Of a DNA stretch of 64,000 nt, positions 1 through 64,000 are shown in pieces. Position 1 is the first letter of the stretch. Each line of letters begins with the position of its first letter. This stretch comes from Paludisphaera rhizosphaerae (GTDB lineage Bacteria > Planctomycetota > Planctomycetia > Isosphaerales > Isosphaeraceae), in the NCBI RefSeq assembly GCF_011065895.1, contig NZ_JAALCR010000020.1, forward strand, positions 1-64,000. The letters run 5' to 3'. The notes under the pieces were generated by a model, which was given only the letters and a program-made list of their open reading frames with translations, was not told the origin of the DNA and made no database searches. The position numbers and the translations under genes were made by a program.

Positions 1-342
1 GCCGGATTCCCGTCCCTCATGGGCATGGGAGGACTGGGAGCGATCGGCGGCATCGGAGCGACCGTCATGGGCGCCCGCAACCTGATCGACGCGGGCCTGG
101 GGAAGCCCTTCGGCCTGGGCGAGCCGACGACGAAGGCCCAGGGCTTCGCCGGCCTCGCTCAGGCCGGATCCCGCGAAGCCTACTCGACGATCCTCCGAAC
201 CCGCTACGGCGGCGAGAAGGATCCTGTCGCCGAGAACACGCGGAAGGTGATGAACGAGCTGGTGGGGCTCCGGAAGGACTTCAAGCAGGGCTTCAAGATC
301 AAGGAAGGCATGCCGACGAGCCCCGAACTCATCGAGATCTGA
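1..342 (+). CDS. Tail tape-measure protein, C-terminal end (partial)
   Basis: The reading frame is open from the first base, so the gene continues left of the window; only about 113 residues are visible. The last 60 residues closely match the C-terminus of the intact tape-measure protein at 59958-61640: both carry a STILR(T/A)RYGG segment, then KDPVA-N, then GLRKDFKQGFKIKEGM just before the stop. Upstream there is a glycine-rich hydrophobic stretch, as in many tape-measure C-termini. In the intact prophage this gene is followed by tail-tip genes; here it is followed by a terminator and unrelated genes, so the downstream tail module is gone or was never present. Whether the gene is functional cannot be judged from this fragment. 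Confidence 0.8.
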   Translation, partial: AGFPSLMGMGGLGAIGGIGATVMGARNLIDAGLGKPFGLGEPTTKAQGFAGLAQAGSREAYSTILRTRYGGEKDPVAENTRKVMNELVGLRKDFKQGFKIKEGMPTSPELIEI

Positions 343-377
343 CCCCGACGACCAGGTCGTCGACGACCACCACGGCC

Positions 378-411
378 GGGCCCGCCTCGATGAGGCGGCC
401 CAGCCGTTTTT
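378..411 (+). terminator. Rho-independent terminator after the tape-measure fragment
   Basis: A GC-rich inverted repeat (GGGCCCGCCTC, loop GAT, GAGGCGGCCC, with one bulged base) is followed by a run of five T at 407-411. It lies 36 bases past the stop codon of the partial tape-measure gene. Confidence 0.7.
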
Positions 412-505
412 GCTCGAGACGGTGTACCGCCACGATTGCGAGCAGTCCCAAGGGCTCCTAGAATGCAAGGTTGAGCCAATGCAGTCTTCTGAAAAAGGTT
501 TGTCG

Positions 506-1357
506 ATGGAGGGTGGGGTGGCGAAACGAGGTGTACGAGAGGCGGTCGTCTCCAACCTGTTGGCTCTGGTGATCGCGATCTTCATGGTCGGTCTCGGAGC
601 CCTAGCGATCTACTCGTCATCGTTCGTGACCGAGGACGCCCACCCAGCCTGGAATGCGGTGTTGACCAACATAGGCGGCGCGATCTTCACGACTGGAGCC
701 ATCTCGATCCTCTGGGATCTTTTCTCAAAGCGAGCGTTCGTGTCCGAAGTCTTCTCGATCGCGAAGCTGTCCGAGGACATCGAGAATTCAGGCTTGTCCA
801 GGATCACGACGAATTTTCAGCATGACATGGAGTGGCCAACACTGCTCAGGGGCGCGAAGAAGATGGCCATCTTCTTCGCCTATGCCCGGACATGGCGACA
901 ATCTAACCTGAGTTCTTTGGAGAATTTCGCAGGACAACCTGGGAATGAAATGACTATCGTCCTGCCTGACCCAGACGATGATCGGGTCATGGCGGAACTG
1001 GCGCGACGGTTCCAGACCGACGTCCAAACTGCGCGCCAGCGGATTGACGAAGCAAAGAATGAATTTATAAGAATCTTCACGCACACAAAATCAAAAGCAA
1101 AACTCAAGATCTGGTATGTCAAGACGTCTCCGCTCTTGAGTTTCTATCGGATCGACGGACGGTATGTTGTCGCGGCGTACAGGCATCGCCCAGGCCGAGG
1201 GGATATCCCGACGTTCGTGTGTGATCGGGAAGGAGACCTGACCAGGTTCGTTGACGCCGAGTTCGCGGCGATGACCGACGATAAGGAACCGTGGACGCGA
1301 TGCGTCTACCCTGAGAACAAACCAAGGGCCGTAATCCCCATGGCTCCGTCGGCCTAA
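506..1357 (+). CDS. Two-transmembrane protein with C-terminal cytoplasmic domain, function unknown
   Basis: The protein is about 283 residues. Two hydrophobic helices (roughly residues 13-36 and 48-73) form an N-terminal hairpin; a soluble domain of about 200 residues follows. That domain contains an acidic PDPDDDR segment and a late YRIDGRYVVAAYRHRPGRG stretch that faintly recalls the second half of phospholipase-D-like domains, but no HKD motif is visible, so this is only a suggestion. I chose ATG 506 because AAGG lies 7 bases upstream; ATG 479 is possible, and the frame-open TTG at 410 overlaps the terminator and is unlikely. AT content is higher than in neighbouring host genes. It sits alone between prophage remnants, the usual place for prophage cargo such as exclusion or defence genes, but that role is inference. 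Confidence 0.7.
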   Translation: MEGGVAKRGVREAVVSNLLALVIAIFMVGLGALAIYSSSFVTEDAHPAWNAVLTNIGGAIFTTGAISILWDLFSKRAFVSEVFSIAKLSEDIENSGLSRITTNFQHDMEWPTLLRGAKKMAIFFAYARTWRQSNLSSLENFAGQPGNEMTIVLPDPDDDRVMAELARRFQTDVQTARQRIDEAKNEFIRIFTHTKSKAKLKIWYVKTSPLLSFYRIDGRYVVAAYRHRPGRGDIPTFVCDREGDLTRFVDAEFAAMTDDKEPWTRCVYPENKPRAVIPMAPSA

Positions 1358-1401
1358 GTGAGCATCAACGACCAAGTCACCGTTCTCCCCGGCCGGGACC
1401 G

Positions 1402-1596
1402 CACCAGCTGCGACATCCGGCCGCTACCGCCCTACGAAGGGAATTCGGTCTCGACGTCGCCTGCGCTGTGCTGGGACACACCTCTCCCGTCGTGACGGAG
1501 ATCTACGCCGAGATGGACCAGGCGAAGGCCCGTGAGGCGATGGAAAGGGTAATGCGGTCCGATGTCCGGTGTCACGGCCGACTAACGAATTCGTAG
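1402..1596 (+). pseudogene. Tyrosine recombinase (integrase), C-terminal fragment
   Basis: Frame-1 translation reads PHQLRHPAATALRREFGLD, then ACAVLGHTSPVVTEIYAEMD, then QAKAREAMERVM before a TAG. This aligns through the last catalytic part of the intact integrase at 25612-26787 (NQLRHATATRIRRELGLE, VVLGHSTLTTTQVYAK). It preserves the box II H-x-x-R-H, the LGH histidine and the tyrosine nucleophile. There is no start codon or N-terminal and core domain: the frame upstream of about 1400 has no similarity and overlaps the end of the preceding gene. It is therefore a truncated remnant, about 60 residues of an original 390 or so. Confidence 0.85.
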
Positions 1597-1764
1597 AGCC
1601 TCTGACCTATCCCACTTCCGCACTCACGGTCGCGAGGGCGACAGGTTGGCGCCGAAACCCTCGCGGCCCACTTCCGCCATTCAATCCGTCGCTCTCGCGT
1701 CGAGCATCCCCGGCTCGGCCTGTGGAGGATTTTTATGTCCCCAGGGCGACCGCCCTGATCGGCG

Positions 1765-1965
1765 TCACCGCGGCGGGGCCGGCTCGTCAAACCCCTTCGC
1801 TCGCAGATAGTCGACCAGGGCGGCGTCGATCAGCTTCGCCACGTCGGTACGGCAGTGACCTGCCCCTCGCTCGACCCACTCTTTCCACTCGGGGGTGCCC
1901 CTGAGGGTTACGGCGATCGACTTTCCACCTCGCTCGATCGGCATGGGCTTCGACTTCTTCGCCAT
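1765..1965 (-). CDS. Small ribbon-helix-helix-like protein
   Basis: The protein has 66 residues. Start ATG 1965 follows a GGGG stretch; a TTG six bases further upstream is also in frame. The basic N-terminus (MAKKSKPMPIERGGKS) precedes a short strand-like segment (IAVTLRGTPEWKEWVE) and a helix pair (CRTDVAKLIDAALVDYLRAKG), the layout of Arc/CopG-type ribbon-helix-helix proteins and of small planctomycete proteins of this kind. The region just upstream of its start carries five phased hexamer repeats (1997-2046), consistent with autoregulation. No toxin-like partner is recognisable next to it, so an antitoxin role is not supported. Confidence 0.65.
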   Translation of the reverse strand: MAKKSKPMPIERGGKSIAVTLRGTPEWKEWVERGAGHCRTDVAKLIDAALVDYLRAKGFDEPAPPR

Positions 1966-1996
1966 TTTCAATCCCCGCGTGCGAGGTCGACCCGCT

Positions 1997-2046
1997 GTCT
2001 AGTTCCGACTAGTCTTGACTAGACAAGTCTAGCAAAGACTAGTCGG
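1997..2046. promoter_or_regulatory. Five helically phased GWCTAG repeats (operator-like array)
   Basis: The hexamer GTCTAG or GACTAG starts at 1997, 2007, 2017, 2027 and 2037, an exact 10-bp period, with variable 4-base spacers; a further GACTAG lies at 2116. All five lie on one DNA face, 30-80 bases upstream of the start of the small ribbon-helix-helix-like gene on the minus strand. Arrays of this kind are typical of cooperative dimer binding. That the neighbouring protein binds here is inference. Confidence 0.6.
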
Positions 2047-2152
2047 GATCGCCACGTGTGCTGCAGCACGTCTACACGTCGTCAGGACATAGGCTTGACT
2101 TGTTGTCTATACAGCGACTAGACTGCCGTTCGTCCGAGTTCGAAAGCAAATA

Positions 2153-2185
2153 GGCCCGGCCGGATCTAGACCATCCGACCGGGCC
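2153..2185. promoter_or_regulatory. Strong hairpin in the leader of the 2226 gene
   Basis: GGCCCGG-C-CGGAT pairs with ATCCG-A-CCGGGCC across a 7-base loop (12 pairs, one mismatch). It lies 40 bases upstream of ATG 2226 and has no T-run, so an attenuator or RNA-stability element is more likely than a terminator. Confidence 0.4.
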
Positions 2186-2225
2186 CAGGATGATCCCGCC
2201 GTTCTGCAACAGGAGATCTACAAAC

Positions 2226-2576
2226 ATGGTACGTCACGACCTTACACCCGACAACACCGGGCCCGCGGAGCTGCGTCACTTCCGAGCTCGGTGGGGAGGT
2301 TCTGGTTTCCCGGTGATGGAGCGGGACATCGTCGTGAGCCCGACCGATGGTGCCGACGAAGCCCTCGGCGAGTCGGGCGTGAGGCATCCGGATTCCTACT
2401 GCCGGATCAACGTGCCCACGCTGGGCGTTGTTGTCTTCGTGGAGTGTCCCTGGAGGCGAGGGGAGTTGGAATTTGCACCCGGCTATCTGGCTGGGCTGGC
2501 GGCTTTCGACCGCGCGTTCGAGTCGCTGATGGACGATGCCCAGGTAGTCGACGATGAGGGCCGATTCGATGGATGA
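2226..2576 (+). CDS. Hypothetical protein
   Basis: The protein has 116 residues. ATG 2226 is preceded by AGGAGA at a 9-base distance, which decides the start over the in-frame ATG at 2190. The sequence is acidic in its C-terminal half (SLMDDAQVVDDEGRFDG) with a hydrophobic centre (TLGVVVFVECPW); there is no transmembrane segment, signal peptide or motif I recognise. It follows a hairpin leader and lies in a region otherwise made of mobile-element remnants, so an accessory origin is likely. Function unknown. Confidence 0.5.
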   Translation: MVRHDLTPDNTGPAELRHFRARWGGSGFPVMERDIVVSPTDGADEALGESGVRHPDSYCRINVPTLGVVVFVECPWRRGELEFAPGYLAGLAAFDRAFESLMDDAQVVDDEGRFDG

Positions 2577-2606
2577 CTTCCCAGCCGACGATCGCCGTCA
2601 TGAGTG

Positions 2607-2630
2607 TGATGTCGCAAATTTGCGACATCA
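2607..2630. repeat. 24-bp perfect palindrome
   Basis: Half-site TGATGTCGCAAA is followed directly by its exact reverse complement with no spacer. An A and then a run of G follow it. A loopless perfect palindrome suits a protein-binding site on DNA better than an RNA hairpin. It lies 31 bases past the stop of the 2226-2576 gene. Confidence 0.5.
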
Positions 2631-2812
2631 AGGGGGGGGGCGGCGATCACCGCTGCGTTCGCCGAACCTCGTCGGCCCCGCAGAGCCCTCGCCCGGGATC
2701 TTCGGCCGACCGTTGACGCGACCGCGCTAGGTCGTCCATGGCGGCGACGCAGTGTGAACTGATCGACGTTCGTTTGCGTGAGTTCTTTGACAATCCGGCC
2801 GTCGAAGACCTT

Positions 2813-2891
2813 GCACGCCCGGGGCTTTGCGGGTAATACCCACGGCCCCGGGCGTGCTGTAGACGGATGCACTAACCTGCGGGTACTACCC
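2813..2891. repeat. Long hairpin plus paired GGGTANTACCC palindromes
   Basis: GCACGCCCGGGGC (2813-2825) pairs perfectly with GCCCCGGGCGTGC (2845-2857). Inside its loop is GGGTAATACCC (2831-2841). A second copy, GGGTACTACCC, lies at 2881-2891, exactly 50 bp further on, so the two sites face the same side of the helix. The rest of the 440-base gene-free stretch 2577-3017 shows only the palindrome at 2607-2630 and a G-tract; I see no coding sequence there. Confidence 0.5.
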
Positions 2892-3017
2892 GTTTCGAGC
2901 GGTTGGACCCACGTCGCGTAAGGTGTTGCGGCATGGGTTGCACCCGAATGGCTTCGGAGATGGTCCCGCAAGTCGTTTTCACAGAAGGGATTCCGCAGAT
3001 ATAGTGTACGTCGGAAC

Positions 3018-3064
3018 AGAGCCTCCGGAGCTAAAGGTTACAGGTTCAAATCCTGTCGGGCGTA
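3018..3064 (+). other. 3' half of tRNA-Arg(CCG), candidate attachment-site remnant
   Basis: The segment reads from an anticodon loop (CTCCGGA, anticodon CCG), through a variable loop AGGTT, a perfect T stem-loop (ACAGG, TTCAAAT, CCTGT) and the 3' acceptor strand CGGGCGT with discriminator A. Nothing upstream can form the D arm or the matching 5' acceptor strand (ACGCCCG would be needed), and the outer anticodon stem is mispaired, so this is not a functional tRNA. Such 3' tRNA halves are the standard scar or att site of tRNA-targeting integrases, and an integrase remnant starts 125 bases downstream. Confidence 0.75.
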
Positions 3065-3188
3065 CTGTTTAACTCTTGCCATGGCCCTCGGTGAGGGCTC
3101 TCCCGCCTGCGGGTGGCGACCTGGCCAAGAACGGTGGACTGCCGTTTCTGGAGTCGTCACCATATCCTGGAACTCTGGCCGCCCCCCT

Positions 3189-3349
3189 TTCGATCGCCTC
3201 CACCAGGCGTCCGGCCAAGCCGTCGTCCTCAACGGCGGCCCGATCTTCCTCGGTCGTCACAGCTCGGAAGAGAGCAGGGCCGCCTACGTCGCAGCACCGC
3301 CGAATGGCTCGCCAACGGACGGTGGATGCCCCAAACGCGAGCGTCGTCA
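3189..3349 (+). pseudogene. Tyrosine recombinase (integrase), frameshifted N-terminal remnant
   Basis: Frame 3 gives FDRLHQASGQAVVLNGGP, then IFLGRHSSEESRAAYV. After a +1 or -2 frameshift near 3290 the match continues in frame 2 as AEWLANGRWMPQTRASS. This parallels the intact integrase N-terminus (LHKASGQAVVRLGTHDFYLG, ESYAAYDRHIIEWLANGRR). No further similarity is visible beyond about 3350. Together with the adjacent tRNA-Arg 3' half it repeats the tRNA-then-integrase layout of the intact prophage at 25.4-26.8 kb. Confidence 0.8.
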
Positions 3350-3504
3350 CGATTTCCGAGTCGGCGGACAGCTGCCGCTCCAGAAGCACGCCTGTCGGCG
3401 ATGGTTTGCAGGGAAACGGCGTGCCAGACAAGAGGAGTCAGGTGTAGCACCCTCCTCGCTTCATTCGGGTCGCCTTGAATCGGCGTTCAAGGGCATCCAT
3501 CCTT

Positions 3505-3529
3505 CCGCGGGACCAAATTTGGTCCGCGG
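3505..3529. repeat. Near-perfect inverted repeat
   Basis: CCGCGGGACCAAA is followed immediately by TTTGGTCCGCGG, a 12-bp palindrome with one bulged G. It lies in the otherwise empty stretch 3350-3676; the T-poor tail (GTGTTTCG) makes a terminator only weakly plausible. Confidence 0.4.
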
Positions 3530-3676
3530 GTGTTTCGATTGTCGGCGTGCAATCGTCGGGACGGAATCTCCATTATTCGCTACACCGCGAGTGACGCTCG
3601 TGTTTAATGTAGCGGCGTGGGTGTTGTTCGGATGCGACGCTTGGGAATCGAGGCTGAGAGCCAAAAGGAGACGCCG

Positions 3677-4054
3677 ATGTCTTCCCCATGGCCGGAAACC
3701 GACGGCGAGCCGATCCTGACGGGATGCACCGTCTGGGCCGCCTGTCTCGCCGTGGCGATTACTGCCGTCCTCGTCGGCGGGGTTGCGGCCTATGCCCTGA
3801 GGAGCGATGGCCCGACCAAGCGGCCCGGCCACAAGAAATTGAGGCCGATTGGAGATCACGATCGAGGATCGAAGCGGACATGCCTCAGGACATCTAAGGC
3901 GAGGATCGAGAGCCGTCGCAATTCCGCCGTAAGACCGACAAGAGGGGGCTCCGCCGCCGGCTCATCGTCGACCTGGTCGGCGGCGAGGCGTGCCGCAGCC
4001 GATCGACCCACGAGGGATCGGCTGATTTCCCGATCCCGTCGAATGGGCATGTAG
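3677..4054 (+). CDS. Small single-pass membrane protein, doubtful C-terminus
   Basis: ATG 3677 follows AAGGAG at 8 bases, a good ribosome site. The first 20 residues are polar, then a transmembrane helix (TVWAACLAVAITAVLVGGVA, about residues 19-38) and a basic tail. From about residue 60 the composition turns into an Arg/Ser-rich string typical of non-coding frames, so the true protein may have been shorter and lost its stop. No family recognised. Confidence 0.4.
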   Translation: MSSPWPETDGEPILTGCTVWAACLAVAITAVLVGGVAAYALRSDGPTKRPGHKKLRPIGDHDRGSKRTCLRTSKARIESRRNSAVRPTRGGSAAGSSSTWSAARRAAADRPTRDRLISRSRRMGM

Positions 4055-4064
4055 TCAGCCCCGA

Positions 4065-4463
4065 TCACCTCCCGAAACGCCTTTGCATCGCAATCGCGAC
4101 CGGCACGGCGAGGCAGGCCAACCTCAGCGGCGATGGCTCGGGGACGGCGGTGGCGGAGATCTTGAACACGGTCCCCAGGTTCGACGTCCCACCTTACGAG
4201 GTCGTGCCGTAGAAGTCGCCCTGGCCGTCGGCCAGTAGCCATGAGTTGGGCGTGAAGCCCTTCAAGCCGGGTATGTCGATCCCAGTCAAGCGTAATTCGA
4301 ACCGGTGCCGGCGTAGCCCGTTCCGTAGAGATGCGGCCTCCGTGTAGGCGTCAGAGAGAGTGGGGTCGAAAGCGATGTCGTTGTTGGGGGCAGAGTCGGG
4401 GTCGAAGTATCTCAGGTCACCGTCCATGAGATCGACGGTAGCCCGCGAGGAGTCCCCCGACAA
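4065..4463 (-). pseudogene. PEP-CTERM protein with GloVer-type repeat, broken by an in-frame stop
   Basis: The frame reads LLADGQGDFYGTTS, then a TAA (4194-4196), and resumes in the same frame with GGTSNLGTVFKISA, TVPEPSPLRLACLAV and a basic RRFGR end at 4065. DGQGDFYGTTS-GGTSNLGTVFKI is the signature of the GloVer tandem-repeat family, and VPEPS plus hydrophobic stretch plus arginine cluster is a PEP-CTERM sorting signal. A single nonsense codon therefore separates repeat and anchor. The 5' part is also missing: the frame upstream runs into the end of the neighbouring PEP-CTERM gene, so only about 133 codons remain. Confidence 0.7.
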
Positions 4464-5025
4464 CTCCGATGCCTCCCATCACGATGGAACTTGGCTCGGG
4501 CGTCACGATCGACCGGAACCGCACGGTGGACGTTGACGTGCTGAACACGCCGATGCCGCCGCCGGTCGGCCTAAGGGTAATGCCCCCGCTGGGGACGGAT
4601 ACGGGGCCGGCGCCGCCGTCGTAGGTGGTCTTCAACTGGTAGTTGAGGAAGGGTGGAGGCGCGATCGCCGACGTTGAGAACAAGTCTGTTCCCCCGCCGA
4701 CGTTGGTGTCGACCTGGAAGACGCCCGAGTACGCCTGGTAGACGATCCTGGCGTCGTAGTAGGCCGTCCCGCTAGGCCCGCCGGCTATCGCGTAGTCCAG
4801 AGGACCCTGGAAGGAGTAGAGCGGCCCAAACCGATTGAAGGACTCCCCGACGTCGCGAGTATCGCCGCGGAGGGTCAGCGTGATCGAGCCATTGCGGAAG
4901 ACCTGTGAGCCGATGCCGATGTCGACGTTGGTGTAATCGAGGACGTAGGTGATCGGCTCGGCGTGAGCGAAGGATGGAAAGAGGAGAGCGAACGCCGCAA
5001 CCGCAGCGGCTAAATAAGTGCGCAT
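4417..5025 (-). CDS. PEP-CTERM sorting domain protein
   Basis: The secreted protein has 202 residues. A signal peptide (MRTYLAAAVAAFALLFPSFA, cleavage near AHA) leads to a beta-rich body with many G, T and S residues. It ends with VTPEPSSIVMGGIGVVG and a basic terminus (AGYRRSHGR), the PEP-CTERM tripartite sorting signal recognised by exosortase. Such proteins are exported and anchored or released at the surface, often with exopolysaccharide. The body has no catalytic motif I recognise. It lies directly upstream, on the same strand, of a second, broken PEP-CTERM gene. Confidence 0.85.
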   Translation of the reverse strand: MRTYLAAAVAAFALLFPSFAHAEPITYVLDYTNVDIGIGSQVFRNGSITLTLRGDTRDVGESFNRFGPLYSFQGPLDYAIAGGPSGTAYYDARIVYQAYSGVFQVDTNVGGGTDLFSTSAIAPPPFLNYQLKTTYDGGAGPVSVPSGGITLRPTGGGIGVFSTSTSTVRFRSIVTPEPSSIVMGGIGVVGGLLAGYRRSHGR

Positions 5026-5302
5026 GATCGTCCTTGCGGGCGTGGGGGGGAGTTCATCCCTGACGGTTCAGCCCGTCAGCCCGCGCACGCTAGCTTGAGC
5101 CCAGAGGGGCCAGAAGAAGCTGCCTGAGATTTCCGTTAATCCCGCGAGATGTGAGTTGAGCGAGGGAAACAGGCGGTGATTTGGGACAACGCACACGGTC
5201 TAACCCGTCCTGGTGCACTGTTCCGTTAGGCCGCTGCGCAAGAAAAGGCCCCGTGTTGATCGACGGGGCCGTCAGGTCACAGGAAGACGCAGGGGCGGCC
5301 GC

Positions 5303-5695
5303 TCAATCCGAAGATTCAACACTTGTCCACCCGTGCTTTGCTCGAACCGCCTCCAGGGCCTCGGCGCGGGCGGCCTCGGACGGGAAGGCGATGAGTCTCG
5401 CTCCCGACCTGGACCCCGCCGGAACGCCGCCGAGTCGCGTTAGGAAGAGCTCGATCTTCCAAACGTCCCCGCCCGAGCGGTCGATTTGCACGTTATAGCC
5501 GAAGCGCCCGGGATTGGCTGCCTTCGTGTAGCCCAGACCCTTGAGGACTTCAAGGATCTCGCACCACGTCGGGAACGCTCGTCCAGATCGCTCCTTGTAG
5601 AGGTTCACAGCTTGCTCGAACTCGGTGGCGTCGGATTCTTCGGCGTCGGGTGCGGGTGAACCCGTCCAGTCGGATTGCATCGTATTGGATTGCAT
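5303..5695 (-). CDS. Hypothetical protein
   Basis: The protein has 130 residues. ATG 5695 is preceded by AAAGGTG on the minus strand and is preferred over the ATG at 5761. The acidic N-terminus is followed by [20 protein letters not shown] and a helix ([14 protein letters not shown]), then a basic, strand-rich C-terminal half. No transmembrane segment or known catalytic motif is visible. Function unknown. Confidence 0.6.
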
Positions 5696-6140
5696 GGCAT
5701 CACCTTTCGAAGATCTGCGGCCAGGCGTGGGCTCTCTCCGTATCTGGCATGGCTTATCCAAGAAAGTTCTTCATGCGAACGATCTATCTTTGATGACGAG
5801 CAAGACTGGCGCCGGCGTGCGGCTTTCGTGGGTGCGCGGCTTCAGGGCGTCTCCAATTAACAACCGGCATCCACGAGGTCTGGATGGCACCGCCGCAGAC
5901 ACTTGATGGCAGGAAACCCCGTGCGATGAGAAGGGCCGACGCCGACCGAAACGTCGCCTAGGTTCTGAACGACGGCACCACGGGAAGAGCGCCGGCAGGC
6001 TTCGCGGGCGCGTCGACGCCGCTTCTCCGTGGGCCGGGCCTTCGTTCGGCAGGTCGATCTCCAGACTAAGGCCGGCGTTTAGGATACGCGCCTGAGTCGA
6101 TGCATCAAGGGTGAGGTCGAAGGCCGAAACCGGCCTCTCG
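5696..6140. other. Gene-free stretch
   Basis: About 445 bases without a convincing frame, RNA gene or strong hairpin. Confidence 0.4.
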
Positions 6141-6527
6141 TCAATCGAGCAGAGGGGACGGGTCGACCTCGGCGGGATTCCAGGGCGTGGCCGCCGCCTG
6201 CCGGTACTTCTCCTTCAGCGCGGCCCAATGGGCCGCTTCTCGCTCGTGCCTCGCGGCCTCGGCCCGCTCCTGCGACTCCCATCCGCTGACATCGGTCGCC
6301 TTGTCGGACCGGAATGGGGCGTTCTCCTTGGCCGCCATGTCGGCCAGGCCGGCGTAGCATAGCGCTCGGGTCCTGGACAGCGCCTCGGCTCGGGCGTACG
6401 AGTCTGCGACCTGCAGGCGTTCCGCTGCAATCGAGGAGAGCCGTTCGGACTGCCGCCGCTCGCCCACAACGAAGATGGAGACGGCCGCCAGGATTGCCAG
6501 CGGCATGGTAATCATCCAGGCTCTCAT
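6141..6527 (-). CDS. Membrane-anchored hypothetical protein with helical tail
   Basis: The protein has 128 residues. An N-terminal hydrophobic helix (MITMPLAILAAVSIFVV, residues 5-21) is followed by a long Ala/Glu/Arg-rich helical region (SERLSSIAAERLQVADSYAR, then ERAEAARHEREAAHWAALKE) that probably lies on the outer face as an extended helix or coiled coil. It could also be read as an uncleaved signal anchor. No family recognised. Confidence 0.6.
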   Translation of the reverse strand: MRAWMITMPLAILAAVSIFVVGERRQSERLSSIAAERLQVADSYARAEALSRTRALCYAGLADMAAKENAPFRSDKATDVSGWESQERAEAARHEREAAHWAALKEKYRQAAATPWNPAEVDPSPLLD

Positions 6528-6926
6528 CTCAGCGGCCCTTAGGGTCGACCCGAACCATCATCGTCTTGTGACGCCTCCCGCAGTCTACTGATTTGTCGGT
6601 CGTTCGACATCAACACTTCGCAATTTTTTGATGATTATAAAAGCGGGTGCTGCGTAATCTAATGCAGGTCGATCCAGGAGGCGCATATCTGGTCTACTGG
6701 GGCGCATGAAAAGGCCCAGCTTCCTCGGAATGGGAGCGGCGAGAAGCCAGGTCGATCACAGGATCAATTATGGATGGGTATACTCAAGCACATGGATATG
6801 CTGCCATGCGTGCGTGGCCGGCGTGGTTTGCTGAGTGGCCGGGGCGAGGTTCAATGGAACGTCGTCGATTCAGCGCATCCCTGAGTGCATCGCACTGAAC
6901 TGCCATGTGATGAGACATGCCCCGCG
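6528..6926. other. Gene-free stretch downstream of the DUF1501 gene
   Basis: About 400 bases, AT-richer than the surroundings (for example around 6620-6660). No convincing gene; a 42-codon frame from ATG 6706 has no supporting features. Confidence 0.4.
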
Positions 6927-8384
6927 TTAGGCCAGGAGGCCCTTTACAACCGATGCGGGCTCGACGCCGGTGAGGCGGAAGTCCAGGCCCTGGTGTCGGA
7001 CGCTGAGGCGCTGGTGGTCCAGGCCGAGCTGGTTCAGGATCGTGGCGTGGACGTCGTGGACGTGGACCGGGTCTTCCACAGCGCCGAAGCCGAACTCGTC
7101 GGTCTGGCCGTGGATGTGGCCGGCCTTGAAGCCGCCGCCGGCGAACCACATCGTGAAGGCGTCGATGTGGTGGTTGCGGCCGGTCGACTCGCGGACTTCG
7201 CCCATCGGCGTGCGGCCGAACTCGCCCCCCCAGACGACGATCGTGTCCTCCAGCAGGCCGCGCTGTTCCAGGTCGCGGACGAGCGCGGCGCAGGGGCGGT
7301 CGATGTCGCGGCACTTCTCGACGAGGTGGGTTTCGAGGTTCTCGGTCGGGCCGCCGTGGTGGTCCCAGTTGGTGTCGTAGAGCTGGACGAACCGCACCCC
7401 GCGCTCGACCAGGCGACGGGCGAGGAGGCAGTTGCGGGCGAAGCTGGCCTCCTTCTCATCGCGTATGCCGTACATCTCTAGCGTCGATTTGCTCTCGCCG
7501 TGGATGTCCATCAGCTCCGGTGCGCTGGTCTGCATCCGGTAGGCCATCTCATAAGCGTTGATCCGGGTGGCGATCTCCTCGTCGCCGGTCTCTACGAGCC
7601 GCTTGAGGTTCAGCTCCCGGACGGCGTCGACGACCTTCCGCTGGCCGGGAGAGTCGATCGAGGGGGGCGTCGAGAGGTTGACGATCGGATCGCCCTGGTT
7701 GCGCAGGGGGACGCCCTGGTAGGTCGTCGGCAGGACGCCGCTCCCCCAGAGCACGGCGCCGCCGCGAGGTCCGCGGGGGCCGCTCAGCAGGACGACGAAA
7801 CCGGGGAGGTCGTGGCAATCGCTGCCGAGGCCGTAGGTGACCCACGACCCCATGCTCGGGCGGCCGAACTGGCCGGTGCCCGTGTTCATGTAGAGCTTGG
7901 CGGGGGCATGGTTAAACAGGTCGGTCTTGCAGGTCTGGAGGAACGTGAGCCGGTCCACGATCCCCGACATGTTCGGCAGGAGGTCGCTGACCCAGACGCC
8001 GGTCTCGCCGTACTTCTTGAAGCTGCGCCGGGAGCCCAGCAGGTTGAAGCCGTTGCTGGTCCCCATGAAGGCGAACCGCTTGCCCTCGACGAAGCTCTGG
8101 GGGATCGGCTTGCCGTTCAGCTCGGTGAGCCGCGGCTTGTTCTCGAACATGTCGAGCTGCGACGGCCCGCCTGCCATGAACAGGTAGATGACCCGCTTGG
8201 CCTTGGCCGGGAAGTGGGGAGGCTTGGGCTCGAGCGGGTCTCGCGTCGGCGACGGTGAGCCGGCGAGGCCGTTCTCGGACATCAGCGAGGCCAGCGCGAT
8301 CGAGCCCAGGCCGACCGAGCACCGGCTGAAGAAGTGTCGTCGCGAGACGTCGCGCAGCGCGTGTTCGGGATTCATGGCGGTCAC
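6927..8384 (-). CDS. DUF1501 domain-containing protein
   Basis: The protein has 485 residues, a normal length for this family. It begins with a twin-arginine-type export signal (SRRHFFSRCSVGLGSIALAS) and continues with the family's hallmark segments: AKRVIYLFMAGGPSQLDMF near residue 65, GFVVLLSGPRGPRGG in the middle, and DTIVVWGGEFGRTPMGE and GRNHHIDAFTMWFAGGGFKAG near the C-terminus. These belong to the alkaline-phosphatase/sulfatase-like fold, but no substrate has been assigned to planctomycete members. The GTG start overlaps the stop of the upstream cytochrome/DUF1549/DUF1553 gene by 4 bases; ATG 8375 is an alternative. The pair is the standard planctomycete operon, presumed to act together outside the cytoplasm. 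Confidence 0.93.
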   Translation of the reverse strand: MTAMNPEHALRDVSRRHFFSRCSVGLGSIALASLMSENGLAGSPSPTRDPLEPKPPHFPAKAKRVIYLFMAGGPSQLDMFENKPRLTELNGKPIPQSFVEGKRFAFMGTSNGFNLLGSRRSFKKYGETGVWVSDLLPNMSGIVDRLTFLQTCKTDLFNHAPAKLYMNTGTGQFGRPSMGSWVTYGLGSDCHDLPGFVVLLSGPRGPRGGAVLWGSGVLPTTYQGVPLRNQGDPIVNLSTPPSIDSPGQRKVVDAVRELNLKRLVETGDEEIATRINAYEMAYRMQTSAPELMDIHGESKSTLEMYGIRDEKEASFARNCLLARRLVERGVRFVQLYDTNWDHHGGPTENLETHLVEKCRDIDRPCAALVRDLEQRGLLEDTIVVWGGEFGRTPMGEVRESTGRNHHIDAFTMWFAGGGFKAGHIHGQTDEFGFGAVEDPVHVHDVHATILNQLGLDHQRLSVRHQGLDFRLTGVEPASVVKGLLA

Positions 8385-10741
8385 TCGCGTGTGAGAGTCT
8401 CGTCGAGGTTCAGCAGGACGCGGGCGGCGGAGAGAGTGTCGAGCTTCTGGAGGACGGCGAGTTCATCGGGCGCGGCGGGGCGGGCGGTGCAGCGGCGGAA
8501 GGCGGTTTCCAGCCCGTCGCGGCGGATGATCTTCTCCAACGCGGCGGCGAACTCGAAGAACCCCGCGTCGTTCAGCAGCGTCAGCGCCTGGAGCGGCGTG
8601 TTGCTGCGGATGCGACGCGTGCAGGTGCTGAAGCCGTCGGGCGCGTCGAAGACGATCAACTCCGGCGGGGGCGAGGCGCGATAGATAAACGTGTAGAGGC
8701 CGCGACGATAACGGTCCTCGCCCTTGCTCACGGCCCAGACGCGCTTCACCTGACCCTGCCCCATAACGCCGTCGGGGATGGGCGGATAGACAGGCGGGCC
8801 GCCGATCTTGGGCGACAGCAGGCCGCTGGCGGCAAGCTCGACGTCGCGCACCAACTCGGCGTCAAGCCGCAGCCGCTGCTGGCGGCCGAGCAGGTAATTG
8901 TGCGGATCCTTCTCGTGCAGGTCGGGTCGGTCTGACGAGGACTGGCGATAGACGTGCGAGGTCACGATCTGCCGGTGCAGCGCCTTGAGGCTCCAGCCCT
9001 TCTCCATGAACTCGACGGCCAGCCAGTCGAGCAGGTCGGGGTGGGACGGTGGCGAACCCTGCATGCCGAAGTCGTTCTCGGTCTCGACGAGGCCGCGGCC
9101 GAAGTACTGCTGCCAGACTCGGTTCGCGATCACTCGCGAGGTGAGCGGGTTCTTCGGGCTGACGAGCCAACGCGCCAGGTCGAGGCGATCGGACTTCGGT
9201 CCTCGCGACTCCAGCGGCGGCAGCACGGCGAGCGTTCCCGGCGAAACCTCGTCGGCGGGGCGAGTGAAGTCCCCCTTGATGAGGATGCACGTCTTGCGGG
9301 GCTTCTCTAGCTCCTTCATCACCAGGGTGCTTACCCCCTGGTTGAGGGTCGTGTCGAGTTCGGAGTAGCGGTCGTTCAGCCTGCGGAACTCGCCCTCGGC
9401 GGCGATCCCGCCGGCGAAGAGCGCCCGTTGCTGGTCGAAGTTGCGCTTGGCTGATGCAGCCCCGAGAGCCTTCTTCACCTCGGCGGCCAGCCCCTTCTTG
9501 GCCTCGGGCGACAGGCCGGCTTCCCACTTCGCCAGATCCTCGGCGTGATCCTTCATGTAGGCCGTGATCTTCGTCTTCAGGTCGTTGAACTCGGCGGTGA
9601 GATCGCCGACGTTGAGCCCCTGGTCAAAGACCTTCAGCGTCGGCTCGTCCTGGTTGTTCAGGAAGGCGAAGAGCTGGTAGTACTCTTTCTGCGAGATCGG
9701 GTCGAACTTGTGGTCGTGGCACTGGGCGCAGCCGACGGTCAGGCCGAGCCAGACCGTCCCCGTCGTCGCCACGCGGTCGAAGACGCTGTCGATGCGGAAC
9801 TGCTCGGGATCGATGCCGCCTTCCTGGTTGATCTGGGTGTTGCGGTGGAAGCCGGTGGCGACCTTCTGGCTTTGCCCGGCGTCGGGGAGGAGGTCGCCGG
9901 CGATCTGCTCGACGGTGAAGCGGTCGAACGGCATGTCGGCGTTGAGCGCCTCGATCACCCAGTCGCGGAACTTCCAGATCTGGCGAGGGGCGTCGATCGA
10001 GTAGCCGTTGCTATCGGCGTACCGGGCCTGATCGAGCCACCATCTCCCCCAGCGCTCGCCGTAGTGAGGGCTGGCGAGCAGTCTGTCCACCAGGGCTCGG
10101 TAGGCTTCGTCCGCGTCCTTCGCGGAAGCGGCGACGAACTGATCGACCTCGGCGACCGTCGGCGGCAGGCCGGTCAGGTCGAGGGAGACGCGACGGATGA
10201 GCTTCTCGGGAGTCGCTTCGGGAGAGGGCTGGAGTCCCGCTTCGGTAAGCTTCTTCTGGATGAAGAAGTCGATGGCCGAATCACATGAGCTATCGACGGC
10301 CGGACGAACGGGCAGGATGAACGCCCAGTGGGGTTCGTACTTCGCCCCTTGCTCGACCCATGCCTTGAGTTTCGCCTGCTGCTCGGCCGTGAGCCGCGGC
10401 TTGTGCGAGGAACGGGGAGGCATCACCATCTCGTCGTCGTCGCTCTCGATCCGCGCCAGCAACTCGGATTCCTCCAGTTTGCCGGGGACGACGGCTTTGA
10501 CGCCGTCTTGATCGAGGGTCGCGCCTTCGAATGTGTCGAGCCTTAGGCCCGCCTTGCGATGCTTGGAGTCGAATCCGTGGCACGCGAAGCAGTTTTCCGA
10601 GAGGATCGGCCGGATGTCGCGGTTGAAGGAAACCGGGTCTGACGCCTTCACCGTACAGACGGACGTCGCGCCGGTCACGATGAGGAGGACGAGGCGCATC
10701 GTCGCCGGTCCGGGAAGCTCGGGCATGAGGAGACTCCGCAC
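8381..10741 (-). CDS. Planctomycete cytochrome c / DUF1549 / DUF1553 protein
   Basis: The protein has 786 residues. After a signal-like N-terminus (MRLVLLIVTGATSVCTVKA; ATG 10699 may be the true start) comes a c-type haem site CFACHG (residues 51-56) within FNRDIRPILSENCFACHG. Next is DUF1549 (about 155-360, with ERWGRWWLDQARYADSNGY and GCAQCHDHKFDPIS), a coiled and variable middle, and DUF1553 from about 515 (RLDLARWLVSPKNPLTSR, VWQQYFGRGLVETENDFG, FDAPDGFSTCTRRIRSNTPL). This is the usual domain order of the PSD1-type family. It is translationally coupled to the DUF1501 gene. Location outside the cytoplasm is implied by the haem site; the substrate is unknown. Confidence 0.93.
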   Translation of the reverse strand: MRSLLMPELPGPATMRLVLLIVTGATSVCTVKASDPVSFNRDIRPILSENCFACHGFDSKHRKAGLRLDTFEGATLDQDGVKAVVPGKLEESELLARIESDDDEMVMPPRSSHKPRLTAEQQAKLKAWVEQGAKYEPHWAFILPVRPAVDSSCDSAIDFFIQKKLTEAGLQPSPEATPEKLIRRVSLDLTGLPPTVAEVDQFVAASAKDADEAYRALVDRLLASPHYGERWGRWWLDQARYADSNGYSIDAPRQIWKFRDWVIEALNADMPFDRFTVEQIAGDLLPDAGQSQKVATGFHRNTQINQEGGIDPEQFRIDSVFDRVATTGTVWLGLTVGCAQCHDHKFDPISQKEYYQLFAFLNNQDEPTLKVFDQGLNVGDLTAEFNDLKTKITAYMKDHAEDLAKWEAGLSPEAKKGLAAEVKKALGAASAKRNFDQQRALFAGGIAAEGEFRRLNDRYSELDTTLNQGVSTLVMKELEKPRKTCILIKGDFTRPADEVSPGTLAVLPPLESRGPKSDRLDLARWLVSPKNPLTSRVIANRVWQQYFGRGLVETENDFGMQGSPPSHPDLLDWLAVEFMEKGWSLKALHRQIVTSHVYRQSSSDRPDLHEKDPHNYLLGRQQRLRLDAELVRDVELAASGLLSPKIGGPPVYPPIPDGVMGQGQVKRVWAVSKGEDRYRRGLYTFIYRASPPPELIVFDAPDGFSTCTRRIRSNTPLQALTLLNDAGFFEFAAALEKIIRRDGLETAFRRCTARPAAPDELAVLQKLDTLSAARVLLNLDETLTRE

Positions 10742-10985
10742 GCAAGCTGCTTCGGCACAGGCCCCGCGTCCGCAGACGTTCGCGGCCGTGAAAGTTCATC
10801 GACGCCTCATATGGTCTGAACGTCGATTCTACAGACTTTCGCACGACTTAACCAACGTCATCCAGGCGAGGAGCCGTGGTTGGGCGGCGGGTGCAGCCGG
10901 ATCGACGGGGTGGTTCGAAACAAGAGAGGCCGAGACGTCTTCGGCGACGACTCGGCCCTCGGGTGACGTTCGGTTGGGATGAACC

Positions 10986-12578
10986 TCAGGCCGGCTGCAC
11001 GCCGGGCTTGCCGGCTTCAACGGCGAAGGATTTGAGGGTCTTGACCGCGCTGCCGGGGGACTTCACCGACTCGACGATCCGGTAGTCGCTGGTCCACGAC
11101 TTCGGGGTGACGTTGCAGAGGACGTAACCGCGCTGACGGTTGTGGAAGTGGACGCCCGGATTGCCGGCGAGGAGGGCGTCGAGGCCTTCGACGGTCGGCG
11201 AGCCGTCGCCGCCGCTGGTGATCGAGGTGCCGACGAACTCGGCGGCGACGATGGCGCCCTCAGGCTTGCGGTCGTCGACGCGGAGGTCGTTCACCCAGTT
11301 GGAGTGGATGTCGCCCGTCAGGACCACGGGGTTCGGGATGCGACGGTCGGCCATGAACTCCACGAGCTTCATTCGCTCGTAGGCGTATCCGGGCCACTGA
11401 TCCATCGAGTACAGCTCCGGCCCTCCTTCGGTGCGACTGCGATGAACCATGCCCATCATCACCTGCTGGGCCAGCACGTTCCAGGACGAGGTCGACCTCA
11501 GGAGGGAGGCCTTCAGCCAGCCGGCCTGTTTCGCGCCCAGGATTGTGTTCTTGGGGCTGAGGGCGGCCTCGTTCAGTTCCGCGGCGTGGTCGCCGTTGGG
11601 CTGGTCGGTGCGGTACTGACGCGTGTCGAGGACCTGGAACGCGGCCAGCCGGCCGTATCGGAGGGTCCTGTAGAGTTTCATGTCAGGCCCCTGCGGCAGG
11701 GAGAAGGACCGCAGCGGCATCGCCTCGTAATAGGCCTGATAGGCCTTCGCGCGTTGCTCCAGGAACTCGATCGGGTCGATGCCCTCCTTCTCGGAGATCT
11801 CGGCCGCGTAGTTGTTTTCGAACTCGTGGTCGTCCCAGGTCACCACCCAGGGGCAGCGGGCGTGGGCGGCCTGGAGGTCGGCGTCGGTCTTGTACTGGGC
11901 GTGCCGGATGCGGTAGTCGGCCAGGGTCCTCAGCTTGGGGCCGGCGTGCTTGCGGACGAGCGCCTCGCGGCCAGGGCCCTCGTAGATGTAGTCGCCCAGG
12001 TGGAAGGCCAGGTCGAGTTCTTCCTCGGCCAGCTTGCGGTAGGCGGTGAAGTAGCCCTGCTCATAGTGCGAGCAGGAGGCGAAGGCGAACCGGAGACTCT
12101 CGGGCGAGGCGTCTGGCGCTGGGGTCGTGCGCGTGCGGCCGATCGGGCTGATGGCGTCGCCGACCTTGAAGCGATACCAGTACCAGCGGTCGGGTTGGAG
12201 GCCTTCGGCCTCGACGTGGACCGAATGCGCGAGCTGGGGCGTGGCGACGGTCTTGCCGCTGCGGACCACGTCGCGCATGCCGTCGTCGGTCGCGATCTCC
12301 CAGGCGACTTCGACGGCCTCCGGCGGCATGCCGCCGTCCGGGTCGAGCGGGCTGGGCGCCAGCCGGGTCCAGAGGACGACGCCCGATTCGGTCGGCTCGC
12401 CCGTCGCCACGCCGAGCGAGAACGGATCGGCGGAGAAGCTCACGCGTCGCGAGCGAGCCTCGGCCCGTGAGGCGAGGAGGGGCAACGAGGCCAGGGCTGA
12501 TCCATAGGCCAGGAAGAGCCGACGGCTGACGCCGCCCTCGGAGCGCGCGGCAGAGCGCAGATCGGAGAGATCGATCAC
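10986..12578 (-). CDS. phoD: Alkaline phosphatase D (PhoD) family protein
   Basis: The protein has 530 residues, the usual length. A twin-arginine signal (SRRLFLAYGSALASLPLLAS) precedes the N-terminal beta domain (SFSADPFSLGVATGEPTESG, VVLWTRLAPSPLDPDGG) and then the PhoD metallophosphatase domain. Metal-binding motifs are FAFASCSHYEQGYFTAYRKL, FHLGDYIYEGPG, TWDDHEFENNYAAE, and late VVLTGDIHSNWV. The family hydrolyses phosphodiesters and monoesters using iron and calcium and is exported folded by the Tat system. It is a single gene, divergent from the hydrolase genes starting at 12806. No phosphate-box-like site could be identified by eye. Confidence 0.93.
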   Translation of the reverse strand: MIDLSDLRSAARSEGGVSRRLFLAYGSALASLPLLASRAEARSRRVSFSADPFSLGVATGEPTESGVVLWTRLAPSPLDPDGGMPPEAVEVAWEIATDDGMRDVVRSGKTVATPQLAHSVHVEAEGLQPDRWYWYRFKVGDAISPIGRTRTTPAPDASPESLRFAFASCSHYEQGYFTAYRKLAEEELDLAFHLGDYIYEGPGREALVRKHAGPKLRTLADYRIRHAQYKTDADLQAAHARCPWVVTWDDHEFENNYAAEISEKEGIDPIEFLEQRAKAYQAYYEAMPLRSFSLPQGPDMKLYRTLRYGRLAAFQVLDTRQYRTDQPNGDHAAELNEAALSPKNTILGAKQAGWLKASLLRSTSSWNVLAQQVMMGMVHRSRTEGGPELYSMDQWPGYAYERMKLVEFMADRRIPNPVVLTGDIHSNWVNDLRVDDRKPEGAIVAAEFVGTSITSGGDGSPTVEGLDALLAGNPGVHFHNRQRGYVLCNVTPKSWTSDYRIVESVKSPGSAVKTLKSFAVEAGKPGVQPA

Positions 12579-12805
12579 GTGTGAGGTCCTGGACGTACAT
12601 GGAAGAGTCAGGCTGGAATTCGCCTCAAGATAGCGACCTCAGACGAAGGGATCCTGAAGAATCCTGTGAAGATTCAGCGTGCGAGTCGTCGTCGACTCTC
12701 ACGTTTATGGATTCCAGCTACTGGACCGGGTCGTCCGTCTGGTCTCTAATGCGCAGCGCGTTGAGTCGTGTCGTGGGGATCGGTCGACCAATCACGGGCC
12801 GGGCC

Positions 12806-14332
12806 ATGAATCGCAATCCATCGAGCCAGCTTTTCGGACGCGCCTGCCTCGTCCTTGCATTGACCCTCGGAGTCGTCGCATCCTCGAAGGCGGCGGAAGC
12901 ACCGTCCTTCGAGGGCGAGAAGTCGACCTGGCATGGCGACTTCGACCGCTACGACTACCTGATCGACGAGCAGACGCTTCTCATCGAGCCGTTCCGCCGC
13001 GATCCGGATGAGAAGTTCGGGGTCAGGCCCCCGCCGAGGGGGAAGCGACGCTGCATCGTCGTGGCGCCGAAGACGCCCGCCCTGGGCAATCCCTGGTCCT
13101 GGCGCGGCTGCTACTGGGACCACCAGCCCCAGACCGAGGTGGAATTGCTTCGTCGCGGCTTCCACATCGTCTACGTCTCGGCCGACCAGAATCTGAAGCC
13201 CGATCGGACCTGGGACGCCTGGTACGCGTTCCTCACGGAGAAGCATGGGCTCTCGAAGAAGCCCGCGTTCATCGGCATGAGCCGGGGCGGCCAGTACGCC
13301 TACCTCTGGGCGACGGCCAATCCGGACAAGGTCTCGTGCATCTACGCCGACAATCCGGGGGGCGGCCCCGAGATCTTCGGCAAGCTAACGGGCCTTGCGG
13401 CGGCCGACGTGCCCATCCTCCACGTCTGCGGGAGCATCGACCCGCTGCTGGGACGGGTTTCGACGCCCATCGAGACGATCTACTCGCAGCTCGGCGGGCG
13501 GATCTCGGTGATGATCAAGGAAGGGGCTGCGCACCATCCCCACAGCCTCCGCGACGCCACGCCGATTGCCGACTTCATCACGCAGCAGGTGCAGCAGGTC
13601 GCCGTCGTCCCCCCGCCGTTCGTGACCGGCCGCGCGACGCACTCGACGTTCTACGGTCGTGAAAGCGACTATCGCGACTTCCCCAAGGAGGGGACCCACA
13701 TCACCTGCCGAGGCCCGTGGTTCAGGCCCAATTTCGACCGCTATTCCTTCAACCTCGCCGGCGTCGAGGGGGCTGTCGACGTGATCGTCCCCAAGACCCC
13801 TGCGTCGGGGAAGCCCTGGGTCTTCAGGGCGGACTACACGTCACGCGACTCGGTCGTCGATCTGGCGCTGCTTGAGGAGGGAGTTGCCATCGTAACGGGC
13901 CCTGTGCCGTATAACGCGGACGGGCCGTCGCTCAAGGCCTGGAACACGGTCTACGACTTGCTCGTCGGCCATGGCCTGTCGAAGAAGCCCGTCATGGTCG
14001 GCGAGGGCGGGGCGGCCGGGGAGGCCTACGCGTGGGCGATCGCCAATCCCGACAAGGTCTCGCGCATCTACGGCGACAACCCCGTCTTGCGGTGCACGAT
14101 GACCCAGAAACAGCCCCTCGACGACCTCACCCCGTTGGCGAAGGCCGGCGTCCCGATCCTCCACTCGTGCGGGGCCCTCGACCCCATGCTCGCCAGCCAG
14201 AGCCGCGAGGCCGAGCGGCGGTACAAGGAACTCGGGGGGACGATGACGGTCCTCGTCCGAGAAGGGGAGGGCCATCGGCCGACGTCGGCCGAGCACGTGA
14301 AGCCGGTCGTGGATTTCATCCTCGGTCGATAG
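12806..14332 (+). CDS. Secreted tandem alpha/beta-hydrolase protein, second domain degenerate
   Basis: The protein has 508 residues from ATG 12806, where a clear signal peptide begins (CLVLALTLGVVASSKAAEA); an open frame back to 12581 lacks coding character. Two homologous alpha/beta-hydrolase domains follow. Domain 1 (about 40-260) has nucleophile elbow GMSRGGQYAYLW (Ser about 159), CGSIDPLLG for the acid and KEGAAHHPHS for the histidine. Domain 2 (about 280-508) aligns throughout (GEGGAAGEAYAW, CGALDPMLAS, REGEGHRPTS) but has Gly in place of the nucleophile Ser, so it is probably non-catalytic. Substrate unknown. It is followed after 17 bases by the GH5-like gene, suggesting an operon for polysaccharide or ester breakdown. 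Confidence 0.85.
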   Translation: MNRNPSSQLFGRACLVLALTLGVVASSKAAEAPSFEGEKSTWHGDFDRYDYLIDEQTLLIEPFRRDPDEKFGVRPPPRGKRRCIVVAPKTPALGNPWSWRGCYWDHQPQTEVELLRRGFHIVYVSADQNLKPDRTWDAWYAFLTEKHGLSKKPAFIGMSRGGQYAYLWATANPDKVSCIYADNPGGGPEIFGKLTGLAAADVPILHVCGSIDPLLGRVSTPIETIYSQLGGRISVMIKEGAAHHPHSLRDATPIADFITQQVQQVAVVPPPFVTGRATHSTFYGRESDYRDFPKEGTHITCRGPWFRPNFDRYSFNLAGVEGAVDVIVPKTPASGKPWVFRADYTSRDSVVDLALLEEGVAIVTGPVPYNADGPSLKAWNTVYDLLVGHGLSKKPVMVGEGGAAGEAYAWAIANPDKVSRIYGDNPVLRCTMTQKQPLDDLTPLAKAGVPILHSCGALDPMLASQSREAERRYKELGGTMTVLVREGEGHRPTSAEHVKPVVDFILGR

Positions 14333-14349
14333 ATAGGGACCTTCTCTCC

Positions 14350-15459
14350 ATGATCACGCAACGCCCCGCATTCTGGATGGTCGCGATCGCCTGGGCCTGT
14401 CTCCACGCCTCGGCTGCAGCCCACGAGCCCATGCGCAAGATTCGGGTGAGTCAGGACCGCACGCACTTCGTCCTCGAAGGGAACGAGCGGCGATTCGTCC
14501 TCTGGGGCGTGAACTATGACCACGACGACGCCGGCCGTCTTCTGGAGGACTACTGGGGCGACGAGTGGGGAAAGGTCGTCGAGGATTTCCGCGAGATCAA
14601 GGACCTGGGGGCGAATGTCGTCCGGATCCACCTTCAAACCGGACGGTTTCTGAAAGCCGCCGATCGTCCCGACGAGGACAGCCTCAAGCGGCTAGGCGAC
14701 CTTGTGAAGCTGGCCGAAGAGACGGGCCTCTACCTGGACCTCACCGGCCTGGGTTGCTACCACAAGCAGGACGTCCCCGCGTGGTACGACGCGCTCGACG
14801 AATCGGCTCGATGGGACGCGCAGGCGGTCTTCTGGAAGGCCGTCGCGGGCGTGTGCAAGGACAGCCCGGCCGTCTTCTGCTACGACTTGATGAACGAGCC
14901 CGTCCTCACCGGCGGCAAGAATCCCGATCAATGGCTGGCCGGCGATCCGCTGGGCGACAAGTACTTCGTCCAGCGCATCACCCGCGACATGAAGGGCCGG
15001 AAGGATAAGGAAATCGCCAGGGCGTGGATCGAGCGACTGACCTCGGCGATCCGCACCGTCGACGGTCGTACGCTGCTGACCGTCGGGGTCATCCCCTGGG
15101 CTCAGATCTTCAAGGGGGCCAAGCCGCTCTTCCACGACCCGGACGTCGGCCGGACGCTCGACTTCGTCGCCGTCCATTTCTATCCCAAGGCCGGCAAGCT
15201 CGACGAGACCCTGGAGGCTCTTCGGGTCTACGAGGTCGGCAAACCGCTCGTCATCGAGGAGATCTTCCCCCTCGGCGCGAGCCTGGAAGAGACCGTGACG
15301 TTCATCGAGCGTTCGAAGGAGCACGTCGACGGTTGGATCAGCTTCTACTGGGGGAAGACCGACGAGGAATGCGAGAAGGCCGGCGACATGGCCCACGCTG
15401 TCACGGCCGCCTGGCTGAAGCGCTTTCGGGCCATCGTCCCCGCCGAGGCCAATCCCTGA
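14350..15459 (+). CDS. Secreted glycoside hydrolase, GH5-like (cellulase-type TIM barrel)
   Basis: The protein has 369 residues. A signal peptide (MVAIAWACLHASAAAHEP) is followed by a TIM barrel: FVLEGNERRFVLWGVNYDHD near the N-terminus, GANVVRIHLQTGRF, an acid/base motif VFCYDLMNEPVLTGG (Glu about 188) and a nucleophile strand KPLVIEEIFPLG (Glu about 304), then ISFYWGK. The NEP and late glutamate pair are those of clan GH-A retaining glycosidases such as GH5; the specific sugar cannot be read. It lies 17 bases behind the tandem hydrolase gene, same strand. Confidence 0.8.
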   Translation: MITQRPAFWMVAIAWACLHASAAAHEPMRKIRVSQDRTHFVLEGNERRFVLWGVNYDHDDAGRLLEDYWGDEWGKVVEDFREIKDLGANVVRIHLQTGRFLKAADRPDEDSLKRLGDLVKLAEETGLYLDLTGLGCYHKQDVPAWYDALDESARWDAQAVFWKAVAGVCKDSPAVFCYDLMNEPVLTGGKNPDQWLAGDPLGDKYFVQRITRDMKGRKDKEIARAWIERLTSAIRTVDGRTLLTVGVIPWAQIFKGAKPLFHDPDVGRTLDFVAVHFYPKAGKLDETLEALRVYEVGKPLVIEEIFPLGASLEETVTFIERSKEHVDGWISFYWGKTDEECEKAGDMAHAVTAAWLKRFRAIVPAEANP

Positions 15460-15483
15460 GGCGGATTTCCGACGGCCAGCGCC

Positions 15484-16653
15484 TCATTCCTCGCTCGTTG
15501 CGTAGAACAGCAGGTTGGCGATCCGCCAACGGCCGCGGTCCTGCTTCAGCGTGAAGTGGTCGTAGCCCTTTTCCACCCTTGCGCCTGCGGTGAGTTTCCA
15601 GTACACCACCGCGCGGGCGAGCTGCTGTTCGAAGTGGATCTCGATCGACTCCGGGACCTCGACCATCCGGGCTGAGGAACGACGGTGGGCGTCGCGCTGG
15701 CTGGCGATGAACCGGGGACGGGTGATCGTGAAGAGCTGGCCCTGGCCGTCGATGTGCTGGATGGCGGCGTCGGTCATGAAGCAGTCGTCGTAGCCGCTCA
15801 TGTCCTGGTCGGACCAGACCTTGAAATAGTGCTCGACGAAGGCTCGCACCTCTTTCTCGCGGGCTGACGCGTTCGATGCGGGCTGCTCTTCGGCTTCGAC
15901 CTGAAAGGAAGCCTTGCGAACGGAGGCCTGGGGTTCCTTGACGGGTTGGGTCTCGCGCCAGGCTTCCAGGACGTCGAGGACGAACGTTTCGACGAGCGGA
16001 GCGTCCACGGCCTTTCCGCCGACCGTGGCGCCCAGCGGCGGGACGTGGCAGAAGAGGACCGAGCCCTGGATCTTGCCGGTCTTCTTCAGGTGTTCGAGGC
16101 TGTAGAGGGTTTCCTCGCAGAGGTACCGGCCGGCGTCGTCGGAGAGTCGGACGACATGACCGCGGCCGGCGAGCGTCTTGGCGATCCGAGCAGCTTCCGA
16201 GGTTGCAAGGAAAGCGACGGGGCCGTCGTCCGCGATGCTAGGCGAGGCGGGTCTGGCACCGGCGTTGTCCGGGAACGGTCCCCGCTGGTTGCGAGCCAGG
16301 GCTTCGACGGTGAACGCATCCGGCCGGCCCTGGCCGAAGGAGAAGACGGCGACCGGCTTGAACTCGGCGGCGAGCGCCTCGATCCGCTTGCCAGGCTCGC
16401 CCCAGACGACGGGAAGCTCGCGGGCGATAAGTCGATATCCGTTCCACTCGCGGCCGTCGAGCGCCTTGATCCCCTCCCACGAGGGATTGGGGGGCCGTTT
16501 CGGACCGAACGGTTCGAAGCCGGTGAGCAGGATCGTCGGCGGCTCGTCCGCGGCGGCGGCGGCGGCCGGCCGGACGCCGAGGGCTCCCAGACCCATGGCG
16601 AGTGCCGCGAAGGCGACGGCCGTCGCTGCGCGGAGGAGGATCGAAAGGCTCAC
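15484..16653 (-). CDS. Pyroglutamyl-peptidase I-like domain fused to a SnoaL/NTF2-like domain
   Basis: The protein has 389 residues with a signal peptide (AATAVAFAALAMGLGALG, then an alanine run). Residues about 40-250 match peptidase family C15: ILLTGFEPFGPKRPPNPSWE at the start, glutamate region FGQGRPDAFTVEALARNQR, cysteine region DDAGRYLCEETLYSLEH and histidine in LFCHVPPLGA, so the Glu-Cys-His triad appears intact. Residues about 270-389 resemble a SnoaL/NTF2-like fold (AFVEHYFKVWSDQDMSGYDD, FMTDAAIQHIDG, DHFTLKQDRGRWRIANLLF). C15 enzymes usually stand alone at about 215 residues and are cytoplasmic, so both the export signal and the fusion are unusual. Confidence 0.82.
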   Translation of the reverse strand: MSLSILLRAATAVAFAALAMGLGALGVRPAAAAAADEPPTILLTGFEPFGPKRPPNPSWEGIKALDGREWNGYRLIARELPVVWGEPGKRIEALAAEFKPVAVFSFGQGRPDAFTVEALARNQRGPFPDNAGARPASPSIADDGPVAFLATSEAARIAKTLAGRGHVVRLSDDAGRYLCEETLYSLEHLKKTGKIQGSVLFCHVPPLGATVGGKAVDAPLVETFVLDVLEAWRETQPVKEPQASVRKASFQVEAEEQPASNASAREKEVRAFVEHYFKVWSDQDMSGYDDCFMTDAAIQHIDGQGQLFTITRPRFIASQRDAHRRSSARMVEVPESIEIHFEQQLARAVVYWKLTAGARVEKGYDHFTLKQDRGRWRIANLLFYATSEE

Positions 16654-16762
16654 GGACGGGCTCCCGGCAGGTCGTGTTTGAGAGCCCCGGCGTCCCGGCC
16701 GGGGCGGCCGTGAGTCATTGGATCAGAGCGACGGTCGGCTTGCAACCCGCGCTGAGGGGCGG

Positions 16763-17269
16763 TCAGTCCACAGAGGCCGAGCGGCGCATGGCGAACGAGC
16801 CCTTCACGCCGTCGATGTCCCAGGTCCCTTCCATTGACCGGCCCCCTTCGGACGCGACGACTCCCGAGTATGCGACGTTGTGAGAGACGCCCGCGGTTCC
16901 GTCGTACGTCTTGGTGAAGCGAAGCGTGTGAGTCGCCTCGTCGTAGCGGCCTTCGGCCGTGGCATGGAGCCAGGGGGACTGCTGATCTCCGAAGGTGTTG
17001 GCCTCCTTGATCATCGCCTTGATCCGATCGCCGTCCTGGAAGAGAAAGGCCGTGAATGCGACCGGCCGTTGCCCCGTGCCCTCCGCGTACCTGTATTCGC
17101 CCGTCCAGACCCCGGAGAGTCCGCCGGCCTTTGAGGAGGAACAGCAGGCGCAGCAACCCGTCGCGGTCTTCTTGCCGGCGTCGTCATCACCTGGCGCGGC
17201 CGAAGCGAGCGCCGCGATCGGGACGAGCACCAGCGCCAGACCATACCGTCCGTGTCGAGAGATGCCCAT
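16763..17269 (-). CDS. Secreted hypothetical protein with cysteine cluster
   Basis: The protein has 168 residues. A signal peptide (YGLALVLVPIAALASAAPG) leads to a Cys-rich stretch TGCCACCSSSK and a beta-rich domain beginning GLSGVWTGEYRYAEGTGQR and ending GTWDIDGVKGSFAMRRS. Alternating strands and the GVWTGEY and TWDIDG pair suggest a small beta-barrel of the kind that binds or repairs something at the surface, but no family is certain. The cysteine run could bind metal. Confidence 0.6.
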   Translation of the reverse strand: MGISRHGRYGLALVLVPIAALASAAPGDDDAGKKTATGCCACCSSSKAGGLSGVWTGEYRYAEGTGQRPVAFTAFLFQDGDRIKAMIKEANTFGDQQSPWLHATAEGRYDEATHTLRFTKTYDGTAGVSHNVAYSGVVASEGGRSMEGTWDIDGVKGSFAMRRSASVD

Positions 17270-17499
17270 GACGTAGACCCCCTGGAAAGAGGAAGCGGTA
17301 CAAGCGAGCCGAACGACATGCCGCTGAGGGGAGACACTGGGATCTTGGGCGCGGCCTCGGACGTTTGTCTAGCGAAAAGCTTAGGCCCATGGGTGGCCGT
17401 CCCGCCTTGACCGCGCGGCGGGGGCTGACCTACGATCGGGGGCCGTGCCCGATGAGACGGGCCATGTGGGGACGGATCGTCGCGGGCGAGGAGGATCGC

Positions 17500-18402
17500 A
17501 TGTCGCTGGTCAGGATCTTGCGCAAGGCCCCGCCGTGGGCGACGACCGCCTCGGCCTTCATCCTGGCGCTCGTGGCGGCGACGTGCGTCCCCCCCGGGCT
17601 CGTCCAGGGCGCGTTGTTTCAGTCCCCCATCATCTGGGAACTTGACGAGGTGTCGAAATTCTCCCACCTCAAGGTCTCACGAACCGGCAACACTCGGACG
17701 CTCTGGTTCGTCCGCGATAACGGCGAGGAGGTCATCGAGAGCAAGATCGACCTTTCACGACGGGCCGACCTGCTGATCGAGTACACCCGCTTCATGTTCC
17801 TCAGCTACGTCTTCAATCCCCAACCCAAGCGCTCGTTGATCGTGGGGCTGGGCGGAGGGGCGATGGTCCACTTTCTCCAGGCCAAGGAGCCTGAACTGAA
17901 GGTGGACGTCGTCGAGATCGATCCGAGCATCGTGAGCGTCGCCGACCGCTTCTTCGACGTCCGGAGCAAGGGGAACGTCGACATCAAGCTGGCCGACGGC
18001 CTGACCTACCTCAAAAACGCCGACGCCAAATACGACGTCATCTACATGGACGCCTTCCTCCGCCCCTCGGCAGGGACCGACCGGGTCGGGGTGCCCAGTC
18101 ATCTGAAGACCGAGCAGTTCTACGACCAGATCGTTCGTTCCCGGCTCAATCCCGACGGCGTCGTCGTCTTCAACCTCAACCCCCACCTCTCGGTTCTGGA
18201 AGACATTCGGACGATCAAGAGCGTCTTCCCGAACACCTACGTCTTCAAACTCACCGGTTATGAAGGGTATGTCGTGGTCGCGTCCACGGCCCAGAAGACG
18301 TGGGACTCGATCGCCATCAGCGCCGAGGCCACGCGACTCGATCATCGCTTCAAGGCGCCGTTCAAGTTCCGGGACATGGCGGGCCGTCTCGTCCGTCGTT
18401 GA
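17500..18402 (+). CDS. Spermidine/spermine synthase-like methyltransferase-fold protein
   Basis: The protein has 300 residues. ATG 17500 follows GAGGAGG at 5 bases, deciding the start against upstream in-frame codons. A signal or anchor helix (TTASAFILALVAATCVPPG) comes first. Then the aminopropyltransferase-like Rossmann domain: RSLIVGLGGGAMVHFLQAKE (nucleotide-binding glycine loop), VDVVEIDPSIVSVADRFF, IKLADGLTYLKNADAKYDVI, YMDAFL in the active-site position, and SRLNPDGVVVFNLNPH. True spermidine synthases are cytoplasmic; the N-terminal hydrophobic helix suggests this paralogue acts at or beyond the membrane, as in many planctomycete spermidine-synthase-like proteins. Substrate unknown. 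Confidence 0.82.
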   Translation: MSLVRILRKAPPWATTASAFILALVAATCVPPGLVQGALFQSPIIWELDEVSKFSHLKVSRTGNTRTLWFVRDNGEEVIESKIDLSRRADLLIEYTRFMFLSYVFNPQPKRSLIVGLGGGAMVHFLQAKEPELKVDVVEIDPSIVSVADRFFDVRSKGNVDIKLADGLTYLKNADAKYDVIYMDAFLRPSAGTDRVGVPSHLKTEQFYDQIVRSRLNPDGVVVFNLNPHLSVLEDIRTIKSVFPNTYVFKLTGYEGYVVVASTAQKTWDSIAISAEATRLDHRFKAPFKFRDMAGRLVRR

Positions 18403-18656
18403 CCGGCGACGCCCATCCCGACCTCTTGAGCCTGAGAAAGCGGCTGCGCGGTTCCGTGACGGCTGCTTCTCAACCTCGGTTCTCGCCTCGATTTCTTGGT
18501 CTGTATGGGCCTTGAGGACGCGAAACGTCGCTGAAAGCAATTATGGATTGGGGGGCTTGCTCCGAGATTGCAGCGACGGCATGATGTTTGCGTGACGTCG
18601 GCGCGTGAGTTTCCTGGTTCTCTTGAAACTCGACAAGGATCAGCGGGCGACGATAG

Positions 18657-21600
18657 GTGACGCGTCGACGACAACAGCCGCTTACTGGCTCCCTAGTCGG
18701 CGCGGCGAGGGATCACCTGGGGTTCGGTTGCGTGATGGTTCTCATCGGGTCGCGGTTTCAACGACTCCTTAACCGAGGGGTTGATAGGCCTCCCGCCGCC
18801 GGGTCCCGTTCGCCTTCGGCGATCGGGCTGCGCCATGCGCCGGGAGTCGCGACGAACTGGTGGTGTTACCCCATCGCAATCGGGTTGGGAGGGGCTGCCG
18901 TCGCGATTCGGGCCCTTCTGAAGCCGCTCGTCGGCGACGAATTCCCGCTCTTGCTCTCAGCGCTCGTGGTGGTTCTGGCATCGTGGCTTTGCGGGGCCGT
19001 TCCTGCCTTGCTGGCCCTGGGGGTGATGCTCGCGGGGTTCTCCTGGGCTTCATCGACGCTGATGGAATCGTCCACGACGGTGGGGATGAGCCTGTACGCG
19101 TTGGGGGCCGCCGCGATCACCTGGCTTGGGGCGAGGATGCGGTCGTCCCTCATGGGCTCGGAGACGGCTCGGTGGGCTGCGACGGTCGAGGGGGAGCGAT
19201 TGCTCGGCGAACAGGCCGCCCTGCTGGAGACGGCCGAGGCTCAATCGCGGCGCCTGGAGGAGTTGCTGGGAGAACTTCGCGAGAAGAACGCCTTCCTCAT
19301 GGCGATCCTCAGCCAGGCGCCGTCGGGCGTCCTGGTGGTTGAGGCGGGAACCTCGCGTTTGATCCTGAGCAACGCCGAGGCTGATCGCATCAGCCGAGGG
19401 CGGCTCCGTCCCGCCGAACCGATTGAAGGGGCTCTTCGCGCGTCCGACCGGATCGCCGCCTTCCGCTCGGACGGCACGCGATACGCCCCCGAAGAGTGGC
19501 CGCTGATCCGGTCCGTGCAAACCGGCGAGGCCGTCTGCGGCGAGGAGATCGAGATCGCTTTCCCCGACGGCGAACGTCGGCGGCTCCTTGTTCGATCTGG
19601 TCCGGCGGTCGATGAGACTGGCCGCATGATCGCCGCGGTCGCCGTCTTCGACGACGTCACCGAACGTCGAGCCGCGGAGGATGCGCTGGCCGAGAGCGAG
19701 CGCCGGTTCCGCCAACTCGCCGAGCTCATCCCTCAGGTCGTCTACATCACCAGGCCCGACGACACCATCGCGTTCCTGAACCGCCGCTGGTTCGAGTACA
19801 CCGGCGCGTCAAGCGACCACGTCGACATCAAGGACGCCTGGCTCGAATCAATCCATCCCGATGATCGAGCCCGTGTCCTGTCGGCCCGCGCCCGCTCCAA
19901 GGACCAGGGCGAGCCGACCGAGGTTGAGTATCGGGTCCGTGGACGCGATGGCTCGTATCGATGGTTCCTGGGACGGTCCAAGTGGATGCGAGACGAAGCC
20001 GGAGCGCTCTGGCAGCGGTTCGGCACCGCGACCGACATTGACGATCGTCGTCGCGCCGAGCAAGGGGCGCGGTTCCTGGCCGATGCCGGCGGTCGATTGG
20101 CTGAAGTGGCCGACGCCGAAACCACGCTTCGCGAGATCGCCCGCCTGGCCGTCCCCCAGTTCGCCGACTGGTGCGCCGTCGACGTGCTGGAGCAGGGGGG
20201 GGAGTTGCGCCGGGTCGCCGTGGCTCACGAAGACGACCCGACTGGTTTCGCCGAGGTGGTGTCGCATCGGTATCGTCTTCGACCCGACACTCCCGAAGGA
20301 CTTTACGAGGTCATTCGGAACGGCCGCCCCTCGCTGGTTCCCGAGGTCGGCGAGGTACACCTCCGCGCCGCCGCCCAGAACGAGGAGCATCTGAAGGCGC
20401 TGCGAGCCTTTCAACCGAAGTCCTATCTGTGCGTTCCCATGAACGGTCGCGACGGCGTCCTCGGCGCGATCTCGTTCACCATCACCCGCTCCGGACGTCG
20501 TTACGATCGCGCCGACCTTGAACTGGCCGTCGACCTGGCCGGCCGGGCTGGGATCGCTCTGGAGAACGGCATGCTGTACGACCGGCTTCGCGAGGACGAC
20601 CGTCGCAAGACGGACTTCCTGGCGACGCTGGCTCACGAGTTGCGCAATCCGATGGCGGCGATCAACAACGCCACGCAACTCCTCCGCCGCCCTGGAGCGA
20701 CGGAGAACGATCTGGACTGGGCCGGCGGCGTCGTCGAGCGGCAGGTCCAACATCTGGTCCATCTGGTGGATGGGTTGCTGGACGTCTCGCGGCTGACTCG
20801 CGGCCGACTCGTACTGAAGCTGGAGCCGACCTCTCTATCCGCCGTCGTCGCCTCGGGGATTGAGACCAGTCGGTCGACTCTGGAAGCCCGTCGCCAGACA
20901 CTGCGGGTCGACCTTCCCACCGAACCCGTTTCGCTCGTCGTCGACCCGACGCGAATCGCTCAGGCTGTAGCCTGTCTGTTGGAGAACGCCTCCAAGTTCT
21001 CCGAGGTCGGCGAGTCCATCGAACTCCACGTCGCCGTGGTCGACGGCAAGGCGGAGATCCGCGTGGCGGACCGAGGCGTCGGCCTTGACCCCAAGCACTT
21101 CGCTCACCTGTTCGAGCCGTTCATCCACTTCGCTCCGGTTCTGGAACGCGCGAAGGGCGGATTGGGCATCGGCCTGGCCCTCGTGAAAGGAATCGTCGAA
21201 CTGCATGGGGGAGCCGTCGAGGCGCGCAGCGAAGGGATCGGCCGGGGAAGCGAGTTCATCCTCCGGCTCCCGCTCCCCGTCGTTGAAACTCGTCCGGCTG
21301 CCCGCCGAACTGCGGGGCCTGGTCGGCGAGTTCTGGTGGTCGACGACTCGCCCGAATCCCGGAAATCGCTGGGAGGGGTCGTGAGTCGAAGCCGCTGCGA
21401 GTTTTACGAAGCCCGCGACGGCCGCCGCGCCCTCTCGCTGGCCGCCGAGGTCCGGCCCGACTTCGCGGTCGTCGACGTCGACCTGCCCGATATGTCCGGC
21501 TATGAACTCGCCGAGGCCGTCCGTCGCGAGCCCTGGGGCCGCGACGTCGTGCTCGTCGCCGTCACGGGATGGGGCCGGCGAAACGATCGCAAGCGGTCGG

Positions 21601-21692
21601 TCGAGGCCGGATTCGACCACCACCTCGTCAAGCCGGTCGATTTCGACGCACTCGCCCAGATCCTCGGGGAGCCGCCTGCGACGAGCACCTGA
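18657..21692 (+). CDS. Hybrid sensor histidine kinase (membrane, PAS-PAS-GAF-HisKA-HATPase-REC)
   Basis: The protein has 1011 residues if GTG 18657 is used; ATG 18735 is an alternative. Domains in order: a DUF4118-like four-helix membrane region (about 65-165), coiled coil (about 175-215), a PAS (about 217-345), a second PAS with PAC (about 350-470, FRQLAELIPQVVYITRP), GAF (about 475-640), HisKA with phosphoacceptor in DFLATLAHELRNPMAAI (His about 659), HATPase (N-box LLENASKFSE, G-boxes VADRGVGLD and GGLGIGLALVKGI) and a C-terminal receiver with VLVVDDSPES, aspartate in FAVVDVDLPDMSGYE and lysine in HHLVKPVD. All catalytic residues appear present. No cognate regulator or target gene lies nearby. 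Confidence 0.92.
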   Translation: MTRRRQQPLTGSLVGAARDHLGFGCVMVLIGSRFQRLLNRGVDRPPAAGSRSPSAIGLRHAPGVATNWWCYPIAIGLGGAAVAIRALLKPLVGDEFPLLLSALVVVLASWLCGAVPALLALGVMLAGFSWASSTLMESSTTVGMSLYALGAAAITWLGARMRSSLMGSETARWAATVEGERLLGEQAALLETAEAQSRRLEELLGELREKNAFLMAILSQAPSGVLVVEAGTSRLILSNAEADRISRGRLRPAEPIEGALRASDRIAAFRSDGTRYAPEEWPLIRSVQTGEAVCGEEIEIAFPDGERRRLLVRSGPAVDETGRMIAAVAVFDDVTERRAAEDALAESERRFRQLAELIPQVVYITRPDDTIAFLNRRWFEYTGASSDHVDIKDAWLESIHPDDRARVLSARARSKDQGEPTEVEYRVRGRDGSYRWFLGRSKWMRDEAGALWQRFGTATDIDDRRRAEQGARFLADAGGRLAEVADAETTLREIARLAVPQFADWCAVDVLEQGGELRRVAVAHEDDPTGFAEVVSHRYRLRPDTPEGLYEVIRNGRPSLVPEVGEVHLRAAAQNEEHLKALRAFQPKSYLCVPMNGRDGVLGAISFTITRSGRRYDRADLELAVDLAGRAGIALENGMLYDRLREDDRRKTDFLATLAHELRNPMAAINNATQLLRRPGATENDLDWAGGVVERQVQHLVHLVDGLLDVSRLTRGRLVLKLEPTSLSAVVASGIETSRSTLEARRQTLRVDLPTEPVSLVVDPTRIAQAVACLLENASKFSEVGESIELHVAVVDGKAEIRVADRGVGLDPKHFAHLFEPFIHFAPVLERAKGGLGIGLALVKGIVELHGGAVEARSEGIGRGSEFILRLPLPVVETRPAARRTAGPGRRVLVVDDSPESRKSLGGVVSRSRCEFYEARDGRRALSLAAEVRPDFAVVDVDLPDMSGYELAEAVRREPWGRDVVLVAVTGWGRRNDRKRSVEAGFDHHLVKPVDFDALAQILGEPPATST

Positions 21693-21708
21693 GACGCTCG
21701 ATCGCCGG

Positions 21709-21984
21709 TCAGTCCCCCAGGCGGATCCTCAGGTCCTCACGCTCGCGCCGGGTCGCCTCCAGATCGAACCGGACGGCCGCCAGATCGAGGCGGTAGCGTT
21801 CCAGTGCGTCTCTGGCGATCGTCATGACCCGCGAGCGGAAGAGCGCTTGCTCGACCACGTCGTTCATTAAGGGTTCCAGTTCGGCGCGGGCGTCGGACGG
21901 CAAGGCGCGAATGCGCTCGCGAAGAGCCGTCATCTCCTCGGGGACGCCGAACGCCCCTTTTCCTGTATCCTTTGTCGCGTTCAT
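21709..21984 (-). CDS. Small helical (coiled-coil) protein
   Basis: The protein has 91 residues, start ATG 21984 (the frame extends to 22167 but the extension reads like non-coding sequence). It is almost entirely alpha-helical with heptad-like spacing: EEMTALRERIRALPSDARAE, ALERYRLDLAAVRFDLEATR, REREDLRIRLGD. No membrane segment. It is tail-to-tail with the sensor kinase, 16 bases apart. Function unknown. Confidence 0.6.
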   Translation of the reverse strand: MNATKDTGKGAFGVPEEMTALRERIRALPSDARAELEPLMNDVVEQALFRSRVMTIARDALERYRLDLAAVRFDLEATRREREDLRIRLGD

Positions 21985-22189
21985 CGATGCCGCTCCCAGA
22001 TGGTGTCGAACGAACTCTAACACGCGGATCTGGGAAAGTTGTTGGGTCGCGACGGTTTTTCGGTTTCGCGAAAGACTGTCGCCTGCGTAATCGGATTGGA
22101 CGGCGCCTTCGGTTGCGTGGAGTCGTGAGAGGAACCTCAGGCCAATCCAGAAACGCCTCGACTTCACGCTTCGAGGGCGCCCTCGTCAA

Positions 22190-23308
22190 TTACTCGTCGG
22201 TCGAGACCACGCGATGGGGCTTGCCGGTTTTGTACGGCATCGCAGGCGCGTTGTGATCGATGACGGCTTCGCCTGTGGCGACGTCCAGGGTCCAGGGGCG
22301 AGGCTCGGGGAGTTGCAGCTTTCCATCGCCGATCTCCATGGGCATCCAGAGGTAGCGGGAGTCCCACTGAGCCTCAGGCTTCCACATGTCGGCCATGAAG
22401 ATCACAGTGGTGGTTTTGGTCCCCACCACCTTGAGCATCATGGTGGATTGGGAGTTGAACGTGTTCGATTCGGGAGGGGCGACGTCCTTGAACTTCGTCC
22501 AGGGGCCCGCCAGCGACTTGGACGTGGCATAGACGTTGTTGTTGGGCGTCCACCCCGTCAGCCACGAGCCGATCATGTAATACAGGCCGTCGTAGTGGAC
22601 CAGCGCACCGCCTTCGATCGGCGCCTTGATCGTGGTGACGTCCTCGAGCACGGTGAGGTAGTCGTCCGACAGCTTTGCGATATGGAAGCCGACCGGCCTG
22701 TCCTCGTAGATGAGGTACGCAGTGCCGTCGTCGTCGATGAACTGGCCGATGTCTCGCGACTCATGCTTGAGCGGCCGGAAGTGGGTGACGAACGAGTAGG
22801 GGCCCTCGATCTTGTCGGCGACCGCGACGCCCACCCGCGCCTGCCGGTAATTGGGGCCGCCGGGCTCCTCGGCGCCGTCCAGGTGCATGTACATCACGAA
22901 CTTCCCGGTCCGCGCGTTGGGGAAGACTTTGGGTCGCTCGAGGACCAGCCGCCAGTCGGGAAACCCTTTCGGACGGTTGGCGATCGGCGGAGTCGCCTCA
23001 TGCCCGGTGGACATCTGGAACGCCCGGGAGCGGAACGTCCAGTGGACCAGGTCGGTCGAGGAGTAACAGGCCACCGCGCGGAGGTCGCGGGGCAGGTCGC
23101 GCGAGCGATCCTCGCCGAACCAGTAATAGGCGTCCCCATGTTTGACGACGCCTCCTCCGTGAGCCTGGATGTGTTGGCCCCGATCGTCCGGCCAGATCGC
23201 CCCGGGGGTGATCTTCGCCGGCTCGCTTCCGAGGACCGGGCTGGCGAGGGCCATTGCACTCGCGGCGACGAACCATGCAAGGGTTGAATTTCGCGGCGTT
23301 CTCATCAT
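22190..23308 (-). CDS. Secreted glycoside hydrolase family 43-like protein
   Basis: The protein has 372 residues with a signal peptide (WFVAASAMALASPVLGSEP). The five-bladed propeller signature of GH43-like enzymes is visible: HIQAHGGGVVKHGDAYYWFG at the first blade, RAVACYSSTDLVHWTF, LERPKVFPNARTGKFVMYMH, DIGQFIDDDGTAYLIYED and IEGGALVHYDGLYYMIGS. GRD-type acidic positions correspond to D in the fourth motif and E in the fifth. The closest type is the exo-beta-1,3-galactanase/beta-galactosidase-like group; specificity cannot be assigned. A single gene, minus strand. Confidence 0.82.
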   Translation of the reverse strand: MMRTPRNSTLAWFVAASAMALASPVLGSEPAKITPGAIWPDDRGQHIQAHGGGVVKHGDAYYWFGEDRSRDLPRDLRAVACYSSTDLVHWTFRSRAFQMSTGHEATPPIANRPKGFPDWRLVLERPKVFPNARTGKFVMYMHLDGAEEPGGPNYRQARVGVAVADKIEGPYSFVTHFRPLKHESRDIGQFIDDDGTAYLIYEDRPVGFHIAKLSDDYLTVLEDVTTIKAPIEGGALVHYDGLYYMIGSWLTGWTPNNNVYATSKSLAGPWTKFKDVAPPESNTFNSQSTMMLKVVGTKTTTVIFMADMWKPEAQWDSRYLWMPMEIGDGKLQLPEPRPWTLDVATGEAVIDHNAPAMPYKTGKPHRVVSTDE

Positions 23309-23393
23309 GACGGTCGTCCTCCTTGACGCCTAGTATAATGGGGCCGCGGTGACGAAGGACCTAACGGCAGAACTTCATGGACGCCGCCAATTC

Positions 23394-24230
23394 ATGAGCA
23401 CCCCTCATCGGTACACCTCGGTCCGAAACGGCGGTCAGGCTTTAGCCCGGCTGGCGCCGGTCGTGCAAGCCGGCGTTGCGATGCTGGGGCTGGCCTACTT
23501 CCTGAACCAGGCCCAGGTGCTTCTCTCCGATGCTCAGTTCACCTGGGCCGAGCGGCGGATCGCTGGGCTGATCGCGCTGACGACGGTGGTCGGCTTTGGC
23601 CTGGCTGGCTGGGTTCTGGGGACGACTCTGAAAGTCATCGCCGGGCTGCTCGACGTTCTTGCCGACCAGGCCGAGGCGTCCTGGCGGACCGTCGACCTTA
23701 TGGAGATCCACGTCCTTCCCGCTTTGGGACGGATCGCCGCCAGGCTGGATGCCGACGGCGCTGCGGGGCAGAGCGGGGCGACCTCCACGTCGCAGCCCCG
23801 CCCGTTGAATACGGGGCGAGTCGATGCGCTTCAGAAGGACTTGGCCGCGGCGAGGGCCGACGAGGACGTTGATCGGGCCCTGGAACTTCGCGACGAACTG
23901 ACACAGCACCTCCGAGGCGAAGCCCTTCGGACGCTCGACGCCGACCTGGCGGGCTGGATCAAGGGGCTGGTGGAGGCTCGAGCCAAGGCGAAGGACGTCG
24001 ACTGGGAGGTGGCTCGCTGGGTCGCACACGCCGTCGACAGTCTGGGCGACGAACCCGAGGCCGCCCCCCTCCGCGCCGTGCTCCCGGAAATCCGCCGCCG
24101 CGCCGGTCTCTGCCACGTCTGCGGTCGCGCCGTCGCCGGAGGCCGTGACGTCTGCGGCCGCTGCGCCCCTGATGCTGCTTCCGGAGCCTCCCCACGCCGA
24201 ACCCCCAACGGGGAGAAGGACCGACGATGA
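23394..24230 (+). CDS. Membrane protein with C-terminal zinc ribbon
   Basis: The protein has 278 residues from ATG 23394. Two transmembrane helices (VVQAGVAMLGLAYFLNQAQ, and IAGLIALTTVVGFGLAGWVL) are followed by a long cytoplasmic helical domain (KDLAAARADEDVDRALELRD) and a terminal CHVCGRAVAGGRDVCGRC zinc-binding pair. Its stop overlaps the next gene's ATG by 4 bases, so the two zinc-ribbon membrane proteins are probably co-translated partners. Function unknown. Confidence 0.65.
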   Translation: MSTPHRYTSVRNGGQALARLAPVVQAGVAMLGLAYFLNQAQVLLSDAQFTWAERRIAGLIALTTVVGFGLAGWVLGTTLKVIAGLLDVLADQAEASWRTVDLMEIHVLPALGRIAARLDADGAAGQSGATSTSQPRPLNTGRVDALQKDLAAARADEDVDRALELRDELTQHLRGEALRTLDADLAGWIKGLVEARAKAKDVDWEVARWVAHAVDSLGDEPEAAPLRAVLPEIRRRAGLCHVCGRAVAGGRDVCGRCAPDAASGASPRRTPNGEKDRR

Positions 24231-25381
24231 GCGTCCGAGTCCGTTGCACGAAGTGCCAGTCCGCCTTCCTCGCTTCTGAACTCCCGGGGAGCGTCGTCGC
24301 CTGCCCCAAGTGCGGAGCCAAGCTCAAATTGCCCGGCGCGACGAAGCCCGAGCCCACACTTCCTCGTATCGTCCCCGTCCGAGACGAAGCCCCGGATGAG
24401 GCGACGTCCGTCTTCCGACCCTCGCCCGAGGCCCGCGAACGAAAATCGTCTCGTCGCAAACTCTGGTTGGCCGCGCTGGGGCTGCTCCTGCTGGCGGGCG
24501 TTTCGGCGTTCCTCGTTCTTTGGCCGAGGTTCCAAAAGAAAAAGACCAACGACCCCGTCGAACGCGTCGCCCAGGCGTATCTCCAGGCCCTCGTCGACCA
24601 CGACGCAGAGGCTCAGAAGCGACTGGGGGTCGTCGAGGACCCTCCCGCCATCAGCGGCTACTTCGACGCCTCCCGCGACAAATCCAAGAGTCGCACGCTC
24701 CGGGGGCCGTTCGCGCCGATCGCTGCCCTCCACCGCAAGATCGACGGCGAGTTCGCCTACGATTCGTCGATCCGTCGTTTTACGCCTCGAAACCCGCTCG
24801 GCGCGGCTGGCGAGACTCTCGACGCTCTCCACGAAGCCAAGGCCGACGCCAAGAAGTCCGGCGTTTACGAGAAGATGGCCAGCGGCGATCCAAACGACAT
24901 CTTCGAAGCTGCCGAGGGGTTCGGAAAGGTCTTCGAGCAATTGGCCGAGGGGGCGCTCGCTCCGAAGAAAATCCTCCCCACCTACAAGATGCTCGTCGAG
25001 GACGCCAAACCCCCTCTGCCGGCCGAGCCGAAAACGTTGGCATTGGACGTCGGGGAGTCTCCCCCGACCTGGGAGGCGCTCCTGAAGCGGCCTTTCTTCA
25101 ACCTCAAGGCCGATGGCCCGTTCATCTACGATCGCGCCGTGGTCGTCGCCCGGGCGACCGATGAACTGGGATCTCCCGGAGATCCTCCCGTCCCGTTGCG
25201 GCTCACGCTCGTACGTTTCCGCCTTGAGGGAATCGACACCGCCTGGCGTGTCGTCGAGGCTCGCCGGATTCTCCCTGAGCCGGCCCCGACCTCTGAGTCG
25301 ATCGACCACGAGCCTTCGCCCTCGGCGCCGATTCTCAGATCCCCCGGCGAACATGCTCCCAGCGCCCCTCCCGCTTCTTGA
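24227..25381 (+). CDS. Zinc-ribbon membrane protein (MJ0042-type N-terminus)
   Basis: The protein has 384 residues. Residues 1-35 contain a CxxC...CxxC ribbon (VRCTKCQSAFLAS, then VVACPKCGAKLKLPG) of the MJ0042 type. A single transmembrane helix (LWLAALGLLLLAGVSAFLVL, about 82-101) separates it from a large domain with NDPVERVAQAYLQALVDHDA, reminiscent of secreted SnoaL-like or repeat domains, and a proline/serine-rich end. This zinc-ribbon plus helix plus outer-domain layout is common in planctomycetes. Last host gene before the prophage. Confidence 0.65.
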   Translation: MSVRVRCTKCQSAFLASELPGSVVACPKCGAKLKLPGATKPEPTLPRIVPVRDEAPDEATSVFRPSPEARERKSSRRKLWLAALGLLLLAGVSAFLVLWPRFQKKKTNDPVERVAQAYLQALVDHDAEAQKRLGVVEDPPAISGYFDASRDKSKSRTLRGPFAPIAALHRKIDGEFAYDSSIRRFTPRNPLGAAGETLDALHEAKADAKKSGVYEKMASGDPNDIFEAAEGFGKVFEQLAEGALAPKKILPTYKMLVEDAKPPLPAEPKTLALDVGESPPTWEALLKRPFFNLKADGPFIYDRAVVVARATDELGSPGDPPVPLRLTLVRFRLEGIDTAWRVVEARRILPEPAPTSESIDHEPSPSAPILRSPGEHAPSAPPAS

Positions 25382-25441
25382 CCGTTCTCCTCATCATCCG
25401 CGCTCGCGCGGGACGATGGAGACGCTACAATGACGCACTGA

Positions 25442-25514
25442 GGGCGATTAACTCAGCGGTTAGAGTGCCTGCCTTACAAGCAGGACGTCGGGGGTTCGAA
25501 TCCCTCATCGCCCA
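25442..25514 (+). tRNA. tRNA-Val (anticodon TAC), prophage insertion site
   Basis: A 73-nt cloverleaf. Acceptor GGGCGAT pairs with ATCGCCC; the anticodon stem CCTGC/GCAGG encloses loop CTTACAA (anticodon TAC); the T arm is GGGGG, TTCGAAT, CCCTC with one G-T pair; discriminator A. The 3' CCA is not encoded. TACAAT at 25426-25431 is a plausible -10 box. The integrase gene begins 97 bases downstream, so the 3' half of this tRNA is the likely attL core, left intact by the integration. Confidence 0.95.
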
Positions 25515-25611
25515 CTAGGAAGACGTTGAAAACAAAAGACTTGCGGCGACAGTGTTCATGGGTTTACAATCTCCTTTTTCCGTAGACTACGGTAAAACGG
25601 AGGTCGGACCC

Positions 25612-26787
25612 ATGGCGAAACGGCACCCGAAATACCAACTGCACAAGGCGTCGGGGCAAGCGGTCGTCAGGCTGGGCACGCACGATTTCTATCTCGGCAA
25701 GCACGGCTCTCCCGAGAGCTACGCGGCCTATGACCGGCACATCATCGAGTGGCTGGCCAACGGCCGGAGGGTTCCGACCAGCAGCGGGACGCTCGAAGTC
25801 TCCACGCTTATCCGGGGATTCCTGGAGCATGTGCGGGGGGAGTATCGGTCGAACGAGCCGGAGCTAGTCAAGGCGGCGCTCAAGCCGCTGTATGAGCTTT
25901 ACGGCGACACGGCTGCGGCCGAGTTCGGACCCGTCGCGTTGAAGATCGTGCGCGAGCGGATTCGAGCGAATGGGCACGTGCGAACGCAGGTGAACAAGCG
26001 GGTTCGCATCATCGTGCGTGCGTTTCGGTGGGCGGTGTCGAACGAGATGCTGCCGGCATCCGTCTGGGAATCGTTGCGGTCGGTCGAGTCGCTGCGGAAG
26101 GGCAAGCCGGGCACGCGCGAGGGCAAGACGGTGCAACCCGTCGACGACGCCGACGTTGACGCGGTGTTGCCGCATGTCTCCCGTCAGATCGCGGCCATGA
26201 TCCAGGTGCAGCGCCACACTGGAGCGCGGCCGGGTGAAGTCTGCGCCATGCGATCCTGCGACGTCGACGCGTCGGGTGAGGTCTGGATCTACCGCCCGCC
26301 CTCGCACAAGACCGACCACCTAGGCCATGGACGCGCTGTGTTCATCGGTCCCATGGCGCAGAAAGCTCTAGGATCGTTTCTGCGGGGCTCTGACGCTGCC
26401 TACGTCTTCTCGCCTAGGGATGCTGAGACGGAGCGTATGGCGGGGTTGAGGGCAGTGCGCAAGAGCAAGGTGCAGCCGTCGCAGGTGGACCGGAGCCGAG
26501 TCGACAGAATTGGACGGCTCTCCGACCACTACACGGACGCGAGCTATCGCCAAGCCGTTGAGCGTGGGATTGCCAAGGCCAATGAACAGCGGACGGCGGC
26601 GGGTTTGGAACCTGTCCGCAGGTGGACGCCCAATCAACTCCGGCACGCAACCGCGACGCGGATACGTCGCGAGCTAGGGCTTGAAGTCGCTCAAGTCGTG
26701 CTGGGGCACTCGACGCTGACGACGACGCAGGTTTATGCGAAGCGTGCGGAGGACAAGGCGCGCGACGCCATGGGGCGGATGGGGTGA
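25612..26787 (+). CDS. int: Tyrosine-type integrase
   Basis: The protein has 391 residues. ATG 25612 follows GGAGG; the frame opens earlier at 25552 but without a ribosome site. The N-terminus (HPKYQLHKASGQAVVRLG) and the SAM-like core-binding domain (about 60-170) precede the catalytic domain: arginine in TGARPGEVCAMR (Arg about 206), lysine in PPSHKTDHLGHGRAVFI, box II NQLRHATA (Arg about 344, His about 345), LGH (His about 366) and nucleophile in TTTQVYAK (Tyr about 375). The first residue of box II, usually His, is Asn here; the decayed homologue at 1402-1596 keeps His. It integrates the phage at the adjacent tRNA-Val. Confidence 0.95.
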   Translation: MAKRHPKYQLHKASGQAVVRLGTHDFYLGKHGSPESYAAYDRHIIEWLANGRRVPTSSGTLEVSTLIRGFLEHVRGEYRSNEPELVKAALKPLYELYGDTAAAEFGPVALKIVRERIRANGHVRTQVNKRVRIIVRAFRWAVSNEMLPASVWESLRSVESLRKGKPGTREGKTVQPVDDADVDAVLPHVSRQIAAMIQVQRHTGARPGEVCAMRSCDVDASGEVWIYRPPSHKTDHLGHGRAVFIGPMAQKALGSFLRGSDAAYVFSPRDAETERMAGLRAVRKSKVQPSQVDRSRVDRIGRLSDHYTDASYRQAVERGIAKANEQRTAAGLEPVRRWTPNQLRHATATRIRRELGLEVAQVVLGHSTLTTTQVYAKRAEDKARDAMGRMG

Positions 26788-26790
26788 GGG

Positions 26791-27690
26791 TTATTCAATT
26801 TTGCTACGGACGCGGAAGTCGGGGTGGTCTAACAGGAGGGCATCAATATCCTTTGGCTGGAGCTTGTATTTTTTGATGATGGGCTCCAGTTCTCTGTCCA
26901 ACGTACGCCACTTGATCTTCTCCCCGGCAGTAGCGTAAAGCTTCTTTGGAACTGCTTTCCCGGCCCTTCGAGCCTTCTCGATAGCTGCGTCAACCTCGGC
27001 GCGAAACGGTTCAAGTCTGGCTCTCTCGGCCTGCATGGCCTCCGCTTGCCTCTGCGCGACGTCTCGTTCTCGGGCTATCGCCTCTTCTGACGAGACCAAC
27101 AACTGTTCAACCATACTCCGAAGCGCGGACATCTGCCGCGAGTTGATCTTCCAGTTCAGGGTTCCTACCGCCATGTCGGCGTAGGATTCTCCTGACGTTG
27201 CGATCCGCTGAAGATCGCCGAACGGGACGTCCCACGTCGTGGACTCGACGCATAAAAATATGCGCCGCGACTCGGTGTATGGAAGGTTGTTCTTCGCAAT
27301 CACGTAGGTTTCGATTTTGTCTTTCGTTCTTCGCTCTGGGTTCCCATTGGTGGCCTTGAGTCGGTTGTTGCCCGCGAGCATCGCCAGGTCATGTGACGGA
27401 AACCGTTCTTGGATGTAGAACCACTCTCCGGCAGTGACGTCGACCTGGATTCGCACCTTGTCGGATTGGGTAAGCGCCTTGCGATTCAGGCCGTTCCATT
27501 CGGCGTAAATGCGGGCGTCAATCTTTGCCTTGTGTGGCTCTGGGTCGGTGTACACACGACCCAGATCAAGGCACAGCTTAGATACGTCCCGGACTTGATC
27601 GTGCGACGCCTGAAGGGATGAAAGCGGCTTCGGATCTGGTTCGTCGGCGAACCAGATGGCGAGCGACGCGGCAAGGATGATAGGCGACAT
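26791..27690 (-). CDS. Secreted or membrane-tethered hypothetical protein of the lysogeny region
   Basis: The protein has 299 residues. ATG 27690 follows GGGAG; a TTG 18 bases earlier is in frame. A short signal-like N-terminus (SPIILAASLAIWFA) precedes a soluble region with no recognised motif, a predicted coiled coil (AIARERDVAQRQAEAMQAER) and a basic C-terminus (RELEPIIKKYKLQPKD). It is the only gene between integrase and repressor and is transcribed like the repressor, so it is probably expressed in the lysogen. Composition is AT-richer than the structural genes, suggesting it is a cargo gene. Confidence 0.65.
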   Translation of the reverse strand: MSPIILAASLAIWFADEPDPKPLSSLQASHDQVRDVSKLCLDLGRVYTDPEPHKAKIDARIYAEWNGLNRKALTQSDKVRIQVDVTAGEWFYIQERFPSHDLAMLAGNNRLKATNGNPERRTKDKIETYVIAKNNLPYTESRRIFLCVESTTWDVPFGDLQRIATSGESYADMAVGTLNWKINSRQMSALRSMVEQLLVSSEEAIARERDVAQRQAEAMQAERARLEPFRAEVDAAIEKARRAGKAVPKKLYATAGEKIKWRTLDRELEPIIKKYKLQPKDIDALLLDHPDFRVRSKIE

Positions 27691-28031
27691 GGAATGCTCC
27701 CGAGGCAATGTTTAACATTTGCCCCGAAAGCCTAACGCGCGGCTTACTTGGTCGCAACCATCAAGCATGACATTAAAACCGCATCAGGCGGCTTGAATAG
27801 TGGACTGGCGTTCAGTATGGTTGGCTTAGACACAGCAGACGAAGGCAACGTGTCGGGGGTAGGGCGATGATGCTTCGCCGTGCGATTCAATTCACGTTTC
27901 ACACCTATCGCGATGGTGCGATTCAAGAGCATCTATTCAGGGTGGCGGCGTCTAGGAAAATGCTTGACGTCGATGGCGAATGGTCTGTCGCCGCGTTCGG
28001 GCCTATCGCGGCTGCATTCAGACTCGGAAGG

Positions 28032-28436
28032 TCAATTCCGATCGATCTCCGAGGCGGTAGGTTGAATGCCGAAAATCCGAATCGCGAGTTGTGAAGCTGA
28101 AGCAGGATGAAACCCTGCCGAGACCAGCGACTTAACATAGTCGTCGATGCTGACGGCCTTATCTGGATCGGGAAGCGATTTCGTGTCGTCGAGAATCCAG
28201 TCGACGGTTGTGCCAAGAACCCTAGCGAATGCGGCCAATTGGTCGGCATAGGGGCGTCGCGTTCTGAGAAGTATTTTGCTGACGCTGGTCTGGTGAACCC
28301 CGGCGACCTTTGCCAATTCATCTTGTGTAAGACGATGTACATCCATTAATTTGTTGATCTTAGCTACTGAAACACTGGTTAGTGAGCCCTTCGCCGGGGG
28401 GACGTCTTTGGGTGGCTTTCCGCGCTTCTTCTCCAC
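28032..28436 (-). CDS. XRE-family HTH repressor (CI/Cro-like)
   Basis: The protein has 134 residues. A basic N-terminal arm (MEKKRGKPPKDVPPAKG) is followed by a complete XRE helix-turn-helix: INKLMDVHRLTQDELAKVAG, VHQTSVSKILLRTRRP, YADQLAAFARVLGTTVDWIL (about residues 25-85). The C-terminal 45 residues are short and lack a LexA/CI autoprotease site, so induction would need another route. It is transcribed leftward, opposite to the lytic genes, with a palindrome just upstream. The likely master repressor. Confidence 0.85.
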   Translation of the reverse strand: MEKKRGKPPKDVPPAKGSLTSVSVAKINKLMDVHRLTQDELAKVAGVHQTSVSKILLRTRRPYADQLAAFARVLGTTVDWILDDTKSLPDPDKAVSIDDYVKSLVSAGFHPASASQLAIRIFGIQPTASEIDRN

Positions 28437-28463
28437 TTGACGCCCTCTCTGTTAATTTGTGAA

Positions 28464-28489
28464 AAACAACCCCTGAGGGCTTGTTGTTT
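28464..28489. promoter_or_regulatory. Inverted repeat upstream of the repressor (candidate operator)
   Basis: AAACAAC (28464-28470) and GTTGTTT (28483-28489) flank CCCTGAGGG. The site starts 28 bases before the repressor start codon, in the 230-base gap between the leftward repressor and the rightward early genes, where the lysogeny switch operator is expected. A binding role is inferred. Confidence 0.45.
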
Positions 28490-28675
28490 AAGACCGTTGG
28501 GGTTAAATTGCCTGTGTCAGCGATAGGCGGGTTCTTCGAGACAATCCACTCCATCGCAGTCTATCAGACTCGATGCCGGTTGTGGATTCGTCGTTGCAGG
28601 ATCGCGCTTAAGCCTTTGCTTTGACGGTTTGCATCAACTGACGACACCAGGCAAAGGGGGGGAACCATCGTGTCG

Positions 28676-28828
28676 ATGCAAGACCCCGGCGACATCGATG
28701 ATGAAGCCGATGAATTGCTCGTAATCGTGTCCACCGGCGACTGGCCGGATGACGTACCATGGGGCGACGAAGACTCTGAGGTCGTCAACGGCGAGGGAGG
28801 GGTCAATGTCGCCAATCCCTCCGCTTGA
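28676..28828 (+). CDS. Small acidic protein (50 residues)
   Basis: ATG 28676 (GTG 28670 also in frame) lies just after a G-rich ribosome site. The product is very acidic (MQDPGDIDDEADELLVIV, then DVPWGDEDSEVVNGEGG) with tryptophans and no membrane segment. It overlaps the excisionase-like gene by 23 bases, so translation is likely coupled. Acidic early phage peptides often mimic DNA or bind host proteins, but nothing here proves that. Confidence 0.5.
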   Translation: MQDPGDIDDEADELLVIVSTGDWPDDVPWGDEDSEVVNGEGGVNVANPSA

Positions 28829-29108
28829 GGAACTCTTGCCGTTCTCCGAGATCGCGGCGCGGCTCGGCGTGCGGATCGAGACGGTTCACGCGTGGCGTGT
28901 CCACCGTGTGTCGCCGCTGGCCGCGTGGAAGCTTGGCGGTCAGTGGCGAACGTCTGAGGCTGCGGTGCAGGCGTTTATGACGGCCTGCACCAACGGCGTG
29001 GATTCGGCTGCGGCTCCGGCACCGACTCGGCGTCGCCGTCCGCAGGCTGACGCTGAATGGTGCGAGCGTGAGTTTCGGCCGAGCAAGACCAGGGGCAGCC
29101 GGTCATGA
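28806..29108 (+). CDS. Excisionase-like helix-turn-helix protein
   Basis: The protein has 100 residues from ATG 28806. Residues about 10-55 form a MerR/Xis-type winged helix: LLPFSEIAARLGVRIETVHA, WRVHRVSPLAAWKLGGQWRT, SEAAVQAFM, the usual pattern of phage excisionases and helix-turn-helix domain-17 proteins. The rest is an Ala/Pro/Arg-rich basic tail. Position immediately opposite the repressor agrees with a role in excision or early control. Confidence 0.72.
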   Translation: MSPIPPLEELLPFSEIAARLGVRIETVHAWRVHRVSPLAAWKLGGQWRTSEAAVQAFMTACTNGVDSAAAPAPTRRRRPQADAEWCEREFRPSKTRGSRS

Positions 29109-29110
29109 CG

Positions 29111-29428
29111 TCACTTCTTCGCCTTTGCCTTCGGCTTGGCTCCGGCTTTCGCTTCGGCGGCAACCCGCCTCAGCGTGTCGTCGTCGGCCATGTCGACCGG
29201 CGTCTCAGCGTCTGCAATCCGTTTGCCGTCGAGCGTGATTCGCAGTTGCTCGGCGAGGGGCTGGGCGAGGAACCAGCGTGCGACGTAGCCCAACATCGGG
29301 CCTTTGGTAAGTTCCCGTCCCTCACGCTCAACGTACGGTTGGAGGGTGAGGGCGGCGCGGTGGAGTTCCCGAATCGTTTCCGGCGGCAGGGCGATCGGGG
29401 TTTGACGTTCGTTGGCTTTGGTGCCCAT
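29111..29428 (-). CDS. Hypothetical protein with basic tail
   Basis: The protein has 105 residues. ATG 29428 is chosen because the frame upstream to 29503 carries the repeated GGTGTAAACCTGAG motif and no coding character. The N-terminal PIALPPETIRELHRAALTLQ resembles ribbon-helix-helix-like proteins; the end is a lysine/alanine run (AEAKAGAKPKAKAKK). Leftward, like the repressor, so possibly lysogenic. Function unknown. Confidence 0.55.
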   Translation of the reverse strand: MGTKANERQTPIALPPETIRELHRAALTLQPYVEREGRELTKGPMLGYVARWFLAQPLAEQLRITLDGKRIADAETPVDMADDDTLRRVAAEAKAGAKPKAKAKK

Positions 29429-29451
29429 GGCTCGACTCCGTTTCGGGTGTG

Positions 29452-29467
29452 GGTGTAAACCTGAGTC
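29452..29467. promoter_or_regulatory. GGTGTAAACC motif, copy 1
   Basis: GGTGTAAACCTGAGTC lies between the divergent genes starting at 29428 (minus) and 29596 (plus). This is the leftmost of eight intergenic copies in the prophage and the only one beside a leftward start; a variant, GGTGTACACG, lies at 29559. Confidence 0.45.
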
Positions 29468-29595
29468 CGGGTGTAGTTTGATTCCGGAGTGACGTAAGGT
29501 CAAGAGGGCTTTCGCTCCGGAGGCGTCTTGATTATTCGCGGGAACGCGTGATTCCTGCGGTGTACACGTTTAGACTTCTGTGGGGAGCCTAGGCT

Positions 29596-30096
29596 ATGTC
29601 CGAATCCAAGTGCGGTTGCGGCTCGATTTTCTGCGGCACTGAAGACGTCGCCGTCGACGTCGCCAATGACGATGTGCTCGATGCGTCGCGCATGACGCCG
29701 GAGAAGCTGGCGGCGGTCAAGGCTGCGGCCGATGGCGTCGCCGCTCTTGTGTCCGCGTTCCGCGTGCTGGCCGACGAACCGGCGGGCAAGGTTCAGAACA
29801 GAGGACGGCTCGCGTTCACGAATCTTACGGGGATGCGCAACGTCATCGAGTCTGTGTTGCCTGCGGCTGCGGCCGACATCCTCAGCGGCGGTCGCTTGCA
29901 GGAAGCCGGAGACGCGTACGCGGCTTGCTTCAAGTCGGTGCTCGTCGGCGCTTGCTCGCTGGTCGTCGCCGGAGACTTCGACGCTGCGGCCGTGGCTGCC
30001 GAAGTTCTGACCATGTTCGGTTCCATCGACCCCGACAAGGCTGCGGCTGCTGAGAAGGCCGATCGCGCCAAGGCCAAGGGTCGCATCCGAGGCTGA
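29596..30096 (+). CDS. Hypothetical protein, early region
   Basis: The protein has 166 residues. A cysteine pair near the start (SKCGCGSIFCGTED) could bind metal; the rest is alanine-rich and helical (EKLAAVKAAADGVAALVSAF, LPAAAADILSGGRLQEAGDA) and ends in a basic KADRAKAKGRIRG. No recognised family. It starts the rightward early operon leading to the recombination genes. Confidence 0.55.
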   Translation: MSESKCGCGSIFCGTEDVAVDVANDDVLDASRMTPEKLAAVKAAADGVAALVSAFRVLADEPAGKVQNRGRLAFTNLTGMRNVIESVLPAAAADILSGGRLQEAGDAYAACFKSVLVGACSLVVAGDFDAAAVAAEVLTMFGSIDPDKAAAAEKADRAKAKGRIRG

Positions 30097-30150
30097 GTCG
30101 GTAGCGGTCGTCTACTCCCACACGATCACATTTTGGAGAGGGCTGGAGCC

Positions 30151-30774
30151 ATGTTGATAGGGGATATCAGGGTGCAGGCTACACTTACCATCGAGCGTCC
30201 CGATGAGACTGTGGCCGACCTGTTGGCCAAGCGTGAGGCGATGCTGCCGGCTTTCATGCGGGTGCGTCGTCTCATTGCCGACACAGTGAACCGCATCGAC
30301 GGCATCGTTGCCGGGCTCAAGGCCGGCGTCAGCGTCCCATCGATCCTCGCAGAGTCTCACCGCTATCAAGAGCTTGAGCGAGAGAGCCAGGGGCTTTCCC
30401 TTGTTCTCGGGCCTCTTGAGGAACGGATCGAAATCGCGATGAAGACGGTCCCGTCCGGCGACGCCGTCACGTTCCGTCACGCGGGCAGGCCGTACGTTGC
30501 TTGGGTCGATCCGATCCTAGGGTTGACCAGTATGCGAACCTGGAACGCGTCGATGCTCGACGCCAACGTGCCGGACGCTGACGACGATGACGACGACGGC
30601 GAACCCGCCGACGACGCCAGCGGCGACGAAAGCGAGTCGCCGACTGAGGGCACAGTCGAAGGCGTCGCCGAGTTCACTTCTCGGGACGGCTTCCGCGCGG
30701 TTGCTATCGGCGACTCTCCCGAAGAACTCGGGTTGAATATCCAAGGCCGTCCGGAGACAATGAACCAGGTATAA
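30151..30774 (+). CDS. Hypothetical protein upstream of the annealing protein
   Basis: The protein has 207 residues from ATG 30151, which follows GGAG. The N-terminal half is helical (ETVADLLAKREAMLPAFMRV, SILAESHRYQELERESQGLS), then a short beta region, then an extreme acidic stretch (DADDDDDDGEPADDASGDES, about residues 145-165) and a C-terminal AVAIGDSPEELGL segment. Its position directly before the Rad52-like gene and the acidic tail suggest a recombination accessory, but no family is recognised. Its stop codon lies inside motif copy 2. Confidence 0.55.
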   Translation: MLIGDIRVQATLTIERPDETVADLLAKREAMLPAFMRVRRLIADTVNRIDGIVAGLKAGVSVPSILAESHRYQELERESQGLSLVLGPLEERIEIAMKTVPSGDAVTFRHAGRPYVAWVDPILGLTSMRTWNASMLDANVPDADDDDDDGEPADDASGDESESPTEGTVEGVAEFTSRDGFRAVAIGDSPEELGLNIQGRPETMNQV

Positions 30775-30786
30775 ACCTGGATGCCG
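30768..30786. promoter_or_regulatory. GGTATAAACC motif, copy 2 (palindromic context)
   Basis: CCAGGTATAAACCTGG forms a perfect 6-bp inverted repeat around ATAA (30765-30780). It overlaps the TAA stop of the 30151-30774 gene and precedes the Rad52-like gene by about 60 bases. Confidence 0.45.
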
Positions 30787-30844
30787 GAGGCTTGCGGAGC
30801 CGGCTTCGGCCGGCTCCGTTCTCACCTTGATTCGAGGTCACACC

Positions 30845-31342
30845 ATGAGCGATGAAACGTCGGCCGGAGGTCTGCCGGCTGTGGTTCCGCCTCCGGTCGT
30901 CAGCAGGCAGGCTGTGGAAGACCAGGCGAAGGCGATCAAGATGGAGTTCTTCGCCAAGCTGGCTTTCCCTTTCGACCCGGAGCAAGTCAAGACCCGTAAG
31001 CAGGGCAACATCGAACTCGCGTACGTGACGGCTCGCACGGTCATGAACCGGCTTGATGAAGTCGCGGGGCCTTGGGGCTGGGAAGACAGGTACGAACGCC
31101 ACGACAACGCGTGGCTCTGCCGTCTCACGCTCTGGCTTCCGGACGGCTCGACGCTGACCAAGGAAGGCATCGGCGGCGAGAGCCGCAACATGCAAGACTC
31201 ATCCGACGTCGAGAAGTCGGGAGAGTCTGACGCCTTCAAGCGAGCGGCCGTCAAGTTCGGCATCGGCCGTTACCTGTACGACGACGGCGTTCCCAAGTGG
31301 ATTCGGGAGCGATTCCACCGGGGCAAGGGCGGTGCCAAATGA
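30845..31342 (+). CDS. Rad52/22-like single-strand annealing protein
   Basis: The protein has 165 residues. It carries the characteristic Rad52/22 core: MNRLDEVAGPWGWEDRYERH, LCRLTLWLPDGSTLTKEGIG and SDAFKRAAVKFGIGRYLYDD. Members anneal complementary single strands during phage recombination and replication. The first 20 residues are Pro/Val-rich and disordered. Its stop overlaps the prim-pol start (ATGA), putting annealing protein and primase in one coupled unit. Confidence 0.85.
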   Translation: MSDETSAGGLPAVVPPPVVSRQAVEDQAKAIKMEFFAKLAFPFDPEQVKTRKQGNIELAYVTARTVMNRLDEVAGPWGWEDRYERHDNAWLCRLTLWLPDGSTLTKEGIGGESRNMQDSSDVEKSGESDAFKRAAVKFGIGRYLYDDGVPKWIRERFHRGKGGAK

Positions 31343-32235
31343 CGCCGGCCGACGTCGCCAAGGCGAAAGAGTACGCCGAGCTATACCGGATGCGAGGGTT
31401 CAATCCCTTGCCGTCGCGGGTGGACGATAAGCGGCCGATGATCAGGTTCGCCCACATGTGGGACGGGCCGCAGTTGCCGGCTGCCGAGTTTGACGCGTGG
31501 GAGACGTCGAACCTACAGGTTATGACCGGCCGCGCGTGGGGGCTTTTGGTCATCGACCTGGACGGAGCCGAAGCCGTCGAACGCTGGGCGACCATGGGCA
31601 AGACCCCTCGCACGTGGATCTCGCACAGCGGCGGCGGCGGTCGGCATCTGTGGTTCCGGATCGCGAGGACAGGGCCGGCATTGCCGAAGGCGTTCATCTG
31701 GAAGGGGGAAGGCGGTCATTCCGGCATCGAGCGGCTATGCGATCGGTCGCTGATCATGGCACCGCCTTCGATCCACCCTAAGACCGGCCGTCGCTACACG
31801 TGGCTGGATCGCTGGAACTCTCCGGAGACGGGGCGAGGCGGGATCCCGATGCCGGCCCAATGCCCGCAATGGGTTCTGAGTCTCGCGCCTGCGGCTCCCG
31901 AGCCAACGGCGACGCCGGCGCTCGTGCGGCCGACGTCAAGGGCTCCGATGCCGAACGGCGTCGACGAACTCATTGCACGCATCGACATTCCAACGCTCGT
32001 CCGATCGTGGGGCGTCCGCACCGTGGGCAAGCCTCGCGCGTCGTCGGGTTGGCTGCCTTGTCACGCGGTTGGACGCGTGGACGAAAAGCCGTCTGCCGCG
32101 ATTCATTCGACGGCTGGTGTATACGTGGATTCTGGTACAGGTTTGAGGATGGGACTGCTCGATCTGGGTGTGTCCCTGGGCGTCTACAGCGACCGCAGTG
32201 CGGCGGTTGCGGATCTAAGGAGTCGTTATGGCTGA
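31339..32235 (+). CDS. Bifunctional primase-polymerase (prim-pol) domain protein
   Basis: The protein has 298 residues. AEP-type prim-pol features are KAKEYAELYRMRGFNPLPSR at the N-terminus, GRAWGLLVIDLDGAEAVERW (catalytic DLDG), ISHSGGGGRHLWFRI (the strand with SGGGGxH) and ERLCDRSLIMAPPSIHPKTG (about residues 10-165). The C-terminal 110 residues (from TSRAPMPNGVDEL) are a separate domain with one Cys and a basic patch, perhaps DNA-binding. It would prime or copy phage DNA; the helicase 1.3 kb downstream is its likely partner. Confidence 0.85.
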   Translation: MTPADVAKAKEYAELYRMRGFNPLPSRVDDKRPMIRFAHMWDGPQLPAAEFDAWETSNLQVMTGRAWGLLVIDLDGAEAVERWATMGKTPRTWISHSGGGGRHLWFRIARTGPALPKAFIWKGEGGHSGIERLCDRSLIMAPPSIHPKTGRRYTWLDRWNSPETGRGGIPMPAQCPQWVLSLAPAAPEPTATPALVRPTSRAPMPNGVDELIARIDIPTLVRSWGVRTVGKPRASSGWLPCHAVGRVDEKPSAAIHSTAGVYVDSGTGLRMGLLDLGVSLGVYSDRSAAVADLRSRYG

Positions 32236-33568
32236 GAAGCGATGGGCTGCGTACGGGAGGCCAGAGAACGGCGTTGCAGCGTTGCTGGGCGTCGTCGAAG
32301 CGGAGGCCGAGAAACCAGCGATCAAGGCGGCGATGTCGACGTTCGGCGTTTCGTGGCGGGGGGTGTATTCCGTGCGAGTTCTGGGCAGCGAAGAACCTGC
32401 GGCGTTCGTGGATGCGAGGAAGCCGGGAGAGTCTCGGCCGTGGGATGGATCCGACCTGGAGCCGCATGCGCTGTCTCTGCGTTATCCAGGCATGGGAGAC
32501 GCAGCGTACAAAGACCTTCTGGAGAGCGTGCAAAGCGTTGGGGCCAAGGAGGACATTGTTCTGTTTGAAGGGAAGATTCTCGACGGACGGCATCGCTACA
32601 AAGCCTATCGTGAGGTGGGCGTGCCGTTTAACGTTCGCGAATGGACTCCGGAAGAATGGGGCGACCCTCTCAAATTCGTTAAGGCTAAGAACCAAGCTCG
32701 ACGCGACCTGACAGTTGGGCAGCGTGCGGCGCTGGCGGTCGAGGACAGGGATAAGGACGCTGGCAAGGGCAGGGAAACAAGGCAGTCCAACCTCAAGACG
32801 GGTGTGGAGTCGCCAGATCCCCGAAGATTCAAAAATGAATCATCGGGAGGAAGGGCGACCGAGAACGTGGCGAAGGCTCACGGAGTCAGCGTCGGGTACG
32901 TCCACGAAGTGGGCAAGATCAGGGAAGCATCGCCGGAGACGTTCGAGCAGTTGAAGCGGGGAGAGGTCAGCATCCCGGAGGCAAGGGAAAAGCTCGGCCT
33001 TGCCAAGCCGAAGAAGCCCAAGCCGGAGCCGGATCCGGTTCCGTCTGATTCCGGACTCGTCACCGTCAACGGCGAACGCAAGTACGACGAAGGCGTTGAG
33101 CGTGCGAGAGCGGCTGGTGTGATCCCGGCCGGCGTCGCCGTCACCGTCGAAGATCCCGGCGACGAAGCCGGAGACGTTATCCAGGCCGTTCGCGAGGAAC
33201 AGGCTGAGGAAGCGGCGAAGGTCGACGACCTGACCGACGACGAATGGATTGCACGTCTGCCGCTGGCGTCGGTTCTCACGGGCGTCTCGCTGACGCGGTT
33301 CCGGATGGACGCGCTGTTCTTCCGGGCCTTCGAGCAAAAGATGCGGGGGTCGCTCAAGGCGTTCTACGGCAAGGCGGCGAAGGCTTATTACAAGGGCTCG
33401 TTCCGTGGCGTCGTCGGCTACGGCATCGAGCGGCTGCTTAGGGTTGAGCCTCCCGACCGCTGGCGGAAGTGCCCGCCCACGGACAAGGGCGGGTGCGATG
33501 GCAAGGGGACGGTGCCCATCGTCGGCGAGTGCGGCCTGTGCCATGGAAGGGGGTATCTGTCCAAATGA
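32228..33568 (+). CDS. ParB-like nuclease/HTH protein with C-terminal zinc-binding segment
   Basis: The protein has 446 residues. The ParB N-terminal fold is seen around residues 75-160 (SLRYPGMGDAAYKDLLESVQ, LFEGKILDGRHRYKAYREVG); a KorB/ParB-type helix-turn-helix follows (ENVAKAHGVSVGYVHEVGKI, about 218-240). A long charged linker (KPKKPKPEPDP) and a C-terminal CxxT..GGC...CGLCHGRG segment resembling a DnaJ-type zinc knuckle complete it. In phages such proteins control early expression or DNA modification. The copy of the prophage's repeated palindrome at 32819-32847 is translated inside this gene. Confidence 0.75.
   Translation: MAEKRWAAYGRPENGVAALLGVVEAEAEKPAIKAAMSTFGVSWRGVYSVRVLGSEEPAAFVDARKPGESRPWDGSDLEPHALSLRYPGMGDAAYKDLLESVQSVGAKEDIVLFEGKILDGRHRYKAYREVGVPFNVREWTPEEWGDPLKFVKAKNQARRDLTVGQRAALAVEDRDKDAGKGRETRQSNLKTGVESPDPRRFKNESSGGRATENVAKAHGVSVGYVHEVGKIREASPETFEQLKRGEVSIPEAREKLGLAKPKKPKPEPDPVPSDSGLVTVNGERKYDEGVERARAAGVIPAGVAVTVEDPGDEAGDVIQAVREEQAEEAAKVDDLTDDEWIARLPLASVLTGVSLTRFRMDALFFRAFEQKMRGSLKAFYGKAAKAYYKGSFRGVVGYGIERLLRVEPPDRWRKCPPTDKGGCDGKGTVPIVGECGLCHGRGYLSK
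32819..32847. repeat. CCCGATGATTCA palindrome, copy A (inside a gene)
   Basis: CCCCGAAGATTCA, loop AAAA, TGAATCATCGGG: one mismatch in the stem compared with the other three copies. It is the only copy within a coding region, where it encodes PRRFKNESSG in the ParB-like protein. Confidence 0.6.
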
Positions 33569-35163
33569 GCTTGCTCATGACGCCAGAACTCGGGCCTTCG
33601 ACGCTCACGCCTCGCCGCTATCAGATTGATGCGATCGACGCCGCACGCGGCTGTCTGAGAAAGGGCAGGTCCACGGTCATCATCCTACCGACAGGCACAG
33701 GCAAGACGGTGCTGTTCGCCTTGATGGTGCGAATGACGATCGAGCGTGGAGGCCGAGTTCTGGTCGTCGCGCATCGCTCTGAGTTGATCAGCCAAGCGGC
33801 CGACACCATCGAACGCGTCGGCGTCATTGCAGGCATTGAGAGGGCCGACAGCTACGCGCGTTCGGCCTTCGAGCCGCAGTGCGTCGTAGCCAGCGTTCAG
33901 ACGCTCAAGGGGAAGCGGCTCCAGTCGTGGGAACGGGATTACTTCGACCTGATCGTCATCGATGAAGCTCATCACGCGGTTGCCCCAAGCTACGAACGCA
34001 TCATCAACTGGTTCCACAAGGCGAAGCTGGTGGGCGTCACCGCGACGCCTGACAGGGCTGATGAAAGCCAGATCGCCGACGTGTTTGACAGCGTCGCCTA
34101 TGAGATGTCGATCTGGGATGCGATGACGGCTCCGGCTCCGGAAGGTCCTTATCTGTGCCCGTTGCGCGTCGTCAGGTGCGAGACTGAGATTGACCTGCGG
34201 TCGCTCAACTCCAGGGGCGGTGACTACAGCACGGCCGACCTGGAAGCGAAGATCAAGCCGCTGGTGGAGACGTTGGCCAACGGCATTCGCGAGAAGATCG
34301 GCGACCGGCAAACCATCGTCTTTACTCCCGACTGCGGCTCTGCGTCGGCGATGGCTACGGCGTTGTCGTCGATGGGGTTGAAAGCCGATTACGTCTGGGG
34401 AGACTCGGCCGATCGCGAAACCAAGGTGAGGGCGTACAAGGACGGCGATATCCAGGTTCTCGCCAACTGCATGCTCTTTACCGAGGGCTTCGACGCACCG
34501 GCGACGTCGGCGATTGGGCTGTGTCGGCCGACGAAGTCTCGGGCTCTTTACAGCCAGATGGTGGGCAGGGGCACGCGGCTGTCGCCGAACACGGGCAAGA
34601 CCGATTGCCTGCTGATCGACTTCGCATGGTTGACGTCGAGCCATGATCTCGTGCGACCGGCCGACCTGTTCGACAGAACGGATGCGAAGCCGGAAACGCT
34701 CGACGTCATGAATGAGATGCTGGCTGAGGCAGACGGCGACAAGCCGATCGACCTTGTCGAAGCCGCGAAGCGTGCCGAAGCCGAAGCGACTCGGCGTGAG
34801 GCCATACGCGTCAAGGCGAAGGCTCGGGAATCGCGGCTCAAGTGGGTGAGCTACGATGCGTCGAGTGCGGCGGAAGCTCTGGGCGTCGTCCTGCGGGGAA
34901 GCAACAACGCCGTGCATGATCCGGCTACAGCTGGACAGACTGCGGCGCTGACGAAGTTCGGAGTCGCCGACGCCGACAAGCTGAGTCGTCGGCGTGCAAC
35001 GAAGATGCTCGACGTCATGATCGGCCGGGCACAAGCTGGCCTCGCATCCATGAAGCAAGTTTCGTGGATGATTGCCAAGGGCATGGAGCCGGCGACGGCT
35101 CGACGCATGACGCGGGCAGAGGCGTCGGAGTTTCTGGACCACGCGTTCCATCGCAACGCCTAG
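33565..35163 (+). CDS. Superfamily II DEAD/DEAH-box helicase
   Basis: The protein has 532 residues from ATG 33565 (ATGA overlap with the ParB-like gene). All helicase motifs are visible: LTPRRYQIDAIDAARGCLRK (Q-type), IILPTGTGKTVLFALM (Walker A, residues about 38-45), LVVAHRSELISQ (Ia), DLIVIDEAHHAVA (Walker B), KLVGVTATPDRADE (III), TIVFTPDCGSA (IV), LANCMLFTEGFDAPATSAIG (V) and YSQMVGRGTRLSP (VI). The C-terminal 150 residues are helical. It is likely the replicative or recombination helicase working with the prim-pol and Rad52-like proteins. Confidence 0.92.
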   Translation: MSLLMTPELGPSTLTPRRYQIDAIDAARGCLRKGRSTVIILPTGTGKTVLFALMVRMTIERGGRVLVVAHRSELISQAADTIERVGVIAGIERADSYARSAFEPQCVVASVQTLKGKRLQSWERDYFDLIVIDEAHHAVAPSYERIINWFHKAKLVGVTATPDRADESQIADVFDSVAYEMSIWDAMTAPAPEGPYLCPLRVVRCETEIDLRSLNSRGGDYSTADLEAKIKPLVETLANGIREKIGDRQTIVFTPDCGSASAMATALSSMGLKADYVWGDSADRETKVRAYKDGDIQVLANCMLFTEGFDAPATSAIGLCRPTKSRALYSQMVGRGTRLSPNTGKTDCLLIDFAWLTSSHDLVRPADLFDRTDAKPETLDVMNEMLAEADGDKPIDLVEAAKRAEAEATRREAIRVKAKARESRLKWVSYDASSAAEALGVVLRGSNNAVHDPATAGQTAALTKFGVADADKLSRRRATKMLDVMIGRAQAGLASMKQVSWMIAKGMEPATARRMTRAEASEFLDHAFHRNA

Positions 35164-35174
35164 CGTTGGCCTGT

Positions 35175-35193
35175 GGTGTAAACCTGGATTCGA
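35175..35193. promoter_or_regulatory. GGTGTAAACC motif, copy 3
   Basis: GGTGTAAACCTGGATTCGAG starts 11 bases after the helicase stop codon and directly precedes the first hairpin of the structured non-coding region. If it is a promoter, its transcript is that RNA. Confidence 0.45.
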
Positions 35194-35201
35194 GTATGTA
35201 T

Positions 35202-35470
35202 CCCCGGGCTCGCGACGCATGACGTCGCGGGTGCCGGGGCTTTGGGCGTTAGAGGGCAGTTACGGGTTCCCATGCTTATGCGTGGGCGTTTGTCCCGGCT
35301 TGACGCATCAATGCCGGGTGATCCTTCCCAAGCGAGAGCTACGAAGGCGGGCACGGGGTTATAACCTCCCCTAGTGACGCGAGGCAACGCAAGCGGGGTT
35401 GCCGAGTCCGAGAGACGAAAACGCCACCCCTACGGGGGTTTCCGGGCAACGGGTGGGTAGTCGATCCCAC
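35202..35470. ncRNA. Candidate structured non-coding RNA (serial hairpins)
   Basis: The 560-base interval 35164-35724 has no coding frame but contains a chain of stems. CCCCGG/CCGGGG (35202-35239) encloses CGCGACG/CGTCGCG; CCCATGC/GCGTGGG with loop TTAT is at 35269-35286; CCCGGC-TTGA/TCAA-GCCGGG is at 35294-35318; GGGG/CCCC is at 35355-35371; GGCAAC/GTTGCC (35383-35403) competes with GTTGCC/GGGCAAC closing at 35450 around CCCC-TAC-GGGG (35427-35437); GTGGG/CCCAC is at 35453-35470. It lies between copies 3 and 4 of the recurring motif. Strand is uncertain, plus favoured by context; I match it to no known RNA family. The remainder, 35471-35666, shows nothing clear. Confidence 0.55.
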
Positions 35471-35667
35471 AAAGCGGCCTACGTCCCGGTCACACAGCGA
35501 TGACGACTGAATGAAAAGGCGTGTATAAGTCGATCGGTAGCGTCTGAAAAGCCTTACGAACCCATAACACTAGCGCAGGAGCCTGGATCGAATACAGATC
35601 GCGGGGGAAGGCCGGGGTATGCGCTGCGAAATTCTTGATCATTTTGTGGAGCGACCTATTGCGTACA

Positions 35668-35685
35668 GGTATAAACCTGGAGTAG
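35668..35685. promoter_or_regulatory. GGTATAAACC motif, copy 4
   Basis: AGGTATAAACCTGGAGTAG ends about 40 bases before the gene starting at 35725, the position expected for its promoter or operator. Confidence 0.5.
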
Positions 35686-35724
35686 TATCCACGACGTTGA
35701 GACGCGGAAGCGGAGGGCTGGGCG

Positions 35725-36237
35725 ATGATCGACGGCGGCAAGCGGGTGAGCATCGCGATCGAGGGCGTCGGGCCGCTCGTGATGAACGTGGTTCGCGACC
35801 AATGGGATTGGGTGGACGGACGCCTCGTGCGGACGTCGCTCCCGACTTCGGAGCGTGACCTTGCGAGGCTACGGATCTCGCGCGACGAGTACGGGCGTCC
35901 GGCTCTCCGATGGTCGCATCTGCTGTGGCTGATCGCTGGGCGACCGTGCCGGTTTGTCTCGTCGTCTGCTCGCTACGAGATGGGGCTAGACGTCGAACGC
36001 GGCGGCCTCGCGATCGAGGGCGAGTGGGAGCCGCTCCGTCGTACGACGTCGCTATTCGGCGTCCGTAGTGAGGAAGTCGTCGCCGTGTTCCCGACGTGGA
36101 AGGCGTCCGGCGTGCTGGTGTTCGAGGCGAGACTGTGGCGTGAGGACGAACTTCGGGGCCGAGTCGAAGCCGCCGGTCTCGGCATGTACGAAGTCGTCGC
36201 GTGGGAGCCTCTGTGCGAAGCCGTGGGGGCTCTCTGA
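35725..36237 (+). CDS. Hypothetical protein, first gene of the accessory operon
   Basis: The protein has 170 residues, start ATG 35725. It is charged with alternating strand- and helix-like segments (SIAIEGVGPLVMNVVRD, LVFEARLWREDELRGR), without membrane helices or recognised motifs. It overlaps the next gene (TGATG) and starts a run of five coupled genes ending with the DNA methyltransferase. Function unknown. Confidence 0.6.
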   Translation: MIDGGKRVSIAIEGVGPLVMNVVRDQWDWVDGRLVRTSLPTSERDLARLRISRDEYGRPALRWSHLLWLIAGRPCRFVSSSARYEMGLDVERGGLAIEGEWEPLRRTTSLFGVRSEEVVAVFPTWKASGVLVFEARLWREDELRGRVEAAGLGMYEVVAWEPLCEAVGAL

Positions 36238-36782
36238 TGCAAGTCCAAAACACCGCCGACGCGGCGACGACGCCGTATGAGCCGTCTGAGACGACGACGC
36301 GGGCTCTTAAAGCCTACCGCCGGTCTCGCTGGCGTCGGCCGTCGCCGACGAAGTGTAAACCGTTCGTCTGCCGTCCCCGAAGGTCGACGCGGTGCGAACC
36401 CCAACATGAAGTTCACGCCGTCGAGATGATCGGCGATCGGTTCCTCACCGGCGACGCGGTGTATGCGGCGTACCTGGGCATCAGATGGGAACGATCGGAA
36501 GTCGGCGTCACGCACAGAGAGCATGTGGACGGGGATAGCCGAAGCCGCGACGCCGAGCGCTTCGGGCCTGTTGTGCCTGGCACGTTCCTCTATGCGTTCG
36601 CAGAGGCTGTGTTTGAGGCGTTCGACGTTGGGCAGCGACTCAGCGTTGCGGACGCGGCTAGGGCTGCCGGCGTTTCGGAGTCGCCGGCTTATCAAGCCAT
36701 CAGCGAACTCTCGGCGTTGGGCATGTGGCCGTACCGCAAGGCAAGGTCGCGTAAGGCGGCATTGGAAGCCGTAGGGGGATGA
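36237..36782 (+). CDS. Hypothetical protein with C-terminal winged-helix-like segment
   Basis: The protein has 181 residues from ATG 36237. The N-terminal third is Arg-rich with cysteines (KCKPFVCRPRRSTRCEP). The C-terminal part looks like a helix-turn-helix: LSVADAARAAGVSESPAYQA, ISELSALGMWPYRKARSR (about residues 130-175), so DNA binding is plausible. It is coupled to the 26-residue peptide gene downstream (ATGA). Confidence 0.55.
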   Translation: MQVQNTADAATTPYEPSETTTRALKAYRRSRWRRPSPTKCKPFVCRPRRSTRCEPQHEVHAVEMIGDRFLTGDAVYAAYLGIRWERSEVGVTHREHVDGDSRSRDAERFGPVVPGTFLYAFAEAVFEAFDVGQRLSVADAARAAGVSESPAYQAISELSALGMWPYRKARSRKAALEAVGG

Positions 36783-36859
36783 ACGTGGGTGATTGGGCGT
36801 GGGCTGCGGCATGGTTCGCGGCTGTTATCTGGGCAGCAAGACGAGAGGATAAGCGATGA
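36779..36859 (+). CDS. 26-residue membrane peptide
   Basis: ATG 36779 overlaps the preceding stop (ATGA) and its own TGA overlaps the ATG of the pentapeptide-repeat gene (ATGA). The peptide is one tryptophan-rich hydrophobic helix, [15 protein letters not shown], with a basic end RREDKR. Double coupling argues it is translated. A membrane-active or leader role is possible but unproven. Confidence 0.5.
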
Positions 36860-37413
36860 GCAAGATCGTGAGCCGGTGGGATGCGTCGAAGGTTCTTTTC
36901 GAGGTCGACGGCGACATTCGGGCTACCGTCATTGCGGCGGTTGCTGCCGGGGCCAACCTCGACGGGGCCAACCTCGACGGGGCCAACCTCTACGGGGCCA
37001 ACCTCGTCGGGGCCAGGCTCGACGGGGCCAACCTCGTCGGGGCCAACCTCGACGGGGCCAACCTCTACGGGGCCAACCTCGTCGGGGCCAACCTCGTCGG
37101 GGCCAACCTCGTCGGGGCCAGGCTCGACGGGGCCAGGCTCGTCGGGGCCAAGGTTTCGTGGAATTCCCACGCGATGCTTTCGGAGATTCTCCGGCGGGCT
37201 GCTGGCGAAGATGTGGAGAAGCTCAAGGTTGCCGGTTTCATCGCGATTCAGCGGTCGTGGTGTTGGGATGACTTCCTTGAGGCTGGAGACCCATCCGCGT
37301 CTTGGGCTCTCGCCGAACTGGCGAAGTGGATTCAGCCGGACGACGATCATCCGGAATGCCTCGATGACTACGTCGAGAAACACGAGCCGGCTGCTGTCGA
37401 GTCGTCGGCGTGA
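36856..37413 (+). CDS. Pentapeptide-repeat protein
   Basis: The protein has 185 residues. Residues about 31-97 are an unbroken run of about 14 A(N/R)L(D/V/Y)G pentapeptides, which fold as a right-handed quadrilateral beta-helix of about 3.5 coils. The flanking N-terminal 30 residues ([20 protein letters not shown]) and the C-terminal 85 residues (helical and acidic) are not repetitive. Some family members mimic DNA and inhibit gyrase; others have no known role. At DNA level the repeat is nearly perfect in 15-bp units (36949-37150), suggesting recent expansion. Confidence 0.88.
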
Positions 37414-37634
37414 TCGACTGGAGGCCACCGGACACTAAGCGAGGGTGGGAGGCAGACGGATCATGGACCGACCCCGACGCCCCCACCCTTGTCCGGGACG
37501 CGGTAGACGAGATACGGAGGTCACGCAATTTCTTCGCAGGGTCTCCGACCGTCGAGCACTGGCGAGAGCAACAGGCGGATGCGGCGAAGTCGAACCGGGT
37601 GGCGTTCTCAGGGAAGCATAAGGCGAAGCGATGA
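37410..37634 (+). CDS. Small hypothetical protein
   Basis: The protein has 74 residues, coupled by ATGA to genes on both sides. It is tryptophan- and charge-rich ([19 protein letters not shown]), helical in the middle ([16 protein letters not shown]), with a basic end (FSGKHKAKR). No family recognised; placed directly before the methyltransferase. Confidence 0.5.
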
Positions 37635-38716
37635 GGAACGACACAGAGCGTGAGATCGGGCCGGCGGCTCACGTGCCGTTGCCTGGGCAGACGACGTTTC
37701 TCGGATCTCACCTATTCGCTAGGGCCGATGCGTTGCATCTGCCGTTGCCAGACGCCAGCGTTGATCTGGTGTTGGGTTCGCCTCCGTACGTCGACGCTCG
37801 GCTCTATCTGGAGGACGGTAAGGATCTGGGCATCGCTCGCGATCAATACCAGTGGGTGGCGTGGATGCTCGACATAACGCGAGAGGCGTTGCGAGTCACG
37901 CGAGGGGCTGTGATCTGGGTGTGTGCCGGCAAGACGGAGGATCGCAATTACTGGCCGGCGTGCGAGGGGCTGCTGTGGGAGGCTCATAAGGCCGGAATCC
38001 TCAGCGAGACGCCGGTTTACTGGCATCGCAACGGCGTACCCGGCAGCGGCGGCAGCCAGTGGTTCAGGAAGGACGTTGAATACTGTCTGGCGTTCAAGCG
38101 GACTGAGGTCCTCGCGTGGAGCGACAACACGGCATGTGGCCACGCTCCGAAGTGGGCCAGCGGCGGCGAGTGCTCAAACCGGCTGTCGGACGGGAGCCGG
38201 CGTAACCAGTGGGGAGGATCGGCGAACTCGGGCCGGAGCCGTCGCCGAAACGGCTCACGCCAGACGCCTGGGCGACCCTCGCACCGGATCCCGACGCCTG
38301 GGTACGCGTCTCCGGATATCTCCAATCCTGGGAACGCCGTCGTTACCGCTGAAGACGCGTTCAACGCCGAGCGTGAGGCTGTCTCATCGTTCGTGCGGAC
38401 GCTGACGGGCGGCGGGCACATGGGCCACGCTATTGCCCATGAGAATGAAGCTCCGTTTCCGGAGGACCTGGCTGAGTTCTTCCTGCGGAGCCTGTGCCCG
38501 CCGAATGGGCTTGTGCTCGATCCGTTCAGCGGCTCGGGAACGACGGTTGCAGTCGCTGAGCGGCTAGACAGGCGCGGCATCGGGCTGGACCTTCGGATGA
38601 GTCAATGCCGGCTGGGGACGGTTCGTGTGGAGCGACCGCACAAGCCGGTGGTCAAGGCGTCGAAAGCCGACGCCGAACCACGGCCGTTGTTCAGCCAATT
38701 AGGGGACGTGGTGTAA
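37631..38716 (+). CDS. Site-specific DNA methyltransferase (N4/N6, beta-type order)
   Basis: The protein has 361 residues. Catalytic motif IV is SPPYVDARLYLEDG near residue 51 and the AdoMet-binding motif I, VLDPFSGSGTTVAVAERLD with RRGIGLDL, is near residue 295. This order (catalytic before AdoMet site) is typical of beta-class N4-cytosine or N6-adenine methyltransferases. The middle (about 150-230) is the presumed target-recognition region, Ser/Arg/Gly-rich. No restriction enzyme is adjacent, so it is an orphan likely protecting phage DNA. The TAA stop lies inside motif copy 5. Confidence 0.9.
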   Translation: MRNDTEREIGPAAHVPLPGQTTFLGSHLFARADALHLPLPDASVDLVLGSPPYVDARLYLEDGKDLGIARDQYQWVAWMLDITREALRVTRGAVIWVCAGKTEDRNYWPACEGLLWEAHKAGILSETPVYWHRNGVPGSGGSQWFRKDVEYCLAFKRTEVLAWSDNTACGHAPKWASGGECSNRLSDGSRRNQWGGSANSGRSRRRNGSRQTPGRPSHRIPTPGYASPDISNPGNAVVTAEDAFNAEREAVSSFVRTLTGGGHMGHAIAHENEAPFPEDLAEFFLRSLCPPNGLVLDPFSGSGTTVAVAERLDRRGIGLDLRMSQCRLGTVRVERPHKPVVKASKADAEPRPLFSQLGDVV

Positions 38717-38730
38717 ACCTGGAGTCGTAT
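38710..38730. promoter_or_regulatory. GGTGTAAACC motif, copy 5, upstream of csrA
   Basis: GGTGTAAACCTGGAGTCGTA overlaps the methyltransferase stop and ends 16 bases before the csrA ATG, followed by TATATAGG and an AGGAGG ribosome site. This copy best matches the consensus GGTRTAAACCTGGANTCG. Confidence 0.5.
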
Positions 38731-38745
38731 ATAGGAGGTCTGTCG

Positions 38746-38994
38746 ATGCTGGTGCTGAGTCGAAACGTGGGCGAGTGGTTCGTGATGGAGCTTGAAGACG
38801 GCAGACGCATCAACATCTACGTTGCGGCTGCCGATCGCGGCAAGGCTCGAATCGGGTTTGAGGCTCCGCAGTCCATCACCATCCACCGATTCGAGGTTAT
38901 GCAGGCGGTGGACGAAGAACGCGAGCGTGCGGCTGCGGCTTTAGCCGAGTCGCGGAACACGAAGGCACTCGGGAGCAAAGGGGGGCGTCGATGA
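38746..38994 (+). CDS. csrA: CsrA-family RNA-binding regulator (phage-encoded)
   Basis: The protein has 82 residues. The family core is clear: MLVLSRNVGEWFVMELEDG at the start, then INIYVAAADRGKARIGFEAP and ITIHRFEVMQAVDEE. The N-terminal LSR strand and the late arginine-containing strand (HRFEV in place of the usual RxE arrangement) form the two RNA-binding edges; the binding arginine is present. The C-terminal 30 residues are an Ala/Arg helix and GSKGGRR tail. The ATG is 7 bases from AGGAGG. CsrA binds GGA-containing leaders; a phage copy could redirect host or phage translation. Confidence 0.88.
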   Translation: MLVLSRNVGEWFVMELEDGRRINIYVAAADRGKARIGFEAPQSITIHRFEVMQAVDEERERAAAALAESRNTKALGSKGGRR

Positions 38995-39560
38995 CGTTTC
39001 GACAGAGTGTGCTGTGTCTGTGTCTGGTTGCCGGCTGCTTGATGGTGCGGATGACGTACAAGGCTCTGCGATCGGCGGAGGAAGCTGGGGAGCGTGCCCG
39101 CGTCGAGATGATGACGCAACCGGCTGAGATGTGGTGGTGTCGGCTCAACGGCGTGCGTACGCGGATCTTCGGCGTCGTGGACCCCTACGGAAACAAGTCG
39201 TGGTCCATGGACGCACAGACGGTCGACGTGCCTCCCGTCTGTGATTCGCCGTTCGCGTGCAGCGTGCTGCGTGAGGGCGAACGCCTCCCGTTCTCCGGAC
39301 GCTGGGGATGGGTGACTTTCAACGGCGTCAAGCGTCAGGTTTACGGCCGGATCGTCAACGGCCGCTTTACGTGGGACTGGCATCATCAACGCGTCGTGGG
39401 GTGGGAGTATGGACCCGAAGATCCTCAAGGCGATCCCGGAATCGGAGGTTCAAGCAAATTGCCGGGCGTACCTGGAAGCTCACGGCTGCCGAGTCGAACG
39501 CCGGAACACGGGCATGATGTTGCTCACGGACGAGAACACGGGAAAGACCCGGCGATTTAA
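38991..39560 (+). CDS. Candidate lipoprotein, paralogue of the 44472 membrane protein
   Basis: Coupled to csrA by ATGA. The N-terminus has a lipobox-type signal (SVLCLCLVAGCLMV: VAGC, Cys about 16). The body contains two similar beta motifs, MWWCRLNGVRTRIFGVVDPY and WVTFNGVKRQVYGRIVNGRF with WDWHHQ, matching KINGATAHVVGWVHADGSFN in the protein at 44472-45221. The last 50 codons overlap the nuclease gene at 39409 in another frame; that Gly/Pro/Arg-rich tail may be a by-product. Envelope lipoproteins of prophages often block superinfection; that role is inferred only. Confidence 0.6.
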   Translation: MTFRQSVLCLCLVAGCLMVRMTYKALRSAEEAGERARVEMMTQPAEMWWCRLNGVRTRIFGVVDPYGNKSWSMDAQTVDVPPVCDSPFACSVLREGERLPFSGRWGWVTFNGVKRQVYGRIVNGRFTWDWHHQRVVGWEYGPEDPQGDPGIGGSSKLPGVPGSSRLPSRTPEHGHDVAHGREHGKDPAI

Positions 39561-39891
39561 GGCCGGGGAGGAAGGGGCTGCGGACCTGTTCGGCGTCTTC
39601 CCCAACGGTCGACACTTTGAGCTTGAGATCAAGCGATACGGCAAGCGGCCAAGGCTTGAACAGGTTCGATGGCTCCGCGACGCGAACCGCTGGGCACCGG
39701 CGTTCTGGGTCGACGAGGTCAAGGCTTTGGAGCGGATCTTTCCGGAGTTGCTTGCCGGCGGCGTCGTTGAGTATCTGCCTGACGAGTGGATGTTCAGCGT
39801 CGAGTACAAGCTGCCGGACGGATCGACGTATCGCGATTTGATCCGGGAGAGGGGCGGCGACTTCGACATTGACGTTTCCAGGGTGAGGTAG
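39409..39891 (+). CDS. VRR-NUC / PD-(D/E)XK nuclease-like protein
   Basis: The protein has 160 residues. Order of motifs: ESEVQANCRAYLEAHGCRVE (helix with first acidic residue), RRNTGMMLLTDENTGKTRRF, EEGAADLFGVFPNGRHFELE (catalytic D, then E-x-K in ELEIKRYGKRP) and QVRWLRDANRWAPAFWVDEV. This is the VRR-NUC fold found in phage Holliday-junction resolvases and repair nucleases. It starts inside the 3' part of the lipoprotein gene. Confidence 0.85.
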   Translation: MDPKILKAIPESEVQANCRAYLEAHGCRVERRNTGMMLLTDENTGKTRRFKAGEEGAADLFGVFPNGRHFELEIKRYGKRPRLEQVRWLRDANRWAPAFWVDEVKALERIFPELLAGGVVEYLPDEWMFSVEYKLPDGSTYRDLIRERGGDFDIDVSRVR

Positions 39892-39895
39892 CGAC

Positions 39896-40195
39896 ATGGC
39901 GTACAAGCCAGGCAAGCGGTCGGGATGGGGTCGGATTGCCGACGAGCGGGTTCATCAGCTCGATATCGGTTACGACGCCTGCGGCGACGATCGGTACACG
40001 TGCGACGAGTTGGTGCGGGCGGCAGACTGCTATCTGAACGCGGAAGGGCCAGACGCTCCCATGCCCGGTTCATGGCCGTGGTCATGGGAGACGTGGAACC
40101 CGCAGGATCGAATCAGCAACTTGGCCAGGGCCGGGGCCTTGATCGCTGCTGAGATCGACCGGCGGCAACGGGCCGAGCCTGAAGGCAGTGAATAG
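39896..40195 (+). CDS. Conserved small phage protein
   Basis: The protein has 99 residues. It matches a widespread phage small-protein pattern: DELVRAADCYLNAEGP near residue 40, SWPWSWETWNPQDRISNLAR, and AGALIAAEIDRRQR at the end. Function of the pattern is not established to my knowledge. It begins 4 bases after the nuclease stop. Confidence 0.6.
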   Translation: MAYKPGKRSGWGRIADERVHQLDIGYDACGDDRYTCDELVRAADCYLNAEGPDAPMPGSWPWSWETWNPQDRISNLARAGALIAAEIDRRQRAEPEGSE

Positions 40196-40208
40196 GGGAG
40201 ATGGCGGC

Positions 40209-40496
40209 ATGGCGACGACTTACGAGGTGCATGTGGCGATGTCGGATGGCCAGTCGATCCGACATCGCTATACCGAGGAACGCAAGGCGGCTGCGGCGTT
40301 GATGACGTTCCTCAACGCCGGGTTTGTGGCGGAAGCCTATTCCGTGGAACGCACGCTCTTGGTTCCGTTCAAGAGCTATACATGCGACGTTGCGTTGGTG
40401 CCGTGGACGCCGGGGTTGGCTTTCGCTGGGGAAGGGGGGAGAGATGGCGACGGTTCCCGGATTGGCGATCCTGCCGTGTCCCAACCCGGACTGTAG
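40209..40496 (+). CDS. Small hypothetical protein
   Basis: The protein has 95 residues from ATG 40209, behind GGGGAG. Sequence: ATTYEVHVAMSDGQSIRHRY, then a helix with EERKAAAALMTFLNAGFVAE and strands (TLLVPFKSYTCDVALVPW). The last 17 residues overlap the zinc-ribbon gene at 40444. No family recognised. Confidence 0.5.
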   Translation: MATTYEVHVAMSDGQSIRHRYTEERKAAAALMTFLNAGFVAEAYSVERTLLVPFKSYTCDVALVPWTPGLAFAGEGGRDGDGSRIGDPAVSQPGL

Positions 40497-40665
40497 GCAC
40501 TGGCGATGCCGGGTTCGCGGGCTCGCGTTCTATGAGATGTGGGCGCGGTGCGGCAGATGCGGAATGGAAGGGCCGCATTGCCATGGAGACGAGGCGACGC
40601 CTAGGCATGCGGCTTCCGCGTGGAATCGGCTTCCACGCAACCCGTCGCCGGGCGACTTACTCTGA
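40444..40665 (+). CDS. Lar-like zinc-ribbon protein (restriction alleviation family)
   Basis: The protein has 73 residues. Two cysteine pairs, LPCPNPDCRHW and YEMWARCGRCGMEGPHCHG, are followed by EATPRHAASAWNRLPRN. The CxxxxC...CxxC and the final A-x-x-A-W-N-R motif are those of phage Lar/restriction-alleviation and related zinc-ribbon proteins, which can relieve host type I restriction. Start ATG 40444 follows GGGGGAG. With the orphan methyltransferase it would form an anti-restriction set; the activity is inferred from family resemblance. Confidence 0.7.
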   Translation: MATVPGLAILPCPNPDCRHWRCRVRGLAFYEMWARCGRCGMEGPHCHGDEATPRHAASAWNRLPRNPSPGDLL

Positions 40666-40678
40666 AAGGCGGTGACTC

Positions 40679-40888
40679 GTGCTGGTGTGGTTCTACCTCG
40701 CGATGGTGTCGGGCTCGATGGCTCTGGGCTACGATCCTGCGGCCGTGTTTGGTGCGGCCGGTCTCGCGGCCGGCGTGCAATTCATGATGCTGTTCGGGCA
40801 CTGGTACTTTGTCGGGCCTCCCACGACCTGGGACGACGGCGACCGCTGGGAGCTTGGGCCGGGGGAGGGGGTGGGCAATGGCCAGTGA
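40679..40888 (+). CDS. Small membrane protein
   Basis: The protein has 69 residues starting at GTG 40679. Two hydrophobic segments (LVWFYLAMVSGSMALGYDPA, VFGAAGLAAGVQFMMLFGHW) and a polar tail (PPTTWDDGDRWELG). It overlaps the nuclease gene at 40878 by 11 bases. Function unknown; a holin is not indicated because no lysis genes are near. Confidence 0.45.
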   Translation: MLVWFYLAMVSGSMALGYDPAAVFGAAGLAAGVQFMMLFGHWYFVGPPTTWDDGDRWELGPGEGVGNGQ

Positions 40889-41357
40889 CTGGACGGAGCG
40901 CAGACTACAGAACCTCATCGCGACGCGGTTCCTGAAGACCGGCAGCCTGTGCGTCCCCAATTGCGGAGTGTGGGGCTGGGAATCGGATCTCGTGCGGGTG
41001 TCGCCTTCATACCTGGCCAGCGAGTATGAAATCAAGGTGACGCGGAAGGACTTCCACCGGGATTCGGAGAAGCTGGAGCGCGTGGCCGCTCTCTCGAATC
41101 CGGAGGGGCGGAAGCGTGTCGAGGGGCTGACGCCGTCGCGGTTCTGGTATGCCACCCCTCGCGACATGGTCAAGCCGGAGGAAGTGCCGGCGTACGCTGG
41201 TCTGATACAGCCGTCGAAGTCGGGGCGGCGTCTCGACATCATCGTGCCGGCTCCGCTGCTGCACAGGAACAAGCTCGACGCCGCACGTCTGCTGTTCCTT
41301 ACGCGTGGGGTGGCGTTCCGGTATTGGGATCAGCGTCGAGCGGAAGCGATTCGCTGA
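40878..41357 (+). CDS. Nuclease-fold protein (MmcB-like, PD-(D/E)XK type)
   Basis: The protein has 159 residues. The pattern RLQNLIATRFLKTGSLCVPN, then WGWESDLVRVSPSYLASEYE, then IKVTRKDFHRDSEKL matches the MmcB/VRR-like nuclease group: an acidic residue after W-x-x-E-x-D and the E-x-K of SEYEIKVT. The C-terminal half (RLDIIVPAPLLHRNKLDAAR) is less conserved. Second such nuclease within 1.5 kb. Likely role in phage DNA repair or host DNA attack; not determinable here. Confidence 0.7.
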   Translation: MASDWTERRLQNLIATRFLKTGSLCVPNCGVWGWESDLVRVSPSYLASEYEIKVTRKDFHRDSEKLERVAALSNPEGRKRVEGLTPSRFWYATPRDMVKPEEVPAYAGLIQPSKSGRRLDIIVPAPLLHRNKLDAARLLFLTRGVAFRYWDQRRAEAIR

Positions 41358-41362
41358 CGACT

Positions 41363-41380
41363 GGTATAAACGTGGGTTCG
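41363..41380. promoter_or_regulatory. GGTATAAACG motif, copy 6
   Basis: GGTATAAACGTGGGTTCG begins 6 bases past the nuclease stop and 40 bases before ATG 41403; it has G for C at the tenth base. Confidence 0.4.
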
Positions 41381-41402
41381 TGTGCGCCGAAGGAGAGACA
41401 CC

Positions 41403-41861
41403 ATGAGCGACGCCAGAACGAAGCCCGACAACACGCCGACGTTCCAGGCTCATCCCGTGAGGGCAGAGGATGCCATGCCGTCTATGACGGTGAACTACGT
41501 GCGGCCAGAGGCTATGGCCAATGCCGAGAAGCTGAGGCCGCACGCGGGCATCGCCGTTGTCGACTCAATTCCCATGAAGGTGGACCGCATGCCACGCGGT
41601 CCAAGCCGGCCGGATTGGGTGGCTCCCTACTTGCCTCCGGTCAAGGCGATGGACGCGAACCTGACCGCAGGGCTTATGGCTGCCGTGAGGCTCTCGGACG
41701 CCGTCAGACGCAGAGCAAGGCTCGACTACGTCAGGGAGTGCGAGAGAAGCTTAGACGACGTCATAGGACGACTGACGACAGAGGATGCGAACTGCGTGCT
41801 GTCCTTCCTGGTAGGGCTCAACGACATCGTCAGCTACCCGGCACCACCCCAACTGCCGTAA
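41403..41861 (+). CDS. Hypothetical protein
   Basis: The protein has 152 residues; ATG 41403 follows GGAGAG. It is polar and proline-rich in the first 90 residues, with repeated MP and PP pairs, then a helical end (RRRARLDYVRECERSLDDVI, EDANCVLSFLVGLNDIVSY). No membrane segment or known motif. Confidence 0.5.
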   Translation: MSDARTKPDNTPTFQAHPVRAEDAMPSMTVNYVRPEAMANAEKLRPHAGIAVVDSIPMKVDRMPRGPSRPDWVAPYLPPVKAMDANLTAGLMAAVRLSDAVRRRARLDYVRECERSLDDVIGRLTTEDANCVLSFLVGLNDIVSYPAPPQLP

Positions 41862-41870
41862 GTGCATGCA

Positions 41871-41938
41871 CTCAGATAGGTGCGTGGGTGCACAAGCCAT
41901 GCATGCACGCACAGTATGTTGTAGGTGCATGCATGCAG
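41871..41938. promoter_or_regulatory. Cluster of GTGCATGCA-type palindromes
   Basis: AGTGCATGCACT (41871-41882) is a perfect 12-bp palindrome. GGGTGCAC follows at 41887, CATGCATGCACGCAC at 41898, and GTGCATGCATGCAG at 41925. The group fills the gap upstream of the ParB-like gene at 42009, about 70 bases before its start, and looks like a multi-site operator. Confidence 0.5.
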
Positions 41939-42008
41939 ACCGCTTCACCAAGGGCGACCATGTTTTCGGACGGCAAATCGACCCCAAAAAGCGACAAGGA
42001 TCCCACCA

Positions 42009-42962
42009 ATGAAGAAAGCATCACAATTCGCAGATGAGCGGATTATCGAGGAGAAGCGACGGGATGGGTTAGTCCGCACGGAGGAGGTCAGCATGAAAGC
42101 TGTCGACGCGGACACTCGTTTTCAGGCTCGCGTGGAACACTTGGACCTGGGCCATGTCGCCTACCTGGAGAGCGTAGTTCGCGACGGCCGCGAGTTGACG
42201 CCGATCTCCCTGTTTGATCTAGGGAAAGCCAAGATGGTTATCGGCGACGGCATTCACCGGCATGATGCCTATCGCAGGGCTGGAAGGCCCAGCATTCCGG
42301 CCATGGTGATCCATGGCACGGAACAGGATGCATTGGAGTTTGCGGCTGCCGCGAACCAGCGAGCCAGCTTAAGACGTAAGCGGGAGGATATCCGCAAGGC
42401 TGCGTTCATGCTGTTCGGCAATGGGTGGCTTAACAGGACGACAGGAGTGATAGCAGATCACATCGGAACCACTCCGGGGTCGGTTCTCAAATGGCGAGCC
42501 GAATACGCAAGCCAGACTGGAGAGGCGATCCCCGATGTGGTCGAAGGTTTCAACGGCATGCAGCGAAAGACGTCGAACACCAAGAAAAAGGCAAATATCA
42601 ACTTCGGGAGCGTCAGCGCCTTTAAGGCGTTCCTGGCTCCATACGGGATTGCGATCGACACGGTGAACAGCGGCTATCTCTTAAAGTTCCCGATCTACCA
42701 CGCGTGCGGAATCGCCTTCGTGCCGGTTCGCGTTACAGACGGAACATGTGAGGTATCGCCATGGGTGGCGGCGGTGGGAAACGCGATTCTCGCCAGGTTG
42801 TATTGGAACGCTAGCCGGGTGATTGCGATAGTCCCTGATGATGTCGAACCGCATCCAGAACTAGCGAAGCTTACAGGACGCGCCGGCGTTGAGTTCATGA
42901 CGGCTCACGCGTTAGCCATGGAGTTGGCGGCAGCCAAGGTGCACGCCAGATCGAGGGAGTAA
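42009..42962 (+). CDS. ParB/Spo0J-like DNA-binding protein
   Basis: The protein has 317 residues from ATG 42009 (AAGGA upstream); the frame opens at 41925 within the palindrome cluster. ParB N-domain: LDLGHVAYLESVVRDGRELT, IGDGIHRHDAYRRAGRPSIP, ALEFAAAANQRASLRRKRED. Then a helix-turn-helix: VIADHIGTTPGSVLKWRAEY (about 165-185). A C-terminal domain without cysteines ends in AMELAAAKVHARSRE. It lacks partner ParA, so it is more likely a regulator than a partition protein. It ends in front of the largest copy of the repeated palindrome. Confidence 0.78.
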   Translation: MKKASQFADERIIEEKRRDGLVRTEEVSMKAVDADTRFQARVEHLDLGHVAYLESVVRDGRELTPISLFDLGKAKMVIGDGIHRHDAYRRAGRPSIPAMVIHGTEQDALEFAAAANQRASLRRKREDIRKAAFMLFGNGWLNRTTGVIADHIGTTPGSVLKWRAEYASQTGEAIPDVVEGFNGMQRKTSNTKKKANINFGSVSAFKAFLAPYGIAIDTVNSGYLLKFPIYHACGIAFVPVRVTDGTCEVSPWVAAVGNAILARLYWNASRVIAIVPDDVEPHPELAKLTGRAGVEFMTAHALAMELAAAKVHARSRE

Positions 42963-42993
42963 CGACAACGGCTCGTGAGGTGCGGTCCTGAAA

Positions 42994-43039
42994 GCACGGC
43001 TCCCCGATGATTCATTTTTGAATCATCGGGGAGCCGTGC
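42994..43039 (+). terminator. CCCGATGATTCA palindrome, copy B, 21-bp stem
   Basis: GCACGGCTCCCCGATGATTC plus A pairs perfectly with its reverse complement around TTTT. The inner 13 pairs match the other copies; the outer GCACGGCT/AGCCGTGC pairing is private to this copy. It lies 32 bases after the ParB-like stop, and no T-run follows, so it is a terminator candidate, RNA end-stabiliser or protein site. Confidence 0.6.
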
Positions 43040-43077
43040 CGCTTATCTCGATGCACTGGAAAAACGTCCGCACGCTT

Positions 43078-43098
43078 GGTATAAACCTATATACGTGG
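43078..43098. promoter_or_regulatory. GGTATAAACC motif, copy 7
   Basis: GGTATAAACCTATATACGTG starts 39 bases after hairpin copy B and about 87 bases before ATG 43165, giving a terminator-then-promoter arrangement at this operon boundary. Confidence 0.45.
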
Positions 43099-43164
43099 AC
43101 GACAACGACTTGCATTGCGGGAATGCGAGTCTCCCGGACGCGGTGACCCCATAGGGTAGAAATC

Positions 43165-43398
43165 ATGTTCGTGAACGCGAATGGTGAGGGCGTCATGCCC
43201 CTGCGGCCAGTGGAGTTCAAAGACGATGAGGCGATAGAGAGGGCGAGGGATCTGATGATGTTGGCGTTGAGCCGCAAGCGGATACCGCTGCGAGTCATCG
43301 CCAGAATCTTCGGCGTCTCCAAGTCAACGGCCGGCGAACGCATCCGGGCGATCCCGGAGAAAGCGAGGGCACACTATGCCGCGCGATCGCTGGTCTGA
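43165..43398 (+). CDS. Small helix-turn-helix protein
   Basis: The protein has 77 residues. The C-terminal half is a clear HTH: RKRIPLRVIARIFGVSKSTA, GERIRAIPEKARAHY. The N-terminal helix (EFKDDEAIERARDLMMLALS) may dimerise. It resembles the region-4-like or transposase-type HTH of small phage regulators. As the first gene after a hairpin and motif copy 7, it could control the late block; inference. Confidence 0.6.
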   Translation: MFVNANGEGVMPLRPVEFKDDEAIERARDLMMLALSRKRIPLRVIARIFGVSKSTAGERIRAIPEKARAHYAARSLV

Positions 43399-43747
43399 TC
43401 TCGACATCATCCTGGGGTACGGGTTTGTGCCCCTGTTTCCGATCGACTCGTTCACGCCGTTGAGCGGATGTCCGCACAAACGGCCGATCGATGAGGACTC
43501 GGCGTTCGTGTGCATGGTCTGTAGCGGCAGCGGCGTCGACAAGCACCCTGTAATGAAGATGCGGGCGACCGACCCGCAACCAGATACACCTGCGATCCCC
43601 GTAGCTTCGGCGTCGTCTGCGGATGACGTCGAAGGCGACCGGCCGGCAGCGTCCCCGTCCGCTCCGGCCGGTCGCGGTAAATCCAAGTCTCCAACCCGAC
43701 GCGAGAAGCGAGCGGCCAAGTACGGCCGTAAACCAGCGGAGGTGTAG
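43376..43747 (+). CDS. Hypothetical protein with cysteine/histidine knuckle
   Basis: The protein has 123 residues, overlapping the HTH gene by 23 bases. The segment LSGCPHKRPIDEDSAFVCM, VCSGSGVDKHPVM supplies C, H, C, C and H ligands for one zinc site. It continues with a disordered Ala/Pro/Ser-rich region and a basic end (PTRREKRAAKYGRKP). Likely binds nucleic acid or a protein partner; no family assigned. Confidence 0.55.
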   Translation: MPRDRWSDLDIILGYGFVPLFPIDSFTPLSGCPHKRPIDEDSAFVCMVCSGSGVDKHPVMKMRATDPQPDTPAIPVASASSADDVEGDRPAASPSAPAGRGKSKSPTRREKRAAKYGRKPAEV

Positions 43748-43749
43748 AC

Positions 43750-44475
43750 GTGTTCGCTCGAATCCTGTTCATGCTGGCGACCGTCGCCGCGACGGCTCTG
43801 CCGGCGTGGGCAGGAACCGAGGTCTGGACGAATGAGCCTGTCTACCAGGGCGTGAAGGCGAACGCTCCGATACCGACCTGGCAGCACATTCTCAACGAAG
43901 GCGGCATCGACAGGGCCGGTCTGTGCGTCATCGCCAGCAACACGGCCAACGGTCTGTATCAGGACGTTCCCGAGTTCCGCGACGGCAAGGGCTCGGCGGT
44001 ATGGAAGCTGGCGAAGTCGCGAGAGGGCGGCTACTACCCGGAGAAGCTGGAAAAGCTGTTCCGGGATGCGGGGCTGAAAACGGCATGGTTCCAGGCTGAG
44101 GGCGACGCCAAGAGCCTGTGCGCCGTCATCGAGAAGTACAACGCCGCTGGGCTGCCGGTCGGCGTCACGATGAACTACGGCGAGAAGTACGGGCAGGCGA
44201 TTCACCACATGGTGTCGCTGATCCACATCGATAAATCGCTTGTCTGCATCGTCGACAACAACTTTCCCGGTCAATACATGTGGATTAGCCGAGCCGAATT
44301 CGAGCGGCGGCTTATCGACGGTCCAACGGGCTGGGTTGTGGCGTTGCTCTGGGTGAAGACGGCCGTCAAGTGGGCTGTGATTGCGGCGGCATTGGTTATC
44401 GCTGCCGGCGGTGCGGCGCTCATGTTCGCTGCCGTCGTGGCGTTCGTTGGCCTTGCGTTGAGGCGCGAGCTATGA
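43750..44475 (+). CDS. Papain-like cysteine-protease-fold protein with signal and C-terminal membrane helices
   Basis: The protein has 241 residues, GTG start at 43750. A signal peptide (ILFMLATVAATALPAWAG) is followed by a domain with RAGLCVIASNTANGLYQ (candidate catalytic Cys about 58), HHMVSLIHIDKSLVCIVDNN (His about 155, Asp about 170) and FPGQYMWISRAEFERRL, a C39/papain-like layout. Two transmembrane helices close the protein (AVIAAALVIAAGGAALMFAA). The catalytic domain would lie outside the cytoplasmic membrane. It is coupled by ATGA to the next membrane protein. Activity is inferred. Confidence 0.65.
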   Translation: MFARILFMLATVAATALPAWAGTEVWTNEPVYQGVKANAPIPTWQHILNEGGIDRAGLCVIASNTANGLYQDVPEFRDGKGSAVWKLAKSREGGYYPEKLEKLFRDAGLKTAWFQAEGDAKSLCAVIEKYNAAGLPVGVTMNYGEKYGQAIHHMVSLIHIDKSLVCIVDNNFPGQYMWISRAEFERRLIDGPTGWVVALLWVKTAVKWAVIAAALVIAAGGAALMFAAVVAFVGLALRREL

Positions 44476-45221
44476 AGACGTGGCTAATAGCTGCGGGGGG
44501 CGGTTACATGTTGGGCTTGAGCGTCGGCGTTCTCGCGGTTGTGCTGGCGTCTCAGGTTGCCGAGCCTTCGGCTTCCGTGCCTCCGGCTCCCGTCGAGACG
44601 AAGGCGGAGGTTTACCGGACGTTCGACGTCAACGGCTTCAAGGTGCCGTTTCTCGGCGTTGAGACGTCGGACAAGTTAGGGCCGATCTTCCGGTGGGACC
44701 CCGCTAGGCAACGATACAACTGCACGTCGCCGATCATGGGCACGTGCCCCACCGGAGCCGACCGGTTCAAGAAGCTGTACGCGGTCAAGATCAACGGTGC
44801 GACGGCTCACGTCGTCGGCTGGGTTCACGCTGACGGCTCGTTCAACTGGTGTTGGGATGACCAGGATTCCAAGCTCGTGCCAGGCCGTGGCGCGACGATC
44901 AACCCGGCTGGAGCCATGGCCAACGGCGTGGACGTCGACAAGCTCGACGGTCCCGGAACCGTGAGGGCCTCAGATCCCGAGACAGCGGCCGACGTCCGCA
45001 TCGCAATGGAAGCCGGCAACCCAGCGTCGCCGACTTCGGCACAGTGTGGGCCATCGGATGACGCATCCTGCATTAGGGCTCCAGACGTTCCGACGTCTGG
45101 GGTGTCGCTCTGGCTGGTATTCGGCGTCATCGCCGCACTCGCCGTCGTGTTCGGCGTTCCAGCGTTTTTCGCGATCGTCGCCTTTGTCATCTGGTTGATG
45201 AGGCGAAAGGCGAAAACATGA
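44472..45221 (+). CDS. Membrane protein, paralogue of the 38991 lipoprotein
   Basis: The protein has 249 residues. An N-terminal signal anchor (GGGYMLGLSVGVLAVVLAS) leads to an outer beta domain with RTFDVNGFKVPFLGVETSD and KINGATAHVVGWVHADGSFN, WCWDDQDSKL, which parallels the candidate lipoprotein at 38991-39560. A C-terminal double helix (LWLVFGVIAALAVVFGVPAF, FAIVAFVIWLMRRKAKT) anchors it again. It sits between the papain-like protein and another membrane protein, all ATGA-coupled: a three-gene envelope module. Function unknown. Confidence 0.6.
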   Translation: MKTWLIAAGGGYMLGLSVGVLAVVLASQVAEPSASVPPAPVETKAEVYRTFDVNGFKVPFLGVETSDKLGPIFRWDPARQRYNCTSPIMGTCPTGADRFKKLYAVKINGATAHVVGWVHADGSFNWCWDDQDSKLVPGRGATINPAGAMANGVDVDKLDGPGTVRASDPETAADVRIAMEAGNPASPTSAQCGPSDDASCIRAPDVPTSGVSLWLVFGVIAALAVVFGVPAFFAIVAFVIWLMRRKAKT

Positions 45222-45559
45222 GCTTCGAGTACATCGTCTTGATCGCGGCCGTCGTCTTCTCTGTCGGCTGCCTGGGCGTGCTATGCCTCGCGACCGCGTT
45301 TCTCGCGTGGTCCATCTTCCGGCCGCGTGCGGCGTCGTCCCCGCAACCGGCGACCGCACCGGCCGGAACGTCGCCGATGGAGGCGTCGACGGAGGAAGCA
45401 ACCGCCGCTCTCTTGCTGGCTGCCTACCAGTCGGCGAAACGGGGCTCAGAAGCCAAGGCATCTCGCGACCTGGCCGTTGACATGCACGCGGCTGAGGCTG
45501 AGACGGTCAAAGCGAGCATGGGCCAGACGCTAGGCCCAAAAGGCGGCAGCGTCGGATAA
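45218..45559 (+). CDS. Single-pass membrane protein of the envelope module
   Basis: The protein has 113 residues. An N-terminal transmembrane helix (YIVLIAAVVFSVGCLGVLCL) and a short basic linker precede a Pro/Ala-rich stretch and a helical cytoplasmic or outer tail (AALLLAAYQSAKRGSEAKAS, VDMHAAEAETVKAS). Third gene of the coupled module 43750-45559. No family. Confidence 0.55.
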   Translation: MSFEYIVLIAAVVFSVGCLGVLCLATAFLAWSIFRPRAASSPQPATAPAGTSPMEASTEEATAALLLAAYQSAKRGSEAKASRDLAVDMHAAEAETVKASMGQTLGPKGGSVG

Positions 45560-45625
45560 CGAGAGTCCGACGCTCGAATACGTGGTTCATATTGACACCC
45601 AAGCAACCGTCTGAGGGCAAAGCCG

Positions 45626-46003
45626 ATGAGGTACGTTAAAGGGCCGACGTTCGGGGTTCCGGCGATCATTCCGCCCGTGAATCAAGACGGCAAGACCGAC
45701 GTCGAGCCGGAACCGTTTTGGGACGACAACGCGCGTCAGCTTACGGTTGTGACGCCGAAGTACGATCCCGAAAAGGAGACGGCTCCGGCTCAGGCTCTCG
45801 TCTTCCTGATCCTTCCCGGCAGCGCTCTGTTGAAGGCGTCGGCCGACGACATCGTCAACGCCACGCTGCCGCGCACGACGACGGACATCAACAGCGATCC
45901 GGCCGGCGGCGTCACCGTGCCGCTGCCGCTGCCTCCCTATGACGAGAAGCTGGCGTACGTGGGTCAGCTCGTCTACGGCTACCAGGACACGGACGTAGCC
46001 TAA
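45626..46003 (+). CDS. Hypothetical protein upstream of the packaging module
   Basis: The protein has 125 residues, mostly beta-strand and loop (GPTFGVPAIIPPVNQDG, ALVFLILPGSALLKASADD, TVPLPLPPYDEKLAYVGQLV). No membrane helix or catalytic motif. It separates the envelope module from the terminase block and is followed by the structured leader of the HNH gene. Confidence 0.5.
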   Translation: MRYVKGPTFGVPAIIPPVNQDGKTDVEPEPFWDDNARQLTVVTPKYDPEKETAPAQALVFLILPGSALLKASADDIVNATLPRTTTDINSDPAGGVTVPLPLPPYDEKLAYVGQLVYGYQDTDVA

Positions 46004-46025
46004 ACCGCCTACAGCGTCTTTCCGT

Positions 46026-46110
46026 GCCTCTGACTCCGGCTCCCGGTTCCGGCTAATTGCCGGCAGGGCTTGGCTCCTCCCTGGGGAGGCTGGGAGCCGG
46101 AGTCAGGGGC
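46026..46110 (+). promoter_or_regulatory. Three-way-junction RNA masking the HNH ribosome site
   Basis: A 19-bp closing stem pairs 46026-46044 (GCCTCTGACTCCGGCTCCC) with 46092-46110, one G-U pair and no mismatch, and its last base is adjacent to ATG 46111. Two arms fill the loop: CCGGC/GCCGG (46049-46063) and CCTCC/GGAGG (46076-46089). Every candidate ribosome site (GGAG 46099-46102, AGGGG 46105-46109) lies in the closing stem, so initiation would need unfolding, cutting or coupling. A MITE-like origin is an alternative reading. Confidence 0.6.
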
Positions 46111-46473
46111 ATGGACAAGACGCCGCAGTTTCGAGTCGGGGCCGACCCCGACCTAGTGTTCCGACCGATCCAGCGGCGACCGCTGACGGACGCGGGAAGG
46201 ATCAAGCGGAAGAAGTTTTACAACTCGGCTGCGTGGCAGCGATGCCGCAGGCTGAAACTTCTACGCGATCCGATGTGCGCAAGCTGTGCGAAAGAGGGGA
46301 GGCACGTTGCCGCCGCTCACGTTCACCACATGATCGACCTGGCGGATGCCCCTGAACTCGCACTCACGTACTCCAATCTTGAGTCGCTCTGCCATCCGTG
46401 CCACTCACGCGAGACGCTCAAGAGGCTGAGGGAAGAACGCCATGAGCGTGATAGCTTGCCGGGTATACGCTGA
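46111..46473 (+). CDS. HNH endonuclease (packaging-associated)
   Basis: The protein has 120 residues. Motifs are FYNSAAWQRCRRLKLLRDPM, CASCAKEGRHVAAAHVHHMI (CxxC and the catalytic HH), then SNLESLCHPCHSRETLKRL (N and second CxxC). This is the HNH fold found next to terminases in HK97-type phages, where it supports DNA cleavage during packaging. Start ATG 46111 abuts the three-way-junction leader. It overlaps the HslV-like gene by 32 bases. Confidence 0.88.
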   Translation: MDKTPQFRVGADPDLVFRPIQRRPLTDAGRIKRKKFYNSAAWQRCRRLKLLRDPMCASCAKEGRHVAAAHVHHMIDLADAPELALTYSNLESLCHPCHSRETLKRLREERHERDSLPGIR

Positions 46474-46936
46474 CCGAATCGAGATGGCTGCGGATTCGAT
46501 TCTCGTTTCCGGCTGGTCTCAGCGGACGGACGCCAAGCACACGAAGCTTGTGAAGGTTCGTGACGTCGTCGTCGGATCGTGCGGTCTCGCTTCCGAATCC
46601 GGGTTGATGCAACTGTTCCTCATGACGCATCGACCAAAGTTCGCGGACGTTGACTCCGTTCTGGAGTTCATGGGCGAGTTCGCGACCTGGAAAGGGAAAC
46701 GTATCAACGATTCGACAACGACGAATCAATATATTCTTGCGTTCGACGGCAAGGCGTTCGTCACGCAAGAGTACTTCGTTGATGAGGTCGTCAACTACTA
46801 CGCGATCGGGGCTGGGCAGGATTTCGCTACGGCTGTCCTTCACTTGGGTGGGAACCCGAGCGACGCCGTAGACACCGCCATAGCGTTGTCGGTGTTCTGT
46901 GCGGCTCCAAGGGTCAATCTAACTGTGGGGAAGTAG
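46442..46936 (+). CDS. HslV/proteasome-beta-like Ntn-hydrolase
   Basis: The protein has 164 residues. Features of the fold are RIEMAADSILVSGWSQRTDA, KHTKLVKVRDVVVGSCGLA (the beta-hairpin with G at the turn), NQYILAFDGKAFVTQEYFVD and YYAIGAGQDFATAVLHLGGN, DAVDTAIALSVFC. The usual N-terminal catalytic Thr of HslV is not visible: the chain starts MSVIACRVYADRIEM, and Cys6 could serve as nucleophile only after processing, so activity is uncertain. It sits between HNH and terminase; a second protease, the HK97-type prohead protease, is downstream. Confidence 0.7.
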   Translation: MSVIACRVYADRIEMAADSILVSGWSQRTDAKHTKLVKVRDVVVGSCGLASESGLMQLFLMTHRPKFADVDSVLEFMGEFATWKGKRINDSTTTNQYILAFDGKAFVTQEYFVDEVVNYYAIGAGQDFATAVLHLGGNPSDAVDTAIALSVFCAAPRVNLTVGK

Positions 46937-46940
46937 ACGC

Positions 46941-47510
46941 ATGCAGGTGTACAACGTCGCTGCCATCGCTCACGTGTTCGCGGTCGTCGCCGGGATCATC
47001 TTCGCACTCGTGGTTCTGTGGCGGATACGGGACATCGAGCGGAGCGTTAAGCAGATCGCGGATAACGGAAACGCAACCTGGGTTCGGCTCGTCGGCGTCA
47101 ACCAGCGGCTACGCAACATCGACGGCCGGTTTGTCAGCGTGAGCCGGTATCTCGACGCGATCCGGGAATTCTTGCTGACTGACGCAAAACGCGTCGACGT
47201 CGGGCATGTGTTCTGGGCTCAAGGCGACGGCGACGGGTTCGTGGGCGCGGCCTGCTACTGCGACGGCAAGGATATCCGGTTCGTGGGCGTGCATCGCGAT
47301 CGGGCGTTGTCGCCGCAGGAAATCGAGTTCGTCAACGCCAACGATCAACGCATCTGGAACGTGCTCAAGTGGAAGCTGGCGACCCGAGAAACCTCGGTCG
47401 TCTGCTTTGACGAACTGATGGCGGCTGTGGAGGGCTCCGACGATGCCAGCGAGGGGGAGGAAACCGAAGAGGAAGACGGGAGCAAGCAACCGGCCGTTCA
47501 GCGGTGTTGA
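46941..47510 (+). CDS. Membrane-anchored hypothetical protein
   Basis: The protein has 189 residues. One transmembrane helix near the N-terminus (AIAHVFAVVAGIIFALVVLW) is followed by a coiled segment (RDIERSVKQIADNGNATWVR) and a soluble domain containing GDGFVGAACYCDGKDIRFVG. The end is acidic (EGSDDASEGEETEEEDG). The last 68 bases overlap the small terminase gene. Unusual in a packaging module; function unknown. Confidence 0.55.
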   Translation: MQVYNVAAIAHVFAVVAGIIFALVVLWRIRDIERSVKQIADNGNATWVRLVGVNQRLRNIDGRFVSVSRYLDAIREFLLTDAKRVDVGHVFWAQGDGDGFVGAACYCDGKDIRFVGVHRDRALSPQEIEFVNANDQRIWNVLKWKLATRETSVVCFDELMAAVEGSDDASEGEETEEEDGSKQPAVQRC

Positions 47511-47940
47511 CGCCGTAGGCGCTCCACCCAAACCGGCGATCATCGCTGACGACGTAGACGCGTCGGGGGAATGGGACCGGGTTTGCCAACTGCTGACGGA
47601 CAATCAGGTGTTGAGCCCGGCTGATCTCGGCATCCTCGTGGCCTACTGCTCGGCTTACTCGACGGTGGCGCGGTGTCGACGCGAACTCGCGTTTGAACCG
47701 ATGCTTGTTCACAACTCCAAGACTGGAGCCATCAAGACGCATCCGCTCTACAACACGTTGAGCGCGGCCGAAGGGGCTCTAGCACGCTACGCGGGTGTTC
47801 TCGGGCTGACGCCTGCGGATCGTGGGAGGGTCGAAGCTCTGGATAATTCCGATGCGGAGGCATCCAAGCTCGACAAGCTCAATGCAGCAACCGCGAAGGC
47901 TCGACATAGCGTCGTTCGATCCGTTCCGCTGCAAGGCTGA
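47443..47940 (+). CDS. terS: Terminase small subunit (P27 family)
   Basis: The protein has 165 residues. A basic N-terminus (MPARGRKPKRKTGASNRPFS) is followed by EWDRVCQLLTDNQVLSPADL, GILVAYCSAYSTVARCRREL and a C-terminal LYNTLSAAEGALARYAGVLG LTPADR pattern, the P27/phage terminase small-subunit signature. It recognises packaging DNA and recruits the large subunit; its 3' end overlaps the large-subunit gene by 59 bases. Confidence 0.88.
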   Translation: MPARGRKPKRKTGASNRPFSGVDAVGAPPKPAIIADDVDASGEWDRVCQLLTDNQVLSPADLGILVAYCSAYSTVARCRRELAFEPMLVHNSKTGAIKTHPLYNTLSAAEGALARYAGVLGLTPADRGRVEALDNSDAEASKLDKLNAATAKARHSVVRSVPLQG

Positions 47941-49555
47941 CGATCTGGCGGCAGCGGACGGGTACATCTGGGACCCGTCCGTTGCCCTGGGCGTCCAGAA
48001 CTGGATAGAGAACCTTTGCAAGCTCAGAGTAGGTGACTGGCGTGGTCAGAATATCACGTTGCAATGGTGGCAACAGGACTGGATCTGGAGGTTGTACGGC
48101 TGGGTTCACAAGGATACCGGACTTCGCCGCTTCCTTGAAGGCTACCTAGAGGTCGCGAAGAAGAACGGTAAGACGCCTCTGGTCGCTGCCCAAAGCCTGT
48201 ATCACCTGCTCGGCGACGGCGAACCCGCACCCGAAGTATACATTAACGCGTGCTCGCGCGAGCAGGCCGGCATTCTTTACCGAGACGCTTCCGTCATGGT
48301 GAAGATGGAGCCGGAGTTTAACGGCCGACTGGAGCTTGTGTCGTCGAGCAAGCGGATCGTCGACGAAGACGCGGACGGCTTTCTAGTCGCAAACTCATTC
48401 GAGAGCGAGAACAAAGACGGCGTGCAGTCGTCGTTCACCATCTTCGACGAACTCCACCGGCAACCGAACGACGAACTGTGGAACGTCTTCCAGTACGCTG
48501 GCGACTCGCGATCACAGCCGTTGCTCGTGTCCATCACGACGGCAGGCAGCGACATCACCAGCGTTTGCGGCCGGCAGCATGAACGGGCTCTAGCTCTGGA
48601 GACGGGTGCGAACCGGGAAACGCAGTTTCTGGGCGTCGTCTACGCGTCCCGAGACAAGAATCCCGACATCAACGATCGCAAGGTGTGGTATGCCGCAAAC
48701 CCGTCGATGGGCGTCATCATCGATGAAGCGAAGTTCGCCAAGCAGGTGGAATCGGTCCAGAACCAGGGACCTGCGGCCGTAGCCAACTTCAAGCGATTGA
48801 AGCTGAACCTATGGACCAACGAAGATAAGAAATTTATCAACCTGGCCAAATGGAACATTCAGCCGGCGCGTAGGACGCTTGAAGAGATCGCCGAAGCCGG
48901 AGACGTCTGGGCTGCTGGGCTCGACATGGCGATTAAGACCGACCTTAACGCCTACGTGCGAGTGACGGGGAATCTTGTCAAAGGCATCGACGTATTCACC
49001 AAGGTTTGGATACCCGAGGATACGGCGATACGGCGATCGAGGGAGGAAAACCTTCCGTACATGGAGTACGCGGACAGAGGATTCGTGGAGCTTGTTCCCG
49101 GCAGCGTCATGAATCCGCAGATCGTGCAGGATTTCATCGAGGAAGAACACGCCAAATTCCGGCTCAAGTACGTGCTCTCCGACCATGTGAATACGGGTGC
49201 GATGGCTCCGTATCTGGTCAAACGCGGCGTTCCATTCCAGCACCTGAAGCCGAGCAACTTCTACCACAACTTTCCCACCAAAACGGTGGAGTCGCTGTAC
49301 CTCCAAAACAAGCTGAGACACGGCGACGACCCCATGTTGGCTTACTGCGCCGGCAACGCGTGCGTCGACATCGACGATCGCAACGACAACATGCGGTTGG
49401 TCAAGGGCAAGTCGACGGCTCGCATCGACGCGATGATTGCTCTCGTCTCGGCAGTCGCCGGGCTGCTGCGTGCTATCGGGCTCGACGGCTTCGGCGGCGA
49501 CGCTGCGAAGAAACCGCCGCGCCCCGATGTCGCGAATCAACTGATTTGGATCTGA
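47882..49555 (+). CDS. terL: Terminase large subunit
   Basis: The protein has 557 residues from ATG 47882 (frame opens at 47822). ATPase domain: LQWWQQDWIWRLYGWVHKDT, variant Walker A in YLEVAKKNGKTPLVAAQ (about residues 82-92), SREQAGILYRDASVM, Walker B in SSFTIFDELHRQPND, and the coupling motif region VSITTAGSD. Nuclease domain: AAGLDMAIKTDLNAYVRVTG, KYVLSDHVNTGAMAPYLVKR and the late acidic ARIDAMIALVSAVAG. Domain order and length fit HK97-type large terminases, which translocate and cut concatemeric DNA. Confidence 0.93.
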   Translation: MQQPRRLDIASFDPFRCKADDLAAADGYIWDPSVALGVQNWIENLCKLRVGDWRGQNITLQWWQQDWIWRLYGWVHKDTGLRRFLEGYLEVAKKNGKTPLVAAQSLYHLLGDGEPAPEVYINACSREQAGILYRDASVMVKMEPEFNGRLELVSSSKRIVDEDADGFLVANSFESENKDGVQSSFTIFDELHRQPNDELWNVFQYAGDSRSQPLLVSITTAGSDITSVCGRQHERALALETGANRETQFLGVVYASRDKNPDINDRKVWYAANPSMGVIIDEAKFAKQVESVQNQGPAAVANFKRLKLNLWTNEDKKFINLAKWNIQPARRTLEEIAEAGDVWAAGLDMAIKTDLNAYVRVTGNLVKGIDVFTKVWIPEDTAIRRSREENLPYMEYADRGFVELVPGSVMNPQIVQDFIEEEHAKFRLKYVLSDHVNTGAMAPYLVKRGVPFQHLKPSNFYHNFPTKTVESLYLQNKLRHGDDPMLAYCAGNACVDIDDRNDNMRLVKGKSTARIDAMIALVSAVAGLLRAIGLDGFGGDAAKKPPRPDVANQLIWI

Positions 49556-49564
49556 GGTGGGTAA

Positions 49565-50842
49565 ATGGCAACCGCACTCCCTCGCAAGCGTCTGACGACG
49601 CCGAATCGGCTGCGCGCAGATGGCGGCGTCATCGACCTGCGGAAGATCCGAAACGACTTGTACGGCTGGTCTGAGGGCATCCCCGACGCTCCGAAGGTCA
49701 ACGTATGGGGAATGATGGGGCTGTCGGCGGCTCGGCGTTGCATCGAGGCGATAGCCGGCGACCTGGCGTCGCTGCCGCTGAATCTCGTTAAGGTGCGAGA
49801 CGACGACTCGATAGTTCACATGAAGCGGCACGCGCTCTATGACTTGTTCCGCTGGTCTCCCGATGGCGGCTTGTCGACGCCGAGCGGTTTCCGCCGGTCG
49901 CTGCTGGCCAACACGCTGGCTTGGGGCAACGGCTATGCGGAGATAGCGAAGGCGAACGACAAGACCTATCTCCGCATCCTGGAGCCGGCGTTTACCTCTA
50001 TCGACTTCGGCGAGAACGGAAGCTGGTTCTACAGCTCTCCGGCCGGTCGCTTGCCCGGATACAACGTCGTTCACGTCGCGGGTCTGGGCTCCAACGGCTT
50101 CCAAGGCTTCTCGCCGGTCAAGACGCATCCGGTTGCCCTAGGGCTGACGGTGACGGCGGAACGCTTCGGCTCGGCGTTCCTGGCTAATGGGGCCTTTCCG
50201 AGCGGCTATATCAAGGCTGACGCCGCACTCGGCGACGATACCGAGGCGTATGTCCGCCTACGCGACGCGTTCATCGCCAGGCATGCAGAGGGCACGCACA
50301 AGGCCGGTCGCGTCGGCGTTCTGCCTCCCGGCTTCGACTTCACCAAGGCCAGCGTTGATCCCGAAGTAGCGCAATTCCTGGAGACGCGGCTTTTTCAGAT
50401 CCTCGAAATCTGCCGCATCTTCGGAGTGCCTCCGTACCGCGTCATGCAGTACGAGAACATGCACTACTCGACGGTGGAAGCCGTCAAGGCCGAGTTCGCG
50501 ACCACGACGCTGATGCCGTGGTCGATCGTCTTTGAAGAGTCGTTGAATCTTCGGCTGCTGACTGAGGCCGAAGTCGCCAAGGGATTGACGTTCAAGCATG
50601 ACTTTACGGCGTTTCTCAAGGCCGACACTCAGGGCCGGGCGCTGATGATTCGCACGATGTACGACTGCGACGCGCTCGTGCCGAACGAGATTCGGGCCGG
50701 CGAGAACTACGGGCCAATTGATGGCGGCGACAAGGTCAAGAGTGCGACGGCTGCCGCTGCCAACGCGGCCAAATCACCAGCGTTGCCGGCTCCGGCTCCG
50801 GAGCCTGCGGCAGACGCCCAACCACCGGAGGCGCAAGCGTGA
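49565..50842 (+). CDS. HK97-family portal protein
   Basis: The protein has 425 residues. Typical portal segments are MGLSAARRCIEAIAGDLASL, FRRSLLANTLAWGNGYAEIA, VVHVAGLGSNGFQGFSPVKT, EICRIFGVPPYRVMQYENMH and LMPWSIVFEESLNLRLLTEA. The C-terminal 40 residues are Ala/Pro-rich and disordered. Forms the dodecameric vertex that terminase docks on. Its stop overlaps the protease start (GTGA). Confidence 0.93.
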   Translation: MATALPRKRLTTPNRLRADGGVIDLRKIRNDLYGWSEGIPDAPKVNVWGMMGLSAARRCIEAIAGDLASLPLNLVKVRDDDSIVHMKRHALYDLFRWSPDGGLSTPSGFRRSLLANTLAWGNGYAEIAKANDKTYLRILEPAFTSIDFGENGSWFYSSPAGRLPGYNVVHVAGLGSNGFQGFSPVKTHPVALGLTVTAERFGSAFLANGAFPSGYIKADAALGDDTEAYVRLRDAFIARHAEGTHKAGRVGVLPPGFDFTKASVDPEVAQFLETRLFQILEICRIFGVPPYRVMQYENMHYSTVEAVKAEFATTTLMPWSIVFEESLNLRLLTEAEVAKGLTFKHDFTAFLKADTQGRALMIRTMYDCDALVPNEIRAGENYGPIDGGDKVKSATAAAANAAKSPALPAPAPEPAADAQPPEAQA

Positions 50843-51459
50843 GCAACACGGTTCGGCGTCGCAATCAAGATGCGGCGTTGCTCCAGTATCGAGCGGCAGA
50901 GGGCGAAAGCACCAAGCCGCAATTCCGGGGCTACGCCGTCGTCTTCAATGAGTGGACAACGCTTCTCTCCTACCGCAATTGGGAGATTCGCGAGGTCATC
51001 CGACCTGGAGCCTTCCGCAACGCTCTGGCCGCGTCTCAGGACGTTCGGGCGCTGATCAACCACGATTCCACCCTTGTTCTCGGCCGTACGCGTGCCGGGA
51101 CTCTCAGGCTGCGAGAAGACGACAAGGGCCTGGCCGTCGAGATCGACCCGCCGAATACGCAGCCGGCTCGTGACATCGCCGTGAGCATGGAGCGCGGCGA
51201 CGTCAATCAAATGTCGTTCGCCTTCCTGCCGCGTAAGGGCGGTGAAGTCACCACCATCCGCATGGTGGACGACGTTGAAGTCACGGAAATCGAGATCGTC
51301 GACGCCGACTTGTTCGACGTTGCGGTGGTGACGTACCCGGCCTATGAGGGGACGTCGATTGGTGTGCGAGGCCGGGACATCGAGGAAGCGGCAGCGGCTG
51401 CCAAGCGCCGTTGGCTGGCTGAACGCCTCGCGAAGCTGGACAGCTTGAACAAGCGTTGA
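50839..51459 (+). CDS. HK97-family prohead protease
   Basis: The protein has 206 residues. Catalytic histidine in VRALINHDSTLVLGRTRAGT (about residue 75), serine in DVNQMSFAFLPRKGG (about 127), with DADLFDVAVVTYPAYEGTS downstream. This is the S78-type capsid-maturation protease that removes the scaffold (delta) domain of the capsid protein encoded next. GTG start. The C-terminus is an Ala/Arg helix. Confidence 0.92.
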   Translation: MSNTVRRRNQDAALLQYRAAEGESTKPQFRGYAVVFNEWTTLLSYRNWEIREVIRPGAFRNALAASQDVRALINHDSTLVLGRTRAGTLRLREDDKGLAVEIDPPNTQPARDIAVSMERGDVNQMSFAFLPRKGGEVTTIRMVDDVEVTEIEIVDADLFDVAVVTYPAYEGTSIGVRGRDIEEAAAAAKRRWLAERLAKLDSLNKR

Positions 51460-51516
51460 CCGGCGTTCGGCAACGTGTAGCGGTTTGCTCTGATTACGAT
51501 ATAAGAGGAATTCGAT

Positions 51517-52899
51517 ATGCCGACCGTGCGAGAAATTCGCGAGCGGGCCGACGCCGCGCGTGCCCGCGCAAACGAACTCCGTTCCACGATCCAGGCTGCG
51601 GCCGAGCCCAACCAGGCCGACGTTGAGGCCATGGACACGGCCATGAGCGAGGCCAACACGCTCTATGACCAGGCCGACGCCCAAGAGCAGCGAGAGCAGC
51701 GGTGGACGGATCTTGAGAATCGCGGCCGTCCGCTGCCGCCGTTCAAGAACGCTCCCGCGACCGGCGGCGACAGCGGCAACGCTGGCGAGTTCGGCAACGG
51801 CGACCGTGAGCGTGCGGCGATGCTGGCTCGCTACAGTATCCGCCGGGCGTTGCTGGGCGCTGCCGACATTCGCGAGGGCAGGCCGTTCACCGGCGTCGAG
51901 GCCGAAATCCACCAGCACACCGGCGGCATGGCTGTCGGTCGTCGCGACGGCGGGCCGTGCGTCCGCATTCCCTGGGATGCTCCAGTTTCCCGGTCGCTGT
52001 TTCCGCGTGGATGGCAGTTTCGCGACGTGACGACGTCCACGATCGGCTCGACGGTGCCGACGCTCGTGCAGCCGACGCTCATCGAGTTGCTTCGGGCTCG
52101 CATGGTGTTGACCACGCTCGGCGTGCGGACCATCACCGGGTTCACGCAGCCTTTCACCATTCCCCGGCAGAACGCCGGTGCGTCTGGCGAGTGGGTTGGT
52201 GAGCAGGGCTCGGCGACCAAGAGCAACGCGACCACGAACGCTGCCGCCTTCGCTCCGAAGACGGCGACCGGAAACACCATCCTTTCGCGGCGGTCGCTTC
52301 TTCAGTCGAACATCGACGCCGAGAACTTCGCCGTCGAAGACCTGATCAACACCATCGCTCAGATGGTGGAAATCGCGGCGATCAATGGGGCGGGTTCGTC
52401 CACGGTGCCGCGTGGCATCTTCCAGACCAGCGGCGTCGGATCCGTCGCCGTGGGGACGGATGGCGGCGCGCTGACCTGGGCTCACCTGACCAGCATGGTC
52501 GGAGCCGTGAGCGCGGCCAACGCTCCGGCCGGTTCCCGCATGTGGCTTCTCCACCCGCTGATGACGGCGTGGATGGCGCGAACGGTTCGCGTCGCCAACT
52601 ACCCCAAGTACCTGTTCGACATCGACACGCCCAACGCTCCCATCGCCGGATTCGGCTATGCGGAGACGACCAACGTGCCGAGCAATTTCGTCAAGGGCGC
52701 GTCGAGCGACTGCTACGGCATCGCCTTCGGGCTGTGGTCGGAACTGATGCTGGCGCTCATGTCGACGCTCGACATCCTCGCCGATCCCTACTCGCTGGCT
52801 CACACCGGCGACGTGCGGTATGCGGCATTTCAGGACGTCGACGTGAACGTGCGGCACGCGGCTTCGTTCGCGATCTGTGCTGACGCTCGTCTGGTGTAA
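51517..52899 (+). CDS. HK97-type major capsid protein
   Basis: The protein has 460 residues. The N-terminal about 110 residues are a coiled, charged delta-like domain (VREIRERADAARARANELRS, EANTLYDQADAQEQREQR) expected to be removed by the protease. The capsid fold follows: TPTLIQPTLI-type strand at VPTLVQPTLIELLRARMVLT, FTIPRQNAGASGEWVGEQGS, ILSRRSLLQSNIDAENFAVE, INGAGSSTVPRGIFQTSG and SNFVKGASSDCYGIAFGLWS. Shell subunit of the prophage head. Its TAA stop overlaps motif copy 8. Confidence 0.93.
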   Translation: MPTVREIRERADAARARANELRSTIQAAAEPNQADVEAMDTAMSEANTLYDQADAQEQREQRWTDLENRGRPLPPFKNAPATGGDSGNAGEFGNGDRERAAMLARYSIRRALLGAADIREGRPFTGVEAEIHQHTGGMAVGRRDGGPCVRIPWDAPVSRSLFPRGWQFRDVTTSTIGSTVPTLVQPTLIELLRARMVLTTLGVRTITGFTQPFTIPRQNAGASGEWVGEQGSATKSNATTNAAAFAPKTATGNTILSRRSLLQSNIDAENFAVEDLINTIAQMVEIAAINGAGSSTVPRGIFQTSGVGSVAVGTDGGALTWAHLTSMVGAVSAANAPAGSRMWLLHPLMTAWMARTVRVANYPKYLFDIDTPNAPIAGFGYAETTNVPSNFVKGASSDCYGIAFGLWSELMLALMSTLDILADPYSLAHTGDVRYAAFQDVDVNVRHAASFAICADARLV

Positions 52900-52910
52900 A
52901 CCTGGACGAA
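52893..52910. promoter_or_regulatory. GGTGTAAACC motif, copy 8
   Basis: GGTGTAAACCTGGACGAA overlaps the capsid gene's TAA stop (52897-52899) and precedes the 53005 gene by about 95 bases. Confidence 0.4.
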
Positions 52911-53004
52911 GGCGTACGACAACAGGTGGAAACAAATAGGGTTCCGTCGACGTCGGCCGTAGCGTCTACTGCGGCCGGCGTCGAGTGTTTCGAGAGGGGA
53001 CGCG

Positions 53005-53271
53005 ATGAAGATCAAGCTGCTCAAGCCGGCGATTATCGGCAGGTTCCATCACGACGCTGACGCCGTCGTCGACGTCGAGGAGTACCAGGCCGATTACCTG
53101 GAGAATGAGGGTGCGGCCACGGTTCTGGACCGCACCAACCTGACTCCGGTTCAGAACCCGACGATCCAGGTGCCGGAGGCTTCGACTGAGGCCGTCGAGC
53201 CTGTGGCTGAGACCGAACCCGTAACCGAGACCGAACCCACCAGGGGCGGCGCTCGACGCATCGGCCGGTAA
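53005..53271 (+). CDS. Small head-region protein
   Basis: The protein has 88 residues. MKIKLLKPAIIGRFHHDADA, VVDVEEYQADYLENEGAATV resembles short phage head or connector proteins with a KGxxVDV-type strand pattern; the second half is disordered, repeating VEPVAETEP and VTETEP, with a basic end. It stands where head fibre or decoration proteins often occur; not certain. Confidence 0.5.
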   Translation: MKIKLLKPAIIGRFHHDADAVVDVEEYQADYLENEGAATVLDRTNLTPVQNPTIQVPEASTEAVEPVAETEPVTETEPTRGGARRIGR

Positions 53272-53285
53272 TCCGTCTGTGATTC

Positions 53286-53313
53286 CCCGATGATTCAAAA
53301 ATGAATCATCGGG
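53286..53313 (+). terminator. CCCGATGATTCA palindrome, copy C
   Basis: CCCGATGATTCA, loop AAAA, TGAATCATCGGG: 12 bp with no further outer pairing. It lies 15 bases past the stop of the 53005 gene and 38 bases before ATG 53351. Confidence 0.6.
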
Positions 53314-53350
53314 ATTCTCGCATCCGTGGTCCTGAACGCAGGGGAATCCC

Positions 53351-53551
53351 ATGGCGAAGGTCTTGATTACGAACACGTGTCACGTTCGGCGTCGGCTCAT
53401 GCGAAAGGGCGCGACCGTCGAACTCGCCGATGACGAGGCGGCGTCCGTCGTCGCCAGCGGCTGCGGCAAGCTCATGACGCCGACGCCGGCCGAGACCACG
53501 GCGACGGCTGCTGTCGTCGTTCCTCGCACGGCCGTCAAACTCGGGGGCTGA
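53351..53551 (+). CDS. Small head-region protein, similar in layout to the preceding one
   Basis: The protein has 66 residues. MAKVLITNTCHVRRRLMRKG, ATVELADDEAASVVASGCG has the same KG-x-x-V-E/D-strand and helix organisation as the N-terminus of the 53005 product, so the two may be distant paralogues. Thr/Ala/Val-rich end. Function unknown; sits 2 bases before the connector gene. Confidence 0.5.
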   Translation: MAKVLITNTCHVRRRLMRKGATVELADDEAASVVASGCGKLMTPTPAETTATAAVVVPRTAVKLGG

Positions 53552-53552
53552 G

Positions 53553-54128
53553 ATGACCTATCAAACGATCGTGCTGGAGCAGCCTGCGGAACTGCCGGTC
53601 ACGCTGACGGAGGTCAAGACGCACGTCAGGATGCCGCTGGACCTAGACGACGACGACGCCTTGATTATGTCGTACGTGGCTTCGGCCACGAAGTACGTCG
53701 AGAGGCGATGCGCTCAGCGGTTCGTTACGCAGACGCTCCGCACGACGTTTGAGGGATGGACGCCACGCATCAAGAGCGTGTACCTGCCGTGGGCTCCTGT
53801 AGCGTCCGTAGTGCGTATGGCGAACGTGGTTGATGGATCTGAGGTTGACGTCGACTTGGACGCGTACGGCGTCACGCTGGGAGTTCCCGGGGCCATCGCA
53901 AGGCGAGTGTTCGGGTGCGTGCCCGTTGACGCCGTCGTCGTCGATTACGTCGTCGGCTACGGGCTGGCTGCCTCCGTGCCGGCAGAGGTCAAGTTGCCGG
54001 TCATGATCCTTGCCGGGCACTGGTACGCGAGGCGTGAGCCGGTCATCACCGGAACCATCGTCAGCGAGTGCCCCATGCACGTCAACGATCTGATTGGCGG
54101 GCTCAGATGGGGGGCTTATCCCGCATGA
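53553..54128 (+). CDS. Head-tail connector protein (gp6-like)
   Basis: The protein has 191 residues. LPVTLTEVKTHVRMPLDLDD, DDALIMSYVASATKYVERRC, AQRFVTQTLRTTFEGW is the N-terminal helical signature of gp6/phiE125-gp8-type connector proteins; later PAEVKLPVMILAGHWYARRE completes it. It forms a ring under the portal. ATGA overlap with the next connector gene. Confidence 0.88.
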   Translation: MTYQTIVLEQPAELPVTLTEVKTHVRMPLDLDDDDALIMSYVASATKYVERRCAQRFVTQTLRTTFEGWTPRIKSVYLPWAPVASVVRMANVVDGSEVDVDLDAYGVTLGVPGAIARRVFGCVPVDAVVVDYVVGYGLAASVPAEVKLPVMILAGHWYARREPVITGTIVSECPMHVNDLIGGLRWGAYPA

Positions 54129-54463
54129 TGGACCCCGGACAGATGAAATCCCGGCTCGTTTATGAGGAGCCGGTGGAGGTCGACAACGACGAACACGGAC
54201 GGCCGATCATCGAGTGGCGACCGAGATTCGAGATATGGGCCGACGTCCGTCCGATCTCGGCTCGTGAAGCATCGTACGCCGAACAGACGAAGTCGCTCAG
54301 GACTCACGTCGTCATCTGCCGCTGGCGAGCGGATCTCAACGAACTCGGCCGGCTCCGGTTCAAGGGCCGGGAACGCGTCATGTCTATCGAGTCGATAACC
54401 AACGACTCCGAAGACAACTTGCAGGCGAACATTGACGCCATCGAAGAATCGAAGCCTGCTTGA
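54125..54463 (+). CDS. Head-tail adaptor / head-closure protein (SPP1 gp16-like)
   Basis: The protein has 112 residues from ATG 54125. MKSRLVYEEPVEVDNDEHGR, WADVRPISAREASYAEQTKS, LRTHVVICRWRADLN and RFKGRERVMSIESITNDSED are the usual blocks of the family, which closes the connector channel. Predicted stopper between connector and tail. Confidence 0.87.
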   Translation: MMDPGQMKSRLVYEEPVEVDNDEHGRPIIEWRPRFEIWADVRPISAREASYAEQTKSLRTHVVICRWRADLNELGRLRFKGRERVMSIESITNDSEDNLQANIDAIEESKPA

Positions 54464-54484
54464 CATACATCGGAGATTGCTGAA

Positions 54485-57274
54485 ATGCCAACGGCATCGA
54501 TCGCGAACAGCAACGACGCGACGAAGTTCCTATTCCGCTCTGGCTCGGATTTCAACTCCGGCGGCGGCGGTGAGGTTAAGTTCAACGGCACGCAGTTGGA
54601 CATTCGGCCGTACGTCTTCACGCCGAACGCCAACCCGGCGAACACGGATCCGGTCGTCACCGTCTCCATCGACGGCGGCGAGGCCGTGGACGTGCCGATC
54701 GAGATGCTGGGCGAGTACACGACGGTCACGCTCGCGAGCGGCTTGACCGATGGGCCGCACGTCGCAGTTATCTCCTATGAATGGAGCGGGGCGCTGGACA
54801 CGCCTTGCCTCATCGCCACGGGCTCGGCTCCGGGATTCTGGAGCATCGCCAGCATTCCGGCCGGCGGCGTCTCGACGGCACTCTCTGTGTTTGGTGATTG
54901 GGACTGGCCGGCGACGGGTTCATGGAACGCGCTTACGGGCGAGATCTGCGGAACGCTCAACGGCTCCGGCGACGTCTGGCTCTGGGTGCAGAACTTCGGC
55001 TCTCCGGCCAATCCGTTGTACGTATCCGTGGACGGCTCGGAATCGGCTCTGACGCCTACCGGCTACACTTGGCTGCCGATCGCTTCCAATCTTGCCGCCG
55101 GAACGCATCCGCTGGTCATCCGCAATGAGACGTCGGGCTCGGCATGGGGCTTCAACGGCGACGCGTCGTCCGCGTTCATTCGCGTCAGGTATGCTCCCGG
55201 ATCATCGACGCCGACGCTCTCTGCCGACGTCTCCGGCCGATACTCGCCGATGGACGCGGCCCGGTGCGAACCTCCGCTTGGTAAGTTCGTCGCTGCGATC
55301 AGCGGTGAATCCGTTCGCGAGCTGGCGTGTCGATCCGTGCTGACGTCCCCGACGTGGGAAGCGTTGGTACTCAAGAACGGATCGCAATACCTGATCCGCA
55401 ACGGCTCGACGGATGGTGCCGTTCAGACGCTCCCGTCCAGCGGAACCGTGGGCTGGGTGACGCTCGCGAGCGGGCTGACGGGAACCAACACGCTCGAATT
55501 CCGAACGCCAGTCGCCGCGCCGCCGAAGGTGTACGCGTTCCGCACGGCGACTGCGGGACAAGCGGCGGCTCCGACCACGTCCCGCGTCAAGATCCTGTTC
55601 GTGGGCGACTCCATCACGCAGGCGATCTATGCCGGTGCGACCTACCCTGACTCGACGAAGGGGTGGGCGTACAAGCTCGAAAACGCTCTGCCGGCGAACG
55701 CAGCCAACATCGCCGTTCCCGGCTATCGGTCGGACCAAATCCTGACGGTGTTCAACGGCTACTGCACGGCCTACGGTGCGGGAACGATGAGGGCTCCTGA
55801 ACTCATCGCCTTGTACATCGGGATGAACGACGTGTCGCAGGACAGTGAGGCGAACTATCCCGGCAGCGCGACGGTGACGCCGGCCGCTTACGCGGACTAC
55901 ATCGCCGATACCATCAGCCTGGCGCAGACGACTTTCCCCGGCGTTCCGCTCTTGTTTCTCACGATCGCTCGCGTGTCGTCCGCGACCGTGGCTGGCTACA
56001 ACACGGCGTTGTCAGGTGCCGTTTCCGCAGCCGGTGGCGAAGAGGCCGGGATCTACCTGCTGGATATCGCTCCGCTGGCCGAGAACACGAGTTTGTTCGT
56101 CGACGGCATCCATCCGAACGATGCAGGGTGGACCGCGATTGCCGACATGGTGGAACCCGAGATCGAGTCGATTCTAGGGCCGGCTCCCGATCCGCTGTCC
56201 GTGGCTCTCGCGTCGTCGGCAATCACGTCGTCGTCGGCGACCGTGACCGCGACGCCGAGCGGCGGCAGCGGCGGCGAGACTTACGCCTGGACTCGCAACG
56301 GCTCGGCGGTCTCGGGAGTCACCGGGCCTGTCTTGAACCTGACGGGGTTGACGGCGTCGACGACGTACACGATCGACGTCACCGTCACTGACTCGGCTTC
56401 GGCGACGGCGTCTGACACGCTCAACGTCACAACGTCTGCGGCCGAAGGCTCTCCGCTCTCCGTGACGCTGGCGACGTCCGCGATTACGGCGACGTCCGCG
56501 ACCGTCACCGCGACGCCGAGCGGCGGTGCCTCCGGCTCGAAAACCTACGCGTGGACGCGGAACGGTTCCGCTGTCTCTGGCGTCACTGGTGCCGTGCTGA
56601 ACCTCACCGGGCTCACGGGGTCAACGTCTTACACGATCGCTGTGACCGTCACCGACTCGGCTTCGGCGACGGCGAATGCGTCGACGACGGTAACGACGTC
56701 GGCGGCTGGCGGCTCACCGCTGGCCGTGTCCCTGGAGAAGACCAGCGGCACAACCACGACGCTGGTGATTCAGGCGACGGCGACGGGGGGAACCGGCTCC
56801 AAGTCGTACGCGTGGACCGTCAACGGCGACGCGGTTTCGGGCACGGCGTCGAGCCTGTCACTGACCGGCCTAACGCCGTCGACGACGTACACGATCGCCG
56901 TCACTGTGACCGATGGCGCGTCGTCGACGGCGACCGACAGCATCGCGGCGACGACTTCCGACGTCGCGGGGCCGACGTACTACCGCGTTAACAACGGGAT
57001 CTCTCGCATCACGGCCATGAAGTCGCTGGGGGAAACCGACATCACCGTGGCCAACCCCGCTAGGTTCGGGACACAGTTTCCCATCAAGCTGACGGTCTTC
57101 CGGCGATCCACCCTCGATCCTCTCGTGCCGTACGTGCCGCTGGCTATCTACGCGGTGACGGGGCGGCTTGGGAACGTCTTGCAGACGTCCGGAACCCTGG
57201 AGGGCACCAGCGACGTCAAGCTCATCGTCGGCGACGTCGCCGCTAACGTGCCTACGGCTGCCGGAGACGACTGA
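54485..57274 (+). CDS. Large virion protein with SGNH/GDSL hydrolase and Ig-like repeats
   Basis: The protein has 929 residues. The N-terminal about 360 residues are beta-rich with many G/T/S. An SGNH hydrolase domain (about 365-565) shows block I ILFVGDSITQAIYAG (Ser about 375), block III YIGMNDVSQD (Asn about 448) and block V FVDGIHPNDAGWTA (Asp about 539, His about 542), a complete esterase triad. Three Ig-like repeats follow (about 570-830), each with TATPSGG, YAWTRNGSAVSGVTG-type and LTGLT-STTYTI segments. A 95-residue C-terminal domain ends the chain. It probably de-esterifies or binds surface glycan. It lies between head-closure and tail-terminator genes, unusual for a receptor-type enzyme. 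Confidence 0.82.
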   Translation: MPTASIANSNDATKFLFRSGSDFNSGGGGEVKFNGTQLDIRPYVFTPNANPANTDPVVTVSIDGGEAVDVPIEMLGEYTTVTLASGLTDGPHVAVISYEWSGALDTPCLIATGSAPGFWSIASIPAGGVSTALSVFGDWDWPATGSWNALTGEICGTLNGSGDVWLWVQNFGSPANPLYVSVDGSESALTPTGYTWLPIASNLAAGTHPLVIRNETSGSAWGFNGDASSAFIRVRYAPGSSTPTLSADVSGRYSPMDAARCEPPLGKFVAAISGESVRELACRSVLTSPTWEALVLKNGSQYLIRNGSTDGAVQTLPSSGTVGWVTLASGLTGTNTLEFRTPVAAPPKVYAFRTATAGQAAAPTTSRVKILFVGDSITQAIYAGATYPDSTKGWAYKLENALPANAANIAVPGYRSDQILTVFNGYCTAYGAGTMRAPELIALYIGMNDVSQDSEANYPGSATVTPAAYADYIADTISLAQTTFPGVPLLFLTIARVSSATVAGYNTALSGAVSAAGGEEAGIYLLDIAPLAENTSLFVDGIHPNDAGWTAIADMVEPEIESILGPAPDPLSVALASSAITSSSATVTATPSGGSGGETYAWTRNGSAVSGVTGPVLNLTGLTASTTYTIDVTVTDSASATASDTLNVTTSAAEGSPLSVTLATSAITATSATVTATPSGGASGSKTYAWTRNGSAVSGVTGAVLNLTGLTGSTSYTIAVTVTDSASATANASTTVTTSAAGGSPLAVSLEKTSGTTTTLVIQATATGGTGSKSYAWTVNGDAVSGTASSLSLTGLTPSTTYTIAVTVTDGASSTATDSIAATTSDVAGPTYYRVNNGISRITAMKSLGETDITVANPARFGTQFPIKLTVFRRSTLDPLVPYVPLAIYAVTGRLGNVLQTSGTLEGTSDVKLIVGDVAANVPTAAGDD

Positions 57275-57275
57275 G

Positions 57276-57854
57276 ATGCCGCAGAACCCATTCGGATCGC
57301 TATCCCCAGACGGTTCGCTAGTCGGGCCTCTGGGACCGGAAACGCTCGATGAACTCAGCATGCCCGGGTTCATCGGCATCGGTATAAACCCATACGGATC
57401 CCTGAAACCGTACGGGAGTTTCAGCGTGGCTTTCGGGCCTCGCGCGCTTCGGTCTGCGTTGCTCAATCTGCTGCTGTCGGTTCCCGATCTCGCCGAGTAC
57501 GTCAATTCACGGATTGCGTACGCGGGCAGCCGGCAGACGGACCAGGAACCTCGCATCACCTACATCGTCGCGTCGAACTCCGGCGGCAGCGACCTGGACG
57601 GACCAGACGGAGTCAACACGGCTCGCGTCCGCGTTTCGGTGTGGTCCCGCGATTCCGTTGAAGCGGAAACGCTCGTGGATCTCATTCGATCATACGTCAA
57701 TGGGTGGAACGGCTGGATAGGCAGCGTCTACGTCCGGTCATGTGATTGGGACGGCGACAACGATCTACCCGAAGACCTTCCCAACGGCGACGGAACCACG
57801 GTGTTTCAAATCGTCAGCGATTACTTAGTCGAATACGAAGGGGGAGGCGTCTGA
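57276..57854 (+). CDS. Tail completion/terminator protein (DUF3168-like)
   Basis: The protein has 192 residues from ATG 57276; the frame opens earlier inside the SGNH gene. The first 45 residues are repetitive (NPFGSLSPDGSLVGPLGP, INPYGSLKPYGSF). The family part starts at ALRSALLNLLLSVPDLAEYV, then ARVRVSVWSRDSVEAETLVD and LIRSYVNGWNGWIG. DUF3168 proteins cap the tail tube at the head end. The GGTATAAACC inside the repeat region is treated as coincidental. Confidence 0.75.
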   Translation: MPQNPFGSLSPDGSLVGPLGPETLDELSMPGFIGIGINPYGSLKPYGSFSVAFGPRALRSALLNLLLSVPDLAEYVNSRIAYAGSRQTDQEPRITYIVASNSGGSDLDGPDGVNTARVRVSVWSRDSVEAETLVDLIRSYVNGWNGWIGSVYVRSCDWDGDNDLPEDLPNGDGTTVFQIVSDYLVEYEGGGV

Positions 57855-57855
57855 C

Positions 57856-58290
57856 ATGGCGAACCGTTACAGATGCAAGGGCATGTCCGTCAGCGTCGAC
57901 AAGCTCGGCACCGGCGTCACCTACACCAAGATTCCGCAGGTGCTTTCCATCGGCAAGCCTCCGAAGACGGTGGACGCCGTCGAAGACACCGATCTGGATT
58001 CGCTGGCGAAAGAGTTCTCTCCGGGGCTGACGGACAACGGCGAACTCACCATCGAAATGCGGTTCGATCCGCAGGACGTCACGCATCAGTACCTGGAGGA
58101 TCTGGCCGACGACCCCGTCATCACCGGGTTCCAGATCCGGATTCCGACGCTCCCGGACGCGACCCTGTACACGTTCCAGGGGTTCCCAACCAACTTCGAC
58201 AACCCGGCCGGCGGCAACAGCGATCCGCTCACGGCCAACCTCAACATGAAGGTTACGGGAGTCGTCACCAGGACGACGGAAGAAAGCTAA
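57856..58290 (+). CDS. Major tail tube protein
   Basis: The protein has 144 residues. CKGMSVSVDKLGTGVTYTKI, PQVLSIGKPPKTVDAVEDTD, NGELTIEMRFDPQDVTHQYL and DPLTANLNMKVTGVVTRTTE form the tail-tube beta-sandwich pattern of siphovirus tube proteins. It starts one base after the preceding stop. Followed by hairpin copy D. Confidence 0.85.
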   Translation: MANRYRCKGMSVSVDKLGTGVTYTKIPQVLSIGKPPKTVDAVEDTDLDSLAKEFSPGLTDNGELTIEMRFDPQDVTHQYLEDLADDPVITGFQIRIPTLPDATLYTFQGFPTNFDNPAGGNSDPLTANLNMKVTGVVTRTTEES

Positions 58291-58309
58291 GACGTCACGG
58301 CGACGTCGA

Positions 58310-58351
58310 CCGTTTCCCCGATGATTCATTTTTGAATCATCGGGGAAACGG
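58310..58351 (+). terminator. CCCGATGATTCA palindrome, copy D, 19-bp stem
   Basis: CCGTTTCCCCGATGATTCA pairs perfectly with its complement around TTTT. The core matches copies B and C, while CCGTTT/AAACGG is private. It lies 20 bases past the tail tube stop, where siphoviruses often place a partial terminator or processing site between the abundant tube and the low-level chaperone genes. Confidence 0.62.
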
Positions 58352-58390
58352 CTGTCAGCACGAGTATTTGGCTGAATGAAGGGGCAAGCT

Positions 58391-58732
58391 ATGGGCGTTT
58401 TGACTCGGGACGACTTCCTGAACTTCAGGCCGGAAGGGCCGAGCCGTGAACTCGTGTCGGTTCCGGCTCTCGGCGGCGACGTCTACGTGCGTCGCATCAC
58501 CGCAGGCGAACGCGACGACTTCGAGCGCAGCATGCGGGGCTCAACGCGTCGCGTTCGCGCGTTCATCACGGCGCTCGTGTGCGTGGACGCGGACGGGAAG
58601 CCGCTGTTCACCGGCAAGGATATCGAGTGGCTGGCCGAGAAGCCGGCGTATGCTCTGGAGCCGATCATCGAGGCTCACGGCCGGCTCAACTCGATGACTC
58701 AGGACGATATCGAGTCGCTGGAAAAAAACTGA
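58391..58732 (+). CDS. Tail assembly chaperone, short form (gpG-like)
   Basis: The protein has 113 residues from ATG 58391. It is compact and charged: LVSVPALGGDVYVRRITAGE, RDDFERSMRGSTRRVRAFIT, ALVCVDADGKPLFTGKDIEW, ending SMTQDDIESLEKN. Position between tail tube and tape measure, and a slippery heptamer three codons before the stop, identify it as the G-type chaperone that guides tape-measure assembly. Confidence 0.85.
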   Translation: MGVLTRDDFLNFRPEGPSRELVSVPALGGDVYVRRITAGERDDFERSMRGSTRRVRAFITALVCVDADGKPLFTGKDIEWLAEKPAYALEPIIEAHGRLNSMTQDDIESLEKN

Positions 58733-59037
58733 GAAAGCGGCCGGCGACCCGGTTCCCGTTTGAACTCGCCGAGACTCTGGGGATGTCGCTTGCCCAAGTG
58801 CGAGCGATGACGCCGCAAGAGTGGGACGCGTGGCGAACGTACTGGTGTTTCCGGCCGCGCTTCGATCCATGGTTCGCCATGTGTCGGATCTGCGGCGTCA
58901 TCGTCGCCGTCATCACCGGAGCCGATACGACGACGGACAATTTCATGCCGCCAGCGCCGAAGCGAGTGCGAAGGCGACGGCGGAAGAATGAGGCCGAGAT
59001 CGCCGATCGAGGCATCCGCCGCATGTTCGGCTTGTGA
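58391..59037 (+). CDS. Tail assembly chaperone, frameshifted long form (gpGT-like)
   Basis: A -1 slip at 58723-58729 would fuse the G-type protein to a T-type extension read from the overlapping frame to 59037, giving about 215 residues. The extension begins LRKRPATRFPFELAETLGMS, then LAQVRAMTPQEWDAWRTYWC, and ends basic (PKRVRRRRRKNEAEI, GIRRMFGL). It has no start codon of its own with a good ribosome site. Two-form chaperones made by frameshift are the rule in long-tailed phages. Confidence 0.82.
58723..58729 (+). promoter_or_regulatory. -1 ribosomal frameshift slippery site (A AAA AAC)
   Basis: In the zero frame the codons are GAA AAA AAC TGA (58721-58732), so the heptamer A-AAA-AAC is in the correct phase for tandem slippage, one codon before the stop. 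The -1 frame is open to 59037. Confidence 0.85.
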
Positions 59038-59052
59038 TAGGGGGGCACGCTG

Positions 59053-59961
59053 ATGGCCGTTTCCAAACGCAAGGCTGGTGGCGGCGTCAGCGTCCGTATC
59101 GACATATCCGGCGTTGAAGAGATCCGGGCCGCGCTTAAACGCGTGGGCGAAGGCACGCGGAAACGGGTGATACGTGAAGGCATGGCTGTAGGTATGGATC
59201 TGGTCACGAAGGCGGCTCGCGATCTCGCGCCGATCCGGTCCGGCCGATTGTTTAAAGCGATAAAGACATCGGTTCGTAAGCCAAAGTCGAAATGGAAATT
59301 CATCGTCCAGACCCGAGTGGGGAAACTCGGGCTTTACAAGGGAAAGACGTTTTATGGGGCGTTCCAGGAATTCGGCACCAAGTTCATGAGACCGCATCCG
59401 TTCCTTGGTCCGGCGAAGGATCGTGAGCAATTGCGGGCGGCGGCTACCGCCCGTGAGGCGATTCTACAGGGCGTCGAGAATGAAGTGATCGCTGCCGCAT
59501 TCAAGAAAACGTCCCTTGGTAAGCTTCAGACGCGATGGAACCGGGTATCCCGAGCGTCGTCGAAGATCGCCAAGCGGTCGCAACGCGTGGTCCGAAAGAC
59601 ATCCAGGGTGACGAAGCGAGCGACGAAGACCGTCCGCAAGCGGTATCGCTCCGGCTCACGGGCTGTAACACGCCAGACGAAGTCAGTCCGACGATCGGCC
59701 TTGCGAACTGTCAAGACCGTGCGCAAGGCGACGGTCAAGCGAGTGAAGGCCGTCCGCAAGGCTACGGTGAAACAGGTGAAGGTCATCCGCAAGGCAACGA
59801 CGAAACGAATCCGATCGACGACGAAGGCCGCAACCAAGCGCCAGCGGACGACAACGAAGGCAGTGCGTCGTCTGTACAAGGCCACGGCCAAGGCTAAGAC
59901 GACTCTCCAGAAACGCGTTCGCAAGATCCTGAACCCTGGGCGTAAACGCCGGAGACGATGA
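59053..59961 (+). CDS. HK97-gp10-like tail protein fused to a histone-H1-like basic tail
   Basis: The protein has 302 residues. Residues about 12-130 are the HK97-gp10 family: SVRIDISGVEEIRAALKRVG, LVTKAARDLAPIRSGRLFKA, YGAFQEFGTKFMRPHPFLGP. From about residue 165 to the end the chain is extremely basic, low-complexity and helix-prone, with 11-residue units such as VRKATVKRVKA, VRKATVKQVKV, IRKATTKRIRS, finishing LNPGRKRRRR. Family members are normally 120-150 residues; the extension resembles lysine/arginine-rich H1-type tails that bind nucleic acid. ATGA overlap with the tape-measure gene. Confidence 0.85.
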   Translation: MAVSKRKAGGGVSVRIDISGVEEIRAALKRVGEGTRKRVIREGMAVGMDLVTKAARDLAPIRSGRLFKAIKTSVRKPKSKWKFIVQTRVGKLGLYKGKTFYGAFQEFGTKFMRPHPFLGPAKDREQLRAAATAREAILQGVENEVIAAAFKKTSLGKLQTRWNRVSRASSKIAKRSQRVVRKTSRVTKRATKTVRKRYRSGSRAVTRQTKSVRRSALRTVKTVRKATVKRVKAVRKATVKQVKVIRKATTKRIRSTTKAATKRQRTTTKAVRRLYKATAKAKTTLQKRVRKILNPGRKRRRR

Positions 59962-61640
59962 CGATGGCGACGATCGGCAATATCAACGTCGGAATGGTGC
60001 TAGACGCGTCCGGGTTCGCCCGTGGGCTGGGCGACGCAGGCGCTGAGGTCAAGGCGTTTCAGGGCAACGTCGTCAACCTGGGTTCGACGCTCAGGGGACT
60101 CGCCGTTGGATTTGGCGCGCTGAAGGTCGGAACGTTCCTGTTCGACGCATCGAAGCAAGCGGCTCACGCGCAAGAGGCGATCAACTCGCTCAGCATCGTG
60201 TTCGGCGACGAGGCCGGCAAGATGCAGATGTTCGCCAGCGACATGGCTAAGAGCTTCAACGTCGGAGTGAACTCGATGCTGGACGCTCAGAACCAGATCG
60301 GGAGCATATTTCAGGGGGCCGGGTTCAAGGGTGGCGACGTCAAGGATATGACCGAGGGCCTGACGAAGATCGCCATGGACATGGCGCGACTCAAGGATAC
60401 GTCGTTCGAACTGAGCAAGGATAAATTCTTGTCTGGGCTGTCTGGAGAACAGGAGCCGTTGAAGGCGTTCGGCATCGTCTTTGACGAGGCCACGGTGAAG
60501 GCCAAGGGCCTTGAAATGGGGCTTGGTGGCCTCGGTCGCGAGATGACGGCTCAGGAGAAGGTTCTAGCGCGATACGCCATCTTCGTCGACAAGACCAAGT
60601 TCGCGATGGGGACGGCGGCTCGTGAGGCGACGGGGGCTGCGGCCCAATTCGAGTCATTGAACGGTGCTTGGGAGAATTTGTCCGTCACTATTGGCGAGAC
60701 GTTCGCTCCGGCTCTGGGTAGGTTCCTGGGAGACCTGTCCACGGGCTTGATGACTGTCGACAAGTTGTGGAAGGACAACGAAGCTTCAGCGACGACGTGG
60801 CTGACCGGGCTGACGGCGAATCTGGGGGTGGCGACGACGGGTATGGGGGCGTTCGCCGAATCCATCGGCCTTGTCGGCGACTCGATCGAGGGTCTGGGCT
60901 CTGTGTTCAAGAGCCTGCAATCGAACGTAACGCGTGGGGTGGGAAAGGGTGCCGGCCTCCTTGGTGGGATCATAGGCGAGAACAGCGGCAAGCTTGGCGT
61001 CGGCGACTTCTTCAAGGTCTTCGGTGTGAACGGCGGGGTGGCGGCTGGCGGCAATCTTGTTCTCAACAAACTTGGAGTCGGCGACTTCTTCAAGGTCTTC
61101 GGTGAGGATCTCGATCGACTCTCCGACGAACAAGCCGGCAAGCTTGGAGAGGCTCTGATCGGGCCGAGCTTCTCAGAGAGGATCAAGAAGTCGTTCGACG
61201 AGATTCGGGCTGAAGCCGAGCGGACACGCCTGGCACTGGCTAACAAGCCGATCAAGATACCAACCGTCAAGCAGGCGGCTGGTCCTGGCACCCAGATGCA
61301 AACCAAGCGGGACATTCAGAACGTCGCCGCGATTCTCGGTAGCGGTGCGATGTTTGGGAATCCGCTGGGCGGTCTCACGGCTATCGTCGGAGCCGAGGCG
61401 CAGCGGGATGCACTGAAGCGAGGGCCGACAGCGACTGCATTCTCTGGAATCGCTCGCGGCGGTTCTCAGGACGCGGCATCGACGATCCTACGGGCTCGTT
61501 ACGGCGGCTCGAAAGATCCTGTTGCGGCAAATACCAAGAAGGCGGCGGATGAGATCGCCGGACTCCGGAAAGACTTCAAGCAAGGATTCAAAATCAAGGA
61601 AGGTATGGCGGCTGGCGTCGAACTCTTTGAAATCAAGTAA
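59958..61640 (+). CDS. Tail tape-measure protein
   Basis: The protein has 560 residues, short for the family. GNINVGMVLDASGFARGLGD, AGAEVKAFQGNVVNLGSTLR at the N-terminus, and FESLNGAWENLSVTIGETFA, PALGRFLGDLSTGL near residue 240 are typical. A hydrophobic Gly-rich region (about 285-345) holds a duplicated KLGVGDFFKVFG motif (60991-61026 and 61071-61106). The C-terminus GLRKDFKQGFKIKEGM is shared with the partial gene at 1-342. It sets tail length; by the usual length relation the tail should be short. Confidence 0.88.
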   Translation: MTMATIGNINVGMVLDASGFARGLGDAGAEVKAFQGNVVNLGSTLRGLAVGFGALKVGTFLFDASKQAAHAQEAINSLSIVFGDEAGKMQMFASDMAKSFNVGVNSMLDAQNQIGSIFQGAGFKGGDVKDMTEGLTKIAMDMARLKDTSFELSKDKFLSGLSGEQEPLKAFGIVFDEATVKAKGLEMGLGGLGREMTAQEKVLARYAIFVDKTKFAMGTAAREATGAAAQFESLNGAWENLSVTIGETFAPALGRFLGDLSTGLMTVDKLWKDNEASATTWLTGLTANLGVATTGMGAFAESIGLVGDSIEGLGSVFKSLQSNVTRGVGKGAGLLGGIIGENSGKLGVGDFFKVFGVNGGVAAGGNLVLNKLGVGDFFKVFGEDLDRLSDEQAGKLGEALIGPSFSERIKKSFDEIRAEAERTRLALANKPIKIPTVKQAAGPGTQMQTKRDIQNVAAILGSGAMFGNPLGGLTAIVGAEAQRDALKRGPTATAFSGIARGGSQDAASTILRARYGGSKDPVAANTKKAADEIAGLRKDFKQGFKIKEGMAAGVELFEIK

Positions 61641-61652
61641 AGGCAGGCACAC

Positions 61653-62624
61653 ATGGCAATCACTGGAATCCGGGACGTCCTCGACGGAGCATCTGGCGGC
61701 TGGTCTCTCGATGGCGGACGGAGGTTCGTCGCGCGCGTGTACGTTGACAGCGACGATCGCCGTGACGGGCCGCAGGCGGCAATCACGTCGCTGGGCTTGA
61801 ACGTCGGCGACACCTACCGATATCCGTTAACGGGAACGCCTACGGAGACGAACGCACGCCTCTTCCTGAACTCGATCGACGTCGAAGAACAGGCCGCTGT
61901 TAGCAATGGCAAGAAGCGGTTTACGCTCGCCGTTGTGTTCTCGCCGATCGATCCGAACAAAGATCCCGGCGGACCTATGGGCGAGGACGGATACCGCGAT
62001 CCGTTCGCCGCACCTCCGACGCTCCGCGCCTACGGCGACCCTGAAGAGGAAGCCGTGATGCACGACAAGGACGGAACGCCGATCCTAAACACGGCCGGCG
62101 ACCCCTACGACCCAGGTCTCTCGCGGCCGAAATCGCTGCTCATCTTCGAGATTGGACGCGTGGAGCGTGAGTTCGATTACTCGCGAATCACGGATATCAA
62201 GGATCATCTGAACGACGCGGCGTGGATGGGGTTCCCGGCTCGATCGGTCATGTGCCTGGACATCCAACCCGAACGCGTCTGGAGTTCCGACGCCAACGGC
62301 TGGACCTGGCCAACGGTCTACAAGTTCGCGTATCGCGAGGATCTCACTGTCGATGACGGCGGTGACGACGTCGTCTTGTATCCGGGGTGGACGGCAAAGG
62401 TTCTCAACCAAGGTCTCCGTCAAAAGGTGTCTGGCGAACGCAAGCAAATCTTCATCGACAACGCGCCCGTGTCCGCACCCGTGTTGTTGAAGGACGACGG
62501 CACGGTGGCGGCTCCGACTGATGATCCTGTGTACAAATATTACGACTATCTGCCGGAGGCGGATTTCTCGGTTCTCGACTTTCCGAGCGATCTGTTTTCG
62601 GCAGGAACTCCGGAGATTCCGTAA
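61653..62624 (+). CDS. Tail-associated hypothetical protein
   Basis: The protein has 323 residues, 12 bases after the tape measure. No membrane helix; loops and strands with many D, P and G residues (VFSPIDPNKDPGGPMGEDGY, DKDGTPILNTAGDPYDPG) and a beta region with SVMCLDIQPERVWSSDANGW. Position matches distal-tail or tip proteins, but the family is not recognisable from sequence alone. Overlaps the next start (ATG at the stop). Confidence 0.6.
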   Translation: MAITGIRDVLDGASGGWSLDGGRRFVARVYVDSDDRRDGPQAAITSLGLNVGDTYRYPLTGTPTETNARLFLNSIDVEEQAAVSNGKKRFTLAVVFSPIDPNKDPGGPMGEDGYRDPFAAPPTLRAYGDPEEEAVMHDKDGTPILNTAGDPYDPGLSRPKSLLIFEIGRVEREFDYSRITDIKDHLNDAAWMGFPARSVMCLDIQPERVWSSDANGWTWPTVYKFAYREDLTVDDGGDDVVLYPGWTAKVLNQGLRQKVSGERKQIFIDNAPVSAPVLLKDDGTVAAPTDDPVYKYYDYLPEADFSVLDFPSDLFSAGTPEIP

Positions 62625-63040
62625 TGGCGACTCTGTTTGCATGCCTTGTCCTGCTCTGGCTGTCGGCGTTGAGCATGGCAAAAGACGATAGTCTTGTCGC
62701 TTTTCGACGGCGTGACGCACGCCGAATCAATCGAGCGGTTCTAGCATTCGAGGGCTCTGCCGATGGCCTAGCGTCTGGAGCCGGTGGGCGTCCATGGACG
62801 TTCGGCATCCAACGCGCCGTAGTGACGACGGCGATACCAACGGGATCCGTTGCGTCGCCGTCGTCGTCCGGTCGCGTGACGATCAAATTCAAGGACGCCT
62901 CTGGAGCGTGGGTGGACGGGCTCACGGGTCAGACGGTTTACAACGACAACGTGCTGGCGGCGTCATTGCCCGTGAATCGAGCGTGTAAGGTCGCGTGGAT
63001 CGCTGGCGAATGGTGGTTGATCTCCGCAAGCTGTTCGTAA
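62624..63040 (+). CDS. Tail-region hypothetical protein with N-terminal hydrophobic helix
   Basis: The protein has 138 residues. ATLFACLVLLWLSALSMA is a signal-like or membrane helix, odd for a virion protein. The remainder includes FGIQRAVVTTAIPTGSVASP and GRVTIKFKDASGAWVDGLTG, a beta pattern suited to tail-tip decoration, ending in ACKVAWIAGEWWLISASCS. Function unknown. Confidence 0.5.
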   Translation: MATLFACLVLLWLSALSMAKDDSLVAFRRRDARRINRAVLAFEGSADGLASGAGGRPWTFGIQRAVVTTAIPTGSVASPSSSGRVTIKFKDASGAWVDGLTGQTVYNDNVLAASLPVNRACKVAWIAGEWWLISASCS

Positions 63041-63050
63041 GGGGCTGGCC

Positions 63051-63794
63051 ATGCTGTTCGATCCAGGGGCTTGCTGCGACTGTGGCTCGACGTCGACGAT
63101 CTGCGTCGTCATGACCTGGCGATACTGCGACGGCACGCTCTCGACGCGGAATCTGCCGGCCGGGTACACGATTCGTGCCGTGCGAACGAGCGACGGCTTT
63201 GAACTCGCGAGCGGAGTCACGAACGCATCAGGGCAAGTGACGATCTGCGTTCCGACCGGCCAGACGTTCCAATTCATCTTGGACGGCGGCGCGTGGTTCG
63301 GAACGCAGACGCTCACGGGCGGGTACGTTACGCCGAGGACGGTCACGGTTCAGCCGCTACCGACGTTCGTCTGTGCGTACCCATCGATCCAGGCTGTGTG
63401 TCCGTCCGGGCCTTACTTCCACTACCGCTATCTCACGCTCACAGACGCCAACGGCTCCTACAGCGTGGACATCCTCAGCGGCGACCCGATTTTCAGCAGC
63501 AAGGCGCTCGGCACGATGACCGTCACCGATGGCTCTGGCCATTGCGTCGTCAGCGGCGGCACGCTGCGTTACTGGTACTACGTGCTGCGGACATCGGGCG
63601 GCTGGCGTGTGACACGGCATTGGGACGTCCGCACGTTGACAGGGCAACCAGCGAGCGGCTTATGCGCCGACACCTTCGGTACGGCGATAGCCGACATGAC
63701 CAACGGCGCGTGCCCCGACGTCTACGTGAGCGGTACTCCGACGTCCCTGGACTATCCAGACCCCATCGGCGGAGGCGTGGTGGTGTCATCATGA
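63051..63794 (+). CDS. Cys-rich tail-tip protein with carboxypeptidase-regulatory-like beta domain
   Basis: The protein has 247 residues. N-terminal CDCGSTSTICVVMTWRYCDG is followed by an Ig/carboxypeptidase-regulatory-type strand set: LPAGYTIRAVRTSDGFELAS, GVTNASGQVTICVPTGQTFQ. Repeated aromatic/Gly/Thr strands (FHYRYLTLTDANGSYSVDI, GTLRYWYYVLRTSGGWRV) and scattered cysteines continue to the end. Such folds occur in receptor-binding or tail-tip proteins. Family uncertain; ATGA overlap with the next gene. Confidence 0.55.
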   Translation: MLFDPGACCDCGSTSTICVVMTWRYCDGTLSTRNLPAGYTIRAVRTSDGFELASGVTNASGQVTICVPTGQTFQFILDGGAWFGTQTLTGGYVTPRTVTVQPLPTFVCAYPSIQAVCPSGPYFHYRYLTLTDANGSYSVDILSGDPIFSSKALGTMTVTDGSGHCVVSGGTLRYWYYVLRTSGGWRVTRHWDVRTLTGQPASGLCADTFGTAIADMTNGACPDVYVSGTPTSLDYPDPIGGGVVVSS

Positions 63795-64000
63795 CCGACG
63801 CATTCCGGAGGATGCTCGAAAGCAAGCTCGACGACCCCGATCCCGTGGTTCGGGCTCACGCGAGGTTCCGGCTCTCCGTCGTGGATCCGGAGCCGGCCTA
63901 TCCCCCGTTCGCTGTGCAGGCCGTGAGCGCGGTCAAGGCAGCGGCTCGGTTCGTCGCCAGCGGCTGCGAAACCGTGGATCAATCCGAGTTCGACCGTCGT
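63791..64000 (+). CDS. Tail-region protein, N-terminal part (runs off the window)
   Basis: ATG 63791 overlaps the preceding stop; the frame is open to the edge (70 codons). MTDAFRRMLESKLDDPDPVV and VQAVSAVKAAARFVASGCET, then VDQSEFDRR are helical and charged. Too little is visible for an assignment. Confidence 0.55.
   Translation, partial: MTDAFRRMLESKLDDPDPVVRAHARFRLSVVDPEPAYPPFAVQAVSAVKAAARFVASGCETVDQSEFDRR

Follow-up and report, generated by a model that had tools for sequence, protein, structure and literature searches.

Hairpins that hide the ribosome site are described for the homing endonuclease genes of phages, the HNH gene mobE included (PMC2988022, PMC3014915), and in T4 I-TevI, and similarly in mobE, the placement of a promoter lets transcripts escape the hairpin (PMC2988022). 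Occluded ribosome sites can also be freed by RNase III, which is the case in adhE and in lambda cIII (PMC5371410), while template switching is a documented route by which a hairpin stem is formed in a single event (PMC8794818). The general idea, that is, hairpins hiding the ribosome sites of phage endonuclease genes as well as sites released by RNase III, is already known. An earlier reading of the present locus, made from the sequence only, had considered the control of an HNH gene by a hairpin at its start as not yet described, but hairpins of this kind, including that of the HNH gene mobE, are in print, as far as the accounts in these sources go (PMC2988022, PMC3014915). Our literature search, which covered titles and the openings of abstracts, returned nothing on an inverted repeat over the start codon of a phage HNH gene near the terminase.

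Such an inverted repeat is found in a prophage of the planctomycete Paludisphaera rhizosphaerae, in the stretch of DNA analysed here (the window, 64,000 nucleotides, positions 1 to 64,000 of contig NZ_JAALCR010000020.1), at the start of an HNH endonuclease gene. The features of the locus are the following:

45626..46003, + strand: upstream gene, 125 aa, function unassigned (no Pfam or PHROG match; a homologue lies 5' of HNH in the Paludisphaera soli prophage)
46014..46044, + strand: left arm of the hairpin, most plausibly the HNH gene start copied in reverse complement (inverted identity of 91% to 46092-46123)
46030..46057, + strand: CTGACT-16-GCTAAT, a weak resemblance to a promoter, across left arm and spacer (8/12 matches, chance level)
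46045..46091, + strand: spacer of 47 nt, with small inner hairpins and an uncertain apex structure (fold prediction)
46092..46123, + strand: right arm (from the alignment), holding both candidate ribosome sites and running over the start codon and codons 2-4 to the first base of codon 5; its coding part is native
46099..46102, + strand: GGAG, candidate Shine-Dalgarno site, paired (sequence and predicted fold)
46105..46109, + strand: AGGGG, second candidate Shine-Dalgarno site, paired (sequence and predicted fold)
46111..46473, + strand: HNH endonuclease gene, 120 aa (Pfam HNH, E 3.1e-10; phrog_144, E 4.6e-22)
47443..47940, + strand: terminase small subunit, downstream of HNH (Pfam/PHROG)
47822..49555, + strand: terminase large subunit, downstream of HNH (Pfam/PHROG)

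The HNH gene starts with the ATG at 46111, as the sequence-only reading had assumed, and its P. soli homologue begins at the matching codon, which is a GTG. It is followed by an ORF with a match to the PHROG 'peptidase HslV family', another ORF, the small and large subunits of the terminase, and the portal, and is separated from the upstream gene by a gap of 107 nt, most of which is occupied by the hairpin element. An in-frame GTG is present at 46156, downstream of the ATG, and the best PHROG match begins at residue 31; judging from these positions, a start at this GTG would leave the HNH domain whole. For the upstream gene, a pattern search of viral contigs gave no relative, this search being insensitive, as it missed the homologue of the P. 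soli prophage (L073) that is present there. Two further reading-frame elements were noted in the left arm and immediately after it: a ten-codon GTG...TAA frame (46024-46056), in frame with HNH, for which no ribosome site was seen, and directly after it an in-frame TTG (46057) that would add 18 residues to HNH. A second pair of HNH and large-terminase genes is located elsewhere in the host genome (G000:C6:147224-150156, L047); it probably belongs to another prophage, and no start-site hairpin was detected there in the scans.

The segment 46026-46110 (85 nt) has a predicted fold of -64.2 kcal/mol, against a mean of -41.58 kcal/mol for dinucleotide shuffles (z -6.35), and none of 200 shuffles was as stable, which bears out the strong folding claimed for it at the outset. 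The claim of a perfect 19-bp stem holds in part: the 19 pairs of the inner stem (46026-46044/46092-46110) exist, of which 18 are Watson-Crick and one is U-G (46029/46107). This stem does not close on the base before the AUG, as had been thought, since pairing runs on to 46014/46123. Two of the 31 pairs of the full stem are G-U (46024/46112 and 46029/46107), and a C at 46116 is bulged; the stem passes through the AUG at 46111 and codons 2-4 of HNH, ending at the first base of codon 5. The minimum free energy (MFE) of a larger segment, 46004-46135, is -87.3 kcal/mol. Both candidate ribosome sites do sit in the right strand of the stem, as was proposed, whereas the three-way junction or cloverleaf is not firm: at the apex, the MFE structure, whose ensemble frequency is 0.36, shows three short hairpins of 5, 4 and 4 bp.

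The similarity between the two arms was also recovered by BLAST against the genome, which gives the same inverted match. Aligned locally to the reverse-complemented right side, the left side scores 47, whereas the best of 2000 mononucleotide shuffles reaches 29, and no start-touching hairpin as good as that of the window appeared in 300 Markov simulations of the 360-nt region. A chance origin of the arm match is excluded. Weaker matching of the arms extends to 46009/46128, and over 46009-46044 versus 46092-46128 the differences amount to four transitions and one indel; because the arms carry these differences, we judge an assembly foldback artefact to be unlikely. The stem was also considered as an intrinsic terminator and rejected as such, since neither the sequence nor a terminator scan reveals a T tract 3' of it. 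In a search of Rfam 15 with the hairpin, no family reached its gathering score, and only sub-threshold look-alikes were returned (microRNA families, HBV epsilon).

The locus has its closest relative in Paludisphaera soli JC670, where a prophage (L073, L100) is syntenic with it and has a large terminase that is 71% identical. Its HNH homologue reads GTGGACAAG at the position where the window has ATGGACAAG. Since P. soli shares these first HNH codons, the right arm is ancestral in its coding part, and it is the left arm that is most readily taken for the copy. In P. soli, two other ORFs are located between the homologue of the upstream gene and HNH, and the left arm is absent; because the gap holds these two ORFs, the pre-duplication locus is not alignable and the event is not seen directly. 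When the left arm and spacer were sought in the P. soli gap, the score was 18 versus a shuffle maximum of 31, so no match was obtained. The 40 nt before the start codon align to P. soli at chance level, with 127 of 1000 shuffles as good.

We consider it probable that the feature is a quasi-palindrome formed by inverted duplication of the HNH start, which damps HNH and represents a lineage-specific rearrangement and not a conserved, regulated switch. We found no evidence for a switch of the latter kind, and the simplest reading is that of a one-off rearrangement, restricted to this lineage, that damps HNH beside the packaging genes. One arm is the reverse complement of adjoining native sequence, as a template switch would leave it. 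In the process envisaged, a replication template switch could have placed into the 107-nt gap a reverse-complement copy of the sequence surrounding the HNH start, from 46092 to 46123 or possibly as far as 46128, and the arms would since have diverged by the four transitions and one indel now seen between them. The read-through transcript is predicted to fold into the 31-pair stem over the ribosome sites, the AUG and codons 2-4, so initiation at 46111 would be strongly reduced, and HNH may then be made from transcripts initiated in the spacer, upon occasional opening of the stem, or from the in-frame GTG at 46156. The hairpins attributed to template switching in PMC8794818 resemble the present one in having an adjacent reverse-complement copy, a near-perfect stem and later point substitutions. 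They differ in that the examples given there are microRNA and rRNA genes, whereas the sequence captured at the present locus is the start of a protein gene of a phage, and in that the ancestral state here is not alignable. Two of the four differences between the arms keep the pairing as G-U (46024/46112 and 46029/46107), which would also fit selection at the RNA level and speaks against the reading as a one-off rearrangement.

For the comparison with other HNH genes, we scanned 22 relatives (19 genome loci and three viral-contig loci) for start hairpins with a 5-base seed; one of them, L030, has only 24 bases before the match and its start is not judgeable. A start-site stem as long as that of the window is present in none of the 22, which speaks against the dedicated, conserved control point that had been proposed. 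The sequence-only reading had itself held that it would fail if related phages lacked the pairing, and the syntenic P. soli prophage indeed lacks it. Weaker hairpins flank the start in two of the 22, P. soli and L035, in other registers and with the start codon in the loop. That of P. soli has 12 bp and one mismatch, spanning -34..+20 around the start (8 of 300 simulations as good), and that of L035 (G008:C154) has 15 bp and two mismatches (4 of 300 as good), while in the same scan the window gives 24 bp with two mismatches, before seven further pairs are counted (0 of 300 as good). Two weaker hairpins in 22 tests are close to what is expected by chance, yet they also have the look of a recurrent start-site structure; this is weak evidence, and we leave room for repeated, non-homologous structure at the starts of these HNH genes. 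Further upstream of the HNH start, hairpins of 16 bp (L035) and 12 bp (L044), each with one mismatch, were also observed.

Start-site structure of such stability generally blocks initiation. The mean unpaired probability at -18..+3 is 0.00 in the window versus 0.33 in P. soli, and it ranges from 0.17 (L035) to 0.70 at the candidate starts of the HNH relatives. Since the start region is fully paired in the prediction, very little translation is to be expected at 46111 from read-through RNA, and a strong reduction of HNH translation is likely on this model. The silencing of HNH until the stem is opened or cut, as put forward in the sequence-only reading, is therefore upheld by the predicted pairing as regards the block, but not as regards the release by cutting: the outer duplex that would remain after an RNase III-like cut has 17 bp and -27.3 kcal/mol and covers the AUG, so that cutting the stem would not obviously free the start.

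The hairpin might work as a translational switch like those of T4 I-TevI and mobE, with read-through RNA silenced by the stem and short, late transcripts, begun at a promoter in the left arm or spacer, being translated; this can hold together with an origin by inverted duplication. We regard such a switch as possible but rather doubtful. The predicted sequestration of the ribosome sites and AUG, the carriage of the HNH gene by a phage and the start-flanking hairpins of two relatives, although in other registers, all point towards it, and the mechanism outlined in PMC2988022 has the same layout. In T4 I-TevI/II/III, segB and Aeh1 mobE, a stable hairpin in the read-through RNA hides the endonuclease ribosome site (PMC2988022, PMC3014915). 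The window differs from these systems in that the stem also covers the AUG and codons 2-4, with one arm apparently a copy of the gene start, in that the HNH gene adjoins packaging genes and is not in an intron, and in that the hairpin is conserved in no relative (0/22) and the late promoter is only a candidate. This candidate, the weak match at 46030-46057, is positioned to start transcripts in the spacer, which would be without the left arm; however, it is at chance level, as 153 of 1206 window tiles hold a match at least as good, and a stricter promoter scan (9 of 12) lists none in the left arm or spacer. We know of no late promoters of planctomycete phages. That a template switch built at once the lock over the HNH start codon and, in the copied arm or spacer, the promoter for late escape (46030-46057), and so a newborn timing device, is a conjecture that we think unlikely to be correct. 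The hairpin could also act between the genes of an operon in RNase III-type processing or in mRNA stabilisation, setting different levels for the upstream gene and HNH, and the long double-stranded stem in an intergenic gap is in keeping with such a role. An RNase III site needs a double-stranded stem of about two turns or more, and 31 pairs are available here. The release of an occluded ribosome site is described for adhE and lambda cIII, which likewise have a long stem at the translation start (PMC5371410), but a cut in the window stem would leave the AUG in the 17-bp duplex, and the stem is missing from all 22 relatives, which makes this role decidedly improbable.

The RNA fold would be incidental if the palindrome were a site in the DNA, such as a phage cos or packaging site or a target of the HNH/terminase complex, and its place beside the HNH and terminase genes, filling most of the gap, is compatible with this. 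In 29 of the 60 phage records listed (304 matched), however, the HNH match ends less than 300 nt from the right end of the record, 20 of these 29 being Paenibacillus phages, many of which are near-identical to each other; in one record of the 60, from a Caulobacter phage, HNH is at the left end. This suggests that the genome ends lie downstream of HNH in the right-end records, which is weakly against a cos site at the hairpin; with the P. soli prophage having no such palindrome, we consider a DNA-level site very unlikely. Insertion of a mobile palindromic element (REPIN- or MITE-like) before HNH is brought to mind by the dispersed palindromes of similar size in the host, for instance the GTGCCATGGCCACGC family of about 92 bp. 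Yet a second copy was not found in the 8.05-Mb host genome, where the best match apart from the element has E 0.38. Searches of 44 further genomes from the order gave nothing at E <= 1e-4 (at most 19 candidates scored per genome), 50,697 phage records likewise yielded no copy, and no viral contig has the exact 15-nt inner arms at this distance from each other. Among 397 genomes of the class, each scored for only two candidates, one (G388) shows a partial match to an arm over 29 bases, with E 9.6e-4, which we took as chance. Tested against five host palindromes, the hairpin, moreover, scores only 12-18, below the 95% shuffle levels of 19-21, and thus fails to align with them; the flanks share no direct repeat of 6 nt or more, the longest being of 5 nt (GGACA at 45985 and 46113) and not at the ends, and one arm lies within the shared HNH codons. 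A mobile insertion with target-site duplication, which the sequence-only reading had named as something that would overturn it, is on these grounds scarcely credible.

Inverted duplication of the HNH start, the reading that we prefer, would make this locus a clear natural case in which one such event can place a gene start in a 31-pair stem. It would also allow a simple reporter to test how a hairpin that silences translation comes into being, and it implies that, for this phage, HNH expression is not to be assumed from an intact reading frame.

The host genome contains other palindromes, which we counted with a 10-base seed, so that the counts are lower bounds. At least 21 with arms of at least 18 and no more than two mismatches are present in 1.264 Mb, the window hairpin included, and at least 12 with arms of at least 16 in 400 kb, versus 3, 3 and 5 in three Markov simulations. 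The GTGCCATGGCCACGC-ended family, about 92 bp long and REPIN- or MITE-like, is represented by L117 (G000:C2:283507-283598) and L142 (G000:C7:66459-66552); its half-sites give 73 + 74 matches versus 1 + 1 in the control, many of them in pairs about 78 bp apart. A second type, with GATGAGGGGG arms, occurs at L141 (G000:C7:53824-53913), at L135 (G000:C6:49262-49390) and in stretches of G000:C1, and is once nested within a palindrome with 29-bp arms. The window also holds four copies of a palindrome of the form CCCCGATGATTCA-(T or A)n-TGAATCATCGGGG, with up to two mismatches, at 32819, 43002, 53285 and 58316; outside the window, the 8.05-Mb genome has no copy with three or fewer mismatches. This palindrome is terminator- or operator-like, and two of its copies, those at 43002 and 58316, have outer arms of another sequence that are still self-complementary.
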